A stretch of 64,000 bases of DNA, taken from NCBI GenBank assembly GCA_030949385.1, contig JAUZSP010000001.1:186001-250000 (forward strand). The letters are read 5' to 3'. The notes beneath the pieces were generated by a model. The model saw nothing but the letters and a program-made list of their open reading frames with translations. It searched no databases and was not told where the DNA came from. The stretch comes from Gammaproteobacteria bacterium (GTDB lineage Bacteria; Pseudomonadota; Gammaproteobacteria; JAUZRS01). Position 1 is the stretch's first letter. Each line of letters opens with the position of its first letter. The position numbers and the translations under genes were made by a program. Of the stretch, positions 1 to 64,000 are shown in pieces.

Positions 1-1
1 C

Positions 2-298
2 AGCAAAGCCAAACCACTTGATGTTAGAAATGAGACTGCCGCACTGCATTTGATCCAACAAATTCGTGATGAGTCGCATCGTTTTGCCATTGCTGGTCAT
101 CGCGCTCAGCGCGGTAAAAAACGCGTTCAATCCGTACTTGAGAAAATAACCGGTCTAGGGTCGAAGCGACGCCAATCTTTACTTAAACACTTTGGTGGTT
201 TACAAGGTGTTCAGCGGGCTGGCATTGAAGATTTGTCTAAAGTGCCAGGAATCAGTGGCAAATTAGCCCAGTTAATTTATGATTCCCTCCATCTTTGA
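2..298 (+). CDS. uvrC: UvrABC system protein C, C-terminal end (5' cut by window edge)
   Basis: These 98 residues are the tail of UvrC, the subunit that makes both incisions around a DNA lesion in nucleotide excision repair after UvrB has been loaded. The frame is open from the window edge. It has the family hallmark [13 protein letters not shown], followed by a tandem helix-hairpin-helix DNA-binding region with the two hairpins [18 protein letters not shown] and [19 protein letters not shown]. The catalytic GIY-YIG and RNase H-like domains lie outside the window. The stop codon sits just before pgsA, the usual uvrC-pgsA order of gammaproteobacteria. Confidence 0.95.
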
Positions 299-321
299 AA
301 AATAGAACACCATTCAGCACT

Positions 322-885
322 ATGATTTTAAATCTTCCCAATTTTTTAACCTTACTGCGCATATTTTTGATGCCGGTTTTGATTTTCATCTTTTACCTAC
401 CTTACGAATGGGCACACCCCGTCAGTGCTTTGATCTTTATGTTGGCTGGTTTTACCGATTGGTTGGATGGTTATTTGGCACGCCGTCTCAATCAACAGTC
501 GGCATTTGGTGCCTTTTTGGATCCCGTGGCAGATAAATTATTGGTTGCAGTGATATTGATCTTGGTGTTACAAGAGAATCCAACCCCTTGGATTGCCCTC
601 CCCGCGATGGTCATTATTGGCCGTGAAATCGTTGTTTCAGCACTGCGTGAATGGATGGCAGAGTTAGGTCAACGTAATTTGATCGCGGTTTCTATGCTGG
701 GGAAAATAAAAACCAGCGCCCAAATGCTAGCGTTGCTGTTCCTCTTGTATCATGACGATATTGGTGGCGTTTCAATGTTTTACATTGGCCAGATTTTACT
801 GTATATTGCCGCCCTCTTGACTGTGCAGTCGATGTTTTTGTACCTAAAAACGGTATTCAACTCTCAGCTCTTGAAAGAGAAATAA
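322..885 (+). CDS. pgsA: CDP-diacylglycerol--glycerol-3-phosphate 3-phosphatidyltransferase
   Basis: Catalyses the committed step of phosphatidylglycerol and cardiolipin synthesis: CDP-diacylglycerol plus glycerol-3-phosphate gives phosphatidylglycerophosphate, in the inner membrane. The 187-residue product has the CDP-alcohol phosphotransferase motif DGx2ARx8Gx3Dx3D (DWLDGYLARRLNQQ, then GAFLDPVAD) near residues 45-75, and several hydrophobic helices. I chose ATG 322 because MILNLPNFLTLLRIFLMPV matches the usual PgsA start; the frame extends to a TTG at 295 overlapping the uvrC stop. It is followed by the same Gly-Cys-Leu tRNA group as in E. coli. Confidence 0.95.
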   Translation: MILNLPNFLTLLRIFLMPVLIFIFYLPYEWAHPVSALIFMLAGFTDWLDGYLARRLNQQSAFGAFLDPVADKLLVAVILILVLQENPTPWIALPAMVIIGREIVVSALREWMAELGQRNLIAVSMLGKIKTSAQMLALLFLLYHDDIGGVSMFYIGQILLYIAALLTVQSMFLYLKTVFNSQLLKEK

Positions 886-889
886 GCGC

Positions 890-917
890 TTGACTATCAA
901 ACGGTTGTCATTACAAT
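890..917 (+). promoter_or_regulatory. sigma-70 promoter of the tRNA operon
   Basis: A -35 hexamer TTGACT (890-895) is followed after 16 bases by TACAAT (912-917). A GC-rich stretch (AGCGCCG) lies just downstream, as in stringently controlled stable-RNA promoters. The first tRNA starts 15 bases after the -10. The spacing and quality are seen directly; stringent control is inference. Confidence 0.7.
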
Positions 918-931
918 AGCGCCGACTTAAT

Positions 932-1007
<76 letters not shown>

Positions 1008-1056
1008 TTTTTAAAAGGGTTCTTAGATTGTTAAGAACTTTTTGCCACACTTATAT

Positions 1057-1130
1057 GGCTGGGTGGCAGAGTGGTTATGCAGCGGCCTGCAAAGCCGTGG
1101 ACGCCGGTTCGATTCCGGCCTCAGCCTCCA
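1057..1130 (+). tRNA. cysT: tRNA-Cys (anticodon GCA)
   Basis: 74 nt including encoded CCA. The acceptor arm GGCTGGG pairs with CTCAGCC (one G-U pair), and the discriminator is U as required by cysteinyl-tRNA synthetase. Anticodon GCA is at 1089-1091 and the T-loop is GTTCGATTC. Confidence 0.96.
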
Positions 1131-1157
1131 TATATTTAAATACCAAAGCTTACCCTT

Positions 1158-1244
1158 GCCCGGGTGGCGAAATTGGTAGACGCAAGGGACTTAAAATCCC
1201 TCGGAGGCAACTCCGTGCCGGTTCGAGTCCGGCCCCGGGCACCA
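1158..1244 (+). tRNA. leuZ: tRNA-Leu (anticodon TAA)
   Basis: 87 nt including encoded CCA. It is a class II tRNA with a long variable arm (CGGAGGCAACTCCG). The acceptor GCCCGGG pairs with CCCGGGC, discriminator A, and anticodon TAA is at 1192-1194 in a loop closed by AGGGA/TCCCT. Third gene of the operon. Confidence 0.96.
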
Positions 1245-1263
1245 ATTTATATACCATCAAAAT

Positions 1264-1339
<76 letters not shown>

Positions 1340-1365
1340 TTCTTTTACCCAGTATTTAAATTTTT

Positions 1366-1396
1366 TTGGAAGTTTGATTTTCCAATTGTGTTTTTT
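1366..1396 (+). terminator. possible terminator of the tRNA operon
   Basis: A short hairpin, TTGGAA (1366-1371) with TTCCAA (1380-1385), is followed by a T6 run at 1391-1396. The stem is weak and there are also T runs before it, so this is tentative. Confidence 0.35.
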
Positions 1397-1511
1397 AGAC
1401 ATATATTTAACATAATATACATTATATGATATATATAATGATCTGTTTGTTTCAATGCAAAGCATTCCCTATACTGGTTCAAGCAAGCACCCAAGGATAG
1501 GAGCCACCCCC

Positions 1512-3635
1512 ATGTCCAAAATCAAAACCATACTCTCGATTTCTCTACTGACACTGCTCATCATGAGCTGTGATTCATTTCTAAATAACACCCCACAAAA
1601 AACGACTGACATCAGTACAAACAACTCATTTCGACTCAACCGAAGCAACTCAAACGCAGAGTTGGAAACCTACTTGAAAACCGCTCTCAAACAGTCCGCC
1701 ATCTATACCGATGTCATTATGCTTACTGAAGCTCCCACACCGGCTCAATCCTCTACTGCCTCAACACCCGCTTCCGACACTGCTAATTCCAGCGGCACTA
1801 CTGAAAATGGCAACTACTCCAACACCAATGTCTGGGAAAAAGGCATTGATGAAGCGGATCGAATGAAGTTCGATGGCCAAAATCTCTACGTCATGCAAAC
1901 CAGTGACCTCTACTTTTACGACGCGCTGCCCGTCGCCACCCCAGCCGTAAGCAACAGCCTCTCCATCGCACCACCCAGCAACCCCATCAGCAATGAAACC
2001 GAACTGCGCATCCTCAGCCTTGACGGCGCACCCCACTACAACGCCACCGAAATCAAGCGCCTGACCTTCCCCTGGAGTACCAATAACAGCAGCCTCTATC
2101 TACGCACTCAACAAGAGGGGGCAAACAACACCTTACTGGCTGCCCTCGGTGGTGCGAGCGGCAACGATTGGCAGACCCCTTGGGGCTGGCAACAGGGCGA
2201 AACTCAGCTGCACATTTACAACGTCAACACCCCAGCCAGCCCCACATTGCGCTCCCACTACTCTTTTGACGGTTATCAAATTACCAGCCGGCGCATCGGC
2301 AGTCAGCTCTATTTGGCACTGCGCTACACCCCCTCGCTGCCCGATTTTATGCCCTACCCCTACACTCAAGACGATGAACTGAACAACCAACAGTTGATCC
2401 AAAATGCCACTCTCAACGACCTGCTGCCCAAGTGGCGATTGAACGGCAAAGAGCAAGGCACACTGGCCAACGCCGACAACTGCTACCTGATCCCCAGCAA
2501 CGCTGAAAACAGCGCACCGGCTCTCATCACCCTGCTGTCGATCAATCTGGATCAAGCCAATTCCGCGCCCCACGTCAGCTGCATCACCGGCAACAGCCAG
2601 ACCCTCTATCTCTCCAGCAACGCCCTCTACTTGGCCAACCCCGCGTACAACTACGCCGACAGCAGCAGCCACACCACGCTGCACAAATTCAGCCTCAACA
2701 ACGGCCAGCTCAATTACAGCGCCAGTGGCCAAATCAGCGGCACACTGGGCTGGGGTGACAAAGCCAGCTCACATCTAAGCGAGCGTAATGACCTCTTGCG
2801 CGCGGTGAGCAGCAGCTCAAACTGGAACGGCAACCGCACACAATATGACCACCGTCTCACAGTACTAAAAGAGCAAGCAGGCGAACTCATCCCCGTAGCC
2901 CAACTGCCCAACGACACTCAGCCACAAAAACTGGGCAAACCGGGTGAAGACATTTACGCGGTACGCTTTGCAGGCGATAAACTCTACTTAGTCACCTTCC
3001 AAAAAACCGACCCACTGTACGTCATCGACCTCAGCGACCCTCAAAACCCCAACATTGCAGGCACACTGGAAATCCCCGGCTACTCAGACTATCTGCACCC
3101 CATCAACGATCAATTGGTGCTCGGCATCGGCAAAGAAGCGCTGCTGGATACCAGTGGTAATTTTTCATGGTATCAAGGCATCAAACTGGGCCTGTTCGAC
3201 ATCAGCGACATCAGCAACCCCATCGAGAAAAAAAGCATCGCCATTGGCAAACGCGGCAGTGATGCCACCGTTCTCAACAGCCACCACGGCCTCGCCTACC
3301 TGCCCGCCAGCGCCACCACACCGGCACGACTGGCACTGCCGATCAATCTACACAACGCCACCACACCACCCAGCAACCCGTGGGAATTTTACCCTTGGCT
3401 GCACAGCGGACTCTATCTGTTTGATATTTACGACGGTCAGCAGAACAGCCCCATCGACCTACTACAGCAAGGGGTTTTAACCGCCAGAACGGCCACCAGC
3501 AGCAACAACCCTTGGGGAGAGAGCATCAACAACGACCGCGCTCTGTTGCTCAACGACGGGGTTTTTTACCTGCACGGCAATGAGGTTTGGTCAGCGGACT
3601 GGAACAGCCCAACGGTGAGTAATGGGCCGCAGTAA
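1512..3635 (+). CDS. secreted beta-propeller domain lipoprotein
   Basis: A 707-residue exported protein of the bacterial/archaeal secreted beta-propeller family (Pfam Beta_propel type). The N-terminus is a lipoprotein signal, LTLLIMSC, with the lipid-accepting Cys at residue 20. About 100 low-complexity Ser/Thr/Ala residues follow. The motif NVWEKGIDEADRMKFDGQNLY and repeated blade-like strands ending in LYL/LYLV, such as VRFAGDKLYLVTFQKTDPLYVIDLSDP, are typical of the family. I chose ATG 1512 over the in-frame upstream codon at 1455 because it has an AGGATAGGAG ribosome site and starts the signal peptide. The region before it is AT-rich with an inverted repeat (CATTATAT/ATATAATG at 1420-1440). 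The substrate or partner is unknown. The gene stands alone. Confidence 0.8.
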   Translation: MSKIKTILSISLLTLLIMSCDSFLNNTPQKTTDISTNNSFRLNRSNSNAELETYLKTALKQSAIYTDVIMLTEAPTPAQSSTASTPASDTANSSGTTENGNYSNTNVWEKGIDEADRMKFDGQNLYVMQTSDLYFYDALPVATPAVSNSLSIAPPSNPISNETELRILSLDGAPHYNATEIKRLTFPWSTNNSSLYLRTQQEGANNTLLAALGGASGNDWQTPWGWQQGETQLHIYNVNTPASPTLRSHYSFDGYQITSRRIGSQLYLALRYTPSLPDFMPYPYTQDDELNNQQLIQNATLNDLLPKWRLNGKEQGTLANADNCYLIPSNAENSAPALITLLSINLDQANSAPHVSCITGNSQTLYLSSNALYLANPAYNYADSSSHTTLHKFSLNNGQLNYSASGQISGTLGWGDKASSHLSERNDLLRAVSSSSNWNGNRTQYDHRLTVLKEQAGELIPVAQLPNDTQPQKLGKPGEDIYAVRFAGDKLYLVTFQKTDPLYVIDLSDPQNPNIAGTLEIPGYSDYLHPINDQLVLGIGKEALLDTSGNFSWYQGIKLGLFDISDISNPIEKKSIAIGKRGSDATVLNSHHGLAYLPASATTPARLALPINLHNATTPPSNPWEFYPWLHSGLYLFDIYDGQQNSPIDLLQQGVLTARTATSSNNPWGESINNDRALLLNDGVFYLHGNEVWSADWNSPTVSNGPQ

Positions 3636-3710
3636 ACAAGCAAATAAAATCTTGATAACGTTGTGCCTAATGAGATACTTTCAGCCTGAACTGAATCTGT
3701 AGGAACCATC

Positions 3711-4898
3711 ATGCACATCGAGTCGATACGCCTAAAAAACTTCAAGAGTTTTAAAGACGCACAGATGTTAGACATCCCTAAGTTTTGTGTTGTTGTCGGT
3801 GCCAACGGCAGTGGAAAATCAACTCTCTTTGGGGTTTTCGAGTTTCTAAAAGAGGCACTAACCAACAACGTTCACACAGCTCTGGTCAAAATAGGCGGCA
3901 ACCGAGGCTTTCGTGAAGTCATCAGTCGAGGTTCAAAGGGCAACATTGAAATTGAACTGAAATTTCGTGAATCAGACTCAGCTCCCTTAATCACCTACTT
4001 TCTCTCCATTGGCGAAAAAAACCATCGCCCCTTTGTCGCTCGTGAAATCTTAAAATACCGTCGAGGCTCCGGTGGGCAACCGTGGCACTTTTTGGATTTT
4101 TCCAATGGCCAAGGTGAAGCCGTTACCAACGAAGTGGAGCAAGTGACGGATGTTAAACAGTTAAAACGTGAACCTCAAACCCTTAAATCCGCAGAAATTT
4201 TAGCCGTCAAAGGGCTGGCACAATTCGCACGTTTTCCTGCGGTTGTAGCTCTGGGAAGCTTAATCGAAAATTGGCATATTTCCGATTTTCATATCAGCCG
4301 CGCCAGACCAGAACAAGAAGCAGGCTATGCAGAACACCTCTCCCGTGAAGGGGAAAATCTCTCCTTAGTCACAGAATACCTTCACTCACGCCACCCAAAA
4401 CGTTTTCAACAGATACTAAAAAAGTTAACTGAACGAATTCCGGGCATCACCTCTGTGGCCGCCAAAACCACCGAAGAGGGACGAGTGCTGTTGCGCTTCC
4501 AAGATGGCGCTTTTGAAGATCCTTTTTTAGCCCGCTACGTCTCCGACGGCACCATTAAGATGTTTGCCTATCTGGTTCTCCTTTACGACCCAGCGCCTCA
4601 CCCGCTGCTCTGCGTCGAAGAACCAGAAAACCAACTCTACCCAACCCTGCTGTGGGAATTAGCCGAAGAATTTCGCACCTACGCTGAACGAGGTGGGCAG
4701 GTATTCGTCTCCAGCCATTCACCGGATTTTTTAAACGCCGTGAACATTAACGAGGTCTACTGGCTGGTCAAAGAACAAGGCTGTACCGCCATCAAACGCG
4801 CTCGTGACGACCGACAAATAGCCGCATTTATCGCCGAAGGCGACCAGATGGGCTACCTTTGGTCCGAAGGCTTTTTCCAAGGAGCGGGAATACCATAA
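3711..4898 (+). CDS. AAA family ATPase (OLD/RloA-like), first gene of a possible defence pair
   Basis: A 395-residue ABC-type ATPase of the AAA_21/OLD group. Visible motifs: Walker A GANGSGKST (residues 30-38); an SDGTIKMFAYLVLL segment near 278 in the place of the ABC signature; Walker B LLCVEEPE near 298; and the H-loop VFVSSHSPDFL near 333. It has no TOPRIM domain of its own, but its stop overlaps the start of the DUF4276 gene (TAATG), so the two products very likely act together. ATPase plus separate TOPRIM-like partner resembles the arrangement of PARIS-type and other OLD-like anti-phage systems. The defence role is inference from architecture. An inverted repeat TTCAG-N6-CTGAA lies about 25-40 bases upstream (3680-3695). 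Confidence 0.85.
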   Translation: MHIESIRLKNFKSFKDAQMLDIPKFCVVVGANGSGKSTLFGVFEFLKEALTNNVHTALVKIGGNRGFREVISRGSKGNIEIELKFRESDSAPLITYFLSIGEKNHRPFVAREILKYRRGSGGQPWHFLDFSNGQGEAVTNEVEQVTDVKQLKREPQTLKSAEILAVKGLAQFARFPAVVALGSLIENWHISDFHISRARPEQEAGYAEHLSREGENLSLVTEYLHSRHPKRFQQILKKLTERIPGITSVAAKTTEEGRVLLRFQDGAFEDPFLARYVSDGTIKMFAYLVLLYDPAPHPLLCVEEPENQLYPTLLWELAEEFRTYAERGGQVFVSSHSPDFLNAVNINEVYWLVKEQGCTAIKRARDDRQIAAFIAEGDQMGYLWSEGFFQGAGIP

Positions 4899-5458
4899 TG
4901 AGAGAAATTGTCTTTTTTCTCGAAGAACCCTCCGCACGAGAAATGCTAAAGGGGGTACTGAAAAACACATTACCCAAGGAAATAACGCCCCGATTTGTGG
5001 TGTTCCAAGGCAAGCAAGACCTAGAAAAAAGGCTACCTATTCGCTTGAGAGCATGGCAACAATCCAATACTTTGTTTGTGGTCATAAGAGACCAAGACAG
5101 CGGCAACTGCATCAACATAAAACAAGCTCTAAAACAAAAATGCAGTGAGGCCGGTCAGCCAAACACCTTAATCAGAATTGCTTGCCGAGAGTTAGAAAGT
5201 TTCTATCTAGGAGACCTTAAAGCCGTTGCACACGCCTTTAACCTAAAAAATCTAGCCAAACAGCAAAACAAATCAAAATTCAGAGATCCCGACCGCTTAG
5301 GAAACCCCGCTGAAGAATTGAAAAAAATGGTTCCCAACTATCAAAAAATATCAGGATCACGCGCCATCGCCCCCCTACTCAATATCACTGAAAACCGATC
5401 AAACAGCTTTAATGCACTTATCAGTGGTATTCAACGAATCATTACAGAAGAGCATTAA
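4898..5458 (+). CDS. DUF4276 family protein (TOPRIM-like), partner of the upstream ATPase
   Basis: 186 residues. The N-terminal strand ends in FFLEEPSA (Glu 9-10), a second strand carries VVIRDQDSGN (Asp 65 and Asp 67), and RELESFYLGD at 97-106 is the family signature. A conserved acid after strand 1 and a DxD after a later strand are what a metal-binding TOPRIM-like nuclease site would look like; nuclease activity is inferred, not shown. The start ATG overlaps the ATPase stop by one base, and its own stop is directly followed by the ATG of the topoisomerase-helicase gene, so all three may be one transcript. The function is likely linked to DNA or RNA processing, possibly defence. Confidence 0.8.
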   Translation: MREIVFFLEEPSAREMLKGVLKNTLPKEITPRFVVFQGKQDLEKRLPIRLRAWQQSNTLFVVIRDQDSGNCINIKQALKQKCSEAGQPNTLIRIACRELESFYLGDLKAVAHAFNLKNLAKQQNKSKFRDPDRLGNPAEELKKMVPNYQKISGSRAIAPLLNITENRSNSFNALISGIQRIITEEH

Positions 5459-8400
5459 ATGGCCACCATCGTCATCGCCGAAAAACCCTCCATGGCCAGA
5501 GACATCGCCAAGGTCTTGGGAGCCAATCAACGCGCCAACGGCCACCTGCACAGCAACGATTACATCGTCACTTGGGCGATTGGCCATCTGGTCACCCTCG
5601 CCCAACCCCACGAAATCAACCCCGCATGGAAATCATGGTCAAGTGAGCTGCTGCCCATGTTGCCCCAACAATGGACGCTGAGCCTCAACCCAAAAACCGA
5701 AGATCAATTTCAAATCGTCGCCGCCCTGATGACCCAAAACGAAGCACGACACACTGATCTGCGCCACCGATGCCGGGCGCGAAGGCGAGCTGATTTTCCG
5801 TTACATCCACCAGCAAAGCGGCTGCACCAAGCCCTTTCAACGCCTCTGGATCTCCTCTCTCACCCCCGCCGCCATTCGCACCGGCTTTGAACAACTGCGC
5901 GCAGGCAGCGACTACGATCATTTAGCCGATGCCGCACGAGGGCGCTCGCAAGCCGATTGGTTGGTGGGCTTAAACCTCTCCCGCGCCTGCACCCTCGCCT
6001 TTGCCCGTCAAGGCGAGGTGCTCTCCGTCGGTCGAGTACAGACCCCCACGCTGGCCATTTTGGTGCAGCGCGAAGAGGAGATTCTCAACTTCAAAGTGGA
6101 GGAATTTCTGCTGCTCAAAGCGCGGTTTAACAGCGAGCAAAACGACCTCTATCGTGGCATCTGGTTCAAAGGCAAAACATCCAGCAGCAAAAACCAACGC
6201 CTGCCCATCGACGGCCAAAGAGCCGCCGCAATTCAACAGCGCGTGCAGCACCACAGCGCCCAAATCAACATCAGCCAACTGAAAATTGAACCGCGCTCAC
6301 AAGAACCACCACAACTCTACGACCTCACCGAACTGCAACGCCACGCCAACCGCCTCTACGGCTTCAGTGCCGACAAAACCCTCAAGCTGGCGCAAGAGCT
6401 GTACGAAAAAGAGAAACTCATCAGCTACCCGCGCACCGACAGCCGTTATCTCTCCAAAGAGGTAGCACACACTCTGCCCCCCATCGTCGAAAAAATCCGC
6501 AGCGCCTACAACGACCTAATCGCAGCAGAGACCGGTCAAAGCCCACTGGGCAAACGTTTTATCAACGACGCAAAAATCAACGACCATCACGCCATCATCC
6601 CCAACGGCAACCGCTCAAAATTGGCCAACAGCAGCGACGCAGGCAAACTGTACGACCTGCTCTGTCGCCGCTTGCTCGCCGCTTGGCAACCCAAACACCG
6701 CTACAGCCAAACCACCCTCATCACCACCGTGCAAAGTGAAGAGAACGGCCAACAGCAGCACGACACGTTCCACAGCAGCGGCCAACAGATTCTGCAACTG
6801 GGTTGGAAAAGCCTCGAAGTCCAGCACAAAAGCAACCAACAGACAACACCCTCACTGCCAGCACTCAAAGAAGGTCAAACGGTGCAACTGGCCGAGATCA
6901 AAACCGAAAAATCACAAACGCGCCCCCCGCCTCGGCTCAACGATGCCAGCCTCCTGACCGCAATGGAGAGCGCCGGACGCAGCCTAGACGAAAAAGAGCT
7001 GGCCGAAGCGATGCGAGAAAACGGCCTTGGCACCCCCGCCACCCGTGCCGAGATGATCGAAAACCTACTGCGACGCGGCTACCTTGAGCGCCAAGGCAAA
7101 CTGCTGCACCCCACCGAACGAGGGCTAAACCTAATCAAACAGGTGCCCAAAGCCCTGAAAACCCCACTGCTCACCGGCCAGTGGGAAGCCCAACTGCAAC
7201 AGATTCAACAGGGAAAAACAGACCTAACCACCTTTATGCAAGGCATCGAAACCTACGTCAAAGAAGCCGTAGATGAACTCTTTGCCCTACCCACCGCCAC
7301 AAAACGCACCCTCACCCCCATTGCAGAGCTGCCGCAACTGCTCAAATCCGCCTTTAAACTGGATGCCTTCCGCCCCCATCAAGAAGAGGTCTGCCAACAG
7401 ATCTGCGCCGGTCACGACCTGCTGTTGGTGATGCCCACCGGGGCAGGAAAATCCCTCTGTTATCAGTTGCCTGGCTTGGCACGCGCAGGCACCACCTTGG
7501 TCATCTCGCCTTTGATCGCTCTGATGGAAGATCAAGTGGGCAAACTACAAGAACTGGGGCTGAACGCCGAACGCATTCACTCCGGTCTCAGCCGCGAACA
7601 CGCCCGCCAGATCTGCCGCAACTACCTGCACGGCCTGCTGGATTACCTCTTTATCGCCCCCGAACGGCTCAAGGTGCCGGGCTTTGGTGACATGCTAGCG
7701 AAACGCAAACCGCAACTGATCGCCGTCGATGAAGCCCACTGCATCTCTCAGTGGGGGCACGATTTCCGTCCCGACTACCGACTGCTGCACCAGCACTTGC
7801 CTAAATTGGCACCGGCCCCCATCATTGCCCTCACCGCCACCGCCACTCCCGAAGTGCAAGCGGACATCTGCCAACAGTTGGGCAAGCCCGATGCACAGCG
7901 CTTTATTCACGGTTTTCGGCGGCACAACATCGCCATTCAGGTCAATGAACTGGCCGCCAATGAACGCAGCGAGGCGGTGGTGCAACTGCTCGACAACCCC
8001 AAATTACGCCCCGCCATCGTCTACGCCGCCTCACGCAAAGAGGCCAACGAATTGGCGGAAACCGTAGCGCAACACCACCCTTGCGCCGCCTACCATGCAG
8101 GCATGTTGGGCGAAAACCGCGATGCGGTGCAGCGCCAATTTCTGCAAGGGGAACTGGAGGTGATCGTCGCCACCGTCGCCTTCGGCATGGGCGTAGACAA
8201 AGCCGACATCCGCTGCGTCATTCACACCGCCCTGCCCGCCAGCGTGGAGAACTACTACCAAGAGATTGGCCGAGCTGGGCGTGACGGCCAAGAAAGCCAC
8301 GCCGTTTTGCTCTACGCCTACGCCGACCGCCGTACCCATGAGTTTTTCCTCAAGCGCGACTACCCACCCATTGAACAACTGGAGTCGATCCACGCCGCCC

Positions 8401-9317
8401 TCAATGAACATCTGCAAGAAAAACAGACCCTAGCGGCACAATTGCAGATCAAAGGCGATGAGTTTGAGCGCATGTTGGAAAAACTCTGGATTCACGGCGC
8501 AGCCCAGATCACCCCAGACGAACAGATCGTTCGCGGTGAAAGCCAACAGTGGCAACCGGCCTACCAACGCCAAAAAGCCCATCGGCAGCAGCAGTTAGAA
8601 AAAATCTTCCACTACGCACAGGGTCAAGAATGCCGCATGTTGGCGCTGATCCAACATTTTGGAGACGAGAGCGACAGCCAGCAACCCTGCGGCCTCTGTG
8701 ATGTGTGCCAACCGCAAAACAGCCTACTGACCGAAACCCTCTCGCCTGCCACGGTGCAACAGCAACACGTCATTGAGTGTCTGATTTTGGGTCTACGCCA
8801 ACGCAACGCCCAGAGCAGCGGCCAACTGCACAAACAGTTTGGCGAAGGTCTGACGCGGCGGGATTTTGAACGTCTGCTCACCTCCCTGCGCCGAGCCGAA
8901 TTAATCTCGCTTCAGGAGGACACGTTTGAAACAGAAGGCAAACAGATTCACTTTGTCCGCGTCCATCTCAGCGAACAGAGCCGCAACGGCAGAATCGACT
9001 ACGCGGCCATTCAACTGCCGCAGTTTGGCAAAACCAGCAAGAAAAAATCCAAACCTAGAAAAAAAGCCATTCCTATCGAGCCGCTATCGCCTCTCGCTCA
9101 ACAACGCTTGCAACGCCTCACCCAGTGGCGACTGGAGACAGCGCGGCGCGAAAAAGTCCCCGCCTTTCGGATTTTTTCCGACAAAACCCTACTGGAACTG
9201 GCCAGCGTGGCACCGGACAACCCCGAGGCGTTGTTGCAAATTGCAGGCATTGGAGCAAAAAAAGTAGAAAACTACAGTGCAGCGGTGTTTCGGGTCTTTA
9301 AAGAGACCGAGGTTTGA
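5459..9317 (+). CDS. topB: DNA topoisomerase III - RecQ helicase fusion, with a frameshift in the TOPRIM domain
   Basis: If one surplus base near 5747 is ignored, this reads as about 1285 residues joining two enzymes that act together in decatenation and dissolution of recombination intermediates. Order: TOPRIM domain (from VIAEKPSMARDIAKVLG, then ATDAGREGELIF after the shift); type IA topoisomerase core with catalytic Tyr about 323 in SYPRTDS; then RecQ with Walker A PTGAGKS (about 659), DEAH box VDEAHCISQWGHDFRP (about 757), motif VI QEIGRAGRDGQ, a Cys-containing zinc-binding region (about 1058-1084), and an HRDC-like C-terminus ending LLQIAGIGAKKVENY. The usual zinc-finger tail of TopB is absent. 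Frame 1 runs 5459-5890; the second frame is readable from 5748 and has its first ORF start codon at 5961. It follows the DUF4276 stop with no gap and overlaps vapC by 20 bases at the 3' end. Confidence 0.85.
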
Positions 9318-9696
9318 GAGGATCTAGTTTAGAAAAATACTCAACACCCAATAAACCTTCAAAATGACTATCCGACGTAATCAAGCGGGCTTGATGAAAA
9401 CGTGCACTGGCGTAAATGATCGCATCAGCAAAAGAAAGTGAATGTTCTGTGGATAAGTCAGCGGCCAACAAAGCAATAGAGGTTGTCAACGGTATAATCT
9501 GTGTCTGTTCCGTCAGTGCCACAGCCTGTAACGCCTTTTCACCGCCACTGTTACGACGCACCCATTTGTACAACTCGAACTGTACCGAGGTCGGTGTCAT
9601 CAAGGTTTCCACCCGATCAAAATAAGGTTCATAAGCCTCACTGAGCACACCATCCGTTAACCATTCAATCCAGCCACACGTATCAATCACCTTCAT
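9298..9696 (-). CDS. vapC: VapC-like PIN-domain ribonuclease toxin
   Basis: A 132-residue PIN-domain protein, the endoribonuclease half of a type II toxin-antitoxin pair. The start MKVIDTCGWIEWL supplies the first acidic residue (Asp 5). SVQFELYKW supplies the conserved Glu. LSFADAIIYASARFHQARLITSDSHF supplies the later Asp pair and the typical PIN ending. Its ATG overlaps the antitoxin stop by four bases (ATGA). The 3' end overlaps the convergent topB-recQ gene by 20 bases. The product is expected to cleave tRNA or rRNA when free of antitoxin; the target is unknown. Confidence 0.85.
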   Translation of the reverse strand: MKVIDTCGWIEWLTDGVLSEAYEPYFDRVETLMTPTSVQFELYKWVRRNSGGEKALQAVALTEQTQIIPLTTSIALLAADLSTEHSLSFADAIIYASARFHQARLITSDSHFEGLLGVEYFSKLDPLKPRSL

Positions 9697-9911
9697 ATCG
9701 GCTTTCTTTCCTGTCGGTCACGATAATCCATCGTCGCCTTAACACCAGAAAGCATACCGCGCATTTGCTGAATCGTTTGCACCGGAACCAATTCGATAAT
9801 ATGCCCACGCTCCAGCAAAACAAACTGCTGACCGGCCTGCAATTGCAGATTATCGCGCACCGCCTTAGGAATTGAGAGTTGAAACTTGCTAGACAGCTTT
9901 GCAGAGTTCAT
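9693..9911 (-). CDS. vapB: AbrB/MazE-fold antitoxin of the vapC pair
   Basis: A 72-residue swapped-hairpin DNA-binding protein (AbrB/SpoVT fold): MNSAKLSSKFQLSIPKAVRD is the classic strand-turn-strand with SIPK, followed by LQAGQQFVLLERGHIIELVPV. The C-terminal half (about 48-72) is likely the toxin-binding tail. I chose ATG 9911 over the longer frame start because the AbrB fold begins there and AAAGG lies just upstream. It is translationally coupled to vapC and probably represses its own promoter together with the toxin. Confidence 0.85.
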   Translation of the reverse strand: MNSAKLSSKFQLSIPKAVRDNLQLQAGQQFVLLERGHIIELVPVQTIQQMRGMLSGVKATMDYRDRQERKPI

Positions 9912-9986
9912 ATTTTTACCTTTTATTGATCTATAGAAATAGTGTAAAACAGTACGATAAAAAGTCAATTTCATCCGTTTAGCTCC

Positions 9987-10017
9987 GTAGGGTGCATTAA
10001 CCAAAGGGCAATGCACC
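9987..10017. repeat. GTAGGGT-type intergenic palindrome
   Basis: GTAGGGTGCATT at 9987-9998 pairs through GGTGCATT with AATGCACC at 10010-10017, 8 bp. It begins with the same GTAGG(G/T) edge as the palindromes near 31.8, 57.4 and 63.7 kb. It lies in the gap between vapB and the YcfJ-like gene. Confidence 0.5.
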
Positions 10018-10139
10018 AACAAACACAAGCAAGAGCAAATCCCCCTCATTCCCCCTTTTTTCAAAGTGGGAAGCCCAAGTCCTCACTCCATCGCAAGCCT
10101 CAAATAAAAGGCGCTGTCTCTCCTCATTTCCCTTCATCC

Positions 10140-10173
10140 GTTCAGCTCTCATTCAGACAAGCCGCTCTAAAAT
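10140..10173 (+). promoter_or_regulatory. direct-repeat box (GTTCAG-N5-ATTCAG) and -10 for the two-component operon
   Basis: GTTCAG (10140-10145), five bases, ATTCAG (10151-10156), eleven bases, then TAAAAT (10168-10173). Two hexamers with an 11-bp repeat distance, the second sitting where a -35 would be, is the geometry of PhoP/OmpR-family activator sites. The same arrangement occurs at 25674-25690. Autoregulation by the response regulator encoded at 10997 is inference. Confidence 0.5.
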
Positions 10174-10210
10174 GAACCTCATTAATCCAACCCAACTTTA
10201 GGACAGCAAC

Positions 10211-10747
10211 ATGAACCTCACCCTTCTACTAAAAAGTCTGCTTCTCAGCGCACTCATTTTCACCCCCTTCATCGCCGAGGCCAGTCAAAAACACCGCCAC
10301 CACCAACAAAGTTACACCAGCTTCGCCCGAGTCACTCACGTTGAACCCATTGTCCGTTACATCGAAGTAACTCGCCCCCACAAAGAGTGCTGGGATGAAG
10401 AAGATGAATACGACTCTCATGAAAATCGCCAACCACACTCCACTGGCCACCGTGCCCCGATCTTTAACGGTACCCTTGGCAACAGAATAATAAACCCTCA
10501 GAAAGAGAAAAAGAGCGACCTACGCCAACCCAAAACCAACCAACAGAGCCACAGCCGCAACACAAAAGAACATCGCGGCAGACACCACCAAGAGTGCCGC
10601 GTGGTGAACCGTCACCACCGAGAAAAACAGATCGACGGCTACCTCGTTCACTACCGCTACAAAGGCGAAAACTTTGAAACCCGCCTCCCTTATCATCCAG
10701 GTGATAGAATGAAAGTTCGTATCAGCGTCACCCCAATAAGATACTGA
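10211..10747 (+). CDS. YcfJ-like (glycine zipper 2TM family) protein lacking the glycine zipper
   Basis: 178 residues with a signal peptide (about 1-24, ending in AEA). The first part FARVTHVEPIVRYIEVTRPHKECW and the last part DGYLVHYRYKGENFETRLPYHPGDRMKVRISVTPI are the two ends of YcfJ-type envelope proteins. In the usual family these ends flank a Gly-rich double membrane helix. Here the middle is hydrophilic and rich in His, Lys, Arg, Asn and Gln; only GTLGNRII recalls the zipper. The product is therefore likely soluble in the periplasm. It opens the operon that includes PepSY, response regulator and sensor kinase, so a role in sensing or responding to envelope conditions is plausible but unproven. 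Confidence 0.65.
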   Translation: MNLTLLLKSLLLSALIFTPFIAEASQKHRHHQQSYTSFARVTHVEPIVRYIEVTRPHKECWDEEDEYDSHENRQPHSTGHRAPIFNGTLGNRIINPQKEKKSDLRQPKTNQQSHSRNTKEHRGRHHQECRVVNRHHREKQIDGYLVHYRYKGENFETRLPYHPGDRMKVRISVTPIRY

Positions 10748-10750
10748 ATC

Positions 10751-10993
10751 ATGAACAGAACACACATAACACCCCCTCTACTTTTGCTGCTTAGTCTGCT
10801 GCTCAGCAGTGGGGTGAACGCCAAACAGCTCAACCGAGAACAAGCCGCCCATCAAGCCCAGCATCAATACGGTGGCAAAGTGCTCTCAGTACGGCTGAAA
10901 AAACCGGCCAACAAAGCCCCCTTCTACGCCATCAAACTGCTCAAGCAGGGTCGGGTGCGCATCGTGCGGATCAAAAAACGACAACGGGACTAA
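10751..10993 (+). CDS. small periplasmic PepSY-domain protein
   Basis: 80 residues: signal peptide to about residue 24 (LLLSLLLSSGVNA) and then a single PepSY-like unit, LNREQAAHQAQHQYGGKVLSVRLKK...FYAIKLLKQGRVRIVRIKKRQRD. Such small PepSY proteins are often encoded just before PhoPQ/QseBC-type systems, as here: three bases after the YcfJ-like gene and three before the response regulator. The strongly basic C-terminus is notable. It may modulate the sensor kinase periplasmic domain; this is inference from context. Confidence 0.75.
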   Translation: MNRTHITPPLLLLLSLLLSSGVNAKQLNREQAAHQAQHQYGGKVLSVRLKKPANKAPFYAIKLLKQGRVRIVRIKKRQRD

Positions 10994-10996
10994 ATC

Positions 10997-11680
10997 ATGC
11001 GCGTTCTCATCGTCGAAGACGACACCACCCTCGCCAGCCAACTGCAAAGCCAACTATCACAACGTGGATTTGTCACCGATCTGGCTCACGATGGCGAAGA
11101 GGGGCTGTTTTATGCCCTCGAATCGCCGCTGGACATCGCCATCGTTGACCTCGGCCTACCGAAACTCTCCGGCATCGAACTGATCAAGACCGCCCGCGCC
11201 AAAGGCAAAAACTACCCCATCTTGATCCTCACCGCCCGCGACCGCTGGCAAGACAAAGTGGAAGGCCTGGAAGCGGGCGGCGACGACTACCTCGCCAAAC
11301 CCTTTCACCCAGAGGAGCTGCTGGCACGGCTCAACGCCCTGCTGCGCCGTGCCGGGCGCTGGACACAAGCTCAACTCCACTGCGGGCCTGTGACCCTGGA
11401 CACCGGCAGCCAGCAGGTTTTCCTCCACCAGCAACCACTGGAGCTGACCAGCTACGAATTCAAACTGCTGGAATATTTGATGCTGCACGCCGGAGAAACC
11501 CTCTCCAAAAGCCGCCTCACAGAACACCTCTACGACGACGAACGCGACAGCAACGTCATCGAAGTCTTTATTCGACGTTTGCGGAAAAAACTCGACCCTG
11601 ATGGCAACCTGAACCCCATTGAAACCCAACGCGGACAAGGCTACCGTTTCAGCCTAGCGCGCCACAACGATGCCCCTTAA
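10997..11680 (+). CDS. OmpR/PhoP-family response regulator
   Basis: 227 residues. The receiver domain has acidic pocket EDD (7-9), phospho-acceptor Asp 51 in AIVDLGLP, Thr in ILTARDRW and Lys in DDYLAKPF. The C-terminal winged helix ends in DSNVIEVFIRRLRKKLDP and ETQRGQGYRF, typical of PhoP/QseB/PmrA-type regulators. It overlaps the sensor kinase gene by 11 bases, so the two are coupled. It is the best candidate to bind the repeated hexamer boxes at 10140 and 25674. Confidence 0.92.
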   Translation: MRVLIVEDDTTLASQLQSQLSQRGFVTDLAHDGEEGLFYALESPLDIAIVDLGLPKLSGIELIKTARAKGKNYPILILTARDRWQDKVEGLEAGGDDYLAKPFHPEELLARLNALLRRAGRWTQAQLHCGPVTLDTGSQQVFLHQQPLELTSYEFKLLEYLMLHAGETLSKSRLTEHLYDDERDSNVIEVFIRRLRKKLDPDGNLNPIETQRGQGYRFSLARHNDAP

Positions 11681-13013
11681 ACACTCACCCTCTCACTCCC
11701 TGAAACGTCGTCTTCTGAGCAGCAATCTCATCTTACTTCTCAGTTTTGTCCTACTCACGGGGCTGGCGCTGGAACAAGCGGTGGTGCAGTACGCCCAACA
11801 AGCGCAAGAGGAAAAACTGCGCGGTCTGATTTACGGTCTGCTGGGTGCCACGGAGCTGAACGAACAAGGACAGCTCATAATTTTTAATAACGAACTGCCG
11901 GATCGAAACCTGCTCACACCCTCCTCGGGGTTTTATGCCGCCATTTTTAACCAACAAAAACAACTCGTCTGGCAATCCCCTTCCCTGTTGCAACCCGCAC
12001 AGATAAAACAGAGCAGCGCCGTGGGTAAGTGGCAGTTTGAAAAAACAGCCGGGCTGTTCACCCTGCAATTTGGGGTCAGTTGGCTACACAACGACGCTGA
12101 ACACCGTTTCACTCTGCTGATGCAGCAAGAGAGCAAAGACTTTGAACACCTCCGCCAACAATTCAGACAGACCTTATTCTTATGGCTGGGATTTTTTTCT
12201 CTGCTGCTGATGCTGTTGCAGTGGCGACTGCTGAACTGGGGGCTAAAACCCCTAAGCCAACTCAGTTTGGAACTCACCGCGATTAAAAAGGGCGAACAAC
12301 CACAGATCGAAAAACAGTACCCACAAGAAGTACAGCCCCTCACCGACGGCATCAATACCCTTATAAAACAGCAACAGCAGCAGCACAATCGCTATCGACA
12401 CGCCCTAGCCAACCTCGCTCACAGCCTAAAAACCCCGCTGGCGGTGCTGCGCGGCATCGGCATTGAGCGCGTTTTACAACCAGAAAATCAGCGGCGTTTA
12501 GATGAACAAGTCAAACGTATGAATCAGATCGTCGGCTACCAACTGCAAAAAGCCGCCACCGCAGGCAGACAAGGGCTGCATCAAAAGGAAGCTCTGCTGC
12601 CGGTTTTACAGCAACTCAGCCGGGTGCTGACCAAAGTCTATGCCGACAAACAGATCCTCTTCAGCCTGCCCACTGAAAACGACCTAACCCTTTCAATGGA
12701 AAAGGGCGATTTGATGGAGCTGTTGGGCAATCTGCTCGATAACGCCTGCAAACATTGCCAACAACAGGTCTCCGTTAGTTTCAATATCGAAGCGAAAAAA
12801 ATCAGCCTGCACATTGATGACGACGGCGCAGGGTTTCCAGAGGGCAAAGAGAAAATCTTATTGCAACGGGGCGTGAGAGCCGACCGTCGTCAGGAAGGCC
12901 AAGGCATCGGCTTGGCGGTGGCGGAAGAGATTGTATTGGCTTATGAGGGTTCGATTGAATTGGAAAGCGCCCCACTGGGGGGCGCACGGGTGACGATTCA
13001 GCTGCATCCGTAA
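11670..13013 (+). CDS. PhoQ-like sensor histidine kinase
   Basis: 447 residues in the inner membrane: a transmembrane helix near 12-34, a periplasmic domain of about 130 residues, a second helix near 168-190, a HAMP-like linker, the H-box LAHSLKTPLAVLRG with His 251, and the ATPase domain with N-box LLGNLLDNACKHC, G1 HIDDDGAGF and G2 GQGIGLAVAEEI. The LAHSLKTPLA form of the H-box is characteristic of PhoQ-like kinases. Its signal is unknown; neighbouring PepSY and YcfJ-like periplasmic proteins suggest envelope stress, cations or cationic peptides. It converges on the pilY1-like gene, seven bases away. Confidence 0.9.
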   Translation: MPLKHSPSHSLKRRLLSSNLILLLSFVLLTGLALEQAVVQYAQQAQEEKLRGLIYGLLGATELNEQGQLIIFNNELPDRNLLTPSSGFYAAIFNQQKQLVWQSPSLLQPAQIKQSSAVGKWQFEKTAGLFTLQFGVSWLHNDAEHRFTLLMQQESKDFEHLRQQFRQTLFLWLGFFSLLLMLLQWRLLNWGLKPLSQLSLELTAIKKGEQPQIEKQYPQEVQPLTDGINTLIKQQQQQHNRYRHALANLAHSLKTPLAVLRGIGIERVLQPENQRRLDEQVKRMNQIVGYQLQKAATAGRQGLHQKEALLPVLQQLSRVLTKVYADKQILFSLPTENDLTLSMEKGDLMELLGNLLDNACKHCQQQVSVSFNIEAKKISLHIDDDGAGFPEGKEKILLQRGVRADRRQEGQGIGLAVAEEIVLAYEGSIELESAPLGGARVTIQLHP

Positions 13014-13020
13014 AAAGTTC

Positions 13021-16000
13021 TCAATACCGCTCATGCCAATAGGTATTAATAAACCCCTCCTCACCCGGATCATCAATCACCTCACTGCCCACCAGCGGTG
13101 TGCGTCCTTCCGATGTCAACACCATCTGCACCGCCGGAGGAATACCCCAGCCCCGCAGATTTTTTTTCCGATCTTCACGACTGAGCAGCGCTCCAGAGGA
13201 GGCCAAAGCAGCAACCGGCGCACCGTTACCGACATTCAAATAATAGAGCGAACCATTGCCAGCCCGAGGCTGACAAGAGACCACCTCATCTGGATTGGGT
13301 GGCGTGTAACTGGTCATTAACGCCACTCCCGAAACAACCAACGGCTGCGCCAACACTTTTTCCCCCTCTCGACTGCCCTCACCGCTAAGCAGGCGAATGT
13401 ACCAACCGGATTTTGCCGCCAAGGCCGTTTGTGCCTCCACCCGCTGCACCGTTGTGCCTTCTGCAATCAGGTTGTCTGTGGTATCAAACAGCTCCGCTTC
13501 TGTCAGAGTCCGGTACTCTTCTGGTGGTTGGTAGATATGATAATCACGCAACATATAAACGCGATCCTCCACCTCCGTATTCAACGGATGAGCGCGATAC
13601 CCCGAGCCGATCAGCACAGCCAAATAGGGGCTTTTACCCGGCTCCATCATCAATGAAATATCCGCTGGATGATAAAAACGACGGTTGCCCGAAACCGTTT
13701 GATTGGCCAAATCCGCAATGCGCCCACCGCTAATCTCGCCACTTTGTGCATCCAGATCAAAACGCCACACCTGCCCCGCCGTGTCGCCGACAAACAGACG
13801 ATCCAACAGACCATCACCACTGACATCAATGGCGTTTATGTTTGACGGAATGCTGTTGCTCATCTGACTCAACACCAGATCTGCACGGGAGCCTAGCGGC
13901 CCTGCCCACCAGAGTCGTTCACCCGTCACGGCATCAACAATGTAAATGGCTCGACCTTGTGCGTCCGGGCTTTGGGTGCGATTTTGATCTTGTTGCGGAT
14001 CGTAACCACCGGCAAAAATCAGCACTGAACGCTCGCTGTTTTGCCAACGAATGTTACCCAGCACCGGATCAGACCAGCTCTGCCCCAACTCGACAAAATC
14101 CCCTTCGCCGCCTTTCAAAACCCACTTCAGCGTTGGCGAATTTACATCCGTCACATCCAGAGCGTAATAATTTCGCCCCCCTCGGCGCATTCCCAAATAG
14201 ATCGTCACCTTGTCACCCAAACTCGGCTCGATAATGCCGTTGTGATTCAGATCCAACACCCTCGGAATTACCGAACCATCTAAGCCGTAAGGGCGCTGCA
14301 TGGAGGCCGTGTTTTTGTACAGCAGCGGTAGATTTTTCAACAGATCTTGTGGGATAAAAGCAAATCGCTCTTGACCGGTACGTTCATCGACGGCGTGCAA
14401 GTAACCGTCATTGCTGGAAAAAAACAGCACCCGCTCAGGTTCACTCTCGGTTCCACCGTACTGCACCAGCGCTGGTGAAGAGTGCAACGGATCGCCCAGC
14501 ACTTTGGCTTCCGTCCCTCTAGCCCACTGCAAAACCTCTTCAGCACTGGGGTTGCGCACCGTGGCTGACATCTCCAGCCACGGCGATAAATTGGCGAGAT
14601 TATCCTCATGCACTCGGTTCAAACGCGAAGGCAGATATTCATTGTCTGCCGCTGAAAAGCCGCTGTAGGTGTACACCTTACGTTCACTGGGCAGATTGGC
14701 CAACACACCGCCCAAGGTTACTTCACCGCCATCGGGAGCGTCACTGGAAGGCGTCCAAAAGCTGGTTGCGCCCTCCCGAAAACCACCACGCCGCTCATCA
14801 ACAGCCAAGTCGCCATTTTTATCCACGATGCGGGCGCTGCCGGTGGAGAAGTCGAGCCGGTATTTTTTCACATTGCCATCCCAATGCGGCGCAGTGGCTG
14901 GTTTGAAGTTAGCAAAATAGAGGTCACTGCGATGGCGGGTACGCGAAAAAGCATTCACAGAGAGAGAAGGCGCAACAAAACTGCTGTTAACCGCCAAAAT
15001 TTCATTGATAATCTGACTAAACGCCGTGATCAATCCCAAAGCATCATCGGCGGTAAAGTAGCTGCCATTGCCTTTGTCGGCGGTCTCTTGCAACAGCGCT
15101 TGATCACTCTGAAAACCGATGGTGTAGGTTGTTACGTTTTGATCCCCTTCCAAAGATGAAGATTGATCGTGGTTGGCCAAATATTGCGCTAACTCGTCCA
15201 GACATTCGCCGTCTTTTCCTTCATCGCTACCGGAACGAGACTGTAACTTTCGCTCATCGTTGTCGTCGTCATCTCGGTCGTCATCCTCATCACGATCATC
15301 ATCTTCGTCTCGGTCATCTTCATCATCATGATCATGATCATCATCTTCGTCTCGGTCGTCGTCCTCATCATGATCATCGTCTTCGTCTCGGTCGTCGTCC
15401 TCATCATGATCATCGTCTTCGTCGTCTTCTCTGCGACCCGAACAACTGGTTTTACCCGTTGCTGCAAAAAAATCCGGCAACTCAGGTATTTTTTCGTTGG
15501 CATCGGTATCCGAAGTCGGCTCACCGTCCGTCAATAAAATGACAAAATTCTTTTGGCACTGCATCCTAATGGGCGACGAATACAACGATGAGTTACTCCC
15601 ACGGCGGGAAGAGAGCACACTCGGCTCCGGCAACCAGTCATTGCCATACGAACTCAGACCGTAATCCACCGCATTGCCTCTAAAATAGAGCGCCGCTTCG
15701 TACAGAGCTTCCGACAACGGCGTTTCGCCTCCCGCTTGATAGGCGTTCAGACGCGCGATAAACGCCTCTCGCCCCGTGGCCACATCCTGCATCGCAAAGG
15801 AGGTCATCCCCCCTTCTCCATTACGATCAAAACGCATCAGAGCAACATTAATGTTGGTGCTGCTGTCCACCACATTGGCCACCACCTCTTTAACAATCTG
15901 CAAACGGCTGCGAGTGGTGGTGGCGCGTTGTTGTCGCCAGTTTAAAAAATTGGCCGCATAAAGGCTGTAACTGGCCCCCACAGAACGCCAATCCAGTGCT

Positions 16001-16461
16001 TGATCCCCATCCTGTTGACACTCAACAGGAGCCCTATTTTCATCATCAGAAAGACGTTGCCAGCGTTGCTGATTCTCCTGCCAATAAGCCAAACGATCCT
16101 GATAAAAACCACTGCTCTGAAGAGGCGCAGCAGAAGCTTGGCAACGGTTCGCCGTCTGCTCAAACCAACGCTCACTGTCACACTCGTCGGGCGCGGCGCC
16201 ATCGGCGCTCCAATAAACTTTATCACTGGCAAAACAGCCGCTGTAGCGGGTCTCTGGATCGTATGGCACTTGTGTCTCCACCGCTGCATTCATGCTGCCG
16301 GAGGTGTCCACAATAAACAGCACATTGGGGTTCACCGAGCCACTGCCCTGATTCACCCCCACATAGATTTCCGTATCGTCTGCCACACTGACCAATGAGA
16401 TCGAGACCCCAAGCAGGAAAAAGCCGCAAAAGTTCAGTGCCCGATTTGTTAGACTTCCCAT
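13021..16461 (-). CDS. pilY1: PilY1/PilC-like type IV pilus protein with an Asp-rich insertion
   Basis: A 1146-residue secreted protein expected at the pilus tip or cell surface, promoting pilus extension, adhesion and calcium-dependent behaviour. It has a signal peptide (1-27), then a von Willebrand A domain with MIDAS DTSGS at 52-56 and IVKEVVANVVDSSTNINVALM. About residues 340-405 are almost only Asp, Glu, His and Arg. The C-terminal beta-propeller (about 690-1020) has two calcium-loop-like sequences, DLNHNGIIEPSLGD (about 735) and DVSGDGLLDRLFVGD (about 877), the first resembling the PilY1 calcium loop. No other pilus genes adjoin it here; usually pilY1 sits with minor pilins. It converges with the PhoQ-like gene. 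Confidence 0.88.
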   Translation of the reverse strand: MGSLTNRALNFCGFFLLGVSISLVSVADDTEIYVGVNQGSGSVNPNVLFIVDTSGSMNAAVETQVPYDPETRYSGCFASDKVYWSADGAAPDECDSERWFEQTANRCQASAAPLQSSGFYQDRLAYWQENQQRWQRLSDDENRAPVECQQDGDQALDWRSVGASYSLYAANFLNWRQQRATTTRSRLQIVKEVVANVVDSSTNINVALMRFDRNGEGGMTSFAMQDVATGREAFIARLNAYQAGGETPLSEALYEAALYFRGNAVDYGLSSYGNDWLPEPSVLSSRRGSNSSLYSSPIRMQCQKNFVILLTDGEPTSDTDANEKIPELPDFFAATGKTSCSGRREDDEDDDHDEDDDRDEDDDHDEDDDRDEDDDHDHDDEDDRDEDDDRDEDDDRDDDDNDERKLQSRSGSDEGKDGECLDELAQYLANHDQSSSLEGDQNVTTYTIGFQSDQALLQETADKGNGSYFTADDALGLITAFSQIINEILAVNSSFVAPSLSVNAFSRTRHRSDLYFANFKPATAPHWDGNVKKYRLDFSTGSARIVDKNGDLAVDERRGGFREGATSFWTPSSDAPDGGEVTLGGVLANLPSERKVYTYSGFSAADNEYLPSRLNRVHEDNLANLSPWLEMSATVRNPSAEEVLQWARGTEAKVLGDPLHSSPALVQYGGTESEPERVLFFSSNDGYLHAVDERTGQERFAFIPQDLLKNLPLLYKNTASMQRPYGLDGSVIPRVLDLNHNGIIEPSLGDKVTIYLGMRRGGRNYYALDVTDVNSPTLKWVLKGGEGDFVELGQSWSDPVLGNIRWQNSERSVLIFAGGYDPQQDQNRTQSPDAQGRAIYIVDAVTGERLWWAGPLGSRADLVLSQMSNSIPSNINAIDVSGDGLLDRLFVGDTAGQVWRFDLDAQSGEISGGRIADLANQTVSGNRRFYHPADISLMMEPGKSPYLAVLIGSGYRAHPLNTEVEDRVYMLRDYHIYQPPEEYRTLTEAELFDTTDNLIAEGTTVQRVEAQTALAAKSGWYIRLLSGEGSREGEKVLAQPLVVSGVALMTSYTPPNPDEVVSCQPRAGNGSLYYLNVGNGAPVAALASSGALLSREDRKKNLRGWGIPPAVQMVLTSEGRTPLVGSEVIDDPGEEGFINTYWHERY
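15270..15426. repeat. 36-bp imperfect tandem repeat inside pilY1
   Basis: On the plus strand units like TCGTCCTCATCATGATCATC followed by GTCTTCGTCTCGG recur. They encode on the minus strand a 12-residue unit DEDDDHDEDDDR in about five imperfect copies. Such near-identical DNA repeats inside a surface protein can change copy number by slippage. Confidence 0.8.
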
Positions 16462-16503
16462 CTTTTCCCACCTCAGCCACCGCCATCGTGGCCTTATCCA
16501 TTA

Positions 16504-17460
16504 ATGAAATTTCAAACCATGCAGAAAAAGGTAAGCACAGAACGTGACCGTTTTTGGAAAGGATTTATACTCGCCAGCCTTGGCACGGCGCTGTTTTCAG
16601 TAAAGTCGATTTTTATCAAGCTGGCCTATGCGGCGGGTTCTGACCCAGAATCGGTGCTGCTGCTGAGGATGCTGATCGCTGCGCCGTTCTTTTTTGTCAT
16701 CGCGCTCTGGCAGTGGCGCAGCAATGTTCACTTTCGCCAAACGGCTCACGCAGGGCTGCTGATGAAGGTCATGTTGGTGGGGTTTATCGGTTATTACCTC
16801 GCCTCTCTGCTTGATCTGAAAGGTTTGGCGTTGATCTCGGCGCAGCTGGAGCGGATGCTGCTGTTCACCTATCCGATCATGGTGGCGATTTTGGGGTTTC
16901 TTTTTTTCAAACAACCGCTTTCCATAAAAATGGGCTTGGCGCTGCTTTTCTCTTATTTGGGGATCAGCCTGATTTACCAGCAAGAAGCCCGCTTTAGCGG
17001 CGCTGAAATCGCTTTGGGTACGCTGTTGGTACTGCTTTCAGCGCTGTCGTTTTCCTTTTATGTGCTCTTTAGTAAACAGTTGATTCAGAAACTGGGCAGC
17101 GTTCCTTTCACCAGCGTGGCGATGCTGTTTTCCACCCTGTTTATGCTGCTCCATTACGGATTGTTGATGGAGCATGAGGTGCTGATCAACAATGAAATTC
17201 TACTTTGGACGGTGTTGTTGGCGATTTTTAGCACCGTGGTGCCGAGTTTTATGATCTCCTCTGCCATCGGCCTCATCGGCCCAGCTCAAACGGGCATTGT
17301 CGGCACATTAGGACCCTTGGTAACGCTGGTTCTGGCCGTCACTTTTTTAGGCGAGCAGTTCACCTACTTTCACTTGGCTGGCTTTTGTTTGGTCGTGTTG
17401 GGGGTTTCTTTACTGACGTTGCGCTTTAAAAAAAGCACCACCAAGCGCAATGATCTGTAG
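16504..17460 (+). CDS. EamA/DMT family transporter
   Basis: A 318-residue inner-membrane protein with about ten hydrophobic helices in two EamA repeats (roughly 18-150 and 165-305). The start FWKGFILASLGTALFSVKSIFIKLAY and the end LGPLVTLVLAVTFLGEQFTYFHLAGFCLVVLGVSLL are typical of drug/metabolite transporters. The substrate cannot be told; relatives export amino acids, purines or other metabolites. It diverges from pilY1, and its 3' end converges on the HxlR regulator gene ten bases away. Confidence 0.88.
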   Translation: MKFQTMQKKVSTERDRFWKGFILASLGTALFSVKSIFIKLAYAAGSDPESVLLLRMLIAAPFFFVIALWQWRSNVHFRQTAHAGLLMKVMLVGFIGYYLASLLDLKGLALISAQLERMLLFTYPIMVAILGFLFFKQPLSIKMGLALLFSYLGISLIYQQEARFSGAEIALGTLLVLLSALSFSFYVLFSKQLIQKLGSVPFTSVAMLFSTLFMLLHYGLLMEHEVLINNEILLWTVLLAIFSTVVPSFMISSAIGLIGPAQTGIVGTLGPLVTLVLAVTFLGEQFTYFHLAGFCLVVLGVSLLTLRFKKSTTKRNDL

Positions 17461-17470
17461 AACCTTCCCA

Positions 17471-17794
17471 CTAAAGATTTTTGCCAAACTCCGCCATCGC
17501 ATTCAACACCTCTCTAAGGTTCTCACCCAGCTCGGTCAACTCATACTCCGTGGTCGGCGGCACAGTGGCATAGACCGTTCGAGTCAGCAGCCCTTTCTGT
17601 TCCAACATCCGCAAACGCGAGGTCAGCACTTTCGGGCTGATGCCCGTTAAAGCACGTTGAATCTGCGAGTAGCGCTTTTTACCTGGCAGCAGCTCTCGAA
17701 TCACCAACGTTGTCCATTTGCCTTCGATAATTGCAGCGGTTTTTTTTACCGGACATTCATCGTCACACGGCTGTTCTTTCACTAAGCTATCCAT
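17471..17794 (-). CDS. HxlR family transcriptional regulator
   Basis: A 107-residue winged-helix regulator. CDDECPVKKTAAIIEGKWTTLVIRELLPGKKRYSQIQRAL and GISPKVLTSRLRMLEQKGLLTR are the HxlR core, and the Cys pair near the start is where redox- or aldehyde-sensing members carry their reactive cysteine. I chose ATG 17794 because AAGGAG lies seven bases upstream; the longer frame start has no site. It diverges from the broken membrane-protein gene at 17884, with a perfect inverted repeat between them that is its likely operator. Confidence 0.88.
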   Translation of the reverse strand: MDSLVKEQPCDDECPVKKTAAIIEGKWTTLVIRELLPGKKRYSQIQRALTGISPKVLTSRLRMLEQKGLLTRTVYATVPPTTEYELTELGENLREVLNAMAEFGKNL

Positions 17795-17804
17795 AAAACT
17801 CCTT

Positions 17805-17839
17805 ACTATCATTTTAGTAACTACTTCCAAAATGATAGT
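17805..17839. promoter_or_regulatory. inverted-repeat operator, probably for the HxlR regulator
   Basis: ACTATCATTTT (17805-17815) and AAAATGATAGT (17829-17839) form a perfect 11-bp inverted repeat with a 13-base spacer. It lies 11 bases upstream of the hxlR-like start and 45 bases before the divergent gene, ideal for controlling both. Confidence 0.65.
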
Positions 17840-17883
17840 TACATGCTTAAAATCCAACCTCACATTAACACAAGGCGATAAAA

Positions 17884-18267
17884 ATGAAAAAGACGACCTA
17901 TCTGCTCTATCTGGTTGGAGCCATTTAAATTATCTTGGGTATTTTCCACCTCTTTTTACCCGAGTGGTTTTTACAAAACACCGGCCACAGCATTCCACAA
18001 GCAGACATTTATTACCCACTGGCCATGTTAGCCTCACGTTTTATCGCTTACGGCATCGCGTTTATTTACATTGCCAAAGAGCCGTTGAAATACATTGCTT
18101 GGATTCAATTTATGGTCTTAATTCAGCTGATTGATTTAGGCGCAGGCATCTTCTACACATTGACCGGTGTGATCAATATCGCCGATTCGGCTTTCCCCAT
18201 GTTTAATGCCATCTGGATCAGCGCACTCTTACTTTTATGGATGCCAAAAAAGAACACCGCTGCATGA
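17884..18267 (+). pseudogene. small four-helix membrane protein, interrupted by an in-frame stop
   Basis: Read through a TAA at 17926-17928, this gives a 127-residue protein with four hydrophobic segments: MKKTTYLLYLVGAI, stop, IILGIFHLFLPEWFL..., IAYGIAFIYIAKE..., LIDLGAGIFYTLTGV..., ISALLLLWMPKKNTA. The TAA sits where TTA (Leu) would fit, so a single substitution explains it. I do not recognise the family with certainty; the layout recalls small DoxX/BphX-like or DUF4345-type proteins. It diverges from hxlR-like and overlaps the next broken gene by four bases (ATGA), which suggests a two-gene unit controlled by the HxlR regulator. Confidence 0.6.
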
Positions 18268-18883
18268 TAACTTGGCTTAATACGCTTTACTTTCAGCTCC
18301 ACATAAAACTGCTGGTTATGTTTAAACCGACCCTGCTGTTTGATAAAATAAATCAACTGGATTGGTATAAAAACACCTTGCAGCAGTGGGCTGTGCATCA
18401 GGAACCCTAACGGCTTACCTTGCCACATCTGGCAGCGTTGCAACGGGGATTGATGCCTCTGAAAAAATGATTCAATTGGCCAACGCCAAACACCCTGATC
18501 TCGATTTTCACGTTGCAGATGCGGTTGAGTTGCCTTTTGAAACAGGGACGTTTGATGCTGTTATTGCAGCATCTCTACTGAACATTGTCTCCGATCAAGA
18601 AAAAGTAATGGCGGAACTGGTTCGCAGCTGTAAAAAAGAGGGTTCCATCAGCGTTCTTGTGCCTTCGGCTCAGTTCAATGACAACGACTTACGATCACTG
18701 CAAGCCTCATTAGGCTCCAGTGGATTTTCAGCAGCGGCTATGAAGGCGTGGCATAAATTACCACCCAAAATGGCAGAGGATGACATTGTGTCGTTGTTTG
18801 AGCAGGCAGGGTTGACGAACATAACGACGGAATATTATTTACACGATATGGTTGTGTCTGTTGCTGGGATGAAGCGGTTTTAG
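18264..18883 (+). pseudogene. SAM-dependent class I methyltransferase, broken by a deletion/frameshift
   Basis: The N-terminal frame begins at ATG 18264 (MITWLNTLYFQLHIKLLVMFKPTLLFDKI...NTLQQWAVHQEP) and stops at 18412-18414. The rest of the enzyme is in another frame from about 18371: VGCASGTLTAYLA is the SAM-binding motif I with the preceding Asp strand missing, then GIDASEKMIQLA, FHVADAVELPFETGTFDAV and LFEQAGLTNI. The two frames overlap on a sequence that looks like a fusion of two similar stretches, so a short deletion removed the link between N-terminus and motif I. The target is unknown. It converges with mazF, overlapping by four bases. Confidence 0.65.
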
Positions 18884-19203
18884 TACTCGAACATCTCCTG
18901 CAAACACCGACAAAGTGCTCTCTGGGTTGCGGTATTAATCACCCCAAGCTGTTTTATCAGTCTGGATTTATCAACGGTTCTCATTTGATCCAGCAAGATT
19001 AAGCCACTTTTGCCCTGAAACGTGCAGCGAATCCGACTAGGAAATTCAAAACCCTTGCTGGTCATTGGCACCACCAGCACCGTTGAGAGGGCTGACATTT
19101 CGTTTGGGGTAAGTACCACGCAGGGTCGTGCTTTATTGATCTCTCTGCCTTTGGTCGGATTGAGACCAACAAGCCAGACATCAAAGCGTTTTACCGTCAC
19201 CAC
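18880..19203 (-). CDS. mazF: MazF/PemK-type endoribonuclease toxin
   Basis: 107 residues with the family start KRFDVWLVGLNPTKGREINKARPCVVLTPNEMS, the central VLVVPMTSKGFEFPSRIRC, and GLILLDQMRTVDKSRL. MazF enzymes cut single-stranded mRNA, tRNA or rRNA at short sequences. It overlaps the antitoxin gene by seven bases and so is coupled to it. The length matches the family, and all conserved blocks are present, so it appears functional. Confidence 0.92.
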   Translation of the reverse strand: MVTVKRFDVWLVGLNPTKGREINKARPCVVLTPNEMSALSTVLVVPMTSKGFEFPSRIRCTFQGKSGLILLDQMRTVDKSRLIKQLGVINTATQRALCRCLQEMFEY

Positions 19204-19451
19204 TCCAGTTCATCATCCGTGGAAAGCGGCAGGTCTAACCACTCGCTATCAAGTTCCTCCTGCCCTTGAACGGCAATCACACCTTCTATTGCGGCTTGCC
19301 AGCCATCCCGAGCTTTTTTTTCTGGCCTGATCAAAAGCCCATCGCCAACCAACTCTAATTTAAGCTCTTTTCCTTTCAATTTCGCTTGTTCAATCAAGGG
19401 CTTAGGAATTCTGACTCCGTGCGAGTTACCGATTTTAATTAGATGTGCCAC
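19197..19451 (-). CDS. mazE: MazE-like AbrB-fold antitoxin
   Basis: 84 residues: the N-terminal swapped-hairpin DNA-binding domain MAHLIKIGNSHGVRIPKPLIEQAKL followed by ELKLELVGDGLLIRP, and an acidic C-terminal tail (QGQEELDSEWLDLPLSTDDELEW) that should wrap around the toxin. A perfect 18-bp palindrome at 19488-19505, just upstream, is the likely autoregulation site. It neutralises the MazF-type toxin encoded downstream. Confidence 0.9.
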   Translation of the reverse strand: MAHLIKIGNSHGVRIPKPLIEQAKLKGKELKLELVGDGLLIRPEKKARDGWQAAIEGVIAVQGQEELDSEWLDLPLSTDDELEW

Positions 19452-19487
19452 CTCATTAGCCTCTACGTCCTAAAAACACAAGTAACT

Positions 19488-19505
19488 ATAATGTAATTAC
19501 ATTAT
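19488..19505. promoter_or_regulatory. 18-bp perfect palindrome, likely mazE operator
   Basis: ATAATGTAATTACATTAT is its own reverse complement. It lies 36 bases upstream of the mazE start, over the expected promoter. AbrB-fold antitoxins usually bind such sites with their toxin. Confidence 0.6.
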
Positions 19506-19564
19506 TTATTCCAGACACCCATACAAGTCAGTTGACACAACTCATCACGCTCAACTAAAATACC

Positions 19565-19582
19565 TGTACGTTTTTAAGTACA
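19565..19582 (+). promoter_or_regulatory. TGTAC/GTACA operator upstream of yefM
   Basis: TGTAC (19565-19569) and GTACA (19578-19582) form an inverted repeat 24-41 bases before the yefM start. YefM-YoeB of E. coli autoregulates through TGTACA-centred palindromes, so this fits the family. Confidence 0.5.
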
Positions 19583-19605
19583 ATTCTTAAATTATGGAGC
19601 TGATT

Positions 19606-19857
19606 ATGAACGCCATCAGTTACACCGCTGCACGCGCCAACTTAGCAAAAACAATGGAAAAAGTTTGTGCTGATCATGAGCCGGTCATTATCACCCGCAA
19701 AAGAGAGTCGCCGGTGGTGATGATTTCGCTGGACGATTACAAGGCGATGGAAGAGACCGCCTACCTGCTCCGCTCACCAGCCAACGCACGCCATTTACTT
19801 GAGTCCATTGCCCAGCTCGAAGCTGGAGAGGGAACTGAAAGAGAGCTGCTTAAATGA
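19606..19857 (+). CDS. yefM: YefM/Phd family antitoxin
   Basis: 83 residues: MNAISYTAARANLAKTMEKVCADHEPVIITRKRESPVVMISLDDYKAMEETAYLLRSPANA is a near-canonical YefM N-terminal DNA-binding and dimerisation domain. The C-terminal LLESIAQLEAGEGTERELL is the toxin-binding segment. I chose ATG 19606 because GGAG lies just before it; the in-frame ATG at 19594 overlaps that site. It overlaps the toxin start by four bases (ATGA). Confidence 0.93.
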   Translation: MNAISYTAARANLAKTMEKVCADHEPVIITRKRESPVVMISLDDYKAMEETAYLLRSPANARHLLESIAQLEAGEGTERELLK

Positions 19858-20114
19858 ACCTTATTTTTTCCAAACAGGCTTGGGATGAATATTTACATTG
19901 GCAAAAAACAGACAAGGCAATTCTGAAACGAATCAATGCTCTGATTAAAGAGATCAAACGATCTCCCTTTGAAGGGGTAGGCAAACCCGAAGCACTCAAA
20001 CATGGTTTGTCTGGATATTGGTCTCGACGGATCAACGATGAACATCGACTGGTTTACAAAGTGAGTGACCATCAACTGTTTCTTGCCCAGTTGCGTTATC
20101 ACTATTCGTACTGA
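19854..20114 (+). CDS. yoeB: YoeB/Txe family mRNA-cleaving toxin
   Basis: 86 residues, the usual YoeB length. FSKQAWDEYLHWQKTDKAILKRINALIKEIKRSPFEGVGKPEALKH and LSGYWSRRINDEHRLVYKV carry the catalytic region, with Glu 48, Arg 61/62 and the C-terminal His-Tyr (YHYSY) typical of RelE-fold ribosome-dependent nucleases. All key residues are present, so it appears active. Together with mazEF it makes two toxin-antitoxin pairs, divergently arranged about 150 bases apart. Confidence 0.93.
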   Translation: MNLIFSKQAWDEYLHWQKTDKAILKRINALIKEIKRSPFEGVGKPEALKHGLSGYWSRRINDEHRLVYKVSDHQLFLAQLRYHYSY

Positions 20115-20162
20115 AAAACGGGTGTTGCACACTAAAAAAGCACCATCTCCTATACTCAAACC

Positions 20163-21167
20163 ATGCACAACTCAAACAACATCCTAGACCACATCGGCAA
20201 CACCCCTCTGCTGCGGCTCCACGGCGTTTCCGCACAAACGGGCTGTGAGATCTACGCCAAAGCGGAGTTCATGAACCCCGCAGGCTCAATCAAAGACCGC
20301 ACCGCTTTGGGTCTGGTACGCGATGCAAAAGAGCGCGGCCAGCTCAACGCCGGAGGCACTTTGGTCGAAGGCACGGCAGGCAACACCGGCATCGGATTGG
20401 CGTTGGTCGGACACGCCTTGGGTTACAAGGTTGTGGTGGTGATGCCCGAAACCCAGAGCCAAGAGAAAATCGACACCCTCAAAGCCAACGGCGTTGAGTT
20501 GCATCTGGTCGCAGCACAACCCTACTCGCACCCCGACAATTTTATCCACATTGCACAACGGCTGGCCAAAGAGCTAAATCAGAGCCGAGCCGAAGGCGCA
20601 CTCTGGATGAATCAATTTGATAATCTCGCCAATCGAGCCATCCATGCCCGCACCACTGGCGAAGAAATTTGGCAGCAGACCGAAGGCAAAGTAGACGCTT
20701 TTATCTGCTCCGTTGGCACTGGCGGTACCTTGGCTGGGGTGGGTGATTGCCTAAAACGACACAACCCCAACGTGGTAATTGCGCTGGCCGACCCGATGGG
20801 AGCCTGCCTCTATCATTATTATAAACACGGTGAATTGCGAGCCGAAGGCGACTCCATCACCGAAGGCATTGGCCAGATTAGAATCACCGCCAATTTACAC
20901 AATGCCCTCATCGACGAAGCCTTTATGATCCCCGATGCCGAAGCGATCCCCTATCTGCATCAACTGGTACACGAGCAAGGCCTCTGCCTCGGCGGTTCCA
21001 GCGCCATCAACATTGCCGGAGCGGTGCGGCTGGCTAAAAAACTCGGGCGGGGAAAAACCATCATCACCCTGCTCGGAGACCACGGTTCACGTTACCAACA
21101 ACGGCTCTACAATCGAGATTTTTTTAGAACAACAGAACATTCCCGTTGCCGACTGGCTTTGAATTAA
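20163..21167 (+). CDS. cysK: cysteine synthase (CysK type), C-terminus altered by a frameshift
   Basis: A PLP-dependent beta-replacement enzyme making cysteine from O-acetylserine and sulfide. IGNTPLLRL, the PLP-lysine motif AGSIKDRTA, the substrate loop EGTAGNTGIG, SVGTGGTLAGVG and GGSSAINI are all present. The last 14 residues after NRDF are out of register. Removing one T from the T7 run at 21119-21125 restores the usual ending NRDFLEQQNIPVADWL with a stop at 21160-21162, 332 residues. The catalytic part is intact, so the enzyme may work either way. CysM cannot be excluded. It stands alone between yoeB and mltD. Confidence 0.85.
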   Translation: MHNSNNILDHIGNTPLLRLHGVSAQTGCEIYAKAEFMNPAGSIKDRTALGLVRDAKERGQLNAGGTLVEGTAGNTGIGLALVGHALGYKVVVVMPETQSQEKIDTLKANGVELHLVAAQPYSHPDNFIHIAQRLAKELNQSRAEGALWMNQFDNLANRAIHARTTGEEIWQQTEGKVDAFICSVGTGGTLAGVGDCLKRHNPNVVIALADPMGACLYHYYKHGELRAEGDSITEGIGQIRITANLHNALIDEAFMIPDAEAIPYLHQLVHEQGLCLGGSSAINIAGAVRLAKKLGRGKTIITLLGDHGSRYQQRLYNRDFFRTTEHSRCRLALN

Positions 21168-21188
21168 AAACGGATACATCCCAACGCC

Positions 21189-23363
21189 TTACCGCTTAGC
21201 CTCCTGCAACGGTTCCACCTTATCATCCAACGCCCCCTGCAAACGCCGTTCAATCTTTGGAATCGTGATCGTCATGCCTGGGTGTACCGCGTTAAAATTT
21301 ACATCAGGGTTGTATTGGCGCAGCAACCACAACGGCAATTTATAGGTGCGTTTGGCCAATCGCCAGAGCGAATCTCCACGCCGAATGGCGTGCTGCTCGG
21401 TGCTGCTGATGCGGAATTTTTGGAAATAATCGTCTTGCAAAGCGCGGTGATAGGCCAAGCGGCGTTTCTCAAAACGTGTTTTTGAAATACGTTTAAACAA
21501 CAGCTTCACTTTTTTACCCACCACCAACGATTTTTTAGCCGACATGCGATTCAAACGCCGCAGCCGTTTCTGGCTCACCCCCAACCATTTAGCATAATGC
21601 CCCAAGGTCTCCGTTGCCTGCACCTCCACTCGATTGTCTGCCAAAACAGTGTAATCACTGGGGTCTTCACTGGCCACGCTGCGAACGGCTTCCTCTTCTA
21701 CCGCCTCATTCATCACCTCACGCTGCAACTGCAACGACTCCGCCACCCGCTCCTGCTCTTCGACATTGGCCACCGCCGGAACATTTGCTGCTACCTGCAC
21801 TAAAACCGGCAAAGCCGGTTCTGCAACGTCTTTCTCTACGGCTTTCACCTGCAACCACTGACCGACGACAATGCGATTGCGATTGCGCAACGAATTCATC
21901 GCCAACAACTGCGCATCTTGCAGCGCAAAACGTCGCGCAATTTTGCTCACCGTATCGCCACGCCGCACCCGATAACGCCCTTCGTGCGTCTCTGCTACCG
22001 ATCGAGGCGTTGAGTGCATCGCCACCCGCATCGTGGTGGCGCGTTGCGGCCGAGAGAGCGGCAAGGTCAGACGTTGGCCAATACGGATAAAATTACGGCT
22101 GCTGAGGCCATTAGCCTCCATCAAATCCCGAACCTTAATGCGATAGCGACGAGCAATGGTGGAGAGCGCATCGCCACGACGCACCTTGTAATAACTGTCA
22201 CGAATTTGTTCAGCAGAAAATAAATTCGTGTCCACGCTCGCCATCATGGCGCGATACGACTTGGCTTTTTCCGGCTCAGGCAGTTGCAAACGATAGCCCT
22301 TCGGGATGCGTTTATCGCCGCGCCAGACCACCGGCCTCAGAGCTAAGTTCATCCCTTTCAACGCCTTAAAATCGACCCCCAACTGGCTCGCCAACGTCTG
22401 AGCGTCTATGTAAGAAGGTACTGTTACTCTCGATCCCTCAACCTGAGGGCGACTGCGTTGCAGCTCACCAAAATAACGCACACGGTGTTTGAACACATGG
22501 CGAGCAGCAAGAAATTCGGTGTAAAAATTACGCGAAGCAAAACCAAACGAACCTCTGCCTTTTTTGTGCTTTTTAATGATCACCGCAATGTCATTGCTGC
22601 CGACTTTTTTCGCGGCACGTCGAATGCCCGAAGCGCCGTGATTGTAGGCGGTGATCGCCAACGGCCAACGACCGGTCAGCTCAAAATTATGTTTCAACAG
22701 CAGCGCAGCAGACTCTGTGGCGCGCACCGGATCACGACGTTCATCCACCACATGATCAATGCGCATGTACCGCCTTCCGGTAGAGCGCGTAAATTGCCAC
22801 ACACCCGCCGCCCCAACGCTGGAGTACGCTTTGGGATTAAAAGAAGACTCCACAAAGGGCAAAATCCACAACCCTTCTGGCACACCCTGCTTTTTCAGGG
22901 TCGCCTTCATAAACGATTCCCAGCGCCCAGAACGGATGATGGCTTGACGAAAATTATCCGCTTGTCCGCGCTGAAAACGGATGTTTTTCACCGCTTTTCG
23001 CAGAGTAGAAAATGTCGTTCCCTTTGGCCAAAGGGCAAAGACCTTCGCCTCTTCGGTACTGAGGTAACGCCCCCGCTTGCTGGCGATGTTTCGTAGCAGA
23101 CGTTGATAGTGACGCTTACGGCTTTTCACCACTTTGGACTGCTGACGACGGCTCAGCCCCTTTTTAAAATGCACCTTGTCATACACCACATCCATATGTC
23201 GGCTGTCGTGAATAAACCCCGCCGTGGTTTCCAGCTCCGTATAAACCCGCGTCCAAAACTGCACCGCCGGTTGCAAGGAGGTGGCCTTAGGAAAATTCAC
23301 CTCCTGTGAATTCACTCCCCCAGAAAACAGCAGTAACATTAATACAACAGCACGATAAGACAT
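21189..23363 (-). CDS. mltD: MltD-like membrane-bound lytic transglycosylase with LysM domains
   Basis: 724 residues, exported (signal peptide about 1-19). The lytic transglycosylase domain has WILPFVESSFNPKAYSSVGAAGVWQF with catalytic Glu 172, then a YNHGASGIRRA segment. It cleaves the glycan backbone of peptidoglycan, leaving 1,6-anhydro ends. The C-terminal half holds LysM modules at about 385-430, 455-500, 565-610 (degenerate) and 655-705, plus a divergent LysM-like stretch near 320-365. A central linker rich in Glu, Val and Ala sits near 505-560. It lacks an obvious lipobox, unlike E. coli MltD, and is much longer (E. coli about 450). I chose ATG 23363 because GGGAG lies five bases upstream. 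Confidence 0.88.
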   Translation of the reverse strand: MSYRAVVLMLLLFSGGVNSQEVNFPKATSLQPAVQFWTRVYTELETTAGFIHDSRHMDVVYDKVHFKKGLSRRQQSKVVKSRKRHYQRLLRNIASKRGRYLSTEEAKVFALWPKGTTFSTLRKAVKNIRFQRGQADNFRQAIIRSGRWESFMKATLKKQGVPEGLWILPFVESSFNPKAYSSVGAAGVWQFTRSTGRRYMRIDHVVDERRDPVRATESAALLLKHNFELTGRWPLAITAYNHGASGIRRAAKKVGSNDIAVIIKKHKKGRGSFGFASRNFYTEFLAARHVFKHRVRYFGELQRSRPQVEGSRVTVPSYIDAQTLASQLGVDFKALKGMNLALRPVVWRGDKRIPKGYRLQLPEPEKAKSYRAMMASVDTNLFSAEQIRDSYYKVRRGDALSTIARRYRIKVRDLMEANGLSSRNFIRIGQRLTLPLSRPQRATTMRVAMHSTPRSVAETHEGRYRVRRGDTVSKIARRFALQDAQLLAMNSLRNRNRIVVGQWLQVKAVEKDVAEPALPVLVQVAANVPAVANVEEQERVAESLQLQREVMNEAVEEEAVRSVASEDPSDYTVLADNRVEVQATETLGHYAKWLGVSQKRLRRLNRMSAKKSLVVGKKVKLLFKRISKTRFEKRRLAYHRALQDDYFQKFRISSTEQHAIRRGDSLWRLAKRTYKLPLWLLRQYNPDVNFNAVHPGMTITIPKIERRLQGALDDKVEPLQEAKR

Positions 23364-23546
23364 CCACACTCCCTGATGATTTAAATCTCGACACAGCGCC
23401 CATCATCGCACCACTATAAAGTGAACATGCTTACTAATTCCTGAATAAACAGAGTAAACTGACGCACCATGTCGAACTTGTTATCCTTACGCAGCTTACA
23501 CAAATTGGTTACAAAACGCTCACTTTTTAGCCGCCAAAGGAGTCTC

Positions 23547-25649
23547 ATGCCAAGCTCAAACCGCCCCACTCTGCCCGATGCCCAGACCCTAAAAACCCTA
23601 CCCGAAGACGGTGGTGAAAACTGGAATCGTCTGGTATTTGAAGCCAGCCCTTATCTGCTGCAACACGCCGCCAACCCCGTTGATTGGCACCCGTGGGGCG
23701 ATGCCGCCTTTGACAAAGCGCGCACTGAAGACAAATTGGTTTTCCTCTCCGTCGGTTACGCCACCTGCCACTGGTGCCATGTGATGGAACACGAATCCTT
23801 TGAAGATGACGAAGTAGCCGCGCTGATCAATCAACACTGCATCGCCATCAAAGTGGATCGAGAAGAGCGCCCCGACATCGACCAGATCTACATGAGCGCC
23901 TGCCAAGCGATGACGGGCCAAGGCGGCTGGCCACTGAACTGTTTTTTAACCGCTGACGGTCACCCGCTGTTTGCCGGTACCTATTTTCCCAAGCACAACC
24001 GCTATCGGCGCATCGGCATGATGGAACTGCTGCCCAAAATAGCCCACGCTTGGCAGCAAGATCGTCAAGAAACGCTCAAAAAAGCCCTTAATTTCACCCA
24101 ACAATTGCAACAAAAAACAGCAGACCAAGGTGGCAGCCTCTCACCCCAACTGCTGCAAAACGCCTTTCAACAACTGAAAAATAACTACGACCCCGAGCTG
24201 GGCGGTTTTGGTCACGCGCCCAAATTTCCCTCACCACACCAATACCTCTTTCTGCTGCGGTACTCGCAGCGCAATGACGAACCTGCCGCACTGGCGATGG
24301 TAGAAAAAAGCCTCACCGCCATGCGTCTGGGTGGCCTGTTTGATCAAATTGGTTTGGGGTTTCATCGTTACAGCACCGACGACCAATGGTTACTGCCCCA
24401 TTTTGAAAAAATGCTCTACGACCAAGCGATGCTGATGCTTGCCTACAGCGAAACCTACGCCGCCACCCACACCCCCTTCTATCAGAACGTGAGTGAAGAA
24501 ATCTTAAGTTACCTGATGCAGCGAATGCAGCACCCCGAAGGCGGTTTTTACAGCGCCGAAGACGCTGACAGCGAAGGCGAAGAAGGCAAGTTTTACATCT
24601 GGAATACAGCCGAATTACAAGAGTGCCTCAACGACGACGAACGAAACTGGTTTAAAACCACCTTTCAAATCAACACCGAAGGCAACTTTCTCGACGAAAG
24701 CAGCCGACAGAAAAACGGCAACAACATTCCCCACCTACGTCAACCCTTGAGCGAAGCGGATCAGCAGCGCTGGCAGCCGCTGCGAGAAAAACTCTACCAA
24801 CAACGACAAAAACGCATCCCGCCGCTGAAAGACGACAAAATCCTCACCGACTGGAACGGTTTGATGATCGCCGCCTTGGCACGTTCCTCGGTGCTGCTTG
24901 GCGAGCCACGGTTTTTACAACAGGCGGAAAAGGCCTTTGCCTTTGTTTTAAACCACCTCAGCCACGCCGACGGCCAGCTGAAAAAACGCTTCCGCAACGA
25001 TCAAGCTGGGCTGCCCGCTCATCTGGACGACTACGCTTTTATGATCTGGGCCGCGCTGGAGCTGCATCAAGCCAGCCTCAACAGCGACCACCTAACGCAC
25101 GCGCTGCGCTGGCAAGAGATTGCCTTAGAGCAATTTTGGGATAACGAACACGGTGGTTTTTTTGTCACCAGCGCAAAAAGCACCTTGGTGATGCGCCCCA
25201 AAGCGTTGCACGATGGCGCGATTCCCAGCGGCAATTCGGTCATGGCGCATAATCTGGCCACCTTGTACCACCTCAGCGGCGAGGAAAAATGGCAGGGTTA
25301 TTTAGAACAACTGCAACAATCCGCCGCTCAAGAGCTGAACCGCTACCCCGCCGGTCACGCCTTTCTGCTCACCGCCCACGATCTTTACCAAGGGCCAACG
25401 CAAACCGTAGTGCTCAGTGGCCAGCAGATCGACCCCGAACTGCTAAAACCGCTGAAAAAAACATTTCTGCCTCACACACTCTGCTTGGCCGTTGAGCAAA
25501 ACAACCAACAACAGATGCACGATTTTGCCCCCTTCACTCAACAACAGATTTTGGCAAAAGAGACCACACTTTACCTCTGTCAGGGTTTTGCTTGTGAAAC
25601 ACCGCTGCAAGGAGATGACAACATCACGGAGCGCTTAAAACAACTGTAA
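23547..25649 (+). CDS. DUF255 thioredoxin-fold protein (YyaL/SSP411 family)
   Basis: 700 residues, similar in length to YyaL and spermatogenesis-associated protein 20. The N-terminal thioredoxin-like domain has the family signature [24 protein letters not shown], a CxxC pair in [16 protein letters not shown], and [15 protein letters not shown]. The rest is an alpha/alpha toroid resembling glycosidases or N-acyl glucosamine epimerases, with [33 protein letters not shown] and GNSVMAHNL. The activity of the family is not established. I chose ATG 23547 because AAAGGAG lies just upstream; the in-frame ATG 23469 lacks one. It diverges from mltD. Confidence 0.88.
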
Positions 25650-25673
25650 AGTCCAAACACAGCGACCCAATCC

Positions 25674-25709
25674 ATTCAGCCCCCGTTCAGCTACGTCTCT
25701 GCATACTAT
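25674..25709 (+). promoter_or_regulatory. direct-repeat box (ATTCAG-N5-GTTCAG) upstream of the small secreted-protein operon
   Basis: ATTCAG (25674-25679), five C-rich bases, GTTCAG (25685-25690), then a possible -10 (CATACT at 25702-25707 or TACTAT at 25704-25709). Hexamers, spacing and distance to the -10 match the box before the YcfJ-like/PepSY/two-component operon at 10140. Common control by the PhoP-like regulator is inferred. Confidence 0.5.
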
Positions 25710-25753
25710 TCTCAATGTAAGCAACAACGAAAAACAGAGACGGAGTTCACCTA

Positions 25754-26029
25754 ATGAAAATTAAAATCTTGTTACTCACCGCCAGCCTGAGCCTAATGGC
25801 CTTACCCATTAACGGCCAAGCCCACCAACTGCACTCAGACCATCATCAATATCAGCATCGCCATGCCGATCACTCGCCATTCCAGATCATTATTGAGCCG
25901 TTTTTTTATCTACCCCAGATTCATTACGGCCATCATTACAACCGACACAACTACCGGCAGCATAAAAAACAGCACAACGGCCATCGTCGCCAGCACCGTC
26001 AACACAACCCTCGTCCTCGTCACCATTAG
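25754..26029 (+). CDS. small His-rich secreted protein
   Basis: 91 residues. A signal peptide (about 1-23, ending NGQAHA-like in NGQAH) is followed by HSDHHQYQHRHADHSPF, a short hydrophobic strand IIIEPFFYLPQIHYG, and a tail almost wholly of His, Asn, Arg, Gln and Lys, ending PRPRHH. The high His content suggests binding of metals such as zinc, copper or nickel in the periplasm; this is inference. It begins a three- or four-gene operon after the hexamer-repeat box, with 12 bases to the next gene. I do not recognise a family. Confidence 0.6.
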   Translation: MKIKILLLTASLSLMALPINGQAHQLHSDHHQYQHRHADHSPFQIIIEPFFYLPQIHYGHHYNRHNYRQHKKQHNGHRRQHRQHNPRPRHH

Positions 26030-26041
26030 GAACAGGCCGCT

Positions 26042-26782
26042 ATGAAAGCCATCACGCTAAAACTGATCTCCCTTCTGCTGCTGAGCATCAGCTTCAATGG
26101 CTGGAGCAGCGAAACAACCTCAGAACGGCAAAGCAAATCCATCGGCAGCCTGCAATCAGAAGCACTGCCGGACGCACGTTTTGCTTTGGAGTTGATGACG
26201 GCGGAAACACAGCCCAGCCTGAAACAGCACGGCAAACGTCTGCAACCGAAAAAACAGCAGCGTAATCATCTGCTCAATCCACAGATTTTCCATGTCTTTG
26301 ATGCACAGGTTTATCTGGAAGTAGATGACGACTTCGACGGTTTTTATCACAACTTCAGCCTCACCTTTGATGCCGATGTCAGTTTCGGCTCGGCTCCCGT
26401 CTACGCGGAGCTGTACCTCAGCTACGAAGGCGGCCCGTGGAATCACTACTTCACCACCGAGGTATTTCAGATCAACAACAGCAGCGTCTTTGACAATTAC
26501 GAAGTGGTGACCGAGCTCACAGACGGTTATCTTCCCGGCCATTACGATCTGCTCATCGACCTCTACGATGCCACTTGGGATGAATTAGTGACCAGCTACA
26601 GTGCTCTGGATGATGCCAACCTACTCGCCATTCCACTGGAAGATCGCAGTTACGACAGCCCAACCTTTTACGACACGGGCTACAGCAGCTACAGTTACGG
26701 CAGTGGCAACTTGCCTATCGGCTTGATTTTGTTATTGGCGGCTTTAGTTGCTCTGCGCCAACATCAGGAGAAAACAGCATGA
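26042..26782 (+). CDS. choice-of-anchor H family protein with a C-terminal membrane sorting segment
   Basis: 246 residues: signal peptide (1-23), a basic linker (about 55-75), a domain with FHVFDAQVYLEVDDDFDGFYHNFSLTFDADV, APVYAELYLSYEGGPWNHYFTTEVFQI and YEVVTELTDGYLPGHYDLLIDLYDAT, then LPIGLILLLAALVALRQHQEKTA as a hydrophobic segment with a basic end. This is the layout of the choice-of-anchor H family, whose members vary in sorting signal. Here the tail preceded by SSYSYGSGN recalls GlyGly-CTERM-type anchors. The function is unknown; it should face the periplasm or outside. Its stop overlaps the next start (ATGA). Confidence 0.75.
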   Translation: MKAITLKLISLLLLSISFNGWSSETTSERQSKSIGSLQSEALPDARFALELMTAETQPSLKQHGKRLQPKKQQRNHLLNPQIFHVFDAQVYLEVDDDFDGFYHNFSLTFDADVSFGSAPVYAELYLSYEGGPWNHYFTTEVFQINNSSVFDNYEVVTELTDGYLPGHYDLLIDLYDATWDELVTSYSALDDANLLAIPLEDRSYDSPTFYDTGYSSYSYGSGNLPIGLILLLAALVALRQHQEKTA

Positions 26783-26940
26783 AATTATTCACCCTCATCA
26801 CCTTGCTCAGCATTATGTTACTCAGCAGCGGCTGTCACCGCCTTCTTAAACCTCATCACGGTTACGGTCATGGCCACGGACATCACACCCAATCTCATCC
26901 ACAATCGCAAAGTTACGGTCATCGTACGACTCGGCATTGA
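26779..26940 (+). CDS. tiny His-rich lipoprotein
   Basis: A 53-residue product: MKLFTLITLLSIMLLSSGC is a lipoprotein signal with lipobox LSSGC, and the 34-residue mature part is rich in His, Gly, Ser and Gln (HHGYGHGHGHHTQSH). The ATG overlaps the stop of the choice-of-anchor H gene by four bases, so it is translationally coupled. Metal binding at the membrane surface is plausible. It shares the His-rich character of the first gene of the operon. It is probably often missed because of its size. Confidence 0.6.
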   Translation: MKLFTLITLLSIMLLSSGCHRLLKPHHGYGHGHGHHTQSHPQSQSYGHRTTRH

Positions 26941-26983
26941 GACTGCCTTGACGGAAATTTATCTCCCCGTTACCCTTAGCAGC

Positions 26984-27226
26984 ATGAGCACCGTCACTTT
27001 TGATACCCTAAAATTTGCCCATCGTCTTAAAGATGCGGGCATATCCGAACAGCACGCCGAAGCGGAAGCAGCCGCTCTCGCTGAGCTATTTTCCGAGACC
27101 GTCGAATCCCAACTCTCCACCAAAGCCGATATTCATCGAGTAGAAAAAGAACTGATGCTGATCAAGTGGATGGTCGGTTTGGTGATCGTGGTGGAAATCG
27201 CCCCACTGCTGACAAGCCTGTTATAA
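26984..27226 (+). CDS. DUF1640-like coiled-coil protein with C-terminal membrane anchor
   Basis: 80 residues: MSTVTFDTLKFAHRLKDAGISEQHAEAEAAALAELFSET is like the CCDC90/DUF1640 group found in bacteria and mitochondria, followed by a short coiled-coil (QLSTKADIHRVEKELMLIKW) and a C-terminal hydrophobic helix MVGLVIVVEIAPLLTSLL. I chose ATG 26984, whose N-terminus matches the family; the upstream frame overlaps the small lipoprotein gene. The biochemical role of the family in bacteria is unknown. Confidence 0.75.
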   Translation: MSTVTFDTLKFAHRLKDAGISEQHAEAEAAALAELFSETVESQLSTKADIHRVEKELMLIKWMVGLVIVVEIAPLLTSLL

Positions 27227-27317
27227 GCCCCATCCCTCGCCACACATCAAGTCGCCTTTGCATTACCTACACGAGATTAAAACTGAGTAACCTTAGCTCT
27301 CTCCTCTCCATCCAAAA

Positions 27318-27352
27318 ATCACCCCTTCGGGTGATAGCCCATCACTCTTTTT
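27318..27352 (+). terminator. hairpin, possible terminator after the DUF1640-like gene
   Basis: ATCACCC (27318-27324), tetraloop CTTC, GGGTGAT (27329-27335), followed after twelve bases by a T-rich stretch (CTTTTTT, 27346-27352). The gap between stem and T run makes this uncertain. Confidence 0.4.
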
Positions 27353-27397
27353 TAGCCTAAAATTCCTGCTTCGTCATCGCGCAAACAGGAACAGATT

Positions 27398-29755
27398 ATG
27401 GACGCTTTTGAACGTCACTTCGCCAACTGGGTCATCGCCCAACGTTGGTGGATTTTGCTCGCCACTCTGCTGATCGTCATCGCCACCGGTACCGGCATTG
27501 GCCAGCTCTCCTTTAACAACGACAACCGCGTTTATTTCAGCAAACAAAATCCGCAACTGCTCGCCTTGGAAGCATTAGAAAACACCTTCAGCGAAAACGA
27601 AAACGTGCTGATTGCAGTGGCTCCCAAAGACGGCAACGTCTTTACCCGCAGCACCTTGCAAGCGGTACAAGAGATCACCGAACGCGCCTGGTTCACTCCT
27701 TACTCCAGCCGTGTTGGCTCACTGAGCAATTTTCAACACAGCTACAGTGAAAGCGACGACCTGATCGTCGAAGATCTGTACCAAAACCCGCAGGATCTGA
27801 GCGACGCAGAGATCGAGCGCATCAAACAGATCGCCCTCTCAGAACCGCTGCTGGTAAAAAACCTGATCTCTGTTGACGGCTCCGTCACCGCCATCAACAT
27901 CAATGTGCTGAAACCGAAAAAATCCAAAACCGCCATAGCAGAAATTGCCAGCTTCACCCGCCAACTGAAAACAGAAATCGAAGCCAAATACCCCGACATC
28001 ACTCTGCACCTCGCCGGAGGCATCATGTTTGGCAACGCCTTCCAAGAGGTGAGCCAAGAGGATGGCGCAACCCTGCTGCCCTTGATGTACGGCATTTTGC
28101 TCATCACCATGGCATTGCTGTTGCGCAGCGTTTGGGGCACTTTTGCCACCCTGATTATCATCGCCATCTCCTCCTCCACCGCCTTGGGGTTAACGGGTTG
28201 GCTGGGCATCTCCCTTTCTGCCAGCTCCGTTAACGCACCAACGGTAATTTTGACTCTGGCGGTGGCCGACTGCATTCACATCTTGACCTCCTTCGCCGTG
28301 GCGATGCGCAAAGGGCTGACAAAACAAGCGGCCATTGTCGAGTCGGTGCGGATCAATTTTCAGCCGCTGATTTTGACCTCCCTCACCACCGCCATCGGTT
28401 TTTTGAGCATGAATTTCTCCGATGCACCGCCCTTCCGTGATCTGGGTAATATTGTGGCGATGGGGGTAATGGCTGCGATGATTTTTGCCCTCTTAACCCT
28501 GCCCTCCTTGATGGCGGTGTTGCCGATGAAAGTGAAAAAAAGCAACGACCGAGGCAGTAATAGCATTGATAGCGTCGCCAATTTTGTCATCAAGCGGCGC
28601 AAAGTACTGCTGCCCGTCAGCCTAATCGTGGTTTTGATCAGCATGGTGGGCATGAGCCGCATCGAGCTGGATGACAACTTTATCGAATATTTCGATCAGC
28701 GTTATGAGATCCGCCAATCCGCCGACTTTATCCGCGATAATCTGGCGGGGATGGACACCATCGAATACGCCCTCGATTCCGGTGAATCCAGCGGCATCAA
28801 CAGCCCCGCCTATCTGGCCAAAATCGAAGAATTCGCCAACTGGTATCGTCAACAGCCTTACGTCACCCACGTCACTGTGCTGACGGACATCATCAAACGA
28901 TTGAATAAAAACCTGCATAACGACGACCCTGCGTTTTACAAAATCCCTGAAAACCGTGAATTGGCCGCGCAATATCTGCTGATGTACGAAATGAGCCTGC
29001 CTTACGGCTTGGATCTCAACGACCAAATCAATGTGGATAAATCCTCCACCCGTATGATCGTACTGGTCAACGGTGCCAGCTCGAAACAGATCCGCGAAAC
29101 CGATGCACATGCCCGTGCGTGGTTGGCGCAATACGCCCCCAAAACCATGCAGACCCACGGTGCCAGTATCTCGATGATGTTCAGCAACATCAGCAAAACC
29201 AATATTGATCAGATGTTGAGTGGCACCTTGATCGCGCTAATGATGATCTCTTTGCTGCTGATCGCCGCCCTGAAAAGCCTGCGCCTCGGGCTGCTCAGTT
29301 TGGTACCAAATCTATTCCCCGCTCTGATGACCTTTGGCATCTGGGGCTTTTTTGTCGGTGAAGTGGGTCTAACGGTGGCCATTGTTGGCACCCTGACCCT
29401 CGGCATCGTAGTGGATGACACGGTGCATTTTCTGAGCAAATACCAACGCGCCCGCACCGAATTGGGCAAAAACGCCGAAGAGGCGGTACGTTATGCTTTT
29501 CACACCGTCGGACGTGCTTTGGTTATCACCACAGTAGTCTTGGTGCTGGGCTTCTCCACCCTGATTTTGTCGGGCTTTAAACTCAACGCCGACATGGGCA
29601 TCCTCACGGCAATGGCCATCAGCATTGCGCTGATCTTGGATGTCTTCTGCTTGCCGCCACTGCTGATGCTGCTCGATCGCAGTGATAAAAAACACCAAAA
29701 CAGCACCAAAAACAGCTCAACCCAAACACCACAAACCTCAGGAGCGACCCTATGA
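27398..29755 (+). CDS. RND/MMPL family transporter
   Basis: 785 residues with twelve expected membrane helices and two large periplasmic loops. Segments such as LPLMYGILLITMALLLRSVWGT, LTLAVADCIHILTSF (Asp in the fourth helix) and GIVVDDTVHFLSKYQRA are typical of the HpnN/MMPL branch, driven by proton flow. The branch moves lipids or hydrophobic compounds rather than antibiotics. The gene overlaps the LolA-like gene by four bases and is followed by an outer-membrane protein, so the three probably make a path carrying a lipid-like compound from inner to outer membrane. This transport role is inference. Confidence 0.9.
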   Translation: MDAFERHFANWVIAQRWWILLATLLIVIATGTGIGQLSFNNDNRVYFSKQNPQLLALEALENTFSENENVLIAVAPKDGNVFTRSTLQAVQEITERAWFTPYSSRVGSLSNFQHSYSESDDLIVEDLYQNPQDLSDAEIERIKQIALSEPLLVKNLISVDGSVTAININVLKPKKSKTAIAEIASFTRQLKTEIEAKYPDITLHLAGGIMFGNAFQEVSQEDGATLLPLMYGILLITMALLLRSVWGTFATLIIIAISSSTALGLTGWLGISLSASSVNAPTVILTLAVADCIHILTSFAVAMRKGLTKQAAIVESVRINFQPLILTSLTTAIGFLSMNFSDAPPFRDLGNIVAMGVMAAMIFALLTLPSLMAVLPMKVKKSNDRGSNSIDSVANFVIKRRKVLLPVSLIVVLISMVGMSRIELDDNFIEYFDQRYEIRQSADFIRDNLAGMDTIEYALDSGESSGINSPAYLAKIEEFANWYRQQPYVTHVTVLTDIIKRLNKNLHNDDPAFYKIPENRELAAQYLLMYEMSLPYGLDLNDQINVDKSSTRMIVLVNGASSKQIRETDAHARAWLAQYAPKTMQTHGASISMMFSNISKTNIDQMLSGTLIALMMISLLLIAALKSLRLGLLSLVPNLFPALMTFGIWGFFVGEVGLTVAIVGTLTLGIVVDDTVHFLSKYQRARTELGKNAEEAVRYAFHTVGRALVITTVVLVLGFSTLILSGFKLNADMGILTAMAISIALILDVFCLPPLLMLLDRSDKKHQNSTKNSSTQTPQTSGATL

Positions 29756-30537
29756 AACTCTCACCTTTGATCTTCAGCACCCTGCTGCTCTGTAGCCCAC
29801 TGACTGCCTTTAGCCAAAGCGCCGAAGAGCGCGGTCTGGAGATCGCTCAAGAGGCTGATCAACGCGACAACGGCTTTCAAGACGTGATCGTCGATCTGGA
29901 AATGGAGCTGAGCAACCGCCACGGCCAAAAAAGCATCCGCCGGATCAAAACCAAAACCCTAGAGGTAAAGGGCGATGGCGATAAAGCCATGAGCATTTTC
30001 AGCGAACCCCGCGATGTCAAAGGCACCGCCATGCTCACCTACACCCACAAAACGAAAAGCGACGAACAGTGGCTCTATCTTCCTGCATTGAAGCGGATCA
30101 AACGCATCAGCTCCAGTAATAAATCCGGCCCGTTTATGGGCAGCGAATTTGCCTACGAAGACCTCGCCAGCCAAGAGGTGGAAAAGTACCAACACAAATG
30201 GCTGCGAGACGAAAACCTTAACGGCGTTGAAACCTACGTGCTGGAACGCACCCCAGTGGACAAAAAATCCGGTTATCGCCGTCATGTGGTTTGGCTCGAT
30301 AAAGAACATTACCGAATGCAGAAAACGGACTTTTACGACCGCAAAAACAGCCTGATAAAAACCCTCACCGCCAGCGGTTATCAACTCTATCTGGACACCT
30401 TCTGGCGCGCCGATGAGTTGCAGATGAAAAACCACCAAAGCGGCAAAAGCACTCTCCTGCACTTTAGCAACTACCGTTTTAAAACCGGCCTAAAAGCCAA
30501 AGATTTCAGCCGCAACAGCCTCAAACGAGCCAGATAA
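29752..30537 (+). CDS. outer membrane lipoprotein-sorting protein (LolA-like)
   Basis: 261 residues with a signal peptide (1-22). ISEPRDVKGTAMLTYTHK-like text (here FSEPRDVKGTAMLTYTHKT), QWLYLPALKRIKRISSSNKSGPFMGSEFAYEDL and WRADELQMKNHQSGKSTLLHFSNY are the signature of the LolA-like periplasmic group that accompanies RND/MMPL transporters. It is expected to ferry a hydrophobic cargo across the periplasm. Start ATG overlaps the stop of the RND gene (ATGA). Confidence 0.88.
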   Translation: MKLSPLIFSTLLLCSPLTAFSQSAEERGLEIAQEADQRDNGFQDVIVDLEMELSNRHGQKSIRRIKTKTLEVKGDGDKAMSIFSEPRDVKGTAMLTYTHKTKSDEQWLYLPALKRIKRISSSNKSGPFMGSEFAYEDLASQEVEKYQHKWLRDENLNGVETYVLERTPVDKKSGYRRHVVWLDKEHYRMQKTDFYDRKNSLIKTLTASGYQLYLDTFWRADELQMKNHQSGKSTLLHFSNYRFKTGLKAKDFSRNSLKRAR

Positions 30538-30540
30538 CAT

Positions 30541-31714
30541 ATGAACAGATGGCAAAAAACCGGCGTGCTGCTGCTCGGCTGCTTAATATTGAACAGCGCA
30601 CAGGGGGGAGTGGTTTGGTCAAGTTGGCCTTGAGCAACGGCTCTTTTTTGATACGCCCCAGTTCGCCGCCCAGGATCAGCACAACAATTCACTTTATCTG
30701 CAACCGCACTTCAGCAGCCCTGTTGGTGACAACGGCTTGCTGGACTTCAGTGCCTTTGTCCGCCTTGACAGCAGCGACGAAAATCGCAGCCACGCCGACC
30801 TGCGCGAACTGCTCTACAGTTGGAGCGGTGAATCCGTCGAGCTAAAAGCGGGGGTGGGCAAAGTCTTTTGGGGGGTCACAGAAGCGGTGCATCTGGTGGA
30901 CATCATCAATCAGACCGACACGCTGGAATCGCTGCGCGGCGATGCCAAGTTAGGTCAACCCATGTTAGCCCTTTCTCTGGAACGCGATTGGGGGCTGCTG
31001 GATGCGTACCTTCTGCCGGGTTTTCGAGAGCGCACCTTTGCCGGTGAAAAGGGACGGCTGCGCGCCGAACCACCCATAAGCGAGCAAGCGCGTTATCAGA
31101 GCAGTGATGGCGATCAACACCTCGACTACGCCCTGCGTTATTCGCACAGCCTCGACGACTGGGAGCTGGCGCTCTCTTATTTCAACGGCACCGACCGAGC
31201 ACCGCAATTTTTGCCCCAGTTCAGCCCCACGGGTCTAAGCCTGACACCCTATTACGCTCAACTCCAGCAGGTGGGTTTAGAGGTGCAGTGGGTGCGAGAG
31301 GCGTGGTTGTGGAAGCTCGAAGCGGTGCAGCGCCAACAAGATCAAGGCGACAGCCACGCCAGCGCGCTGGGATTCGAGTACAGTTATTACGGTCTATTCG
31401 AGAGTGCAACGGATCTGACTCTGATCAGTGAGTGGTTGCAAGACAGCCGTAAGCAAAGTCTGTTTGCCAATGACCTGATGGCCGGAGTGCGTCTGACCCT
31501 CAACGACGAAGCCAGTAGCCAACTGCTCTTTTTGCTCACGCACGATCTGGACAACGGCGAAGCCCTCCTGACCTTGCAAGGTTCACGGCGCTTAGGCGAA
31601 GCCTTCACCCTTTCCCTTGAGGGCAGTGGGTTTATTAATCTGGATAAAGGCAGCCCACTGTACAGTTTGCGTCGTGATGATGTTGTCAGTGCGGCTTTGG
31701 CTTGGCATTTTTAA
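30541..31714 (+). CDS. outer-membrane beta-barrel protein, frameshifted near the start
   Basis: Removing one G from the G6 run at 30603-30608 gives about 390 residues: signal peptide MNRWQKTGVLLLGCLILNSAQG, then GEWFGQVGLEQRLFFDTPQF. The long second frame starts at the latest at 30737 and holds alternating strands, VELKAGVGKVFWG, LALSYFNGTDRAPQF, LTPYYAQLQQVGLEVQWV, ending in ...VVSAALAWHF with the terminal Phe of outer-membrane barrels. The family resembles the porin-like partners of RND plus LolA-like operons; the name is uncertain. It begins three bases after the LolA-like stop and probably receives or inserts the cargo. Confidence 0.7.
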
Positions 31715-31757
31715 CGCGCCACTCAAAAAAATCACCACCTTTAATGAACTCCTCATC

Positions 31758-31793
31758 CCGTTGGGTTGCGGCCTTTGGCCTTAACCCAACCTA
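31758..31793. repeat. GTAGGTTGGGTT-type intergenic palindrome
   Basis: On the minus strand GTAGGTTGGGTT (edge at 31793), then AAGGCCAAAGGCC, then AACCCAAC; the nested arms GTTGGGTT/AACCCAAC and GGCC/GGCC give a strong hairpin at 31760-31790. The TAG of its edge is the stop codon of the DUF2157 gene. It may act as a terminator for both converging genes. Confidence 0.55.
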
Positions 31794-32807
31794 CTTCAGC
31801 GCCGGAAAACAGGCTCGGACTGATTCAGGATAAAACGGCAAAACCCACTCACGACAACGGTGCCAAAAGGCCGACAACACCAGCAGACCGCCGCCAATGG
31901 TCAAGGCCGCAAAAGCAAAACTCAAACTCACCACACCGTATTCTCTCAACAACAAGGTGATGGCGTACAGCACATAGACCAAGGCCGAGACCATCAACGC
32001 CCGGCGATCAATGGAGATCGACACCAGCGCAATCAACAGATACAACAGCCCCACCGACAACGCCTGTAGCACACCGCCCTCCTGCTCCAACACCCCAAGC
32101 AAGGCAAAAACAGGGTGAACCAACAACGGCGCAGCGGCCAGATGCAGCCAAAACGCCACATCGGAACGGCGCGTCTGACGCAGCGTATCAGACCTATCCC
32201 ACTGCATGGCCAAGATAAACAGCAGCAGACCGGCAACAAATACCAGCAACAACAGGATGTTTTTCAGCTCAGGAAAGAGCACCAGCAGAAAAAACAGCGC
32301 CGCACCCACCAAGGTCACCGCCCCCGCTGCCACGGTGATTGGCACCTGAAAACGTCGCCAATGTAACCACGCTGCCAACGCGCCCGCCAAACAACTGAGC
32401 AGCGCCACCAGCGGCGAATCATTGCCCTCAGACCACGCCAAGCTGGCCAAAAACAGCAACGCCGTCATGGAAACACCGCCCACAAAAGTCAGCAGCAAGA
32501 CAATGGAGGGCAGCGCCATGCGCCGAACACGGATAAAATACTCCGCCAAACCCCAAGCGGTGGCCGCCGCCAACATCGCTCCCAACCACGACTCCACCTC
32601 ACTGCCGATCCAGCCCACCGACACCAGCATCAACAGACACGCAATAACGACAAAAAAGTCATTGAAACCCCCAATGAGTCGAAACTGCTCCTCATCCACC
32701 GCGCTGCTGCTGCGCTGCTGATCCATCTGCTGGCGAAACGCCGCCACCGCATCGCGGCTGAAAATGCCCGCTTGCACCGCTGAATTTAGATCATCGTCGT
32801 TGTACAT
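31791..32807 (-). CDS. DUF2157 domain multi-pass membrane protein
   Basis: 338 residues. A soluble start (MYNDDDLNSAVQAGIFSRDAVAAFRQQM) is followed by about nine hydrophobic helices from residue 45 on, with short basic turns, ending ...FYPESVRACFPALK. This pattern of N-terminal DDL/AVxxGII-like segment plus many helices is that of DUF2157. Function unknown. A single gene, diverging from the DegT aminotransferase, with 154 bases between. Confidence 0.8.
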   Translation of the reverse strand: MYNDDDLNSAVQAGIFSRDAVAAFRQQMDQQRSSSAVDEEQFRLIGGFNDFFVVIACLLMLVSVGWIGSEVESWLGAMLAAATAWGLAEYFIRVRRMALPSIVLLLTFVGGVSMTALLFLASLAWSEGNDSPLVALLSCLAGALAAWLHWRRFQVPITVAAGAVTLVGAALFFLLVLFPELKNILLLLVFVAGLLLFILAMQWDRSDTLRQTRRSDVAFWLHLAAAPLLVHPVFALLGVLEQEGGVLQALSVGLLYLLIALVSISIDRRALMVSALVYVLYAITLLLREYGVVSLSFAFAALTIGGGLLVLSAFWHRCREWVLPFYPESVRACFPALK

Positions 32808-32961
32808 CTGTTACTCCTCTGTTTAAATCCACGACCCATAATCAGGGCGAACACACGATTCGCCCCTCACGTCGATGTATAACATCCCTTAACATTTGAA
32901 ACCCACCCCCAGATCAGCGAGAATAAGCCCAATTTTTGCCAGCCATCCCCTAGGAGCGCAG

Positions 32962-34047
32962 ATGATTCCCATGGTAGACCTCAAGGGCCAGTACCTTGCG
33001 ATCAAAGACGAGATCGACAGCAACATTCAAGGCGTGCTGGAGAGCAGTCACTTTATCCTCGGCCCCAACGTGCACGCCTTTGAAAAAGAGGCCGCCGATT
33101 ATCTCAAGGTCAAACACGCCATCGGCTGCGCTTCCGGCACCGACGCTCTGCATCTGGCACTGGCGGCGCTGGGCATTCAAGCCGGTGACGAAGTGATCAC
33201 CAGCACCTTTACCTTTATCGCCACCGCCGAGGCGATCTGCTATTTGGGAGCCGTGCCGGTGTTTGTCGACATCGACCCACAGACCTTCAACCTCGACTTA
33301 AACCAAGTGGAAGCGGCCATCAGCGATAAAACCCGCGCCCTGCTGCCGGTGCATCTGTTTGGTCAACCCGTCGATATGCAGGCCATCAACACCTTAGCCA
33401 GCAAACACGATCTGTTGGTGGTGGAAGATTGCGCCCAATCCTTTGGCGCAGAGATCAACGGTGAGTATACCGGCGCACTCTCAGCAGCGGGCTGTTTTAG
33501 CTTCTTCCCGAGCAAAAACCTCGGCTGTTTTGGTGATGGCGGCCTCATCACCACCAACGACAATGCCACCGCCGAACGCCTCAAAGTTCTGCGCAACCAC
33601 GGCAGCGAAGAGCGTTATCACCACAGCATGATTGGCTACAACAGTCGCCTCGATGAATTGCAAGCGGCCATTTTACGCCCCAAACTGAAACGCATGGACG
33701 ACTACAACCAAGGTCGCCGCCGAGTGGCCAAAGCCTACGCCGCCGGTCTGGCCGGTCTGCCGCTGGAGATTCCTTTTGAAGACGGCATCGGCACTCACGT
33801 CTATCATCAATACACTCTGCTTTCTGACCGCCGTGATGAGATCATGGCCGCCCTGCAAGCGCAGCAGATCTCCTGTGCGGTGTACTACCCCATTCCGCTG
33901 CACCAGCAGAGCGTCTTTAACGATCAGCCCAGCCTGCCAGTGAGTGAATCGGTGGCGGCACGTTGCCTCTCACTGCCGGTTTATCCTGAATTGGAACAAG
34001 AGAAGATCGAGCGGATCTGCGGCGTAATTCGAGCCAGACTCGCTTGA
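32962..34047 (+). CDS. DegT/DnrJ/EryC1/StrS family aminotransferase
   Basis: A 361-residue PLP-dependent sugar aminotransferase (fold type I): MIPMVDLKGQYLAIKDEI, ASGTDALHLALAALGI, VEDCAQSFGA, PLP lysine in FFPSKNLGCFGDGG, LRNHGSEERY and IGYNSRLDELQAAIL. Such enzymes transfer an amino group from glutamate to a keto-sugar nucleotide. ATG 32962 has AGGAG seven bases before it. Its stop overlaps the TTG start of lpxB, so the amino sugar it makes may serve lipid A or another surface glycan. This link is inference; no dehydrogenase partner (for example GnnA) is visible here. Confidence 0.9.
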   Translation: MIPMVDLKGQYLAIKDEIDSNIQGVLESSHFILGPNVHAFEKEAADYLKVKHAIGCASGTDALHLALAALGIQAGDEVITSTFTFIATAEAICYLGAVPVFVDIDPQTFNLDLNQVEAAISDKTRALLPVHLFGQPVDMQAINTLASKHDLLVVEDCAQSFGAEINGEYTGALSAAGCFSFFPSKNLGCFGDGGLITTNDNATAERLKVLRNHGSEERYHHSMIGYNSRLDELQAAILRPKLKRMDDYNQGRRRVAKAYAAGLAGLPLEIPFEDGIGTHVYHQYTLLSDRRDEIMAALQAQQISCAVYYPIPLHQQSVFNDQPSLPVSESVAARCLSLPVYPELEQEKIERICGVIRARLA

Positions 34048-35186
34048 GCTACAAGGTGATGATCTCCGCCGGAGAAGCCTCTGGCGACCTGCACGCTGCA
34101 AATCTATTGGCTGAGCTAAAAGGCTTGGATCTTGAGCTGGAATGTTACGGCATGGGCGGCTCTCTGCTGGCCGCCGAGGGCATGGAGCTGTTGCTCGATT
34201 GCCGCGAGCTGTCGGTGGTGGGCCTTGTGGAAGTGCTGTTGCAGTACCGCAAAATCATACGCCACCTCCACAGCTTAGAAAAAGTGCTTGAGGAGCGCCG
34301 TCCTGATCTGCTCATCACCGTTGATTATCCGGGCTTTAATCTCAAGCTGGCCAAATTCGCTCGCGACAGAGGCATCAAAGTGATTCACTACATCAGCCCT
34401 CAGGTCTGGGCGTGGCGAGCCGGAAGAGTGAAACAGATCGCCGCTGCGGTGGATCACATCGCGGTGCTGTTTCCTTTTGAAGAGGCCATCTACCAGCAAG
34501 CGAGCGTGCCGGTTACGTTTGTTGGCCACCCCTTGGTCGATCAGGTCAAAACCGAGCTGACAACTCAACAGGCCAAACAAAAATTTCAGCTCGACAACAG
34601 CGATAAAACCATCGGCCTCATGCCAGGCAGTCGTAACAGCGAGATCGAACGGCTGCTGCCGGTGTTGTTAGAAAGCGCCCAATCGCTGCAACAACGCTTT
34701 GGCAAACTGAACTTTATTTTACCGCTGGCCAGCAGCATCAAACTCTCTCAATTGAAAAGTCAGATCGAGCAAAGCGGTTTAAAAATACAAGTTGTGCAAA
34801 ATCAAACTCACGATGCCATCACCGCTTGCGATGCGGTCATCACCGCTTCCGGTACCGCCACACTGGAAATTGCACTGCTCGGCGTGCCGATGGTCATTGT
34901 CTATAAGGTGAACGCCCTCAGCTTTGCCATCGCCCGTCGTCTGATGAAAATCCCCTACATTGGCTTGGCCAATATTGTGGCTGGTCAGCGCGTGGTGCAG
35001 GAATTTTTACAACAAGATGCCAAAGCCGACCTGATTGCCGATGAGATCGAAAAACTCCTCAGCGATGCGGCTTACCACGCTCAGGTCTGCCAACACCTGA
35101 GCAAGATCAAAGCAAAAATGGGGCGCGGTGGTGGTTCCTTAAACATGGCCATGTTAATCAAAACCCAGCTACTCGCCACACCCTAA
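34044..35186 (+). CDS. lpxB: lipid-A-disaccharide synthase
   Basis: 380 residues, the normal length. It joins UDP-2,3-diacylglucosamine and lipid X to make the lipid A disaccharide at the inner membrane. ISAGEASGDLHAANLL, DYPGFNLKLAKFARDRGIKVIHYISPQVWAWR, FVGHPLVD, GLMPGSRNSEI and ASGTATLEIALLGVPMVIVYK are diagnostic. The start is TTG 34044, overlapping the aminotransferase stop (TTGA); no better ATG precedes the conserved YKVMISAGE. It usually lies in the lpxD-fabZ-lpxA-lpxB cluster, so this location next to a DegT gene is unusual. Confidence 0.95.
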   Translation: MSYKVMISAGEASGDLHAANLLAELKGLDLELECYGMGGSLLAAEGMELLLDCRELSVVGLVEVLLQYRKIIRHLHSLEKVLEERRPDLLITVDYPGFNLKLAKFARDRGIKVIHYISPQVWAWRAGRVKQIAAAVDHIAVLFPFEEAIYQQASVPVTFVGHPLVDQVKTELTTQQAKQKFQLDNSDKTIGLMPGSRNSEIERLLPVLLESAQSLQQRFGKLNFILPLASSIKLSQLKSQIEQSGLKIQVVQNQTHDAITACDAVITASGTATLEIALLGVPMVIVYKVNALSFAIARRLMKIPYIGLANIVAGQRVVQEFLQQDAKADLIADEIEKLLSDAAYHAQVCQHLSKIKAKMGRGGGSLNMAMLIKTQLLATP

Positions 35187-35188
35187 AC

Positions 35189-35812
35189 TCAATCGAGCAA
35201 CCACGCCAACTCACCCTTACCCGCTCGCAACAGCTCGGGAGCACCGCTCTCCAAACCCACCACCGTGGTCGGCTCTGGGTCACAGTGACCACCATCAATC
35301 ACCAGATCCACTTCATGCTCCAACCGCTGACGAATCTCCACTGGATCGGTCATGGGCAACGCTTCGTTAGGCAACAGTAAGGTGCTGCTCATCAACGGCT
35401 CACCCAATTCCGTCAACAGTGCTTGAGTCACCTCATGATCGGGGACTCGAATACCAATGGTTTTACGCTTCGGATGCAGCAGCCGCTTAGGCACCTCTTT
35501 ACTGGCTTTCAAGATATACGTGTAAGGCCCTGGCGTATGGGCTTTTAATAGCCGAAACAGAGAGTTATCCACCTTGGCGTAGGTTGAAATCTCTGCTAAA
35601 TCTCGACAAACCAAAGTGAAGTTGTGTTTACTGTCCACTTGACGAATACGACGAATACGTTCCACCGCCGATTTATCGCCAATGTGACACCCCAAGGCGT
35701 AACAAGAGTCGGTGGGATAGGCGATCACCCCACCTTGCTGAATAATCTTCACCGCCTGCTTCAGCAGTCTTTGCTGCGGATGGGTGGGGTGAATTTCAAA
35801 GAACTGGCTCAT
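35189..35812 (-). CDS. yciO: YciO-type Sua5/YrdC/YwlC family protein
   Basis: 207 residues with the YrdC fold: QGGVIAYPTDSCYALGCHIGDKSAVERIRRIRQVDSKHNFTLVC, HTPGPYTYILKASKEVP and KTIGIRVPDHEVTQALL. The start MSQFFEIHPTHPQQRLL matches YciO. YrdC/TsaC make threonylcarbamoyl-adenylate for tRNA modification; YciO is a paralogue whose activity is weak or different. I chose ATG 35812 rather than the longer frame start because of this match. It is convergent with lpxB (two bases apart) and divergent from yciB. Confidence 0.88.
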   Translation of the reverse strand: MSQFFEIHPTHPQQRLLKQAVKIIQQGGVIAYPTDSCYALGCHIGDKSAVERIRRIRQVDSKHNFTLVCRDLAEISTYAKVDNSLFRLLKAHTPGPYTYILKASKEVPKRLLHPKRKTIGIRVPDHEVTQALLTELGEPLMSSTLLLPNEALPMTDPVEIRQRLEHEVDLVIDGGHCDPEPTTVVGLESGAPELLRAGKGELAWLLD

Positions 35813-35976
35813 AAAGGCTTTTCCACGCTGAAAGGGGCGTATTTTGCCCGTAAAGCAGTTCTGTTGCACGATGAACATAGCATTCCCTCCTAAGTTAGAG
35901 CGGGTAACGCAATATGCAAACCACATTCTCATCAATTTAAGCTATGATGGGCGGCCATTTTTATGCAGATGTGATC

Positions 35977-36684
35977 ATGAAATTTCTCTACGATTTTTTC
36001 CCTATTTTACTTTTTTTCATTGCCTACAAGCTGGAAGGCATCTACACCGCCACCATCGTAGCTATTGTGGCCTCCTGCATTCAGGTTGGCTTTTACTGGC
36101 TGCGCCACCGTCGTTTTGAAAACATGCACCTGATCTCCTTTGGCATCATCCTGACCATGGGGACGCTGACTCTGCTGCTGCACGACAAAGCCTTTATTAT
36201 GTGGAAGCCAACGCTGATCAATTGGCTGTTTGCCGTCGCTTTTTTTGGCAGCCAGTTCATTGGCAAAAAATCCTTAATCCAGCGTATGCTCGGCTCTCAG
36301 CTGGAACTGCCAGTGCCCGTTTGGAAGCGCCTCAACGGCCTCTGGATCGGTTTTTTCTTGCTCTCAGGGGCGGCCAATCTCTACTTTGCTCAAGATTACG
36401 CCGCTGCCGAACGCGCCCTATTAGCGGCAATGCCAGAGATTCAACAAGCGCAGATCGACAAATTGGAGTGTGAAAGCGGCTATTCCGACACCACACGGAA
36501 CTTATGCGAAGTGGCACGGGACAAAGAGGCGCTTTGGGTGAACTTCAAACTGTTTGGTCTGCTCGGATTGACCTTTATTTTTATCATCGGCCAAGCCGTT
36601 TATCTAACCCGCTACATCGAAGAAGACGCGGAGACCGGCAAAGTAACCCAAAAAAAATCGGCAACCGACAAGGAGATTTCATAA
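35977..36684 (+). CDS. yciB: inner membrane septation protein A (YciB/IspZ)
   Basis: 235 residues: MKFLYDFFPILLFFIAYKLEGIYTATIVAIVAS, FGIILTMGTLTLLLHDKAFIMWKPTLINWLFAVAFFGSQF and PVPVWKRLNGLWIGFFLLSGAANLYF are the conserved five-helix core that interacts with cell-wall elongation and division proteins. It is longer than the about 180-residue E. coli protein because of an inserted soluble loop of about 50 residues (AERALLAAMPEIQQAQIDKL...) before the last helix, holding two Cys (about 166 and 176). ATG 35977 fits the conserved start. It is directly followed by yciI. Confidence 0.92.
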   Translation: MKFLYDFFPILLFFIAYKLEGIYTATIVAIVASCIQVGFYWLRHRRFENMHLISFGIILTMGTLTLLLHDKAFIMWKPTLINWLFAVAFFGSQFIGKKSLIQRMLGSQLELPVPVWKRLNGLWIGFFLLSGAANLYFAQDYAAAERALLAAMPEIQQAQIDKLECESGYSDTTRNLCEVARDKEALWVNFKLFGLLGLTFIFIIGQAVYLTRYIEEDAETGKVTQKKSATDKEIS

Positions 36685-36987
36685 ATGCTTTACGCCATCC
36701 TCAGCACCGACACAGCAAACAGTTTGGCAAAACGTCTCTCTGCCCGCCCCGCTCATCTGGCACGGCTGCAACGCTTGCAAGAGGCCGGGCGCTTGGTGTT
36801 AGCCGGCCCTCATCCCAACATTGACAGCAACGATCCAGGCGAAGCCGGTTTCAGTGGCAGTCTGGTGGTAGCGGAGTTTGACTCCCTCAAAACAGCTCAA
36901 AGCTGGGCCGACAGTGACCCCTACCAAGCTGCTGGGGTTTACGCTCAGGTGAGCGTCAAACCGTTTAAACAAGTGTTCCCAAATTAA
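36685..36987 (+). CDS. yciI: YciI family protein
   Basis: 100 residues with the dimeric ferredoxin-like YciI fold: [67 protein letters not shown] and [12 protein letters not shown]. The His/Asp pair (His 28 in PAHLARL and Asp 78 in ADSDPY) is where the family places its putative active site. The gene begins immediately after the yciB stop, a conserved gammaproteobacterial pairing. Biochemical function unproven. Confidence 0.92.
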
Positions 36988-37025
36988 CCTTTACTCATAA
37001 CAGCACATCAAGGAAACAGAGACTT

Positions 37026-37832
37026 ATGGCCATTTTTCGCCCTTCCCTTATCACCTCATTGTTGCTCAGCGCAACCCTTTCTGCTGGATCAGCCTTGGCG
37101 CAGAGCGACGACATCGCCGCCACCGTCAACGGCCACGACATCAGCCAATCCATGGTCAGTTACCAGTTGAGCCAGCAAGCCGCTCAAGGTCAGCGCAGCA
37201 ACCGTAAACAAGCTCTTGAGCAGTTGATCAATCTGGAGATCTTAAAGCAAGAAGCCAAAAAAACCGGCTTGGATAAAGACGCCAAACTCCAGCTTGAAAT
37301 CGCCCATCAAACCACAGTGTTAATGGCCAACCACGCCGTGCAAACCCACTTCAAAACGGTCAAAGCCGACGACAGCGAGTTGCAAAAAGAGTACGACAAA
37401 CAGGTCGCCAAGATTGAAGGCACCGAATTCAAAGCCCGCCATATTTTGGTGAAGAAAAAAGAAGATGCAGATGGCATCATCAAAGATCTGAAAGGCGGTA
37501 AAGATTTCGCTGAAATGGCCAAAGAGAAATCCATCGGCCCGAGCAGCACCAAAGGCGGCGATCTCGGTTGGTTCCGCCCCAAAACCATGGTTCCTGCCTT
37601 CGCCGCTGCACTGAAAACCATGAAAAAAGGGGAGTACAGCGAGACACCGGTAGAGACTCGTTTTGGCTGGCACATCATCTTATTGGAAGACGTGCGTGAC
37701 ATCCCCAAACCTAAGTTTGAGGATGTTAAGGATCAAATCCGTAAGATCGTCTTGAACAGCAAATTGGCCGAGTATGTGACGGGCTTGCGTAAGGGCAGCA
37801 CAGTGGTGATTAACAGCGACGATAAGAAATAA
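37026..37832 (+). CDS. periplasmic parvulin-type peptidyl-prolyl cis-trans isomerase
   Basis: 268 residues: signal peptide about 1-25 (AGSALAQS), a SurA/PrsA-like N-terminal chaperone helix region (VNGHDISQSMVSYQLSQQ...), then one parvulin domain at about 133-222 with FKARHILVKKKEDADGIIKDLKGGKDFAEMAKEKS, GGDLGWFRPKTMVPAF and ETRFGWHIILLEDVRD. It helps fold envelope proteins. It follows yciI by 38 bases, as in many relatives, and ends the operon at a strong terminator. Confidence 0.9.
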   Translation: MAIFRPSLITSLLLSATLSAGSALAQSDDIAATVNGHDISQSMVSYQLSQQAAQGQRSNRKQALEQLINLEILKQEAKKTGLDKDAKLQLEIAHQTTVLMANHAVQTHFKTVKADDSELQKEYDKQVAKIEGTEFKARHILVKKKEDADGIIKDLKGGKDFAEMAKEKSIGPSSTKGGDLGWFRPKTMVPAFAAALKTMKKGEYSETPVETRFGWHIILLEDVRDIPKPKFEDVKDQIRKIVLNSKLAEYVTGLRKGSTVVINSDDKK

Positions 37833-37840
37833 GCTCTCTA

Positions 37841-37876
37841 AAATTAAAGTCAGTGACCTTTCTGACTTTAATTTTT
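37841..37876 (+). terminator. rho-independent terminator after the parvulin gene
   Basis: AAATTAAAGTCAG (37841-37853) pairs perfectly with CTGACTTTAATTT (37862-37874), 13 bp with an 8-base loop, and ends in a T5 run at 37872-37876. It closes the yciB-yciI-parvulin operon and separates it from the AT-rich polysaccharide region. Confidence 0.85.
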
Positions 37877-38484
37877 ATTACTCCATTCAACCAACATCAT
37901 CGTTATGCTACAAAGTCACAACACAGCCCTTTTCCCACAGTTTAAGCTTTGGATGACAATTAAATTCATTAAAGTAAGTTAATCCACATCTAATTATGAT
38001 GCCTATCAACTATTTTCAGTAAAATAGCATAACCACCCCATTCAACAAAAAAACCATAAGAAAACCATAAGAAAACCATAAGAAAACCATGAGAAACTAA
38101 ATGTAAAAAATAAAAATTTACATACAAAACAATATGTTACATCAACATCTTATTCCATACTATCAGTATGCATAGCACTCTTAAAACCGCACTATAAACA
38201 AATAAAAACCAAGATTTTAATTATTTATTTCTGAGGAAATCTTAACTTAGGGCAAAAAATCGGAACCAATCTGAGATTCTTATACCCCAAAAATAACCAT
38301 CTGTATTTACAAATACTACCTCTGTCGTTAAACTTACTCGGCATCTTCACCCTAAAGAAAGGTGCCACAGTTGACTACCAATCGTTTGATTATTCATCCA
38401 TTTATACACATTAAGTAACTCTAGCCGATAACATAGGTTGAAAATGGATCACACAACCAATCAAACAGGAATAAAAATATAAAA
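37877..38484. other. 608-bp AT-rich upstream region of the exopolysaccharide operon
   Basis: No gene is visible. Contents: the 11-bp tandem repeat at 38050-38097; a TTGACT at 38371-38376 with no good -10 at 17 bases; and only a weak ribosome site (AGGA at 38467-38470) before the first gene. The composition is much more AT-rich than the upstream genes, like the operon that follows. This is a long region for a promoter and may hold the main control sites. Confidence 0.6.
38050..38097. repeat. 11-bp tandem repeat upstream of the exopolysaccharide operon
   Basis: CCATAAGAAAA occurs three times in a row from 38054, followed by a changed fourth copy CCATGAGAAAC ending at 38097. The 11-bp period, close to one DNA turn, puts the copies on one face of the helix, as for a protein-binding array or bent DNA. 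Confidence 0.75.
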
Positions 38485-39957
38485 ATGAACCTTGAAAAAG
38501 CTTTAAATCATGCTGATTTTTCAGTTATTGAGGGCGATCGGAAATCGGGTAAGTTTACTTTTTTTCTTCATATTCTAAATAACATTATAGATAATAAGCA
38601 AGCGACGATTATTACCTCTGCTAACCAAAGTGTTTTTCTGAAAAAAATAAATATTTTCAAAGAAAGCTTTTTAGAGTTTAATGATCTTGACAATCAACTT
38701 GAATTTTTCTTTCTAAAAGACGGCTGGAAAGATCTATTAAAACGTTTTGATCACGATTTTTTGCTCAAAGACATCGGTCGCATTGTTGAAAACATGCCAG
38801 GGGAAAATCTCTTTATTGACAATCTTGGTGAAATGTTTGACCTGCATGAACAAACTGAAATACCCAAGTTTGTCAAAGACTTACACAAACTTGGACAAAT
38901 ACATAAAAAAAATATTTTTGTCACACTTTCAAAAAACAGCGACAGCTACCAAGTAACACGAAATATTTTACTCAACTACCTCGACATTGTTATCACCATC
39001 AAACATTCAGAAACGGTTGCTAACATTCGTTGCATAGACATTCCCGTGAGCAATTATCCTCTGGAGAAAATAAATTTTGAAATAACATTAAAAAATAAAA
39101 CACTACATATATCAGAACGTATCGTAAATAATTCGTCTGAGACCGCATACTTTCATCCCTTACCCTCTGCCACCGCAATACAATCCATCGCACCGCAACC
39201 ACACCTACAATTAGAATCACACAAAACCAAAGACCACTACAACATTTTGCTGATTACAAACAGTAAACAAGTATTTCAATTTCATAATTATATTCTAGGA
39301 CGATGTAAAAAAATTCAACTTACTGTGATTGAAAATCCCTCTAAGATGATCGTTGAAAACCGTACTGACCCCGACATCATCATTTTCAATGCCAGCAATG
39401 TCGATCATAATATGGACTTAGGAATATCAGAAACAGTAAAGCAGCATAACTTAAACAGTAAGCTCTTCTACCTATGCAGCCGTGAACATGCCCGAGAACA
39501 GGAAAAGATCAGATCACATATAAGCGGTTTTCAAGAATTTTTCACCCTGAAAACTCGCATTATCAACTACGTGCTGGCATTGGAAAAATCACTTCACTAC
39601 AATTTTTACAGCAGCAACCTCATAAGCCAATCAGAGCCCTTCTATCTAGCAAATAACAAACAAGAGTTCAAAAAACAAGTCAAAAAATCACTAAAAAACC
39701 GACATTTTTTTACTCTTTTCACATTCACATATGATAAATTTAAACTATTACCAGAAAAAATAAAAAGTCGATTTCGTGATAATGACTACGCATTTGTAGA
39801 CCATGAAAATGAATTGATCCACCTACACTGCTACAACGCTCAAAAAGAAAACAGTATTACAGTATTAAGGAAAATAAAGGAACTGGATCCCTCCATACGT
39901 TTGCAAAAAAGCGCAGACGCTGTTGACCTATTCTTCAACCACAAGAAAATTTTCTAA
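38485..39957 (+). CDS. BcsE-like protein: degenerate NTPase + receiver-like + GIL (degenerate GGDEF) domains
   Basis: 490 residues, cytoplasmic. Residues 1-220 resemble a RecA-like fold with a worn P-loop (GDRKSGKF, 17-24, with Phe in place of Ser/Thr) and a Walker B-like strand ENLFIDNLGEMF near 110. Residues 235-355 look like a receiver domain (YNILLITNSKQVFQFHNYIL, then DIIIFNAS). Residues 385-475 resemble a GGDEF domain without the GGDEF motif, having FRDNDYAFVDHENELIHLHCY. Arg 431-Asp 434 (RDND) sits where BcsE GIL domains have the RxxD c-di-GMP site. This order equals that of BcsE, the c-di-GMP-binding cellulose regulator, but no bcsA/bcsB is present. It likely controls the adjacent synthase. 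Its stop overlaps the next start (TAATG). Recognition is by layout and motif, not by strong identity. Confidence 0.65.
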   Translation: MNLEKALNHADFSVIEGDRKSGKFTFFLHILNNIIDNKQATIITSANQSVFLKKINIFKESFLEFNDLDNQLEFFFLKDGWKDLLKRFDHDFLLKDIGRIVENMPGENLFIDNLGEMFDLHEQTEIPKFVKDLHKLGQIHKKNIFVTLSKNSDSYQVTRNILLNYLDIVITIKHSETVANIRCIDIPVSNYPLEKINFEITLKNKTLHISERIVNNSSETAYFHPLPSATAIQSIAPQPHLQLESHKTKDHYNILLITNSKQVFQFHNYILGRCKKIQLTVIENPSKMIVENRTDPDIIIFNASNVDHNMDLGISETVKQHNLNSKLFYLCSREHAREQEKIRSHISGFQEFFTLKTRIINYVLALEKSLHYNFYSSNLISQSEPFYLANNKQEFKKQVKKSLKNRHFFTLFTFTYDKFKLLPEKIKSRFRDNDYAFVDHENELIHLHCYNAQKENSITVLRKIKELDPSIRLQKSADAVDLFFNHKKIF

Positions 39958-42900
39958 TGCACGTTAGCATCGCTTACAAAGCACTTTTTTTAATCCTTCT
40001 ATATAATTTACCATCAATCGCACATGCTAAAAAAATTGAAATCGATGTTCTTTTCTTAGAAGAAAAGATAAGCATTGACACTCAAGACATCAACAGTCGA
40101 CTGCTTCTTTCCAAGCATTATTTGAACATTGGACAAATAAACAAAGCCGAAAAGTTGATAAAGCAAGCTGTATCTCTATCTCCTAACAATAAATTAGCAA
40201 AAAAACTACAAATAAATATTAACAATATCCATCAAGACAGGGAAATACTTTCTAAATACAAAATAACAAAAAAAACGCCATCAAATAGAATAGATTCCAT
40301 TTTTAAAAAACTTCATATCGAAAAAAATACAGAAGCAAACCAACGTCTTTATGAAACACTGGAGCGAAACCAAACAGCCATATCTGATCAAAGCCGATTT
40401 TTAATATCCGAATCTTACCTCAAAGAAAAAGAGTACAAAAAAAGCAAAAAATCCCTAGCAAAAGTGAAGAATAAAGAATCAAAATCTCACCAATCCTTGC
40501 AAGGAAAAATCTGTATTGCTGAAAAAAATAATAACTGTGCTATCAGAATTTTTCAGACACTCTTCATTAATCATAAAGAAAATAAATTTGGCATAACTTT
40601 AATTGACTTATATATAAAAACCAAACAGATCAATCGAGCTGAAAAACAAATGTTACGTCTAAAGCGCCTAAAAATAAAAGAGTCTACTTTAAAAAAATAC
40701 GAGAGTAATATAACTAATCTTAAAAAAGAACAAATCACTGCCTTTCAAACAGCCTATAAAAAAAACCCAAGCTTGGCTAATATGAAAAACTTAGTCAGCG
40801 CTCTTGCAAATAACCAACAACATGCACAAGCCCTAATCATCACCAAAGAGTATCTGAAAAAGAACCCTAAGGATCAAGAGGCAAAACTATTTTTTGCCAC
40901 CCGACTATCCTGGCTTGGAAAAAATGAAGAAGCTCTTTCCATTCTTTACAAGTTGGATGATGGAAAAAATTTCAAAGTCACTCTCCTCATTGCAAAAATT
41001 CTCTCTTGGAGCGGTCATTACGATGAAGCCAAAGCTCATATAGAAAAAACATTAAAAAATACAACCAACGAAAACATACAACTTAAACATAATAAAGTTT
41101 TGGCCTTTATCTACAGTTGGAATGGTGAAAAAGAGAAGTCAATCGAATTATTCAAACAATACCTTAGCAAAAAACCCAGAGACATTGATGCTCAAGAAGA
41201 GCTCATGATTCTACAAGGTAATATCAAACCATTGATTAAAAAATACACTGACCTTGTCGTTCAATTCGAAGATTCTGAACAACACCTTTATCGACTAGGC
41301 AATCTACATTTGGCCGCTGGCAACACCCAATCAGCGATAAAGAACCTTGAAAAATATCTTAATCTAAAAACACAAGACCTTTTGGTTACTCGCGATGTGG
41401 CCATATTGCATATCAAACTGAAAAACTACTACAAAGGTTTTGGCTACCTTGAATACTATGCCTATAAACAAGGCAGCACCGACGCCTTCTTAGTATTGGC
41501 AAAAAATTATTATTGGGCAGGTTTTCCTAATGCAGCTCTTGATGTCATTGATGAAATTCTTGTTATCGACAATAACAACACCGATGCCATTGAGTTAAAA
41601 GCCAACATCCAAAAACAAAACCCACGTTTTTCATCTGTAAGGACAACAGCTCTGCCTCAAAAAAATAAACTCAACTTCAACAATAAACCAGTCACCCAAG
41701 ATACCTTAACAAACACCACAAATAATGAACAAATAGCCTTTGCCGACCGTTTATCAACTGCCGGATTTTTCAACGCATCACTACCCTATTACCAAAAATA
41801 TCTTTTACATAAAATAAATGATTACCCAGCACGATCACGCTACGCTTTTGCCCTGCAAAAAAGTAAAAAGTACCTGAAAGCTGCCGGAGAATACTATCTT
41901 GTGGTGTGGAGATTCCCCACACCCAACTTAAGGTTTCATTATGCATACAACTTAGAAATGGCTGGAAAAGTTAATGAGGCCACACAGCAATACCAAAAAA
42001 TTATTAATGCAGAAAGAAAAAAACTAAAACCAGAACAAGTAGAATGGCTAACCAGTTGGAAAACTGCTTGGCAACAAGGTGATTTTAAAAATTATAAGAA
42101 ATTTTATTCCTCTTCACTACAGGTGAACAAAAAATGGACAGAGAAAAAACGCACAGCATTTAAAAAATCAAAAAAAATAGCAATAGACATCATTGATCCC
42201 TACATCGAAAATGAGCATGGAAATGGCTACCAGTTAAAATTTTACCAACGTTACCAATCTTCACAGGGTTCAGATAACGGCTATAAAATATTATCTATCA
42301 ATTGTAAAAAAAAATCTTGCCTCATAGAAAATGAGCAGTGGAAGAAATCTAAGTATCAAGAAAAAACCATAGGCAATAATATACTAAAAAACAGCAAAAA
42401 TCGCCTCTTTGCTATCATGCAAGGGCAGCCTCTGACATCCGGTAACAATTCTCAACAAAGTCAGGAAAAAAAAATAATGCCGAACACTTCACATAAAGAT
42501 CAAAAAACAGATAATAAAGAATATCATCTTGAAACAAAAAGCGTATTCCATAATGATATCAACGGTATTCACTATGAAAACCATGCTCTGTTACTGACAA
42601 AACAACGCTTTGGTGACTTTGATCTCAAAGTATCCAGTGGCAGCTTCTTCATTAGTGACAACAATGATTCCGTAAAACAGCAAGGACAACAGTTCTCAGC
42701 CTCTTTGCAAAATAGTGGTTTCGAAATTGGTTTTCAACGTGACCATTACAACAACTTCAACACCACCAATCCTTATTTAAAATACAAAACCCAATCAAAT
42801 AAAAAATCATATACTTTTAACCTTGAAAAACGCAATGCAGTGCATCGTCGTTTTACCGAATGCGCTCTTCGTGACAATATCAATATGACACGCCTCGAAG

Positions 42901-43367
42901 GCACCACTTACATTGGCCTTGATAAAGGAAAAAATTACTGGGGGTCTTTAGAAATTTCTGATTTCAGTGACAATAATAAATCATTAACTCATCAATTTAA
43001 TTTTTCCTTCAAACAATTCAGTCATGAAAAATTCAATACCGAGATTTCAACCAGCGGTTGGTACCAAAGCAACTCTCGTGGCAGTAACTGCTACTACGCT
43101 CCAAACTTTGATGACGCCACTTACGTTGACCTCACCTCAACACTATCATTACCAGCCAAAATTAGTCTCAAGGCTAAAATCGGCGTCGGTTATGGCCTTT
43201 CATCAAACAGTATCTCTGATCACTACAGTCTGTGGTTTGAACGTAAGTCCAATAAAAGCCTTCACTTCAAATTAGGCTGTAATCAAAGTAACTCCCAGCG
43301 CATCGGCAATACAGGGCAAGCTTACCAATACAGCGATTGCCAACTCAACTTAGGAGTACGCTGGTAA
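39957..43367 (+). CDS. PgaA/BcsC-like TPR and outer-membrane barrel protein with an NTF2-like insert
   Basis: 1136 residues, probable exporter of the polysaccharide. Signal peptide 1-24 (PSIAHA). Residues about 40-690 are Lys-rich tetratricopeptide repeats (for example ARLSWLGKNEEALSILYKLDD, LGNLHLAAGNTQSAIKNLEKYL, YAYNLEMAGKVNEATQQYQKII). Residues about 695-800 (EWLTSWKTAWQQGDFKNYKKFY...GYQLKFYQRYQSS...SCLIENEQWKK) match the pattern of SnoaL/NTF2-like domains. A linker follows, then a beta-strand region about 862-1136 ending in CQLNLGVRW, the terminal aromatic of an outer-membrane barrel. PgaA and BcsC share TPR plus barrel but not the NTF2-like part. It overlaps both neighbours by one base. 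Confidence 0.75.
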   Translation: MHVSIAYKALFLILLYNLPSIAHAKKIEIDVLFLEEKISIDTQDINSRLLLSKHYLNIGQINKAEKLIKQAVSLSPNNKLAKKLQININNIHQDREILSKYKITKKTPSNRIDSIFKKLHIEKNTEANQRLYETLERNQTAISDQSRFLISESYLKEKEYKKSKKSLAKVKNKESKSHQSLQGKICIAEKNNNCAIRIFQTLFINHKENKFGITLIDLYIKTKQINRAEKQMLRLKRLKIKESTLKKYESNITNLKKEQITAFQTAYKKNPSLANMKNLVSALANNQQHAQALIITKEYLKKNPKDQEAKLFFATRLSWLGKNEEALSILYKLDDGKNFKVTLLIAKILSWSGHYDEAKAHIEKTLKNTTNENIQLKHNKVLAFIYSWNGEKEKSIELFKQYLSKKPRDIDAQEELMILQGNIKPLIKKYTDLVVQFEDSEQHLYRLGNLHLAAGNTQSAIKNLEKYLNLKTQDLLVTRDVAILHIKLKNYYKGFGYLEYYAYKQGSTDAFLVLAKNYYWAGFPNAALDVIDEILVIDNNNTDAIELKANIQKQNPRFSSVRTTALPQKNKLNFNNKPVTQDTLTNTTNNEQIAFADRLSTAGFFNASLPYYQKYLLHKINDYPARSRYAFALQKSKKYLKAAGEYYLVVWRFPTPNLRFHYAYNLEMAGKVNEATQQYQKIINAERKKLKPEQVEWLTSWKTAWQQGDFKNYKKFYSSSLQVNKKWTEKKRTAFKKSKKIAIDIIDPYIENEHGNGYQLKFYQRYQSSQGSDNGYKILSINCKKKSCLIENEQWKKSKYQEKTIGNNILKNSKNRLFAIMQGQPLTSGNNSQQSQEKKIMPNTSHKDQKTDNKEYHLETKSVFHNDINGIHYENHALLLTKQRFGDFDLKVSSGSFFISDNNDSVKQQGQQFSASLQNSGFEIGFQRDHYNNFNTTNPYLKYKTQSNKKSYTFNLEKRNAVHRRFTECALRDNINMTRLEGTTYIGLDKGKNYWGSLEISDFSDNNKSLTHQFNFSFKQFSHEKFNTEISTSGWYQSNSRGSNCYYAPNFDDATYVDLTSTLSLPAKISLKAKIGVGYGLSSNSISDHYSLWFERKSNKSLHFKLGCNQSNSQRIGNTGQAYQYSDCQLNLGVRW

Positions 43368-44671
43368 TGATAAAAACACTCATTTTATTCATAATAGCCT
43401 TACTTGTACTGTTTATAATCTACGCTATTTTTTGGGCAACTGACCTATATTACAGCACCAGTGCTTTTGTAGTTCAATTTGGTGTTGTAGCCATTGGTTT
43501 ATTCACTTTCATTATTATCACTCGCTATTTATTATTACTTTTCTTCTCAATGGTCAAAACCATTCATAAATTAGGCGACGGAGAAAAACAAACACCGACT
43601 CATCATCGTGTCAGTATTATTGTCCCTGCGTATAACGAAGATGTAGTAATCGGCGCTTCGATCCAATCTCTATTAAAACAAACCTACCGTTTTGTGGAAA
43701 TTGTTGTCTTAGATGATGGTTCTACGGATAAAACCTACAGCATTGCTAAATCCTATGAACAAGACTTAGGCGATAAATCTGTGAGAGTTTTCACCAAGCC
43801 CAATGGAGGAAAATCGCGCGCCCTCAATTACGGGATTGAAAAATCATCTGGCGATCTAATTATGGTGGTTGATGCTGACTCTAAGCTCAAAGAAGATGCT
43901 GTTGAACTTCTCGTTCGAGCATTTCATGATCCTGATACCGCTGCGGTGGCTGGTTCGGTCTATGTTATAAACCGCACCAATACATTGGCAAAATTACAAG
44001 CATTGGAATACATAGAGGGGCTGAATATGGTGCGTAATGGCCAAGCCTTACTCAAGATGGTCAATATTATTCCTGATCCTATTGGTGTCTTTCGTCGCAG
44101 TGCGCTGGAAAAAGTCGGAGGTTATGACCACGATACTTTTGCAGAAGATTGCGATCTAACCCTTAAGTTAATTGCTGCTGGCTACAAAATCGACTTTGAG
44201 CCCGATGCTCTCGCCTATACCGAAGCCCCCGAAGATCTTCTAGACTTAATAAAACAGCGCTACCGTTGGACACGTGGTATTTTACAGGCCATTCGAAAAC
44301 ACAAAGAGCACCTATTTAGCTTTAGAAAAAGTCCCTCCACTTCTGCCATCCTCTGGTACATGTTATTTGAAGCCATTTTTTGGCCTTTTATGGATTTTTG
44401 GGGCAGCGTTTTTTTCATCTACTTAAGCCTCACCACAGGCTTAAGTATGATACTTATTTACTGGTGGTCCCTATTCACTGTACTGGATATGGCAGGGGCT
44501 TTTTATTGTCTGTTGATTACAAGAGATGATCTGAAACTGGTATTTTACGCCTTGTTATATAGGCTTTACTTTATTGGCATAATCAATATTGCCAAAATAT
44601 TTGCAACCATCGAAGAGTGGTTCAACATCGAAATGAGTTGGGGTAAACTCGACCGAAAAGGAAGACTATGA
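43367..44671 (+). CDS. family 2 glycosyltransferase, polysaccharide synthase (PgaC/HasA-like)
   Basis: 434 residues in the inner membrane. Two N-terminal helices (about 4-25 and 34-60) are followed by a processive GT-A domain with VSIIVPAYNEDVVIGASI, Asp 116-117 (LDDGS), Asp 169/171 (VDADS), catalytic Glu-Asp (EDCD, 260-263) and Gln297-x2-Arg-Trp301 (QRYRW), then C-terminal helices. This set defines processive synthases of PNAG, hyaluronan, chitin oligomers and cellulose. PgaC is the nearest in length and order. There is no PilZ domain, so c-di-GMP control, if any, would come from another subunit such as the BcsE-like protein. It overlaps both neighbours (TAATG and ATGA). The sugar polymerised is unknown. 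Confidence 0.88.
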   Translation: MIKTLILFIIALLVLFIIYAIFWATDLYYSTSAFVVQFGVVAIGLFTFIIITRYLLLLFFSMVKTIHKLGDGEKQTPTHHRVSIIVPAYNEDVVIGASIQSLLKQTYRFVEIVVLDDGSTDKTYSIAKSYEQDLGDKSVRVFTKPNGGKSRALNYGIEKSSGDLIMVVDADSKLKEDAVELLVRAFHDPDTAAVAGSVYVINRTNTLAKLQALEYIEGLNMVRNGQALLKMVNIIPDPIGVFRRSALEKVGGYDHDTFAEDCDLTLKLIAAGYKIDFEPDALAYTEAPEDLLDLIKQRYRWTRGILQAIRKHKEHLFSFRKSPSTSAILWYMLFEAIFWPFMDFWGSVFFIYLSLTTGLSMILIYWWSLFTVLDMAGAFYCLLITRDDLKLVFYALLYRLYFIGIINIAKIFATIEEWFNIEMSWGKLDRKGRL

Positions 44672-44799
44672 ATTTTATTGCATTCTTATCGTTTATCATT
44701 CTGATCATCACCATTTTGACTCTGGTCTTTGGCGTGATCACCTATTTCATGTATAAAGCACGTGAGAAAAAAAAATTCCAGTGCATCATTCAGTTATGA
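44668..44799 (+). CDS. small membrane protein in the PgaD position, possibly frameshifted in an A9 run
   Basis: As written, 43 residues: one transmembrane helix (FIAFLSFIILIITILTLVFGVITYFMY) and a basic end. If the A9 run at 44767-44775 is read as A8, the protein continues to a stop at 44885-44887, giving about 72 residues with a cytoplasmic tail KAREKKNSSASFSYEEVLEE...FFTQVSDNQ. The longer form ends only nine bases before the deacetylase gene, which suggests it is the intended one. PgaD, the small partner of PgaC, has two helices and about 137 residues; this protein takes its place in gene order but is not recognisably related. ATGA overlap with the synthase gene. Confidence 0.6.
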   Translation: MNFIAFLSFIILIITILTLVFGVITYFMYKAREKKKFQCIIQL

Positions 44800-44896
44800 A
44801 GAAGTTTTAGAAGAAGAGAACATAAAATATATATTTTTCACCCAAGTCAGTGACAACCAGAAAAAACCACTCACCGAAATTCCATAGGGAATAAAT

Positions 44897-46753
44897 ATGG
44901 CAAAACGCTCCCGCTTTAAAATCAACATATACAGCGCCAAAGTATTTCTTAATATGGTAGGACTGATTTTAGGAACCTCCTATATGTCCTACTTAGTCAT
45001 GAAAAGTTTTGTTGTCAGTGGCACTCTCGTGCCTGGGTTTGAAGCAGACCCCATTTATGTATTAGACTCCAGTGCCACGCGTAAACAACTTGAGTCTTAT
45101 GGTATTGGCAGCAACAGCTACGAAACACGCCTGAACAAAATAAAGATCATCATTCAAAGCATGGGTGGAGTTCCACTGACTCTTTACGAAGAAGAAATTG
45201 AAAACCTCTCTCCTAAATCACGATTGTTTGTCATTGATGCGATTTCATTAAGTCAACAAACTGTAGAACAGATAGGTTCTTTTGTTGAAGAAGGTGGCTC
45301 CTTAACGTTCAACTTCAACTCAGGGTTCTCCGACGAGAATGGTGAACACCGAGGTGCTCGTTTTATTCAAAACATTACTGGATTAAAACAGAATAAAAAT
45401 AATCCAAAAATTGAAAAACAAGAGGGTCTTTTTTTTACTACAAAAATTCTTTCACCACTAACTCCTTATATACCTAATGGCCGACGCTTAAACTTGGTTA
45501 TATATGATGATATTCCACTGTTCGAATCAGGTGATTTAGAAGCCGATGCGATATTAACCAATTGGGCAAAAACTGCGACCCCCACCATGCCCGATGGCAA
45601 TAACCTGACACTAAAACAAGCTGGTGTACTCTGGCACGGTTATCATGGCAAAGGACGCTGGGTCTACTTTAATTTTCCGTCCTATGGATTCTATGAAGTT
45701 GCCAGTAACGCTAAATATTTCACCAACCTAATGCAAGGTATTATTGATTTTGCCTACAAACCAGCCAGCGTACGCAAATATCCCTACATTCATTCTGATA
45801 AGGCTGTCATGGTTTCGGAAGACACCGAGTATAAATACGAAAATTTGCGTGAATTTTCTCAACTAGCAAAAAAATATAAAATAAAAAGTACTGCATTTTG
45901 TGTTGCTTCACTCTCTGATGAAAAACGCAGCCTCACACAAGATGTAGCAAAAAATGATTATATCGAAATTGCCTCTCATAGCTATTCTCATCAAAAAATC
46001 ATGGGTGAGGAGCAAAAAATACTAGATAAAGAGATCATAGAATCAAAACAGCTCTTAGAAGATATTATCCAATCTCCCATCTACGGTTTTCGACCTCCTC
46101 GTGAAGAAATTGATATAACCATTGCAAAAACACTACGTAAAGCAGAATATCGTTATATATTTGAAAAAAATAAAGAAACTATTTTTCCTTATTTTGAGTA
46201 TGAAGCATTTCTTACCATTCCCAGAACAGGCACCGATGATTACAGTTATTTTATCGATGATAAATGGAGTGACGTAAACATTCATGACAATGTCTTTAAG
46301 GAACAAGAGCTAGTGAGTTATTTAGGTGGGCTATACACCCTCAGCACACACACTCACCTACTCTCTTATAAAAAGAACATAAAAATATTAGAGTCTATTT
46401 TTAAAACTCTTTCTGAAAAAGAACATATCCTAAAACTGAGTGGAAATGAAATATATGAATTAATGAATCAATATCAAAACTTAGTATTAAATGTAGAGTA
46501 CACCAGTGATAATTTTTTAATCTCCATTAAAAATGGAAATCGTAACGTCATTGAAAAATTCAAGTTTCGACTCTATTGGCCAGGAGTAAAAAACATTCGT
46601 ACCGTTACTTCAGAGATCATTGGAACGCAGTTTGATTACCAGCATAACATTGAAAAACGTTATACAGACATCACTGTGCATAATCTCAAACCACAATCAA
46701 CTCAACTTTTTATCGCACCTTACACTCTCCACGATGCTCACAAGCCTACTTAA
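44897..46753 (+). CDS. membrane-anchored polysaccharide deacetylase (NodB-like) with N-terminal extra domain
   Basis: 618 residues. A single N-terminal helix (about 15-37) anchors it, facing the periplasm. Residues 50-285 form a domain of unknown type (PIYVLDSSATRKQLESYGI, LFVIDAISLSQQTVEQI, GSFVEEGGSLTFNF, GRWVYFNFPSYGFYEV) with a layout like the glutamine-amidotransferase fold. From about 295 comes a NodB-homology domain: Asp 309 (SEDTEY), His 361 and His 365 (SHSYSH) as the metal triad, FRPPREE near 399, and THTHLL near 487. It should remove acetyl groups from the nascent glycan, the job of PgaB in PNAG synthesis. The C-terminal about 90 residues look like beta-strands. It overlaps the next gene by 20 bases. 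Confidence 0.8.
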   Translation: MAKRSRFKINIYSAKVFLNMVGLILGTSYMSYLVMKSFVVSGTLVPGFEADPIYVLDSSATRKQLESYGIGSNSYETRLNKIKIIIQSMGGVPLTLYEEEIENLSPKSRLFVIDAISLSQQTVEQIGSFVEEGGSLTFNFNSGFSDENGEHRGARFIQNITGLKQNKNNPKIEKQEGLFFTTKILSPLTPYIPNGRRLNLVIYDDIPLFESGDLEADAILTNWAKTATPTMPDGNNLTLKQAGVLWHGYHGKGRWVYFNFPSYGFYEVASNAKYFTNLMQGIIDFAYKPASVRKYPYIHSDKAVMVSEDTEYKYENLREFSQLAKKYKIKSTAFCVASLSDEKRSLTQDVAKNDYIEIASHSYSHQKIMGEEQKILDKEIIESKQLLEDIIQSPIYGFRPPREEIDITIAKTLRKAEYRYIFEKNKETIFPYFEYEAFLTIPRTGTDDYSYFIDDKWSDVNIHDNVFKEQELVSYLGGLYTLSTHTHLLSYKKNIKILESIFKTLSEKEHILKLSGNEIYELMNQYQNLVLNVEYTSDNFLISIKNGNRNVIEKFKFRLYWPGVKNIRTVTSEIIGTQFDYQHNIEKRYTDITVHNLKPQSTQLFIAPYTLHDAHKPT

Positions 46754-47708
46754 TAGCCTGATTAGTCTGCCTTTTTTAATCGCAGCAGGCGGTCTTGACT
46801 ACTGTAAAACCGTTTCGGGTTACGAAACATGGACACCCGAATGTCGCTGGCAAAACCAAACATCCTTACACCACATTGCCAAAACAAGCTCCCCCAATCT
46901 CAATTCAATCTCCATTTGGATCACACGAGACTGGAAAGAAGAATGGTATAGTCCAGACATAATCAAACGTGAAGTAATCGATCAAGGCTATATACCCATC
47001 TACATTTTTTACTGGTTTGCCGATGACATATCTCAAGACTTTGTTATCAACAATAAAGATGCTTATTTTCAAGCCTTACGACGCTTTAGTCATTATTTAA
47101 CAAAAATACCAGGGGAAAAAGTCGTTATTCTCAACCCTGAATTCAATCAAGAAGACATTCCACACTGGCAAGGTTTCAATCAAATTTTAAGCGCTAGTTT
47201 ACAAATGGTAAAATCGGTCGATGGCGTTAAGGCGGGATTTTGTCTTGGTGATTTCGGTAACTATCAGATTAAAAATGACATTGAGAACTGGAAATTATTC
47301 CATCCATCCATTCAAACAGCCATTGAACAGAGCGACTTCATCGCCTTTCAAGAGATGCGCGCTTTAACACGCAACAGCAGCAGTGATGTCCTTAATACGG
47401 CACAACGCTCACTCAATTTTGCCACTTACTTACATAAAACCTATAAAAAACCCACCTTTTTAGCCTACTTAGCCCTCTCTTCTCGTGGTGATCAAGCTGA
47501 AGAGCAACAAGCTCAACTGCTCCATGAATACGCCGACTTAATGCCAAAATTCAAACAACAAGCACAGCTAATTGGCTTCAACTACTTCCACTATTTTGAC
47601 CAACCCAACCAACGTGGTTACTTTTTAGAAGCAGAACCCTTCTTTGGCTTGCACAACAAAAAAGGGCGAGCCAAACCCTCGCTAGAAGGGTTTAATCGCA
47701 TCAAATAA
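46734..47708 (+). CDS. secreted TIM-barrel glycoside hydrolase-like protein
   Basis: 324 residues with a signal peptide (about 1-18, ISLPFLIAAGG). Strand-helix alternation and the motifs SISIWITRDWKEEW, YIPIYIFYWFADDI, KVVILNPEFNQ (Glu 136), KAGFCLGDFGNY, SDFIAFQEMRAL, PTFLAYLALSSRG and LIGFNYFHYFDQP...YFLEAEPFFGL suggest a TIM-barrel glycosidase, with Glu 136 at a strand end as candidate acid. I cannot assign a GH family. PgaB and PelA carry hydrolase and deacetylase domains on one chain; here they are two overlapping genes. It may trim or release the polymer. It converges with metZ two bases away. ATG 46734 starts the signal peptide. Confidence 0.65.
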   Translation: MLTSLLNSLISLPFLIAAGGLDYCKTVSGYETWTPECRWQNQTSLHHIAKTSSPNLNSISIWITRDWKEEWYSPDIIKREVIDQGYIPIYIFYWFADDISQDFVINNKDAYFQALRRFSHYLTKIPGEKVVILNPEFNQEDIPHWQGFNQILSASLQMVKSVDGVKAGFCLGDFGNYQIKNDIENWKLFHPSIQTAIEQSDFIAFQEMRALTRNSSSDVLNTAQRSLNFATYLHKTYKKPTFLAYLALSSRGDQAEEQQAQLLHEYADLMPKFKQQAQLIGFNYFHYFDQPNQRGYFLEAEPFFGLHNKKGRAKPSLEGFNRIK

Positions 47709-47709
47709 C

Positions 47710-48900
47710 CTACAAATCATCCAAGCCCCGAGCCAAATCAGCCTGAATATCCTCCAGCGCCTCCAACCCCACGGCCACGCGCAATAAATTACCCCCAATC
47801 CCTGCTGCTGCACGCTCCTCTGGGGTCAAACGCCCATGAGTAGTGGTCGCCGGATGAGTGATGGTGGTTTTACTGTCGCCCAAATTAGCCGTAATTGAAA
47901 GCAAACGGGTCGTATCCACCACCTGCCACGCCGCTTCTTGCCCGCCCTTAACTTCAAAAGAGACAATGCCACTCGCACCAGATTGCTGTCGCTGCGCCAA
48001 TTCGTATTGAGGATGCGATTTCAGTCCAGGATAATACACATGCTCCACCGCAGGATGCTGTTCCAACCACGTCGCCAAAGCCAACGCACTCTCACAATGC
48101 CCTTTCATGCGCAGGTGTAAAGTCTCTAAACCCTTGAGAAAAACCCAAGCATTGAACGGACTCATGGTCGGGCCTGCACTGCGTAAAAAGCCATAAACCT
48201 CTTTGCCAACCCGCTCTTTATCTCCCACCACCGCACCACCGATGCAACGACCTTGACCGTCCAAATATTTGGTTGCCGAATGGATCACAATGTCCGCCCC
48301 CAATTCCAGAGGCCGTTGCAAGGCTGGAGTGCAAAAACAGTTGTCCACCGCAAAAACAATCTCATGCTGATGCGCCAAATCCGCCAAAGCACGGATGTCC
48401 GCCAACTGAGTCAAAGGGTTGGAAGGGGTCTCCAAAAAGAACAGTTTGGTATTGGGTTGAATCGCTGCTTGCCACGCAGCGAGATCATCAATGGCGACAA
48501 ACGTGGTAGCTATGCCTAAATTAGCCAAATACTTATTAAACAGCACATTGGTAGTGCCAAAAATACTCTGAGAGGACACAATGTGATCGCCGCTTTTTAA
48601 TAAACCCAAACAGGTGGCCAAAATCGCCGCCATGCCCGAAGAGGTAGCCACACAAGACTCGCCCCCCTCCATCGCCGCCAAACGCTCTTCAAAATTACGC
48701 ACCGTTGGATTGGTAAAACGCGAATAAATATTTCCCGGCTGCTCACCGGAAAAACGCGCTGCCGCCTCCGCAGCTGAGGAAAACACATAGCTGGAAGTGG
48801 GGAAAATCGGCTCACCCTGTTCACCTTCCGCTGTGCGTCGATGACCGGCGCGCACCGCGCGAGTTTGTGGTGAAAATTCAGCCCAATCGAGATCATTCAT
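47710..48900 (-). CDS. metZ: O-succinylhomoserine sulfhydrylase
   Basis: 396 residues, a PLP enzyme of the Cys/Met metabolism family that makes homocysteine from O-succinylhomoserine and sulfide (direct sulfhydrylation). The PLP lysine lies in IHSATKYLDGQGR; SRFTNPTVRNFEERLAAMEGGE, ATSSGMAAI, FLETPSNPL and TTHGRLTPEERAAAGI are diagnostic. I chose ATG 48900 because GGAGCAGG precedes it closely. It is controlled, by all appearances, by the SAM-II riboswitch and terminator directly upstream. In many gammaproteobacteria metZ follows purF; here five genes lie between. Confidence 0.93.
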   Translation of the reverse strand: MNDLDWAEFSPQTRAVRAGHRRTAEGEQGEPIFPTSSYVFSSAAEAAARFSGEQPGNIYSRFTNPTVRNFEERLAAMEGGESCVATSSGMAAILATCLGLLKSGDHIVSSQSIFGTTNVLFNKYLANLGIATTFVAIDDLAAWQAAIQPNTKLFFLETPSNPLTQLADIRALADLAHQHEIVFAVDNCFCTPALQRPLELGADIVIHSATKYLDGQGRCIGGAVVGDKERVGKEVYGFLRSAGPTMSPFNAWVFLKGLETLHLRMKGHCESALALATWLEQHPAVEHVYYPGLKSHPQYELAQRQQSGASGIVSFEVKGGQEAAWQVVDTTRLLSITANLGDSKTTITHPATTTHGRLTPEERAAAGIGGNLLRVAVGLEALEDIQADLARGLDDL

Positions 48901-48926
48901 AACCTGCTCCAAAAAATGATGGGCAT

Positions 48927-48959
48927 AAAAAAAGCCCGCGAGGGCGAAAGCGGGCTTTT
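48927..48959 (-). terminator. rho-independent terminator in the metZ leader
   Basis: On the minus strand AAAAGCCCGC, a 10-base loop, GCGGGCTTTT, followed by further Ts (the A7 at 48927-48933 on plus). Its GCCCGC arm is also complementary to GCGGGC inside the SAM-II aptamer, so aptamer folding and termination can be linked. It ends 27 bases before the metZ start. Confidence 0.85.
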
Positions 48960-48960
48960 G

Positions 48961-49015
48961 CTCACTTTAGCCGTATTTATTACGCGCCCGCAATTTGAGT
49001 ACAAAATCGGCGCAA
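48961..49015 (-). ncRNA. SAM-II riboswitch aptamer upstream of metZ
   Basis: The minus-strand RNA carries, in order, the P1 arm GCGCC, GAUUUU, a loop with CUCA, AUUGC, the P1 partner GGCGC, GUAAUAAAUACGGCUAAAG, and UGAG. This reproduces the SAM-II pattern GCGC-YGAUUU-N-AUUGC-RR-GCGCGURAUAAAU-GCUAAA known from the crystallised env87 RNA. CUCA (48996-48999) can pair with UGAG (48961-48964) to make the pseudoknot. Binding of S-adenosylmethionine should hold the aptamer closed and let the terminator form, shutting off metZ when methionine/SAM is plentiful. SAM-II is best known from Alphaproteobacteria. Confidence 0.88.
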
Positions 49016-49050
49016 CTGAAGGACAAGCCTAAGTAAAACCCACAGCAATG

Positions 49051-50889
49051 TCAAAGATAATGTGCCATCTCTTGCAACAGAGTTGCTTTACGCACCGGCT
49101 TGGCCACAAACGCATCCATACCCGCTTCAAACGCTTCCAGACGATCTTCATTAAACGCTCCCGCCGTCAGCGCAATAATAGGCAGGCGTTCGGCTCCCTG
49201 TTCTCTCTCCCAGAGCCGAATCAGCATCGTTGCTTCCAGACCGTTCATCACCGGCATTTGACAATCCATCAAAACCAAAATGGGGCGTTTCTCTGCTGTT
49301 GCCAAAGTAACCGCCTCTTGACCATTTTCCACTGTCTGAAATTGGAAACCGCTTCTTTTCAAAATCGCCTCCACCACCTTACGATTAATGGGGTTGTCCT
49401 CAACCACCAAAACCTTACCGCGCGTGCTAAAAAGCAACCGTTCTTCTTCCACCAACACAGTATTTACAACAGCAAGAGCCTCTGTTTCCACCACCCTCAA
49501 AGGGATCCGAAACCAAAAATAAGCTCCCTCACTCGGTTCGCTCTTCACCCCCACCTCACCGCCCATTAAATGGCATAGGTGTTTCACAATGGAGAGCCCC
49601 AAACCCGTGCCGCCAAACCGGCGCGTGGTGGAGCTGTCCGCTTGGGTAAACGGCTGAAATAATTTGCTCTGCTCTGCTGCGCTCAAACCAATGCCGCTGT
49701 CTTGCACTCCAAACTCAATGGCAAACGCTTCCGGCTCACCCCATCCTCTCAAATGTAAAACCACCTCGCCCTGAGACGTGAATTTAATCGCATTACTGAC
49801 TAAATTGGTCAACATCTGCTGCAAACGTGACGGGTCTCCCAACAGCCCTTTTGGCATATTTTCCTGACACTCACATTTAAGCTGCACGCCTTTTTGTTGA
49901 GCTTGTCTAGCAAAATGGTGCTCCATTTTATTAAGCACATGTTTTGGATCAAAGGCAATCTGCTCCAACTCCAATTGACCTGACTCAATCTTGGAAAAAT
50001 CAAGCACATCATTGATCACTCTAAGTTGCAGCTCAGCAGAGGCCAAGGCGATGTTAAGATAATCACGCTGCTCCGGCTTCAAGGCGGTATCGGCCATCAA
50101 CTCAAGCATACCGATGACCCCGTTCATGGGAGTACGTATCTCATGACTCATATTGGCCAAAAAACAACTTTTAGCCTGACTCGCTTCTTCAGCGACTCGC
50201 CGTGCTTCGCTCAATAAATTCTCTTTATTCTGGATCGTGTGACGCATCTGCTCAAAACGTGCGATCAGATCCCCCACCTCACCTCGAACAGCCTGCGGCA
50301 ACTGCGCAGCATAATCTCCCTTTGTTAACTGCTCTGCCGCTTCACCCACCTGACGTATAGGCCTTCCCACGATCTGATCCAAAAACAGCGCCACCAATAA
50401 AAAAGCCGCTGAAAAAAGTCCAAGAAAAAGTAAAATAAACTCCCAGTCACGCCGCTTCACCTCCGTCAAAAAATCGGTTGCATCCAGATAAAGGCGCAAA
50501 TAAGCGTATGCCCGTCCTTGAAAAACAATCTCCTTTTCCAACAGATAGATATTCTCCCCCAGCGGCAGCGGCTCAGGAAAAAGCGGATAAATCCGTTTCT
50601 GATCGTGATCGTCTAGCGTCATTAAACGCCAATCCGGCTGACGCTGACGCAACACATCCAAAGTTTCGTTGATCGCTGCCAATTGATCCTGAAGTAGATA
50701 AGGCAAAAGCGCATCGGCCAACGTCGCCAAATGGGCTTCCACCTGTTGTTTGTGTCTTTTAATGTTATCTAAACGGGAATGAGGCAGCCAAAAGTAGGTG
50801 AAATAAAGTGCAGAACAACTCACCACCAACAGCAGCAACATCGCCACTCTCACGCGTAAGGAGTAGAGGAGTTTATTGAGGCTGAACAA
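49051..50889 (-). CDS. hybrid sensor histidine kinase/response regulator
   Basis: 612 residues: helix near 12-32, periplasmic domain, second helix near 148-168 ([20 protein letters not shown]), HAMP domain, a short coiled coil, H-box [20 protein letters not shown]-box [13 protein letters not shown]-boxes QDSGIGLS and [12 protein letters not shown], and a C-terminal receiver domain with [10 protein letters not shown], phospho-acceptor Asp in [13 protein letters not shown] and VAKPV. The N-terminus overlaps the PhnD-like gene by 17 bases, so the binding protein probably presents its ligand to this kinase. No cognate output regulator is seen in the window. Confidence 0.92.
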
Positions 50890-51706
50890 CGTAATTTTCC
50901 AACCCCATGCCCTTTAAGGGCGCATAATCTTGCATCGTGGCTAAAATAATTTTCTTAATCGGCACTTTCGCCAACAGAGCACGCCCTGTTTTGCTCTCAC
51001 CCATCGCCAAAAAAGCCTGCTTAACCGCTTCACGATCCCTCTGCGAAACGCGAGGATGCACCATCACCGGATGCGGCGCAATGGCATGAGTCCAATAAAG
51101 AATACGCAGATTATCCTGAACAACCTGCTTTTGACGTTTTAAAGTGCCCACCACACCACCACCAGCCACGGCTCGCCCCAGCAGCAGGTTGGTATAAACA
51201 GAGGAGTGGGTTTTAACGTAATGGGGCTTAACAGAAATGCCTTGCGCACCCAATTCCGCCCGCATCAGCAGCGACGCACCCAACGCATTGGGAGAAGGGA
51301 AAAGCACCTTCTGTTCATTCAATTCTTGAATCGAGGTGATCGGGCTTGTTTTAGCCACCAGCAAAATACCAAACAAAGAACGACCACCGTCACGTACCAA
51401 AGGCTGATACGCCTGTTGTTCAGAGGCAATCAAAGCATGATACGGATTCATATAAACAAAATCGAAACGACCTTGGCGAAAATCACGCTCAAACGTAGAG
51501 ATGTTTATCGAACCACTCAGATGTAATTTAAGCCCTGTACGTCGCTCCAGCTCAACAAGAATAGGGTTCCAAATACGAGCCAGATGACGGGGTTCAAACT
51601 GTGGCACAACCCCAAAACGATACGCACGCTCCGCATGAAGCAGGCCGCTCGAAAACAACAGCACACCGCACAACAACAGACAAAACGCGCGCCTCGAATC
51701 AGCCAT
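50873..51706 (-). CDS. PhnD-like periplasmic substrate-binding protein, probable sensor partner
   Basis: 277 residues with a signal peptide (about 1-25, [11 protein letters not shown]). [80 protein letters not shown] and [26 protein letters not shown] follow the PhnD/phosphonate-binding fold. No transporter genes are nearby. Instead it overlaps a hybrid kinase by 17 bases, a known arrangement in which such proteins act as ligand sensors. The ligand (phosphonate, phosphite or other oxyanion) is not known. Confidence 0.88.
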
Positions 51707-51923
51707 TTTTTACACGGCGTTTCTTTTTATTACTCTCACCCAAAGTTTTAAAAAATTCGGTCAACTCTTTTTCAGCCCACGCACGCGCTTCAACCCTAGA
51801 AGCAAAACCGGTCTGTCGCTTTGAGACCCTACTTTTTCTCGCCGTCACTCGCCGTTTTATTTCAGCGCCCCAACCATCCTCTGTCTCAATCACTGCCCAA
51901 CTGAATTTTTTACTTGTTGCCAT
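51699..51923 (-). CDS. DUF3622 family small basic protein
   Basis: 74 residues: MATSKKFSWAVIETEDGWGAEIKRRVTARKSRVSKRQTGFASRVEARAWAEKELTEFF, followed by a Lys/Arg-rich tail. The beta-beta-alpha pattern (WxxxIxxxxxGWxxxIxRxxTxRxxxVSKxQxGFxxxxEAxxWxExEL) fits DUF3622. The high positive charge suggests nucleic-acid or ribosome contact, which is speculation. It overlaps the PhnD-like gene start by eight bases, so it may lie in the same transcript. Confidence 0.75.
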   Translation of the reverse strand: MATSKKFSWAVIETEDGWGAEIKRRVTARKSRVSKRQTGFASRVEARAWAEKELTEFFKTLGESNKKKRRVKNG

Positions 51924-51935
51924 AATGTACTCGTT

Positions 51936-52466
51936 TCATTTTAAAATGGTGACCAAATCACCTTCGCAAACTCGATCAAACAGCTCAATCACATCACGAT
52001 TCTTCATTCGCACACAACCAATGGAAACCGGTTGACCAATCAACCCCTCTTCCGCAGTGCCATGAATGTAAATGTAACGCTGCTTAGAATCACAACCTGC
52101 CCCCTGATTCAGACCCAGCTCCAAACCTTCTAACCAGAGAATCCGACTGGTAATGGAGTCATCCTCACTGCGAGATTCGTCCTGAAGAATATCAGCCGAA
52201 TAACCTTGTGCTAGCCGACCAACAAATACCTCACCAAGAGGCACACCATCACCAATTTTAGCGGCAATGCGATGCTTGCCCAAAGGCGTTTTATAACTGC
52301 CTTCCGTGCCACCGAGACCATAACGAGAGGTGGAAATCGAATACGTTGCCATAACGCTTTTGGCCTCACAGAGCAACAACGTCTGATGTTCAGCAGAAAC
52401 CAGTATCTGACGAAATCGACCGCACAGCACACCCGCTTCAACGACCCAATCAGGCAGTGCAGACAC
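51936..52466 (-). CDS. L,D-transpeptidase (YkuD domain)
   Basis: 176 residues. The catalytic motif IYIHGTAEEGLIGQPVSIGCVRMKN matches HGTxxxxxxGxPxSxGCVRM, with the active Cys in SIGCVRM, so it should form or edit 3-3 cross-links or attach proteins to peptidoglycan. The first half (YSISTSRYGLGGTEGSYKTPLGKHRIAAKIGDG) is the usual YkuD start. No signal peptide is evident, and an upstream extension is blocked by the purF stop, so how it reaches the periplasm is unclear. It lies two bases after purF. Confidence 0.88.
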   Translation of the reverse strand: MSALPDWVVEAGVLCGRFRQILVSAEHQTLLLCEAKSVMATYSISTSRYGLGGTEGSYKTPLGKHRIAAKIGDGVPLGEVFVGRLAQGYSADILQDESRSEDDSITSRILWLEGLELGLNQGAGCDSKQRYIYIHGTAEEGLIGQPVSIGCVRMKNRDVIELFDRVCEGDLVTILK

Positions 52467-52468
52467 CC

Positions 52469-53984
52469 TTATTCGCTCTGAGCAATAGCAACGTCTTGAG
52501 AAATATTACTGCTTGCACCCGATTTAACTTTGTCCGCACGCAACAGCTCCAGCTGTTGAAGATACTCAGGGCTGACATCACCGGTGACGTATTCACCGGT
52601 AAAACAGCAGGTTTCAAACTGCTTGAGGTGATCACTCGCAGAACTGACCGATTCAATCAAATCTTCTAAATCCTGATAAATCAGCCAATCAGCGCCAATC
52701 ACCTCACAAATCTCACTCACGGTTCGATCATGGGCAATCAACTCATCTACCGCAGGCATATCAATGCCGTACACATTTGGGTAACGTACCGGTGGCGCTG
52801 CTGACGCCATATAGACTTTATTCGCCCCTGCTTGACGCGCCATCTGCACAATCTGACCCGAGGTGGTACCACGCACAATGGAATCGTCCACCAACAGCAC
52901 ATTTTTGCCTTCAAATTCCGAATCAATCGGATTCAGTTTTTGGCGCACGGATTTTTTTGCGTAATTTTTGCCCAGGCATAATAAAGGTGCGACCGATGTA
53001 ACGGTTTTTAATAAACCCCTCACGGTATTTCACCCCCAAATGGTAAGCCAATTCCATTGCCGAAGTGCGACTGGTATCGGGGATTGGGATCACCACATCA
53101 ATGTCATGATCCTTAAACTCACGCAGAATTTTCGCTGCCAAGGTTTTGCCCATATTCAAGCGCGACTGATAAACCGAAGTACCGTCCATTACCGAATCGG
53201 GACGGGAAAAATAGACGTACTCAAAAATACAAGGGGCGTATTGAGGATTTTTAGCACACTGACGAGTATGCATGGTGCCGTTCTCTTCAATGTAAACCGC
53301 TTCACCTGGTTCCACATCACGCACCACCTCAAAACCCAACGCTCGAATCGCCACACTTTCCGAAGCAATCATATACTCGGTACCGGCCATGTCTTCGCGT
53401 TTACCGATCACCATGAGCCGAATGCCGAAGGGATCACGAAACCCCAAAATGCCATGCCCCACGATCATGGAAATCACCGCATAACCGCCTTTGCAACGCA
53501 AATGCACCGCCTCCACCGCGCCAAAAATAGCCTCGGCAGAGAGTTGTGGCGATTTCACCCGACTGTGTAATTCATGGGCAAACACATTCAACAGCACCTC
53601 AGAATCAGAGTTGGTATTGATATGGCGTAGGTCGTCTTCAAACAACTGCTTTTTCAGCTCTTCGGCGTTGGTCAGATTGCCGTTGTGTCCCATGGCAATG
53701 CCATAAGGTGAATTAACGTAAAACGGTTGCGCCTCAGCGGGAGAGGAGTTGCCAGCGGTGGGGTAACGCACATGGGCAATGCCCATATTGCCCTTTAAAC
53801 GCAGCATGTGTTTGCTGCGAAATACATCACTCACCAACCCCAACGCTTTACGCATATAGACTCGGCCTTCAAAACAGGTGGCGATACCCGCCGCATCCTG
53901 CCCTCGGTGTTGCAACAACAGCAAACCGTCATACAAGGTCTTGTTTACGGGGCCTTGCCCGACGATACCGAAGATTCCGCACAT
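52469..53984 (-). CDS. purF: amidophosphoribosyltransferase, split by a one-base homopolymer frameshift
   Basis: First step of purine synthesis: PRPP plus glutamine gives phosphoribosylamine. The N-terminal glutaminase domain starts MCGIFGIVG with catalytic Cys 2 and has [14 protein letters not shown]. The transferase domain has the PRPP motif [15 protein letters not shown] and [14 protein letters not shown]. Frame 1 is open from 53984 to 52923; frame 2, entered at the A7 run (plus-strand T7, 52952-52958), carries the rest. With six A the text reads [16 protein letters not shown] and gives 504 residues, like E. coli (505). As purF is central, a sequence error or slippage is more likely than real loss. 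It follows cvpA as usual. Confidence 0.93.
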
Positions 53985-54059
53985 CGCGTTTCCCTCTGAC
54001 TATTTATTTGGATGTTTAAAAAACAGTTAAGACAGTGCAAAAAAACACGGCCTTAATAT

Positions 54060-54554
54060 TTACGTATGGACAAAATTATCTGCAACGTGTTGAGGTATAT
54101 ACTCTTTAATCCAAACAGCAATCACTTCAAAATGTTTAATCAACTGCGCCTCTTGCCACCAAGGGTCTTGCGGCAACGGCGTTAAACCTGCCAGCAAGAC
54201 CAAAATAGCCACAATAAGCGAACCTCGCATAATGCCAAACACCATACCTAAAGTACGATCTGTGCCATTCAGTCCGGTTTGATCAACCAAACTGCTGATA
54301 AAATAGTTCACCAACCCCCCCACCAGCAGAGTCATAAAAAAGAGCGCTGCAAAACTGAGCGCCAAACGCAAACTCGGCATGCGAATCGATTCAGGCAATA
54401 ACATTTCCATACTGGCAGAAAAGGTCACCGCCACCCAAAAAGCCAAACTCCAGGTCACTAAAGAAATCGCCTCTTTAACAAACCCTCGAACCAAACTGAT
54501 CAGACTTGATACCACGATAATGGCGATAATGGCGATATCCACACCGGTCAACAT
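54060..54554 (-). CDS. cvpA: CvpA family inner-membrane protein
   Basis: 164 residues with four hydrophobic helices: DIAIIAIIVVSSLISLVRGFVKEAISLVTWSLAFWVAV, LALSFAALFFMTLLVGGLVNYFISSLV, GTDRTLGMVFGIMRGSLIVAILVLLAGLTPLP and WWQEAQLIKHFEVIAVWIKEYIP. These are the CvpA signature blocks. It is needed for colicin V production in E. coli and for envelope robustness in other bacteria. It sits between the SPOR-domain gene and purF, the conserved order. A GCACTT/AAGTGC hairpin lies upstream at 54580-54595. Confidence 0.93.
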   Translation of the reverse strand: MLTGVDIAIIAIIVVSSLISLVRGFVKEAISLVTWSLAFWVAVTFSASMEMLLPESIRMPSLRLALSFAALFFMTLLVGGLVNYFISSLVDQTGLNGTDRTLGMVFGIMRGSLIVAILVLLAGLTPLPQDPWWQEAQLIKHFEVIAVWIKEYIPQHVADNFVHT

Positions 54555-54625
54555 AGTTTATATCCCTAAAATCTTGGCAGCACTTGATAAAGTGCCGCAT
54601 TCTAGCAGCCGAACGGACAAAAACC

Positions 54626-55177
54626 CTAATGATGTCGCAATACAATCGCCTTCACACCCTCTTTTTTCTGTAACGTCTGCCGTAGCGCATCGGCCTTAAC
54701 ACGGCTTCTCAGCGGACCGACACGAACACGATAAACTCGACCCGAATTACCATTAGCCTCTTCAATAAAAGCATGATAATTAACCATTTTTTTCAATTTA
54801 TCGCGTGCATTCTGAGCATTTTTACGCTCTTTATAACTGCCGACTTGCAACACCCAGCTGAGCAAATCAGCTTTTTTAGACTCCACTTTGCCCACTGGTT
54901 GTCTCACTGCCGTTGTCGTCTGTGGTTTTTTCTGGCTCAATGTCGGCTCCACTTTAACCACTGGAGTGACCACCACAGGCAAACTCTCAACCACCTCCAG
55001 CGGCGGCTGAGGAATTTTCAACCGTGACACCGGCACCGGCGGCGGCGGCGGAATCTGAATATCCAGCTCTCTCTTCGCCCTTTGCCCCGCACCATCAAAC
55101 AACAGCGGCAAAAAAATCACCGCCAAGGCCACCAAGACAGATGCCCCGAGCAAGCGCTGTTTTAAAGAAAGATCCAC
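54626..55177 (-). CDS. SPOR domain-containing protein (DedD-like)
   Basis: 183 residues: short cytoplasmic start, one transmembrane helix (about 9-26, LLGASVLVALAVIFLPLLF), a Pro/Val-rich linker with IQIPPPPPVPVSRLKIPQPP, then a SPOR domain from about 108 (LSWVLQVGSYKERKNAQNARDKLKKMV...RVYRVRVGPLRSRVKADALRQTLQKK). SPOR domains bind denuded glycans at the division septum. The place between folC and cvpA is that of DedD in gammaproteobacteria. Confidence 0.9.
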   Translation of the reverse strand: MDLSLKQRLLGASVLVALAVIFLPLLFDGAGQRAKRELDIQIPPPPPVPVSRLKIPQPPLEVVESLPVVVTPVVKVEPTLSQKKPQTTTAVRQPVGKVESKKADLLSWVLQVGSYKERKNAQNARDKLKKMVNYHAFIEEANGNSGRVYRVRVGPLRSRVKADALRQTLQKKEGVKAIVLRHH

Positions 55178-55202
55178 TAAAATTGCTCCATCAACTTACG
55201 TT

Positions 55203-56468
55203 TCATTTCAATTCTGCTCTCAATAGAGCCGCCACGGTCAAAAAAGACCCCAGTACCACAATTCGATCCCTGCTTTGAGCAGAAGCGACGGCAATGTCAT
55301 AACCAGCCACGACATTCTTCACTAAGGTAACCTTTGCTTGTCCGTCAACGGACTTAATTCTCTCCGCCAACCGCTCAGCACTCAAACCTCGTGGCGACGG
55401 CAAAGAAGTGACTACCCAGTGATCAACCTCCGCCTGCAATGCTGTTATCACCCCCGCCACATCTTTATCATCCAGCATACCCAGCACTGCCGTGGTTTTG
55501 CCCTCATGAGGCAAAGCCGCCAATTCGGCTGCCAACACCGTCGCAGCCGCTGGGTTGTGTGCCACATCCAAATAGGTCTCAATCTCGCCATTCAAGCGCT
55601 GCAACCGCCCCTGCAACCGAACGCTCTGCAAACCCTCATCCAAGGCGCTGCGCGGGATCGGCAGTGTAGCAGAGAACGTTTGCAAAACCTGTACAACCGC
55701 CGCCGCATTGGCCAATTGAAATACACCTTGCAAAGCCGGTTTAGGCAACCCCATTAAGGCAACGTTCGAGCCTTGCCAGTTCCAATCATTCTCTTGAAAC
55801 TCAAAGCTGTAATCTTGATCTACACACAACAGCTCGCACTCCAGCTCTGTTGCGTAAGCCAAAACGGACTTCGGTGGTTCGACATCCGCACACACCGCCG
55901 GTTTTTCTGCCCGAAAAACACCGGCTTTTTCCAGCCCAATGCTCTCACGATCACAGCCCAACCAATCTTGGTGATCCAGCGCCACGGAAGTCAACAAAGC
56001 ACAGTCGGCATCAAGGATATTGACTGCATCCAAACGCCCACCCAAACCCACTTCCAACACCCAAACATCCAGCTTCGCCTCGGAAAACAGCCACAGAGCC
56101 GCCAAAGTAGCAAACTCAAAATAGGTCAGAGAGACCTCGGCACGAGCCGTATCAATGGCCGCAAAAGCCGCGCAGATCTGCGCATCACTGGCCTCACGTT
56201 CATTGATACGAATGCGTTCGTTGTAGCGTAAAAAATGCGGTGAACTGTACACCCCAACAGAATACCCTGCTGTCGACAAAATGCGCTCCAGCATCGCCAC
56301 AGAAGAACCCTTGCCATTGGTACCTGCCACGGTAATCACCTGACTTTTTGGCGACAGCAGACGCAGTCGAGCCGCAACCTCTTTGACCCGCGCCAAACCC
56401 AGCTCAATGTCACTGGGGTGGAGCTGCTCTTGCCAGTTCAGCCACGCGGGTAAAGAATTAAAGCGCAT
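55203..56468 (-). CDS. folC: bifunctional folylpolyglutamate/dihydrofolate synthase
   Basis: 421 residues, normal length. It adds glutamate to dihydropteroate and to folates. VITVAGTNGKGSSVAMLERIL is the ATP-binding P-loop; YSSPHFLRYNERIRIN, ALDHQDWLGCDRESIGLEKAGVFR and DVAHNPAAATVLAAEL are family signatures. I chose ATG 56468 because AGGAAG lies just upstream and the N-terminus FNSLPAWLNWQEQLHPSDIELGL is typical. It follows accD, from which it is separated by a strong hairpin terminator. Confidence 0.93.
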   Translation of the reverse strand: MRFNSLPAWLNWQEQLHPSDIELGLARVKEVAARLRLLSPKSQVITVAGTNGKGSSVAMLERILSTAGYSVGVYSSPHFLRYNERIRINEREASDAQICAAFAAIDTARAEVSLTYFEFATLAALWLFSEAKLDVWVLEVGLGGRLDAVNILDADCALLTSVALDHQDWLGCDRESIGLEKAGVFRAEKPAVCADVEPPKSVLAYATELECELLCVDQDYSFEFQENDWNWQGSNVALMGLPKPALQGVFQLANAAAVVQVLQTFSATLPIPRSALDEGLQSVRLQGRLQRLNGEIETYLDVAHNPAAATVLAAELAALPHEGKTTAVLGMLDDKDVAGVITALQAEVDHWVVTSLPSPRGLSAERLAERIKSVDGQAKVTLVKNVVAGYDIAVASAQSRDRIVVLGSFLTVAALLRAELK

Positions 56469-56491
56469 GTCATACTTCCTACACAACAAAC

Positions 56492-56530
56492 AAAAACACC
56501 CTGTCTTGAATGCACAAGACAGGGTGTTTT
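56492..56530. terminator. strong bidirectional hairpin between accD and folC
   Basis: AAAACACCCTGTCTTG (56493-56508) and CAAGACAGGGTGTTTT (56515-56530) form a perfect 16-bp stem with a 6-base loop and T runs on both strands. In the minus direction it lies between the accD stop and the folC start, so it should end much of the accD transcript. Confidence 0.85.
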
Positions 56531-56553
56531 TTATCAATCATTAAAAGACGAGT

Positions 56554-57414
56554 TTACAGTGCCGCTCTGTGAGTCATGATTGCCAACAGAGAAGCGATGC
56601 GATTGCGCATGTCACGCCGATCCACGATCAGATCAATGGCACCGTGCTCTTGCAAAAATTCGCTGCGCTGAAAGCCCTCGGGCAAGGTTTCACGCACCGT
56701 TTGCTCAATCACTCGCGGCCCTGCAAAACCGATCAAGGCTTTCGGTTCCGCCACATGAATGTCACCCAACATGGCAAAGCTGGCAGAAACCCCACCCATC
56801 GTTGGATCGGTCAGTACCGAAATATAAGGCAATCCCCGTTTGGCTAATTTGTTCAGCGCCGCACTGGTTTTGGCCATCTGCATTAACGAAAACAGCGCCT
56901 CTTGCATCCGCGCTCCGCCACTGGCAGAGAAACAGACCAGTGGAATGTTCTCCACAATGCACATTTCCACCGCCTTCAAAAAGCGCGCACCCACCACCGA
57001 GCCCATTGAACCGCCCATAAAAGCAAACTCAAAAGCAGCAGCCACCACCGGTACCCCTTCAACGCTGCCTTTGATCACAATCAAAGCATCACTTTCACCG
57101 GTTTTTTTCTGTGCAATGCTGATGCGATCTTTGTATTTTTTACTGTCCCGAAATTTAAGCGCATCCACGGGATGCAAATTTTGACCAATTTCCAGACGCT
57201 CTTCCGCATCAAGAAAGTGATTCAAGCGCATCCGCGCACCGATGCGCATGTGATGATTGCACTTTGGGCACACATCCATATTGCGTTCCAGCTCCGCACG
57301 ATAAAGCACGCTGCTGCAAGAGGGACACTTGGTCCAGACCCCTTCGGGAACCGCGCCTTTTTGGGTTGCCTCGGTACGAATCCGAGACGGGATTAACTTT
57401 TCAAACCAGCTCAT
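56554..57414 (-). CDS. accD: acetyl-CoA carboxylase carboxyltransferase subunit beta
   Basis: 286 residues. Together with AccA it transfers carboxyl from carboxybiotin to acetyl-CoA, giving malonyl-CoA for fatty acid synthesis. The N-terminal zinc ribbon is [23 protein letters not shown]; the crotonase-like core has [46 protein letters not shown] and [16 protein letters not shown]. The place after trpA is conserved in gammaproteobacteria. Confidence 0.96.
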
Positions 57415-57428
57415 GGATACCTCAGACT

Positions 57429-57449
57429 GTAGGGTGAGCTTGGCTCACC
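57429..57449. repeat. GTAGGGT-type palindrome between trpA and accD
   Basis: GTAGGGTGAGC, TTG, GCTCACC: a 7-bp stem (57433-57439 with 57443-57449) and a T-rich stretch behind it on the plus strand. It has the same GTAGG(G/T) edge as the repeats at about 9.99, 31.8 and 63.7 kb. Confidence 0.5.
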
Positions 57450-57477
57450 GTTTTGTTGTTCATGTAATACAAGCCCT

Positions 57478-58284
57478 TTAGACATCATCCATTGCCTTAC
57501 GCATACCTGCGATCAAATCCGCCGCTTGCGACAACAGCGCCTGCGGATCATCACGATTATCGGCAATGCGCTTAACCAGCGCACTGCCCACCACCACCCC
57601 ATCGGCAATGGTCGCCATCTTGGCCGCCATGGGCGCATCGCTGATGCCAAAACCCACTCCCAGTGGCAAATCACTGACGGTGCGAATGGCATTCAAACGC
57701 TGCTCCACCGCTGCCACATCCAAGCTGGCCGAACCGGTAACGCCCTTCAGGGAGACATAATACACAAAGCCGCTGGCCTGTGCGCAGATCCGTTGCGCGC
57801 GCGCCAAGGAGGTGGTGGGGGCAATGAGGTAAATTAGATCAATCCCCACCGCTTTAAACGCCGCGCTCAACTCTGCACCTTCCTCCGGTGGCAGATCGAC
57901 GGTCAAAACCCCATCCACACCGGCTTTGGCAGCGGCGTTGGCAAACGTCTCGTACCCCATCACTTCCACCGGATTCAGATAGCCCATCAAAACCACGGGG
58001 GTTTGCTGGTCTTGCTGACGAAACTCCGCCACCATCGCCAATACATCATTCAAGCTGGTACCGTGTTCCAAAGCACGCTCACAGGCCAGTTGAATCACCG
58101 TCCCATCGGCCATCGGATCGGAAAACGGCACCCCCAACTCCAGCACACTGGCACCGGCTTTAACCAACTCGTGCATCAACGGCACCGTGGTTGTAGGCGT
58201 TGGATCACCTGCGGTAACAAAGGGAATCAACGCTTTGCGCCCTTCTGCTTTCAAAGCAGAGAACCTCGTCTCAATCCGACTCAT
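57478..58284 (-). CDS. trpA: tryptophan synthase alpha chain
   Basis: 268 residues, the usual length. It splits indole-3-glycerol phosphate to indole, which is channelled to Trp[41 protein letters not shown] contains the catalytic Glu and Asp ([14 protein letters not shown]); [32 protein letters not shown] and GVGFGISD follow. ATG overlaps the trpB stop by four bases. Confidence 0.96.
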
Positions 58285-59513
58285 ACGGTGATCCCCTCCA
58301 GCTCCGCCACGGTGTGAATGTCTTTATCACCACGACCAGAAAGATTGACCAAAATAATCTCATCACGGCTCATGCTCGGTGCCATTTTTTTCGCCTGTGC
58401 CAGCGCGTGACTGGATTCCAACGCAGGCATAATGCCCTCGGTTCGAGTCAGATCATGAAAGGCATCCAAAGCCTCGGTGTCGTCAATCGCCACATACTCA
58501 ACACGACCGCAGTCTTTTAACCAAGCGTGTTCCGGTCCCACTCCAGGGTAATCCAGCCCCGCAGAGATGGAGTGGGTTTCAATGATCTGGCCGTTGGCAT
58601 CTTCCATTAAATAGGTGCGATTGCCGTGCAACACCCCCGGCTTTCCGGCACAGAGTGGCGCAGCATGACGACCGGAATCCAAACCGTGACCGGCCGCTTC
58701 AACACCCACCATGCCCACCGACTCATCTTTGATAAAAGGGTAAAACAGCCCCATCGCGTTAGAACCACCACCGACACAGGCCACCAGCTGATCGGGCAAA
58801 CGGCCTTCGATCTCCAACATCTGCGCCCGCGCCTCTTCACCCAAGACCTTCTGAAAATCACGCACCATCGCCGGATAAGGGTGCGGACCTGCCACCGTGC
58901 CGATGATGTAAAAGGTGCTGTCCACATTCGTAACCCAATCGCGCATCGCTTCGTTAAGCGCATCTTTGAGGGTTTTAGAGCCAGACTCCACCGGAATCAC
59001 CGTTGCCCCCAACAAACGCATCCGATAAACATTGATCGCTTGACGTGCCACATCCGTAGCGCCCATGTAAACCACGCACTCCATGCCCAAACGCGCCGCC
59101 ACGGTGGCCGTGGCGACACCGTGCTGACCGGCACCGGTTTCAGCAATGACGCGCTTTTTGCCCATGCGTTTGGCCAACAGCGCCTGACCCACGGTGTTGT
59201 TGACCTTGTGCGCGCCGGTGTGGTTTAGATCTTCCCGTTTTAAATAAATCTTAGCGCCGCCCAAACGCTCACTCCAACGCTGAGCGTAATAAAGCGGGCT
59301 GGGGCGACCGACAAAATGTTTCAGCTCCCACGCCAGCTTGCGTTGAAATTCGGGATCTTGCTGCGCCTCTTCGTAAGCATCACGCAGCGCCTGCAACGGT
59401 TCCATCAACGTTTCGGCAACAAAAATGCCGCCGTAAGGGCCAAAATGACCGGACTCATCTGGCGCGTTCGCCAAGGCCTCCAACGTACATTCAGCGGGTT
59501 TTGTTTTCGACAC
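58281..59513 (-). CDS. trpB: tryptophan synthase beta chain
   Basis: 410 residues. A PLP enzyme that joins indole and serine to tryptophan. The PLP lysine is in [84 protein letters not shown] and [16 protein letters not shown] are diagnostic. It overlaps trpF by 23 bases and trpA by four, so all three are coupled. Confidence 0.97.
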
Positions 59514-60126
59514 CGTTCACCTCATCTATAAATCGCAACATTAATGCGGGGTCTTTGACCCCCTTATCTCGTTCCACACCGCTGCTCACATCCACTCCGT
59601 AGGGAGCGGCGATGGCAATCGCTTCAGCCACGTTATCTGGCCTCAAGCCACCAGCCAAAATCAAGGGCATAGGCACATCTTGTGGCATTCGCTGCCAGTC
59701 AAAGCTCTCACCACTGCCACCGGCCACGCCCAGCGCGTTGCTGTCCAGCAATAACCCAGCGGCATCGGCATAACGCGCCGCATAAGCAGCCACATCTTGG
59801 CTCTCTCCCATCGGCACTGACTTGATATAAGGTCGGCCAAAAGAGGCGCAAAACGTCGCCGACTCCTCACCGTGAAACTGCAACAGATCTATGGCAACGC
59901 CGTTTAATATTCGTTGCACCTCTGTCGCAGCGGCATCCATAAACAGCGCCACCGTGGTCACAAACGGCGGCAGTGCTGCCACCAAGGTACGTGCTTGAGC
60001 CACCTCAATGTGACGCGGACTGGGCGGATAAAAAACCAAACCGATGGCATCCACCCCTGCGTTGGCAATCAAAACCGCCTGCTCCACTTGAGTTAACCCA
60101 CAAATTTTAACGCGCGTTCGAGCCAT
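59491..60126 (-). CDS. trpF: phosphoribosylanthranilate isomerase
   Basis: 211 residues, TIM barrel. It converts phosphoribosylanthranilate to CdRP, third step of tryptophan synthesis after anthranilate. The start [36 protein letters not shown] carries the catalytic Cys 9 (KICGLT). [29 protein letters not shown] and [17 protein letters not shown] complete the family pattern. It heads the trpF-trpB-trpA run. TruA, often upstream in relatives, is not here. Confidence 0.96.
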
Positions 60127-60467
60127 GCTGTCGGAGAGAGCCTAAAAAAGGCATAAGGGTAGCAGAAAAGAGGCTCAAGAGGCAGAGGCAGCCCAACATC
60201 TCAACCTTGTTCCCTATTCACGACATCTGCATATAGAAAGTATTATCTGGAAATTAAACGCCACCTCACTTACCATAGGTCACCGCTTAACACAGACTTA
60301 ACTGAGTATTTGAGCAACATAAGCTCAAAAACAATAAAACTCACGCCTGTGATAGAGGTTATCCACCGTCTTATGCTGTTTCAGCGACCGCCCTTTTTGT
60401 GTCCAAACCCTTGTTTGCACGGCGCTGCTGGGCAACGTCCTAGTCTATTTTAAAGAGAGATCCCATA
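60127..60467. other. 341-bp gap between trpF and the PAxY lipoprotein gene
   Basis: No gene or clear RNA structure is seen. It must hold the divergent promoters of trpF and the lipoprotein gene. GAGAG at 60453-60457 is a plausible ribosome site for the latter. I could not find a convincing -35/-10 pair or a trp leader peptide. Confidence 0.5.
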
Positions 60468-62036
60468 ATGAAAAAATTCGCTTTAAGCCATCTTGCCCTT
60501 GGGCTGATGATCTTGACAGCATCAGGGTGCAGTACCACCAATGAGAGTGGTAACGCCCTAGCCATCAACGATACGGAAAATCGCAAGCTGAAATCCGAGC
60601 TGGCTGCAAAAGAAGCCGCCTTACAGGAAAAAGATCAGCAGATCTCCTCCTATAAAAGTCGTCTGGCCATCGCTAACGCCTCACCCGCAGCAGCACATTC
60701 AAGCGCCTCCGCTTCACCCTTGCTGCCCACCCAAGCCGTTGCTGGCGAATGTTATGCCCGCGTCTGGGTACCGGCAAAATACCGCACCGTCACCAATGTC
60801 TTGGTGGTAAAAGAAGAGAGCGAACGAGTCGAAATCACCCCTGGTGAATACCAGTGGGCAGAAGAACAAATTCTGGTCAAAGAGGCCTCCGGCAAGTTGG
60901 AAACCATCCCTGCGGTTTTCGGCATCGAAGAAGAAATTGTGGTGGTACAAGAAGCCGCTCGCATCTGGAAAACCGGTCTGAAAAAAGCCTCCAGCCCCGC
61001 CAGCAGCGAACTGCTCGCCACCGCCAAAACCTATGGCATTGATCTGGACAGCGCTCAGCCTGACGAATGTTTCCATGAACATTATCATCCCGCCAAATAC
61101 AGCACCGAAGCCAAACAGGTCAAAATCAGCGAAGCCACCATCACTTTGGCCGCCGCTCCCGCTGAATATCGCCATGTGGAAAAACAGGTGTTGGTTAAAG
61201 AAGCCACCTTCAAGCTCAAAGATATTCCGGCTGAATACGAGTGGTTGGAAGAAAAAATGGTGGATAAACCCGCTCACACCACTTGGAAAAAAGGCACCGG
61301 TCCAATTCAACGCATTGACGAAACCACCGGTGAAATCATGTGTCTGGTTGAAATCCCCGCCACCTATAAAACCATTCGCAAACGTATCCTAAAATCTCCT
61401 GCGCATACGGAAGTGATTGAGATCCCCGCTCAATATAAAACCGTTAAAGTACGCGAATTGGCCGTCGCTGCCAAAGAGATCAAAACAGAAGTTCCAGCTA
61501 AATTCAGCTCGGTGGATGTGACCAAAAAACTCTCTGGCCCCGAGTTTGTTTGGCATGAAGTACACAACTTAGAGGAGCCCACCCACACACGCACCGGCAC
61601 CAAAATCTGCTTAACGCAAATTCCAGAAATCACCAAGACCATAAAACGCAAAGTGGTTAAAATCCCCGCCACCACCCGCGTCATTGAGATCCCCGCAGAA
61701 TACGCCAGCATGAAAGTGCGCAAAGTCATCCGCAAACCGGAAGAGAAGCGCATCAAAATTCCAGCGGAATATGAAAATGTAGCGGTTAACGAACTGGACA
61801 AAGAAGGTTTTATGGAATGGCGTACCATTCTCTGTGAAACCAATATGACCGTGGATCGCATCAGCTCTGTACAAACGGCATTACAAGACGCCGGTTACAA
61901 CCCAGGCCCTATTGATGGCGACATCGGTACATTAACAATGGCGGCGGTAAACAATTTTCAACGGGATAATAAATTACCCGTCGATAAATACCTCAACATT
62001 GAAACCCTAAAGGCGCTGGGTATTACAGCGAAATAA
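60468..62036 (+). CDS. lipoprotein with about twelve PAxY repeats and a C-terminal peptidoglycan-binding domain
   Basis: 522 residues. Lipoprotein signal with lipobox TASGC (Cys 21), coiled-coil segment (about 36-65, LKSELAAKEAALQEKDQQISSYKSRL), then repeats of the type IPAxYKTV: VPAKYRTV, TPGEYQWA, IPAVFGIE, HPAKYSTE, APAEYRHV, IPAEYEWL, IPATYKTI, IPAQYKTV, VPAKFSSV, IPEITKTI, IPAEYASM, IPAEYENV, each followed by a charged beta-strand such as KKVLVKEA. The last 60 residues (ISSVQTALQDAGYNPGPIDGDIGTLTMAAVNNFQRDNKLP) are a PG_binding_1 domain. It probably ties outer membrane and cell wall or forms a fibrous periplasmic layer; the role is inference. Single gene. Confidence 0.8.
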   Translation: MKKFALSHLALGLMILTASGCSTTNESGNALAINDTENRKLKSELAAKEAALQEKDQQISSYKSRLAIANASPAAAHSSASASPLLPTQAVAGECYARVWVPAKYRTVTNVLVVKEESERVEITPGEYQWAEEQILVKEASGKLETIPAVFGIEEEIVVVQEAARIWKTGLKKASSPASSELLATAKTYGIDLDSAQPDECFHEHYHPAKYSTEAKQVKISEATITLAAAPAEYRHVEKQVLVKEATFKLKDIPAEYEWLEEKMVDKPAHTTWKKGTGPIQRIDETTGEIMCLVEIPATYKTIRKRILKSPAHTEVIEIPAQYKTVKVRELAVAAKEIKTEVPAKFSSVDVTKKLSGPEFVWHEVHNLEEPTHTRTGTKICLTQIPEITKTIKRKVVKIPATTRVIEIPAEYASMKVRKVIRKPEEKRIKIPAEYENVAVNELDKEGFMEWRTILCETNMTVDRISSVQTALQDAGYNPGPIDGDIGTLTMAAVNNFQRDNKLPVDKYLNIETLKALGITAK

Positions 62037-62047
62037 ACCGCAAACAA

Positions 62048-62120
62048 AAGACATCAACATCCGTTGATGTCTTGACTCAAAGCCTCTGGTCTCACTGGAG
62101 GCTGATCTATTTACAGATCA
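62048..62120. terminator. three successive hairpins after the PAxY lipoprotein gene
   Basis: AAGACATCAAC/GTTGATGTCTT (62048-62058 with 62063-62073, loop ATCC), AGCCTC/GAGGCT (62081-62086 with 62098-62103) and TGATCT/AGATCA (62103-62108 with 62115-62120). The first starts 12 bases after the stop and is the best terminator candidate, though it lacks a T run. Confidence 0.5.
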
Positions 62121-62317
62121 AACCGCATCAACACCCCATCTTGTGAACTCGGTCACCTACAAAACCGCCTGAAAAATTGTCGTTTTTAAACAGCTAAGTT
62201 AGACTTCCAGATCACAATTAATTTCTTGTCTCAACTCAACTTGGAATCTAAGTTGCTGGCACTTTGCCACATCAATATGAGTCACTTCTTCCGTCATCTC
62301 AAAAAACAGGTCAGATT

Positions 62318-63652
62318 ATGTACACACACGCGGTAAAAAAAGTGATCCTGCTCGGCGCTCTTATGAGCATTGGACAGGCTTACGCCACCCCCTTCAGTAA
62401 CTACGACCCACGCTCCATGGCGATGGGGGGCGTCGGTGTGGCCAGCTCGCACAGCAATCACGCAACCAACTTCAACCCTGCTCTGCTGGCCAATAACGTT
62501 GATGATTTTTCCCTCAATCTGCCCACCCTTGGTGGCCGTGTGACCGACAGAGACAACCTTGCCGATGCAGCACAGGATTTTTGGGATCAAGATCTGGTCA
62601 ACCGTCTCAGCAACGACATTGCGAGTTACAACAACAGCTTGACCTCGATCACTCCCGCTCAAACCATTAACAGCTTAAAAAAGATAGAACGGGCAGTGAG
62701 AACCTTATCCAACAAACTCAACAGCCTCAGCGACAAACCCTTGCAAGCCGAAACCGGCATTAATATTGGTTTTGCCCTACCAGGAATGGAAAACGGCAGC
62801 GCGTTCTCCATCAGCTCGGTGGCTTCTGGTTCGGCCATCGGTTTTTATCGTGATAAAAATTTGTTACGCAACGTCGGTGAAGACATCAATACCCTTGCCA
62901 GCTGCCTGCAACAAGCGCTCAATACGCAAACACTTTGCAACCAACCCAGCCTTAATTTTATCGACAACAACGGCCAAGTTACCTTTGATCCTCTGGACAG
63001 CACCAATGGCATCACCTCCAGCGCCAACGCACGAGGCTTAAACTTACTGGAAGTCAGCCTCTCTTTCGCACATTATTTTCCACAATACGATCTCAATGTG
63101 GGCATCACGCCCAAATACGTCACCGCAGAGCTGTTTGATTTTACCGCCGATATTGATCTGGCAAACACCCCCTTTCTGGTCAGTGATTACATCACCACCA
63201 CCGAAAATTTTAATGCTGACATCGGCATCAGTAAAACAGTCAAAATCAAGAACAACAGCGTTGAAGTCGGTGCCATTCTAAAAAATATTTTGCCACAAAC
63301 CTATCGCTCCGGCCTTGGCAATGAAGTCACACTCAACCCTCAACTGCGTGTGGGAGCCGCCTACCGTGCGGCTGATTGGGTGATGGTCGCCGTTGATATG
63401 GATTTGACTCGCAACGATGCGATTGCTTTTGAAGATGCCAGCCAGTTTATTGGGGTCGGTGCTGAAATAGACTCTTGGAGATGGGCGCAGTGGCGCATGG
63501 GTTACCGCTTCGATCTGGTCAACAGCGACCGCAACACCTTCTCAGCGGGTCTGGGTCTGTCGCCTTTTGGAGTCCATTTGGATCTGGCCATCACCGCCAA
63601 CAGCAACCGCACTGAAATCGGCAGCGCGTTACAGTTGGCGTTTCGTTATTGA
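62318..63652 (+). CDS. traF: TraF-like outer-membrane barrel protein (F-plasmid TraF family name, PF13729 type)
   Basis: 444 residues with a signal peptide (about 1-23, GQAYA). TPFSNYDPRSMAMGGVGVASSHSNHATNFNPALLA is the typical start of this family and of FadL-like barrels. Repeated strands follow (INIGFALPGM, LNVGITPKYVTAEL, VEVGAILKNILP, LNPQLRVGAAYRAADWVMVAVDMDL, WRMGYRFDL), ending GSALQLAFRY with a terminal aromatic. The conjugal name is historical; no conjugation genes are nearby, so it may be a chromosomal outer-membrane protein of unknown cargo. I chose ATG 62318 because AGG precedes it and the signal peptide begins there. Confidence 0.82.
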   Translation: MYTHAVKKVILLGALMSIGQAYATPFSNYDPRSMAMGGVGVASSHSNHATNFNPALLANNVDDFSLNLPTLGGRVTDRDNLADAAQDFWDQDLVNRLSNDIASYNNSLTSITPAQTINSLKKIERAVRTLSNKLNSLSDKPLQAETGINIGFALPGMENGSAFSISSVASGSAIGFYRDKNLLRNVGEDINTLASCLQQALNTQTLCNQPSLNFIDNNGQVTFDPLDSTNGITSSANARGLNLLEVSLSFAHYFPQYDLNVGITPKYVTAELFDFTADIDLANTPFLVSDYITTTENFNADIGISKTVKIKNNSVEVGAILKNILPQTYRSGLGNEVTLNPQLRVGAAYRAADWVMVAVDMDLTRNDAIAFEDASQFIGVGAEIDSWRWAQWRMGYRFDLVNSDRNTFSAGLGLSPFGVHLDLAITANSNRTEIGSALQLAFRY

Positions 63653-63671
63653 TGAAACAGGTGCGGAATTA

Positions 63672-63699
63672 TTAGGGACAGAAATGGATTCTGCCCCTA
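63672..63699. repeat. GTAGGG-type palindrome at the end of the TPR gene
   Basis: On the minus strand GTAGGGGCAGAA, TCCAT, TTCTGTCCCTAAT: a 10-bp stem with one mismatch. The TAG of its edge is the stop codon of the minus-strand TPR gene, just as for the repeat at 31.8 kb and the DUF2157 gene. Confidence 0.5.
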
Positions 63700-64000
63700 C
63701 AAGGCCGAAATCACCTGTCGAGCATCCGCAACCAGCGGGTGTTTGGGAGTTGTGCTGATAAAACGCTGCAACTGCTGCCGACTCTCTTTTGACTGACCCA
63801 ACCCCGCATAAACCAAACCCAGAGCAAAGGTCGCGTTGGGCAACAACTCACCGTTGGGGTAATCGTGCATAAAGCTCTGCAACACCTGTTTGGCCTGTTG
63901 CAAACGCTGCGCCTCAACCAAGCGCTGCACTCGGTTCAAACTCTGCTGCTGCGCCACAAATTGGTTGTCGCTGCTCAAATCCTGCTTCCAAACCGGCTGC
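63697..64000 (-). CDS. tetratricopeptide protein, C-terminal part (5' cut by window edge)
   Basis: About 100 residues are visible, open to the window edge. QQQSLNRVQRLVEAQRLQQAKQVLQSFMHDYPNGELLPNATFALGLVYAGLGQSKESRQQLQRFISTTPKHPLVADARQVISAL contains two to three TPR units of the TPR_6 type found in periplasmic or envelope proteins such as YbgF/CpoB-like proteins. The name cannot be fixed from this piece. It converges on the TraF-like gene. Confidence 0.65.
   Translation of the reverse strand, partial: QPVWKQDLSSDNQFVAQQQSLNRVQRLVEAQRLQQAKQVLQSFMHDYPNGELLPNATFALGLVYAGLGQSKESRQQLQRFISTTPKHPLVADARQVISAL

Follow-up and report, generated by a model that had tools for sequence, protein, structure and literature searches.

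The two genes at positions 3711 to 5458 of the window (the whole stretch of DNA analysed, 64,000 nucleotides from a gammaproteobacterium) are an additional member of HEC-01, an already catalogued candidate defence family, and not a new system; they probably constitute an anti-phage module with the working of a split OLD nuclease. The ATPase gene (3711..4898, forward strand) encodes an OLD/RecF/Rad50-like ABC ATPase of 395 residues that lacks a TOPRIM domain, and the DUF4276 gene (4898..5458, forward strand) encodes, from its ATG, a protein of 186 residues predicted to be a stand-alone OLD-type TOPRIM nuclease with a helical tail. A sequence-only reading of this DNA had singled out an OLD-type ATPase overlapping a small protein as a two-gene defence candidate. 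The coordinates and the overlap, a single base shared by the two open reading frames (TAATG), are confirmed, and the candidate itself is borne out by the HEC-01 identity of the pair and by the small protein being a predicted TOPRIM with conserved acids. The evidence observed comprises the gene pairing, the ATPase motifs, the HEC-01 identity, the conserved acids and the predicted TOPRIM fold, together with presence or absence of the pair between close genomes and the homologues found in defence operons and prophages.

Membership of the pair in HEC-01

The PADLOC search which that reading had proposed assigns both proteins to HEC-01. The best match of the ATPase is model PDLC04144 (3e-205, 680 bits, residues 1-392 of 395) and that of the DUF4276 protein is PDLC04143 (1e-83, 278 bits); all 14 PADLOC matches of the latter are HEC-01 models. 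The gene order is also that of HEC-01, with the DUF4276 partner adjoining the ATPase. The names HEC-01A and HEC-01B are swapped in PADLOC-DB between the set PDLC04143/PDLC04144 and the set PDLC04174-04206.

HEC stands for Hma-embedded candidate, and HEC-01 is in PADLOC-DB (Payne et al., bioRxiv 2024.01.29.577857, as cited in PMC12111858). The closest named relative found is a pair in Aeromonas caviae whose DUF4276 protein is 61-63% identical and whose scores on PDLC04144/PDLC04143 are 684 and 274 bits; it is flanked by HmaB (1773 bits) and HmaC (1563 bits), and according to PMC12111858 this hmaB-pair-hmaC arrangement is the one that gives the HEC systems their name. The window pair differs in its location, being placed between a beta-propeller gene on the left and a Topo III-RecQ gene on the right, and within the 64-kb window it is not embedded in an Hma operon. 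We regard Hma embedding as the context of discovery and do not take it as required, the PADLOC models scoring the two proteins. HEC-04, an ATPase-TOPRIM fusion, is described as active against T4 and T5 (PMC12111858). The window genome also holds a second, diverged HEC-01 pair (G000:C1:339693-341608; positions 9679-11618 of locus L036), beside a gene resembling an arsenite methyltransferase.

ATPase, predicted TOPRIM and proposed mechanism

The ATPase matches Pfam AAA_21 (1.8e-29) and AAA_15 (4e-19) above their curated cut-offs. It carries a Walker A motif (GANGSGKST, residues 30-38), a signature (SDGT, residues 278-281), a Walker B/D-loop (EEPEN, residues 303-307) and an H-switch (H336), and the key residues of Walker A, signature, Walker B and H-switch are 96-100% conserved across 54 homologues. 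In the structural model (pLDDT 89, pTM 0.88) the protein is a bare ATPase head that terminates shortly past the H-switch and resembles retron PtuA, Septu PtuA, Rad50 and SMC heads. MAD3 of the MADS system is a homologous ATPase as judged by its NCBIfam model (112.7 bits), but this score is far under the curated cut-off of 420 and there is no methylase or other MADS gene nearby.

The small protein matches DUF4276 (PF14103) at 1e-13, above the curated cut-off; sequence searches of the PDB with it gave nothing significant, and a search of a library of papers gave none that names DUF4276. Its AlphaFold2 model, built from an alignment of ten sequences, is confident (pLDDT 91.2, pTM 0.86) and has strands at residues 2-8, 29-35, 58-65 and 91-95 with helices in between, such that E9 falls just past strand 1 and D65/D67 at the end of strand 3. 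Compared by Foldseek with 350,542 PDB chains, the model had a single match at E<=0.001, namely 6nk8 (2.7e-4, probability 1.00, TM 0.53), which covers the C-terminal part, TOPRIM included, of a class 2 OLD protein from Burkholderia. A profile-profile alignment with OLD TOPRIMs likewise brings the Glu and DxD motifs into register (P 3.6e-4), with a probability of only 37%.

In the Burkholderia OLD protein, E400, D455 and D457 bind metal A, and E404, T506 and E508 bind metal B with K562 assisting (PMC7049728). The DUF4276 residues E9, D65/D67, E98/E100 and K150 fit the order of OLD E400, D455/D457, T506/E508 and K562, a mapping made by order and spacing and not by superposition. The acids that the sequence-only reading had called TOPRIM-like (E9, E10, D65 and D67) are at these positions; among 52 homologues E9, D65, D67 and E100 are invariant (52/52), E98 is kept in 51, E10 in 46 and K150 in 45. 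One position counts against the assignment: the equivalent of OLD E404, position 13 in the DUF4276 protein, is not conserved and is mostly A, M or G. Because the model matches an OLD TOPRIM and the mapped acids and lysine are conserved, the view of DUF4276 as a stand-alone OLD-type TOPRIM, and hence a predicted nuclease, is supported. DUF4276 would thereby gain a concrete, testable identity, with catalytic residues to mutate.

OLD nucleases of classes 1-3 comprise P2 Old, GajA of Gabija and retron Eco8. They share with the window pair a related ATPase and a TOPRIM with matching Glu, DxD, distal Glu and Lys, whereas in the window ATPase and TOPRIM are on separate genes and there is no GajB helicase, reverse transcriptase or E404 equivalent. 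The features of a split OLD nuclease that are present are the ABC ATPase motifs, the TOPRIM fold of the model and the metal A ligands E and DxD; of the metal B/K562 set, mapped by order and spacing, E98/E100 and K150 are conserved and the E404 equivalent is not.

PARIS, a proposed class 4 OLD, is activated by an Ocr-like trigger and cleaves tRNA. The sequence-only reading had called the pair PARIS-like, which holds for the architecture, an ABC ATPase and a TOPRIM on two adjacent genes (AriA and AriB in PARIS), but not for membership: we found neither an AriB PADLOC match nor a DUF4435 Pfam match for the pair, and the small protein is a DUF4276 protein that, by structure, matches an OLD TOPRIM best. 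The ATPase does match the AriA model PDLC02980 (2e-28), with far higher scores on HEC-01 models (680 and 425 bits). PARIS membership was rejected for want of AriB, DUF4276 being there instead.

In PARIS, AriA gates AriB, an ATPase sensor controlling a TOPRIM effector (PMC12409363), and by analogy a working of this kind would be the best mechanism for the HEC-01 pair. The ATPase would dimerise around ATP and serve as both sensor and gate, forming a complex in which the DUF4276 TOPRIM nuclease is kept silent; once a phage signal altered the ATPase, the TOPRIM would cut nucleic acid by two-metal catalysis, whether phage DNA or, as in PARIS, host tRNA, and so bring the infection or the cell to a stop. 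Of this mechanism we infer the complex, the trigger, the substrate and the outcome, protection included.

The probable acquisition site beside the Topo III-RecQ gene

The sequence-only reading had the pair abutting a Topo III-RecQ gene without a gap, and so it does: directly after the DUF4276 stop codon (TAA, 5456-5458) the Topo III-RecQ frame opens with an ATG at 5459, that gene being a single-gene fusion on the same strand (5459-9317). It had further taken the pair to be tied to this helicase-topoisomerase, an idea that did not survive comparison with other genomes. In a genome of the same genus (G001) the beta-propeller and Topo III-RecQ genes are adjacent on one contig, 66 bp apart and without the pair. 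Window 5459-9313 is 97% identical to that genome, while window 3636-5458 has no counterpart in it and the match restarts exactly at the Topo III start; this variable segment, in place of which G001 has those 66 bp, consists of the pair and a leader of 75 bp (3636..3710, forward strand) belonging to the putatively acquired sequence. The fusion is found in only 4 of 369 genomes of the class, and in none of the three others does the pair lie beside it. The three-gene order, whose conservation had been proposed as a check, is thus not kept in the other fusion-bearing genomes. Two of these, G198 and G068, encode fusions of 1263-1269 residues that are about 55% identical, and G198 carries a HEC-01 pair on another contig.

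Given this empty site and the pairless other fusions, the zero gap marks a site of horizontal acquisition, next to a DNA-repair gene to which the pair is unrelated, and not a conserved unit. Loss of the pair from G001 is the less likely alternative to its acquisition here. The G+C content of the pair region is about 45-50% against about 55-60% in the flanks, and no repeats or target-site duplication of the transposon type were found at the junctions of the segment. The leader holds a single weak sigma-70-like match (3652-3679), no better than chance, and Rfam had no matches across window 3400-10300, with no RNA element seen.

Accordingly, a functional unit of three genes, in which the pair would regulate or assist DNA repair by the Topo III-RecQ fusion, was rejected. 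The shared strand and the start codon directly after the DUF4276 stop speak for such a unit, but G001 has the fusion intact (1285 residues) without the pair, homologues of the pair adjoin unrelated genes, and the fusion is frameshifted in the window assembly; this reading is largely refuted and we give it almost no credence. Relative to the G001 copy, one extra base near 5743 (AACGAAGC in the window, AACGAGC in G001) disrupts this frame. A second broken gene, purF (window 52469-53984), is split by a frameshift at about 52.9-53.0 kb, a sign that the assembly of this genome may contain small errors. The fusion also scores 1187 bits on the DpdF model PDLC02865 owing to its RecQ domain, a match that would mislabel the gene.

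A vapBC-like pair with PIN and MazE/AbrB domains of Pfam type follows on the opposite strand (9298-10064), as the sequence-only reading had noted; it is missing from G001. A 16-nt repeat, TTCATCCGTTYAGCTC, stands near it at 9970 and 10133. The proposal that 3.7-10 kb forms a small defence island was abandoned: at 1e-20 none of the 44 other window proteins, vapBC among them, has a PADLOC match, and there is therefore no island here. The DpdF match reflects the RecQ domain and that of vapBC is marginal (0.05). The empty site in G001 implies that such pairs can lie beyond defence islands, out of reach of searches based on islands.

Distribution and contexts of homologues

Of the 50 homologous loci listed, 49 have the ATPase gene directly upstream of DUF4276, so that the pairing is not due to chance. 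One observation counts against our reading: on an IMG/VR phage contig (L048, 6001-7191) an ATPase 67% identical to that of the window occurs without DUF4276. That gene is preceded by another ATPase gene with a four-base overlap.

Contexts were read from open reading frames, and many neighbour gene names are our own reading of sequence; nuoC, nuoD, AceK, HSP70 and R-M domains were confirmed by Pfam tallies. The pair lies within type I R-M operons (L037, L057, L112, L115, L135, L149), type III R-M operons (L107, L111, L116) and Hma (L054, the Aeromonas locus, with an Hma-ATPase-like remnant at L127). It is also found in phages and plasmids, for example near a phosphorothioation-associated gene and toxin-antitoxin genes on Synechocystis pSYSM (L055), and phage integrases adjoin it at L050 and L051. 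Most homologues, however, adjoin housekeeping genes, which counts against a defence role, and some sit tightly inside housekeeping operons: nuoC/nuoD (L033), thrC/cysM (L108), hscA/fdx (L133), aceK/hrpA (L131) and glnS/selO (L035). Enrichment of homologues near defence genes, another check that had been proposed, is modest: proteins of nearest neighbours matched 116 PADLOC families at 1e-30 versus 34 for control regions, and by hand count 14 of 49 loci are defence-adjacent versus 3 of 40 controls (Fisher p=0.015). Some defence genes were present in the control regions as well, and the count for these regions is approximate; were it higher, p would weaken, and we treat the enrichment as suggestive only.

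These contexts bear on three other readings. A housekeeping ATPase/nuclease pair for DNA repair, RecF/Rad50-like and without a defence role, would agree with the Rad50/SMC-like fold of the ATPase and with the many housekeeping neighbourhoods, but the pair occurs in only 19 of 369 class and 34 of 398 phylum genomes, is absent from G001, has lower G+C than its flanks and turns up in phages and plasmids; we consider this reading very unlikely. A selfish addiction module of toxin-antitoxin type, in which the ATPase restrains a DUF4276 toxin that serves mainly its own persistence, would suit a compact two-gene pair of scattered presence with copies near phage integrases and in plasmids, and the Pfam description of AAA_21 mentions the AbiEii toxin. 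That the pair recurs within R-M and Hma operons points instead to defence, and we hold this reading to be unlikely, though the two overlap in that systems of the PARIS type, too, become toxic only upon triggering.

Alternatively, HEC-01 pairs might be compact cassettes that recurrently settle at junctions of housekeeping operons (before topB-recQ here; nuoC/nuoD, thrC/cysM, hscA/fdx and aceK/hrpA elsewhere), with their translation coupled to that of the core gene which follows. We think this quite improbable; if true, expression would depend on core metabolism instead of on defence islands, as might triggering when a phage shuts down host transcription.

Two loci hold further pairs next to a HEC-01 pair. 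At L035 (6257-9600) a glnS-like and a selO-like gene enclose two different HEC-01 pairs in tandem. At L107 (426-2090) a different ATPase and a small EG..D-type protein, the latter without a PADLOC match at 1e-10, lie directly upstream of the HEC-01 pair, and both pairs stand before the res gene of the type III R-M system.
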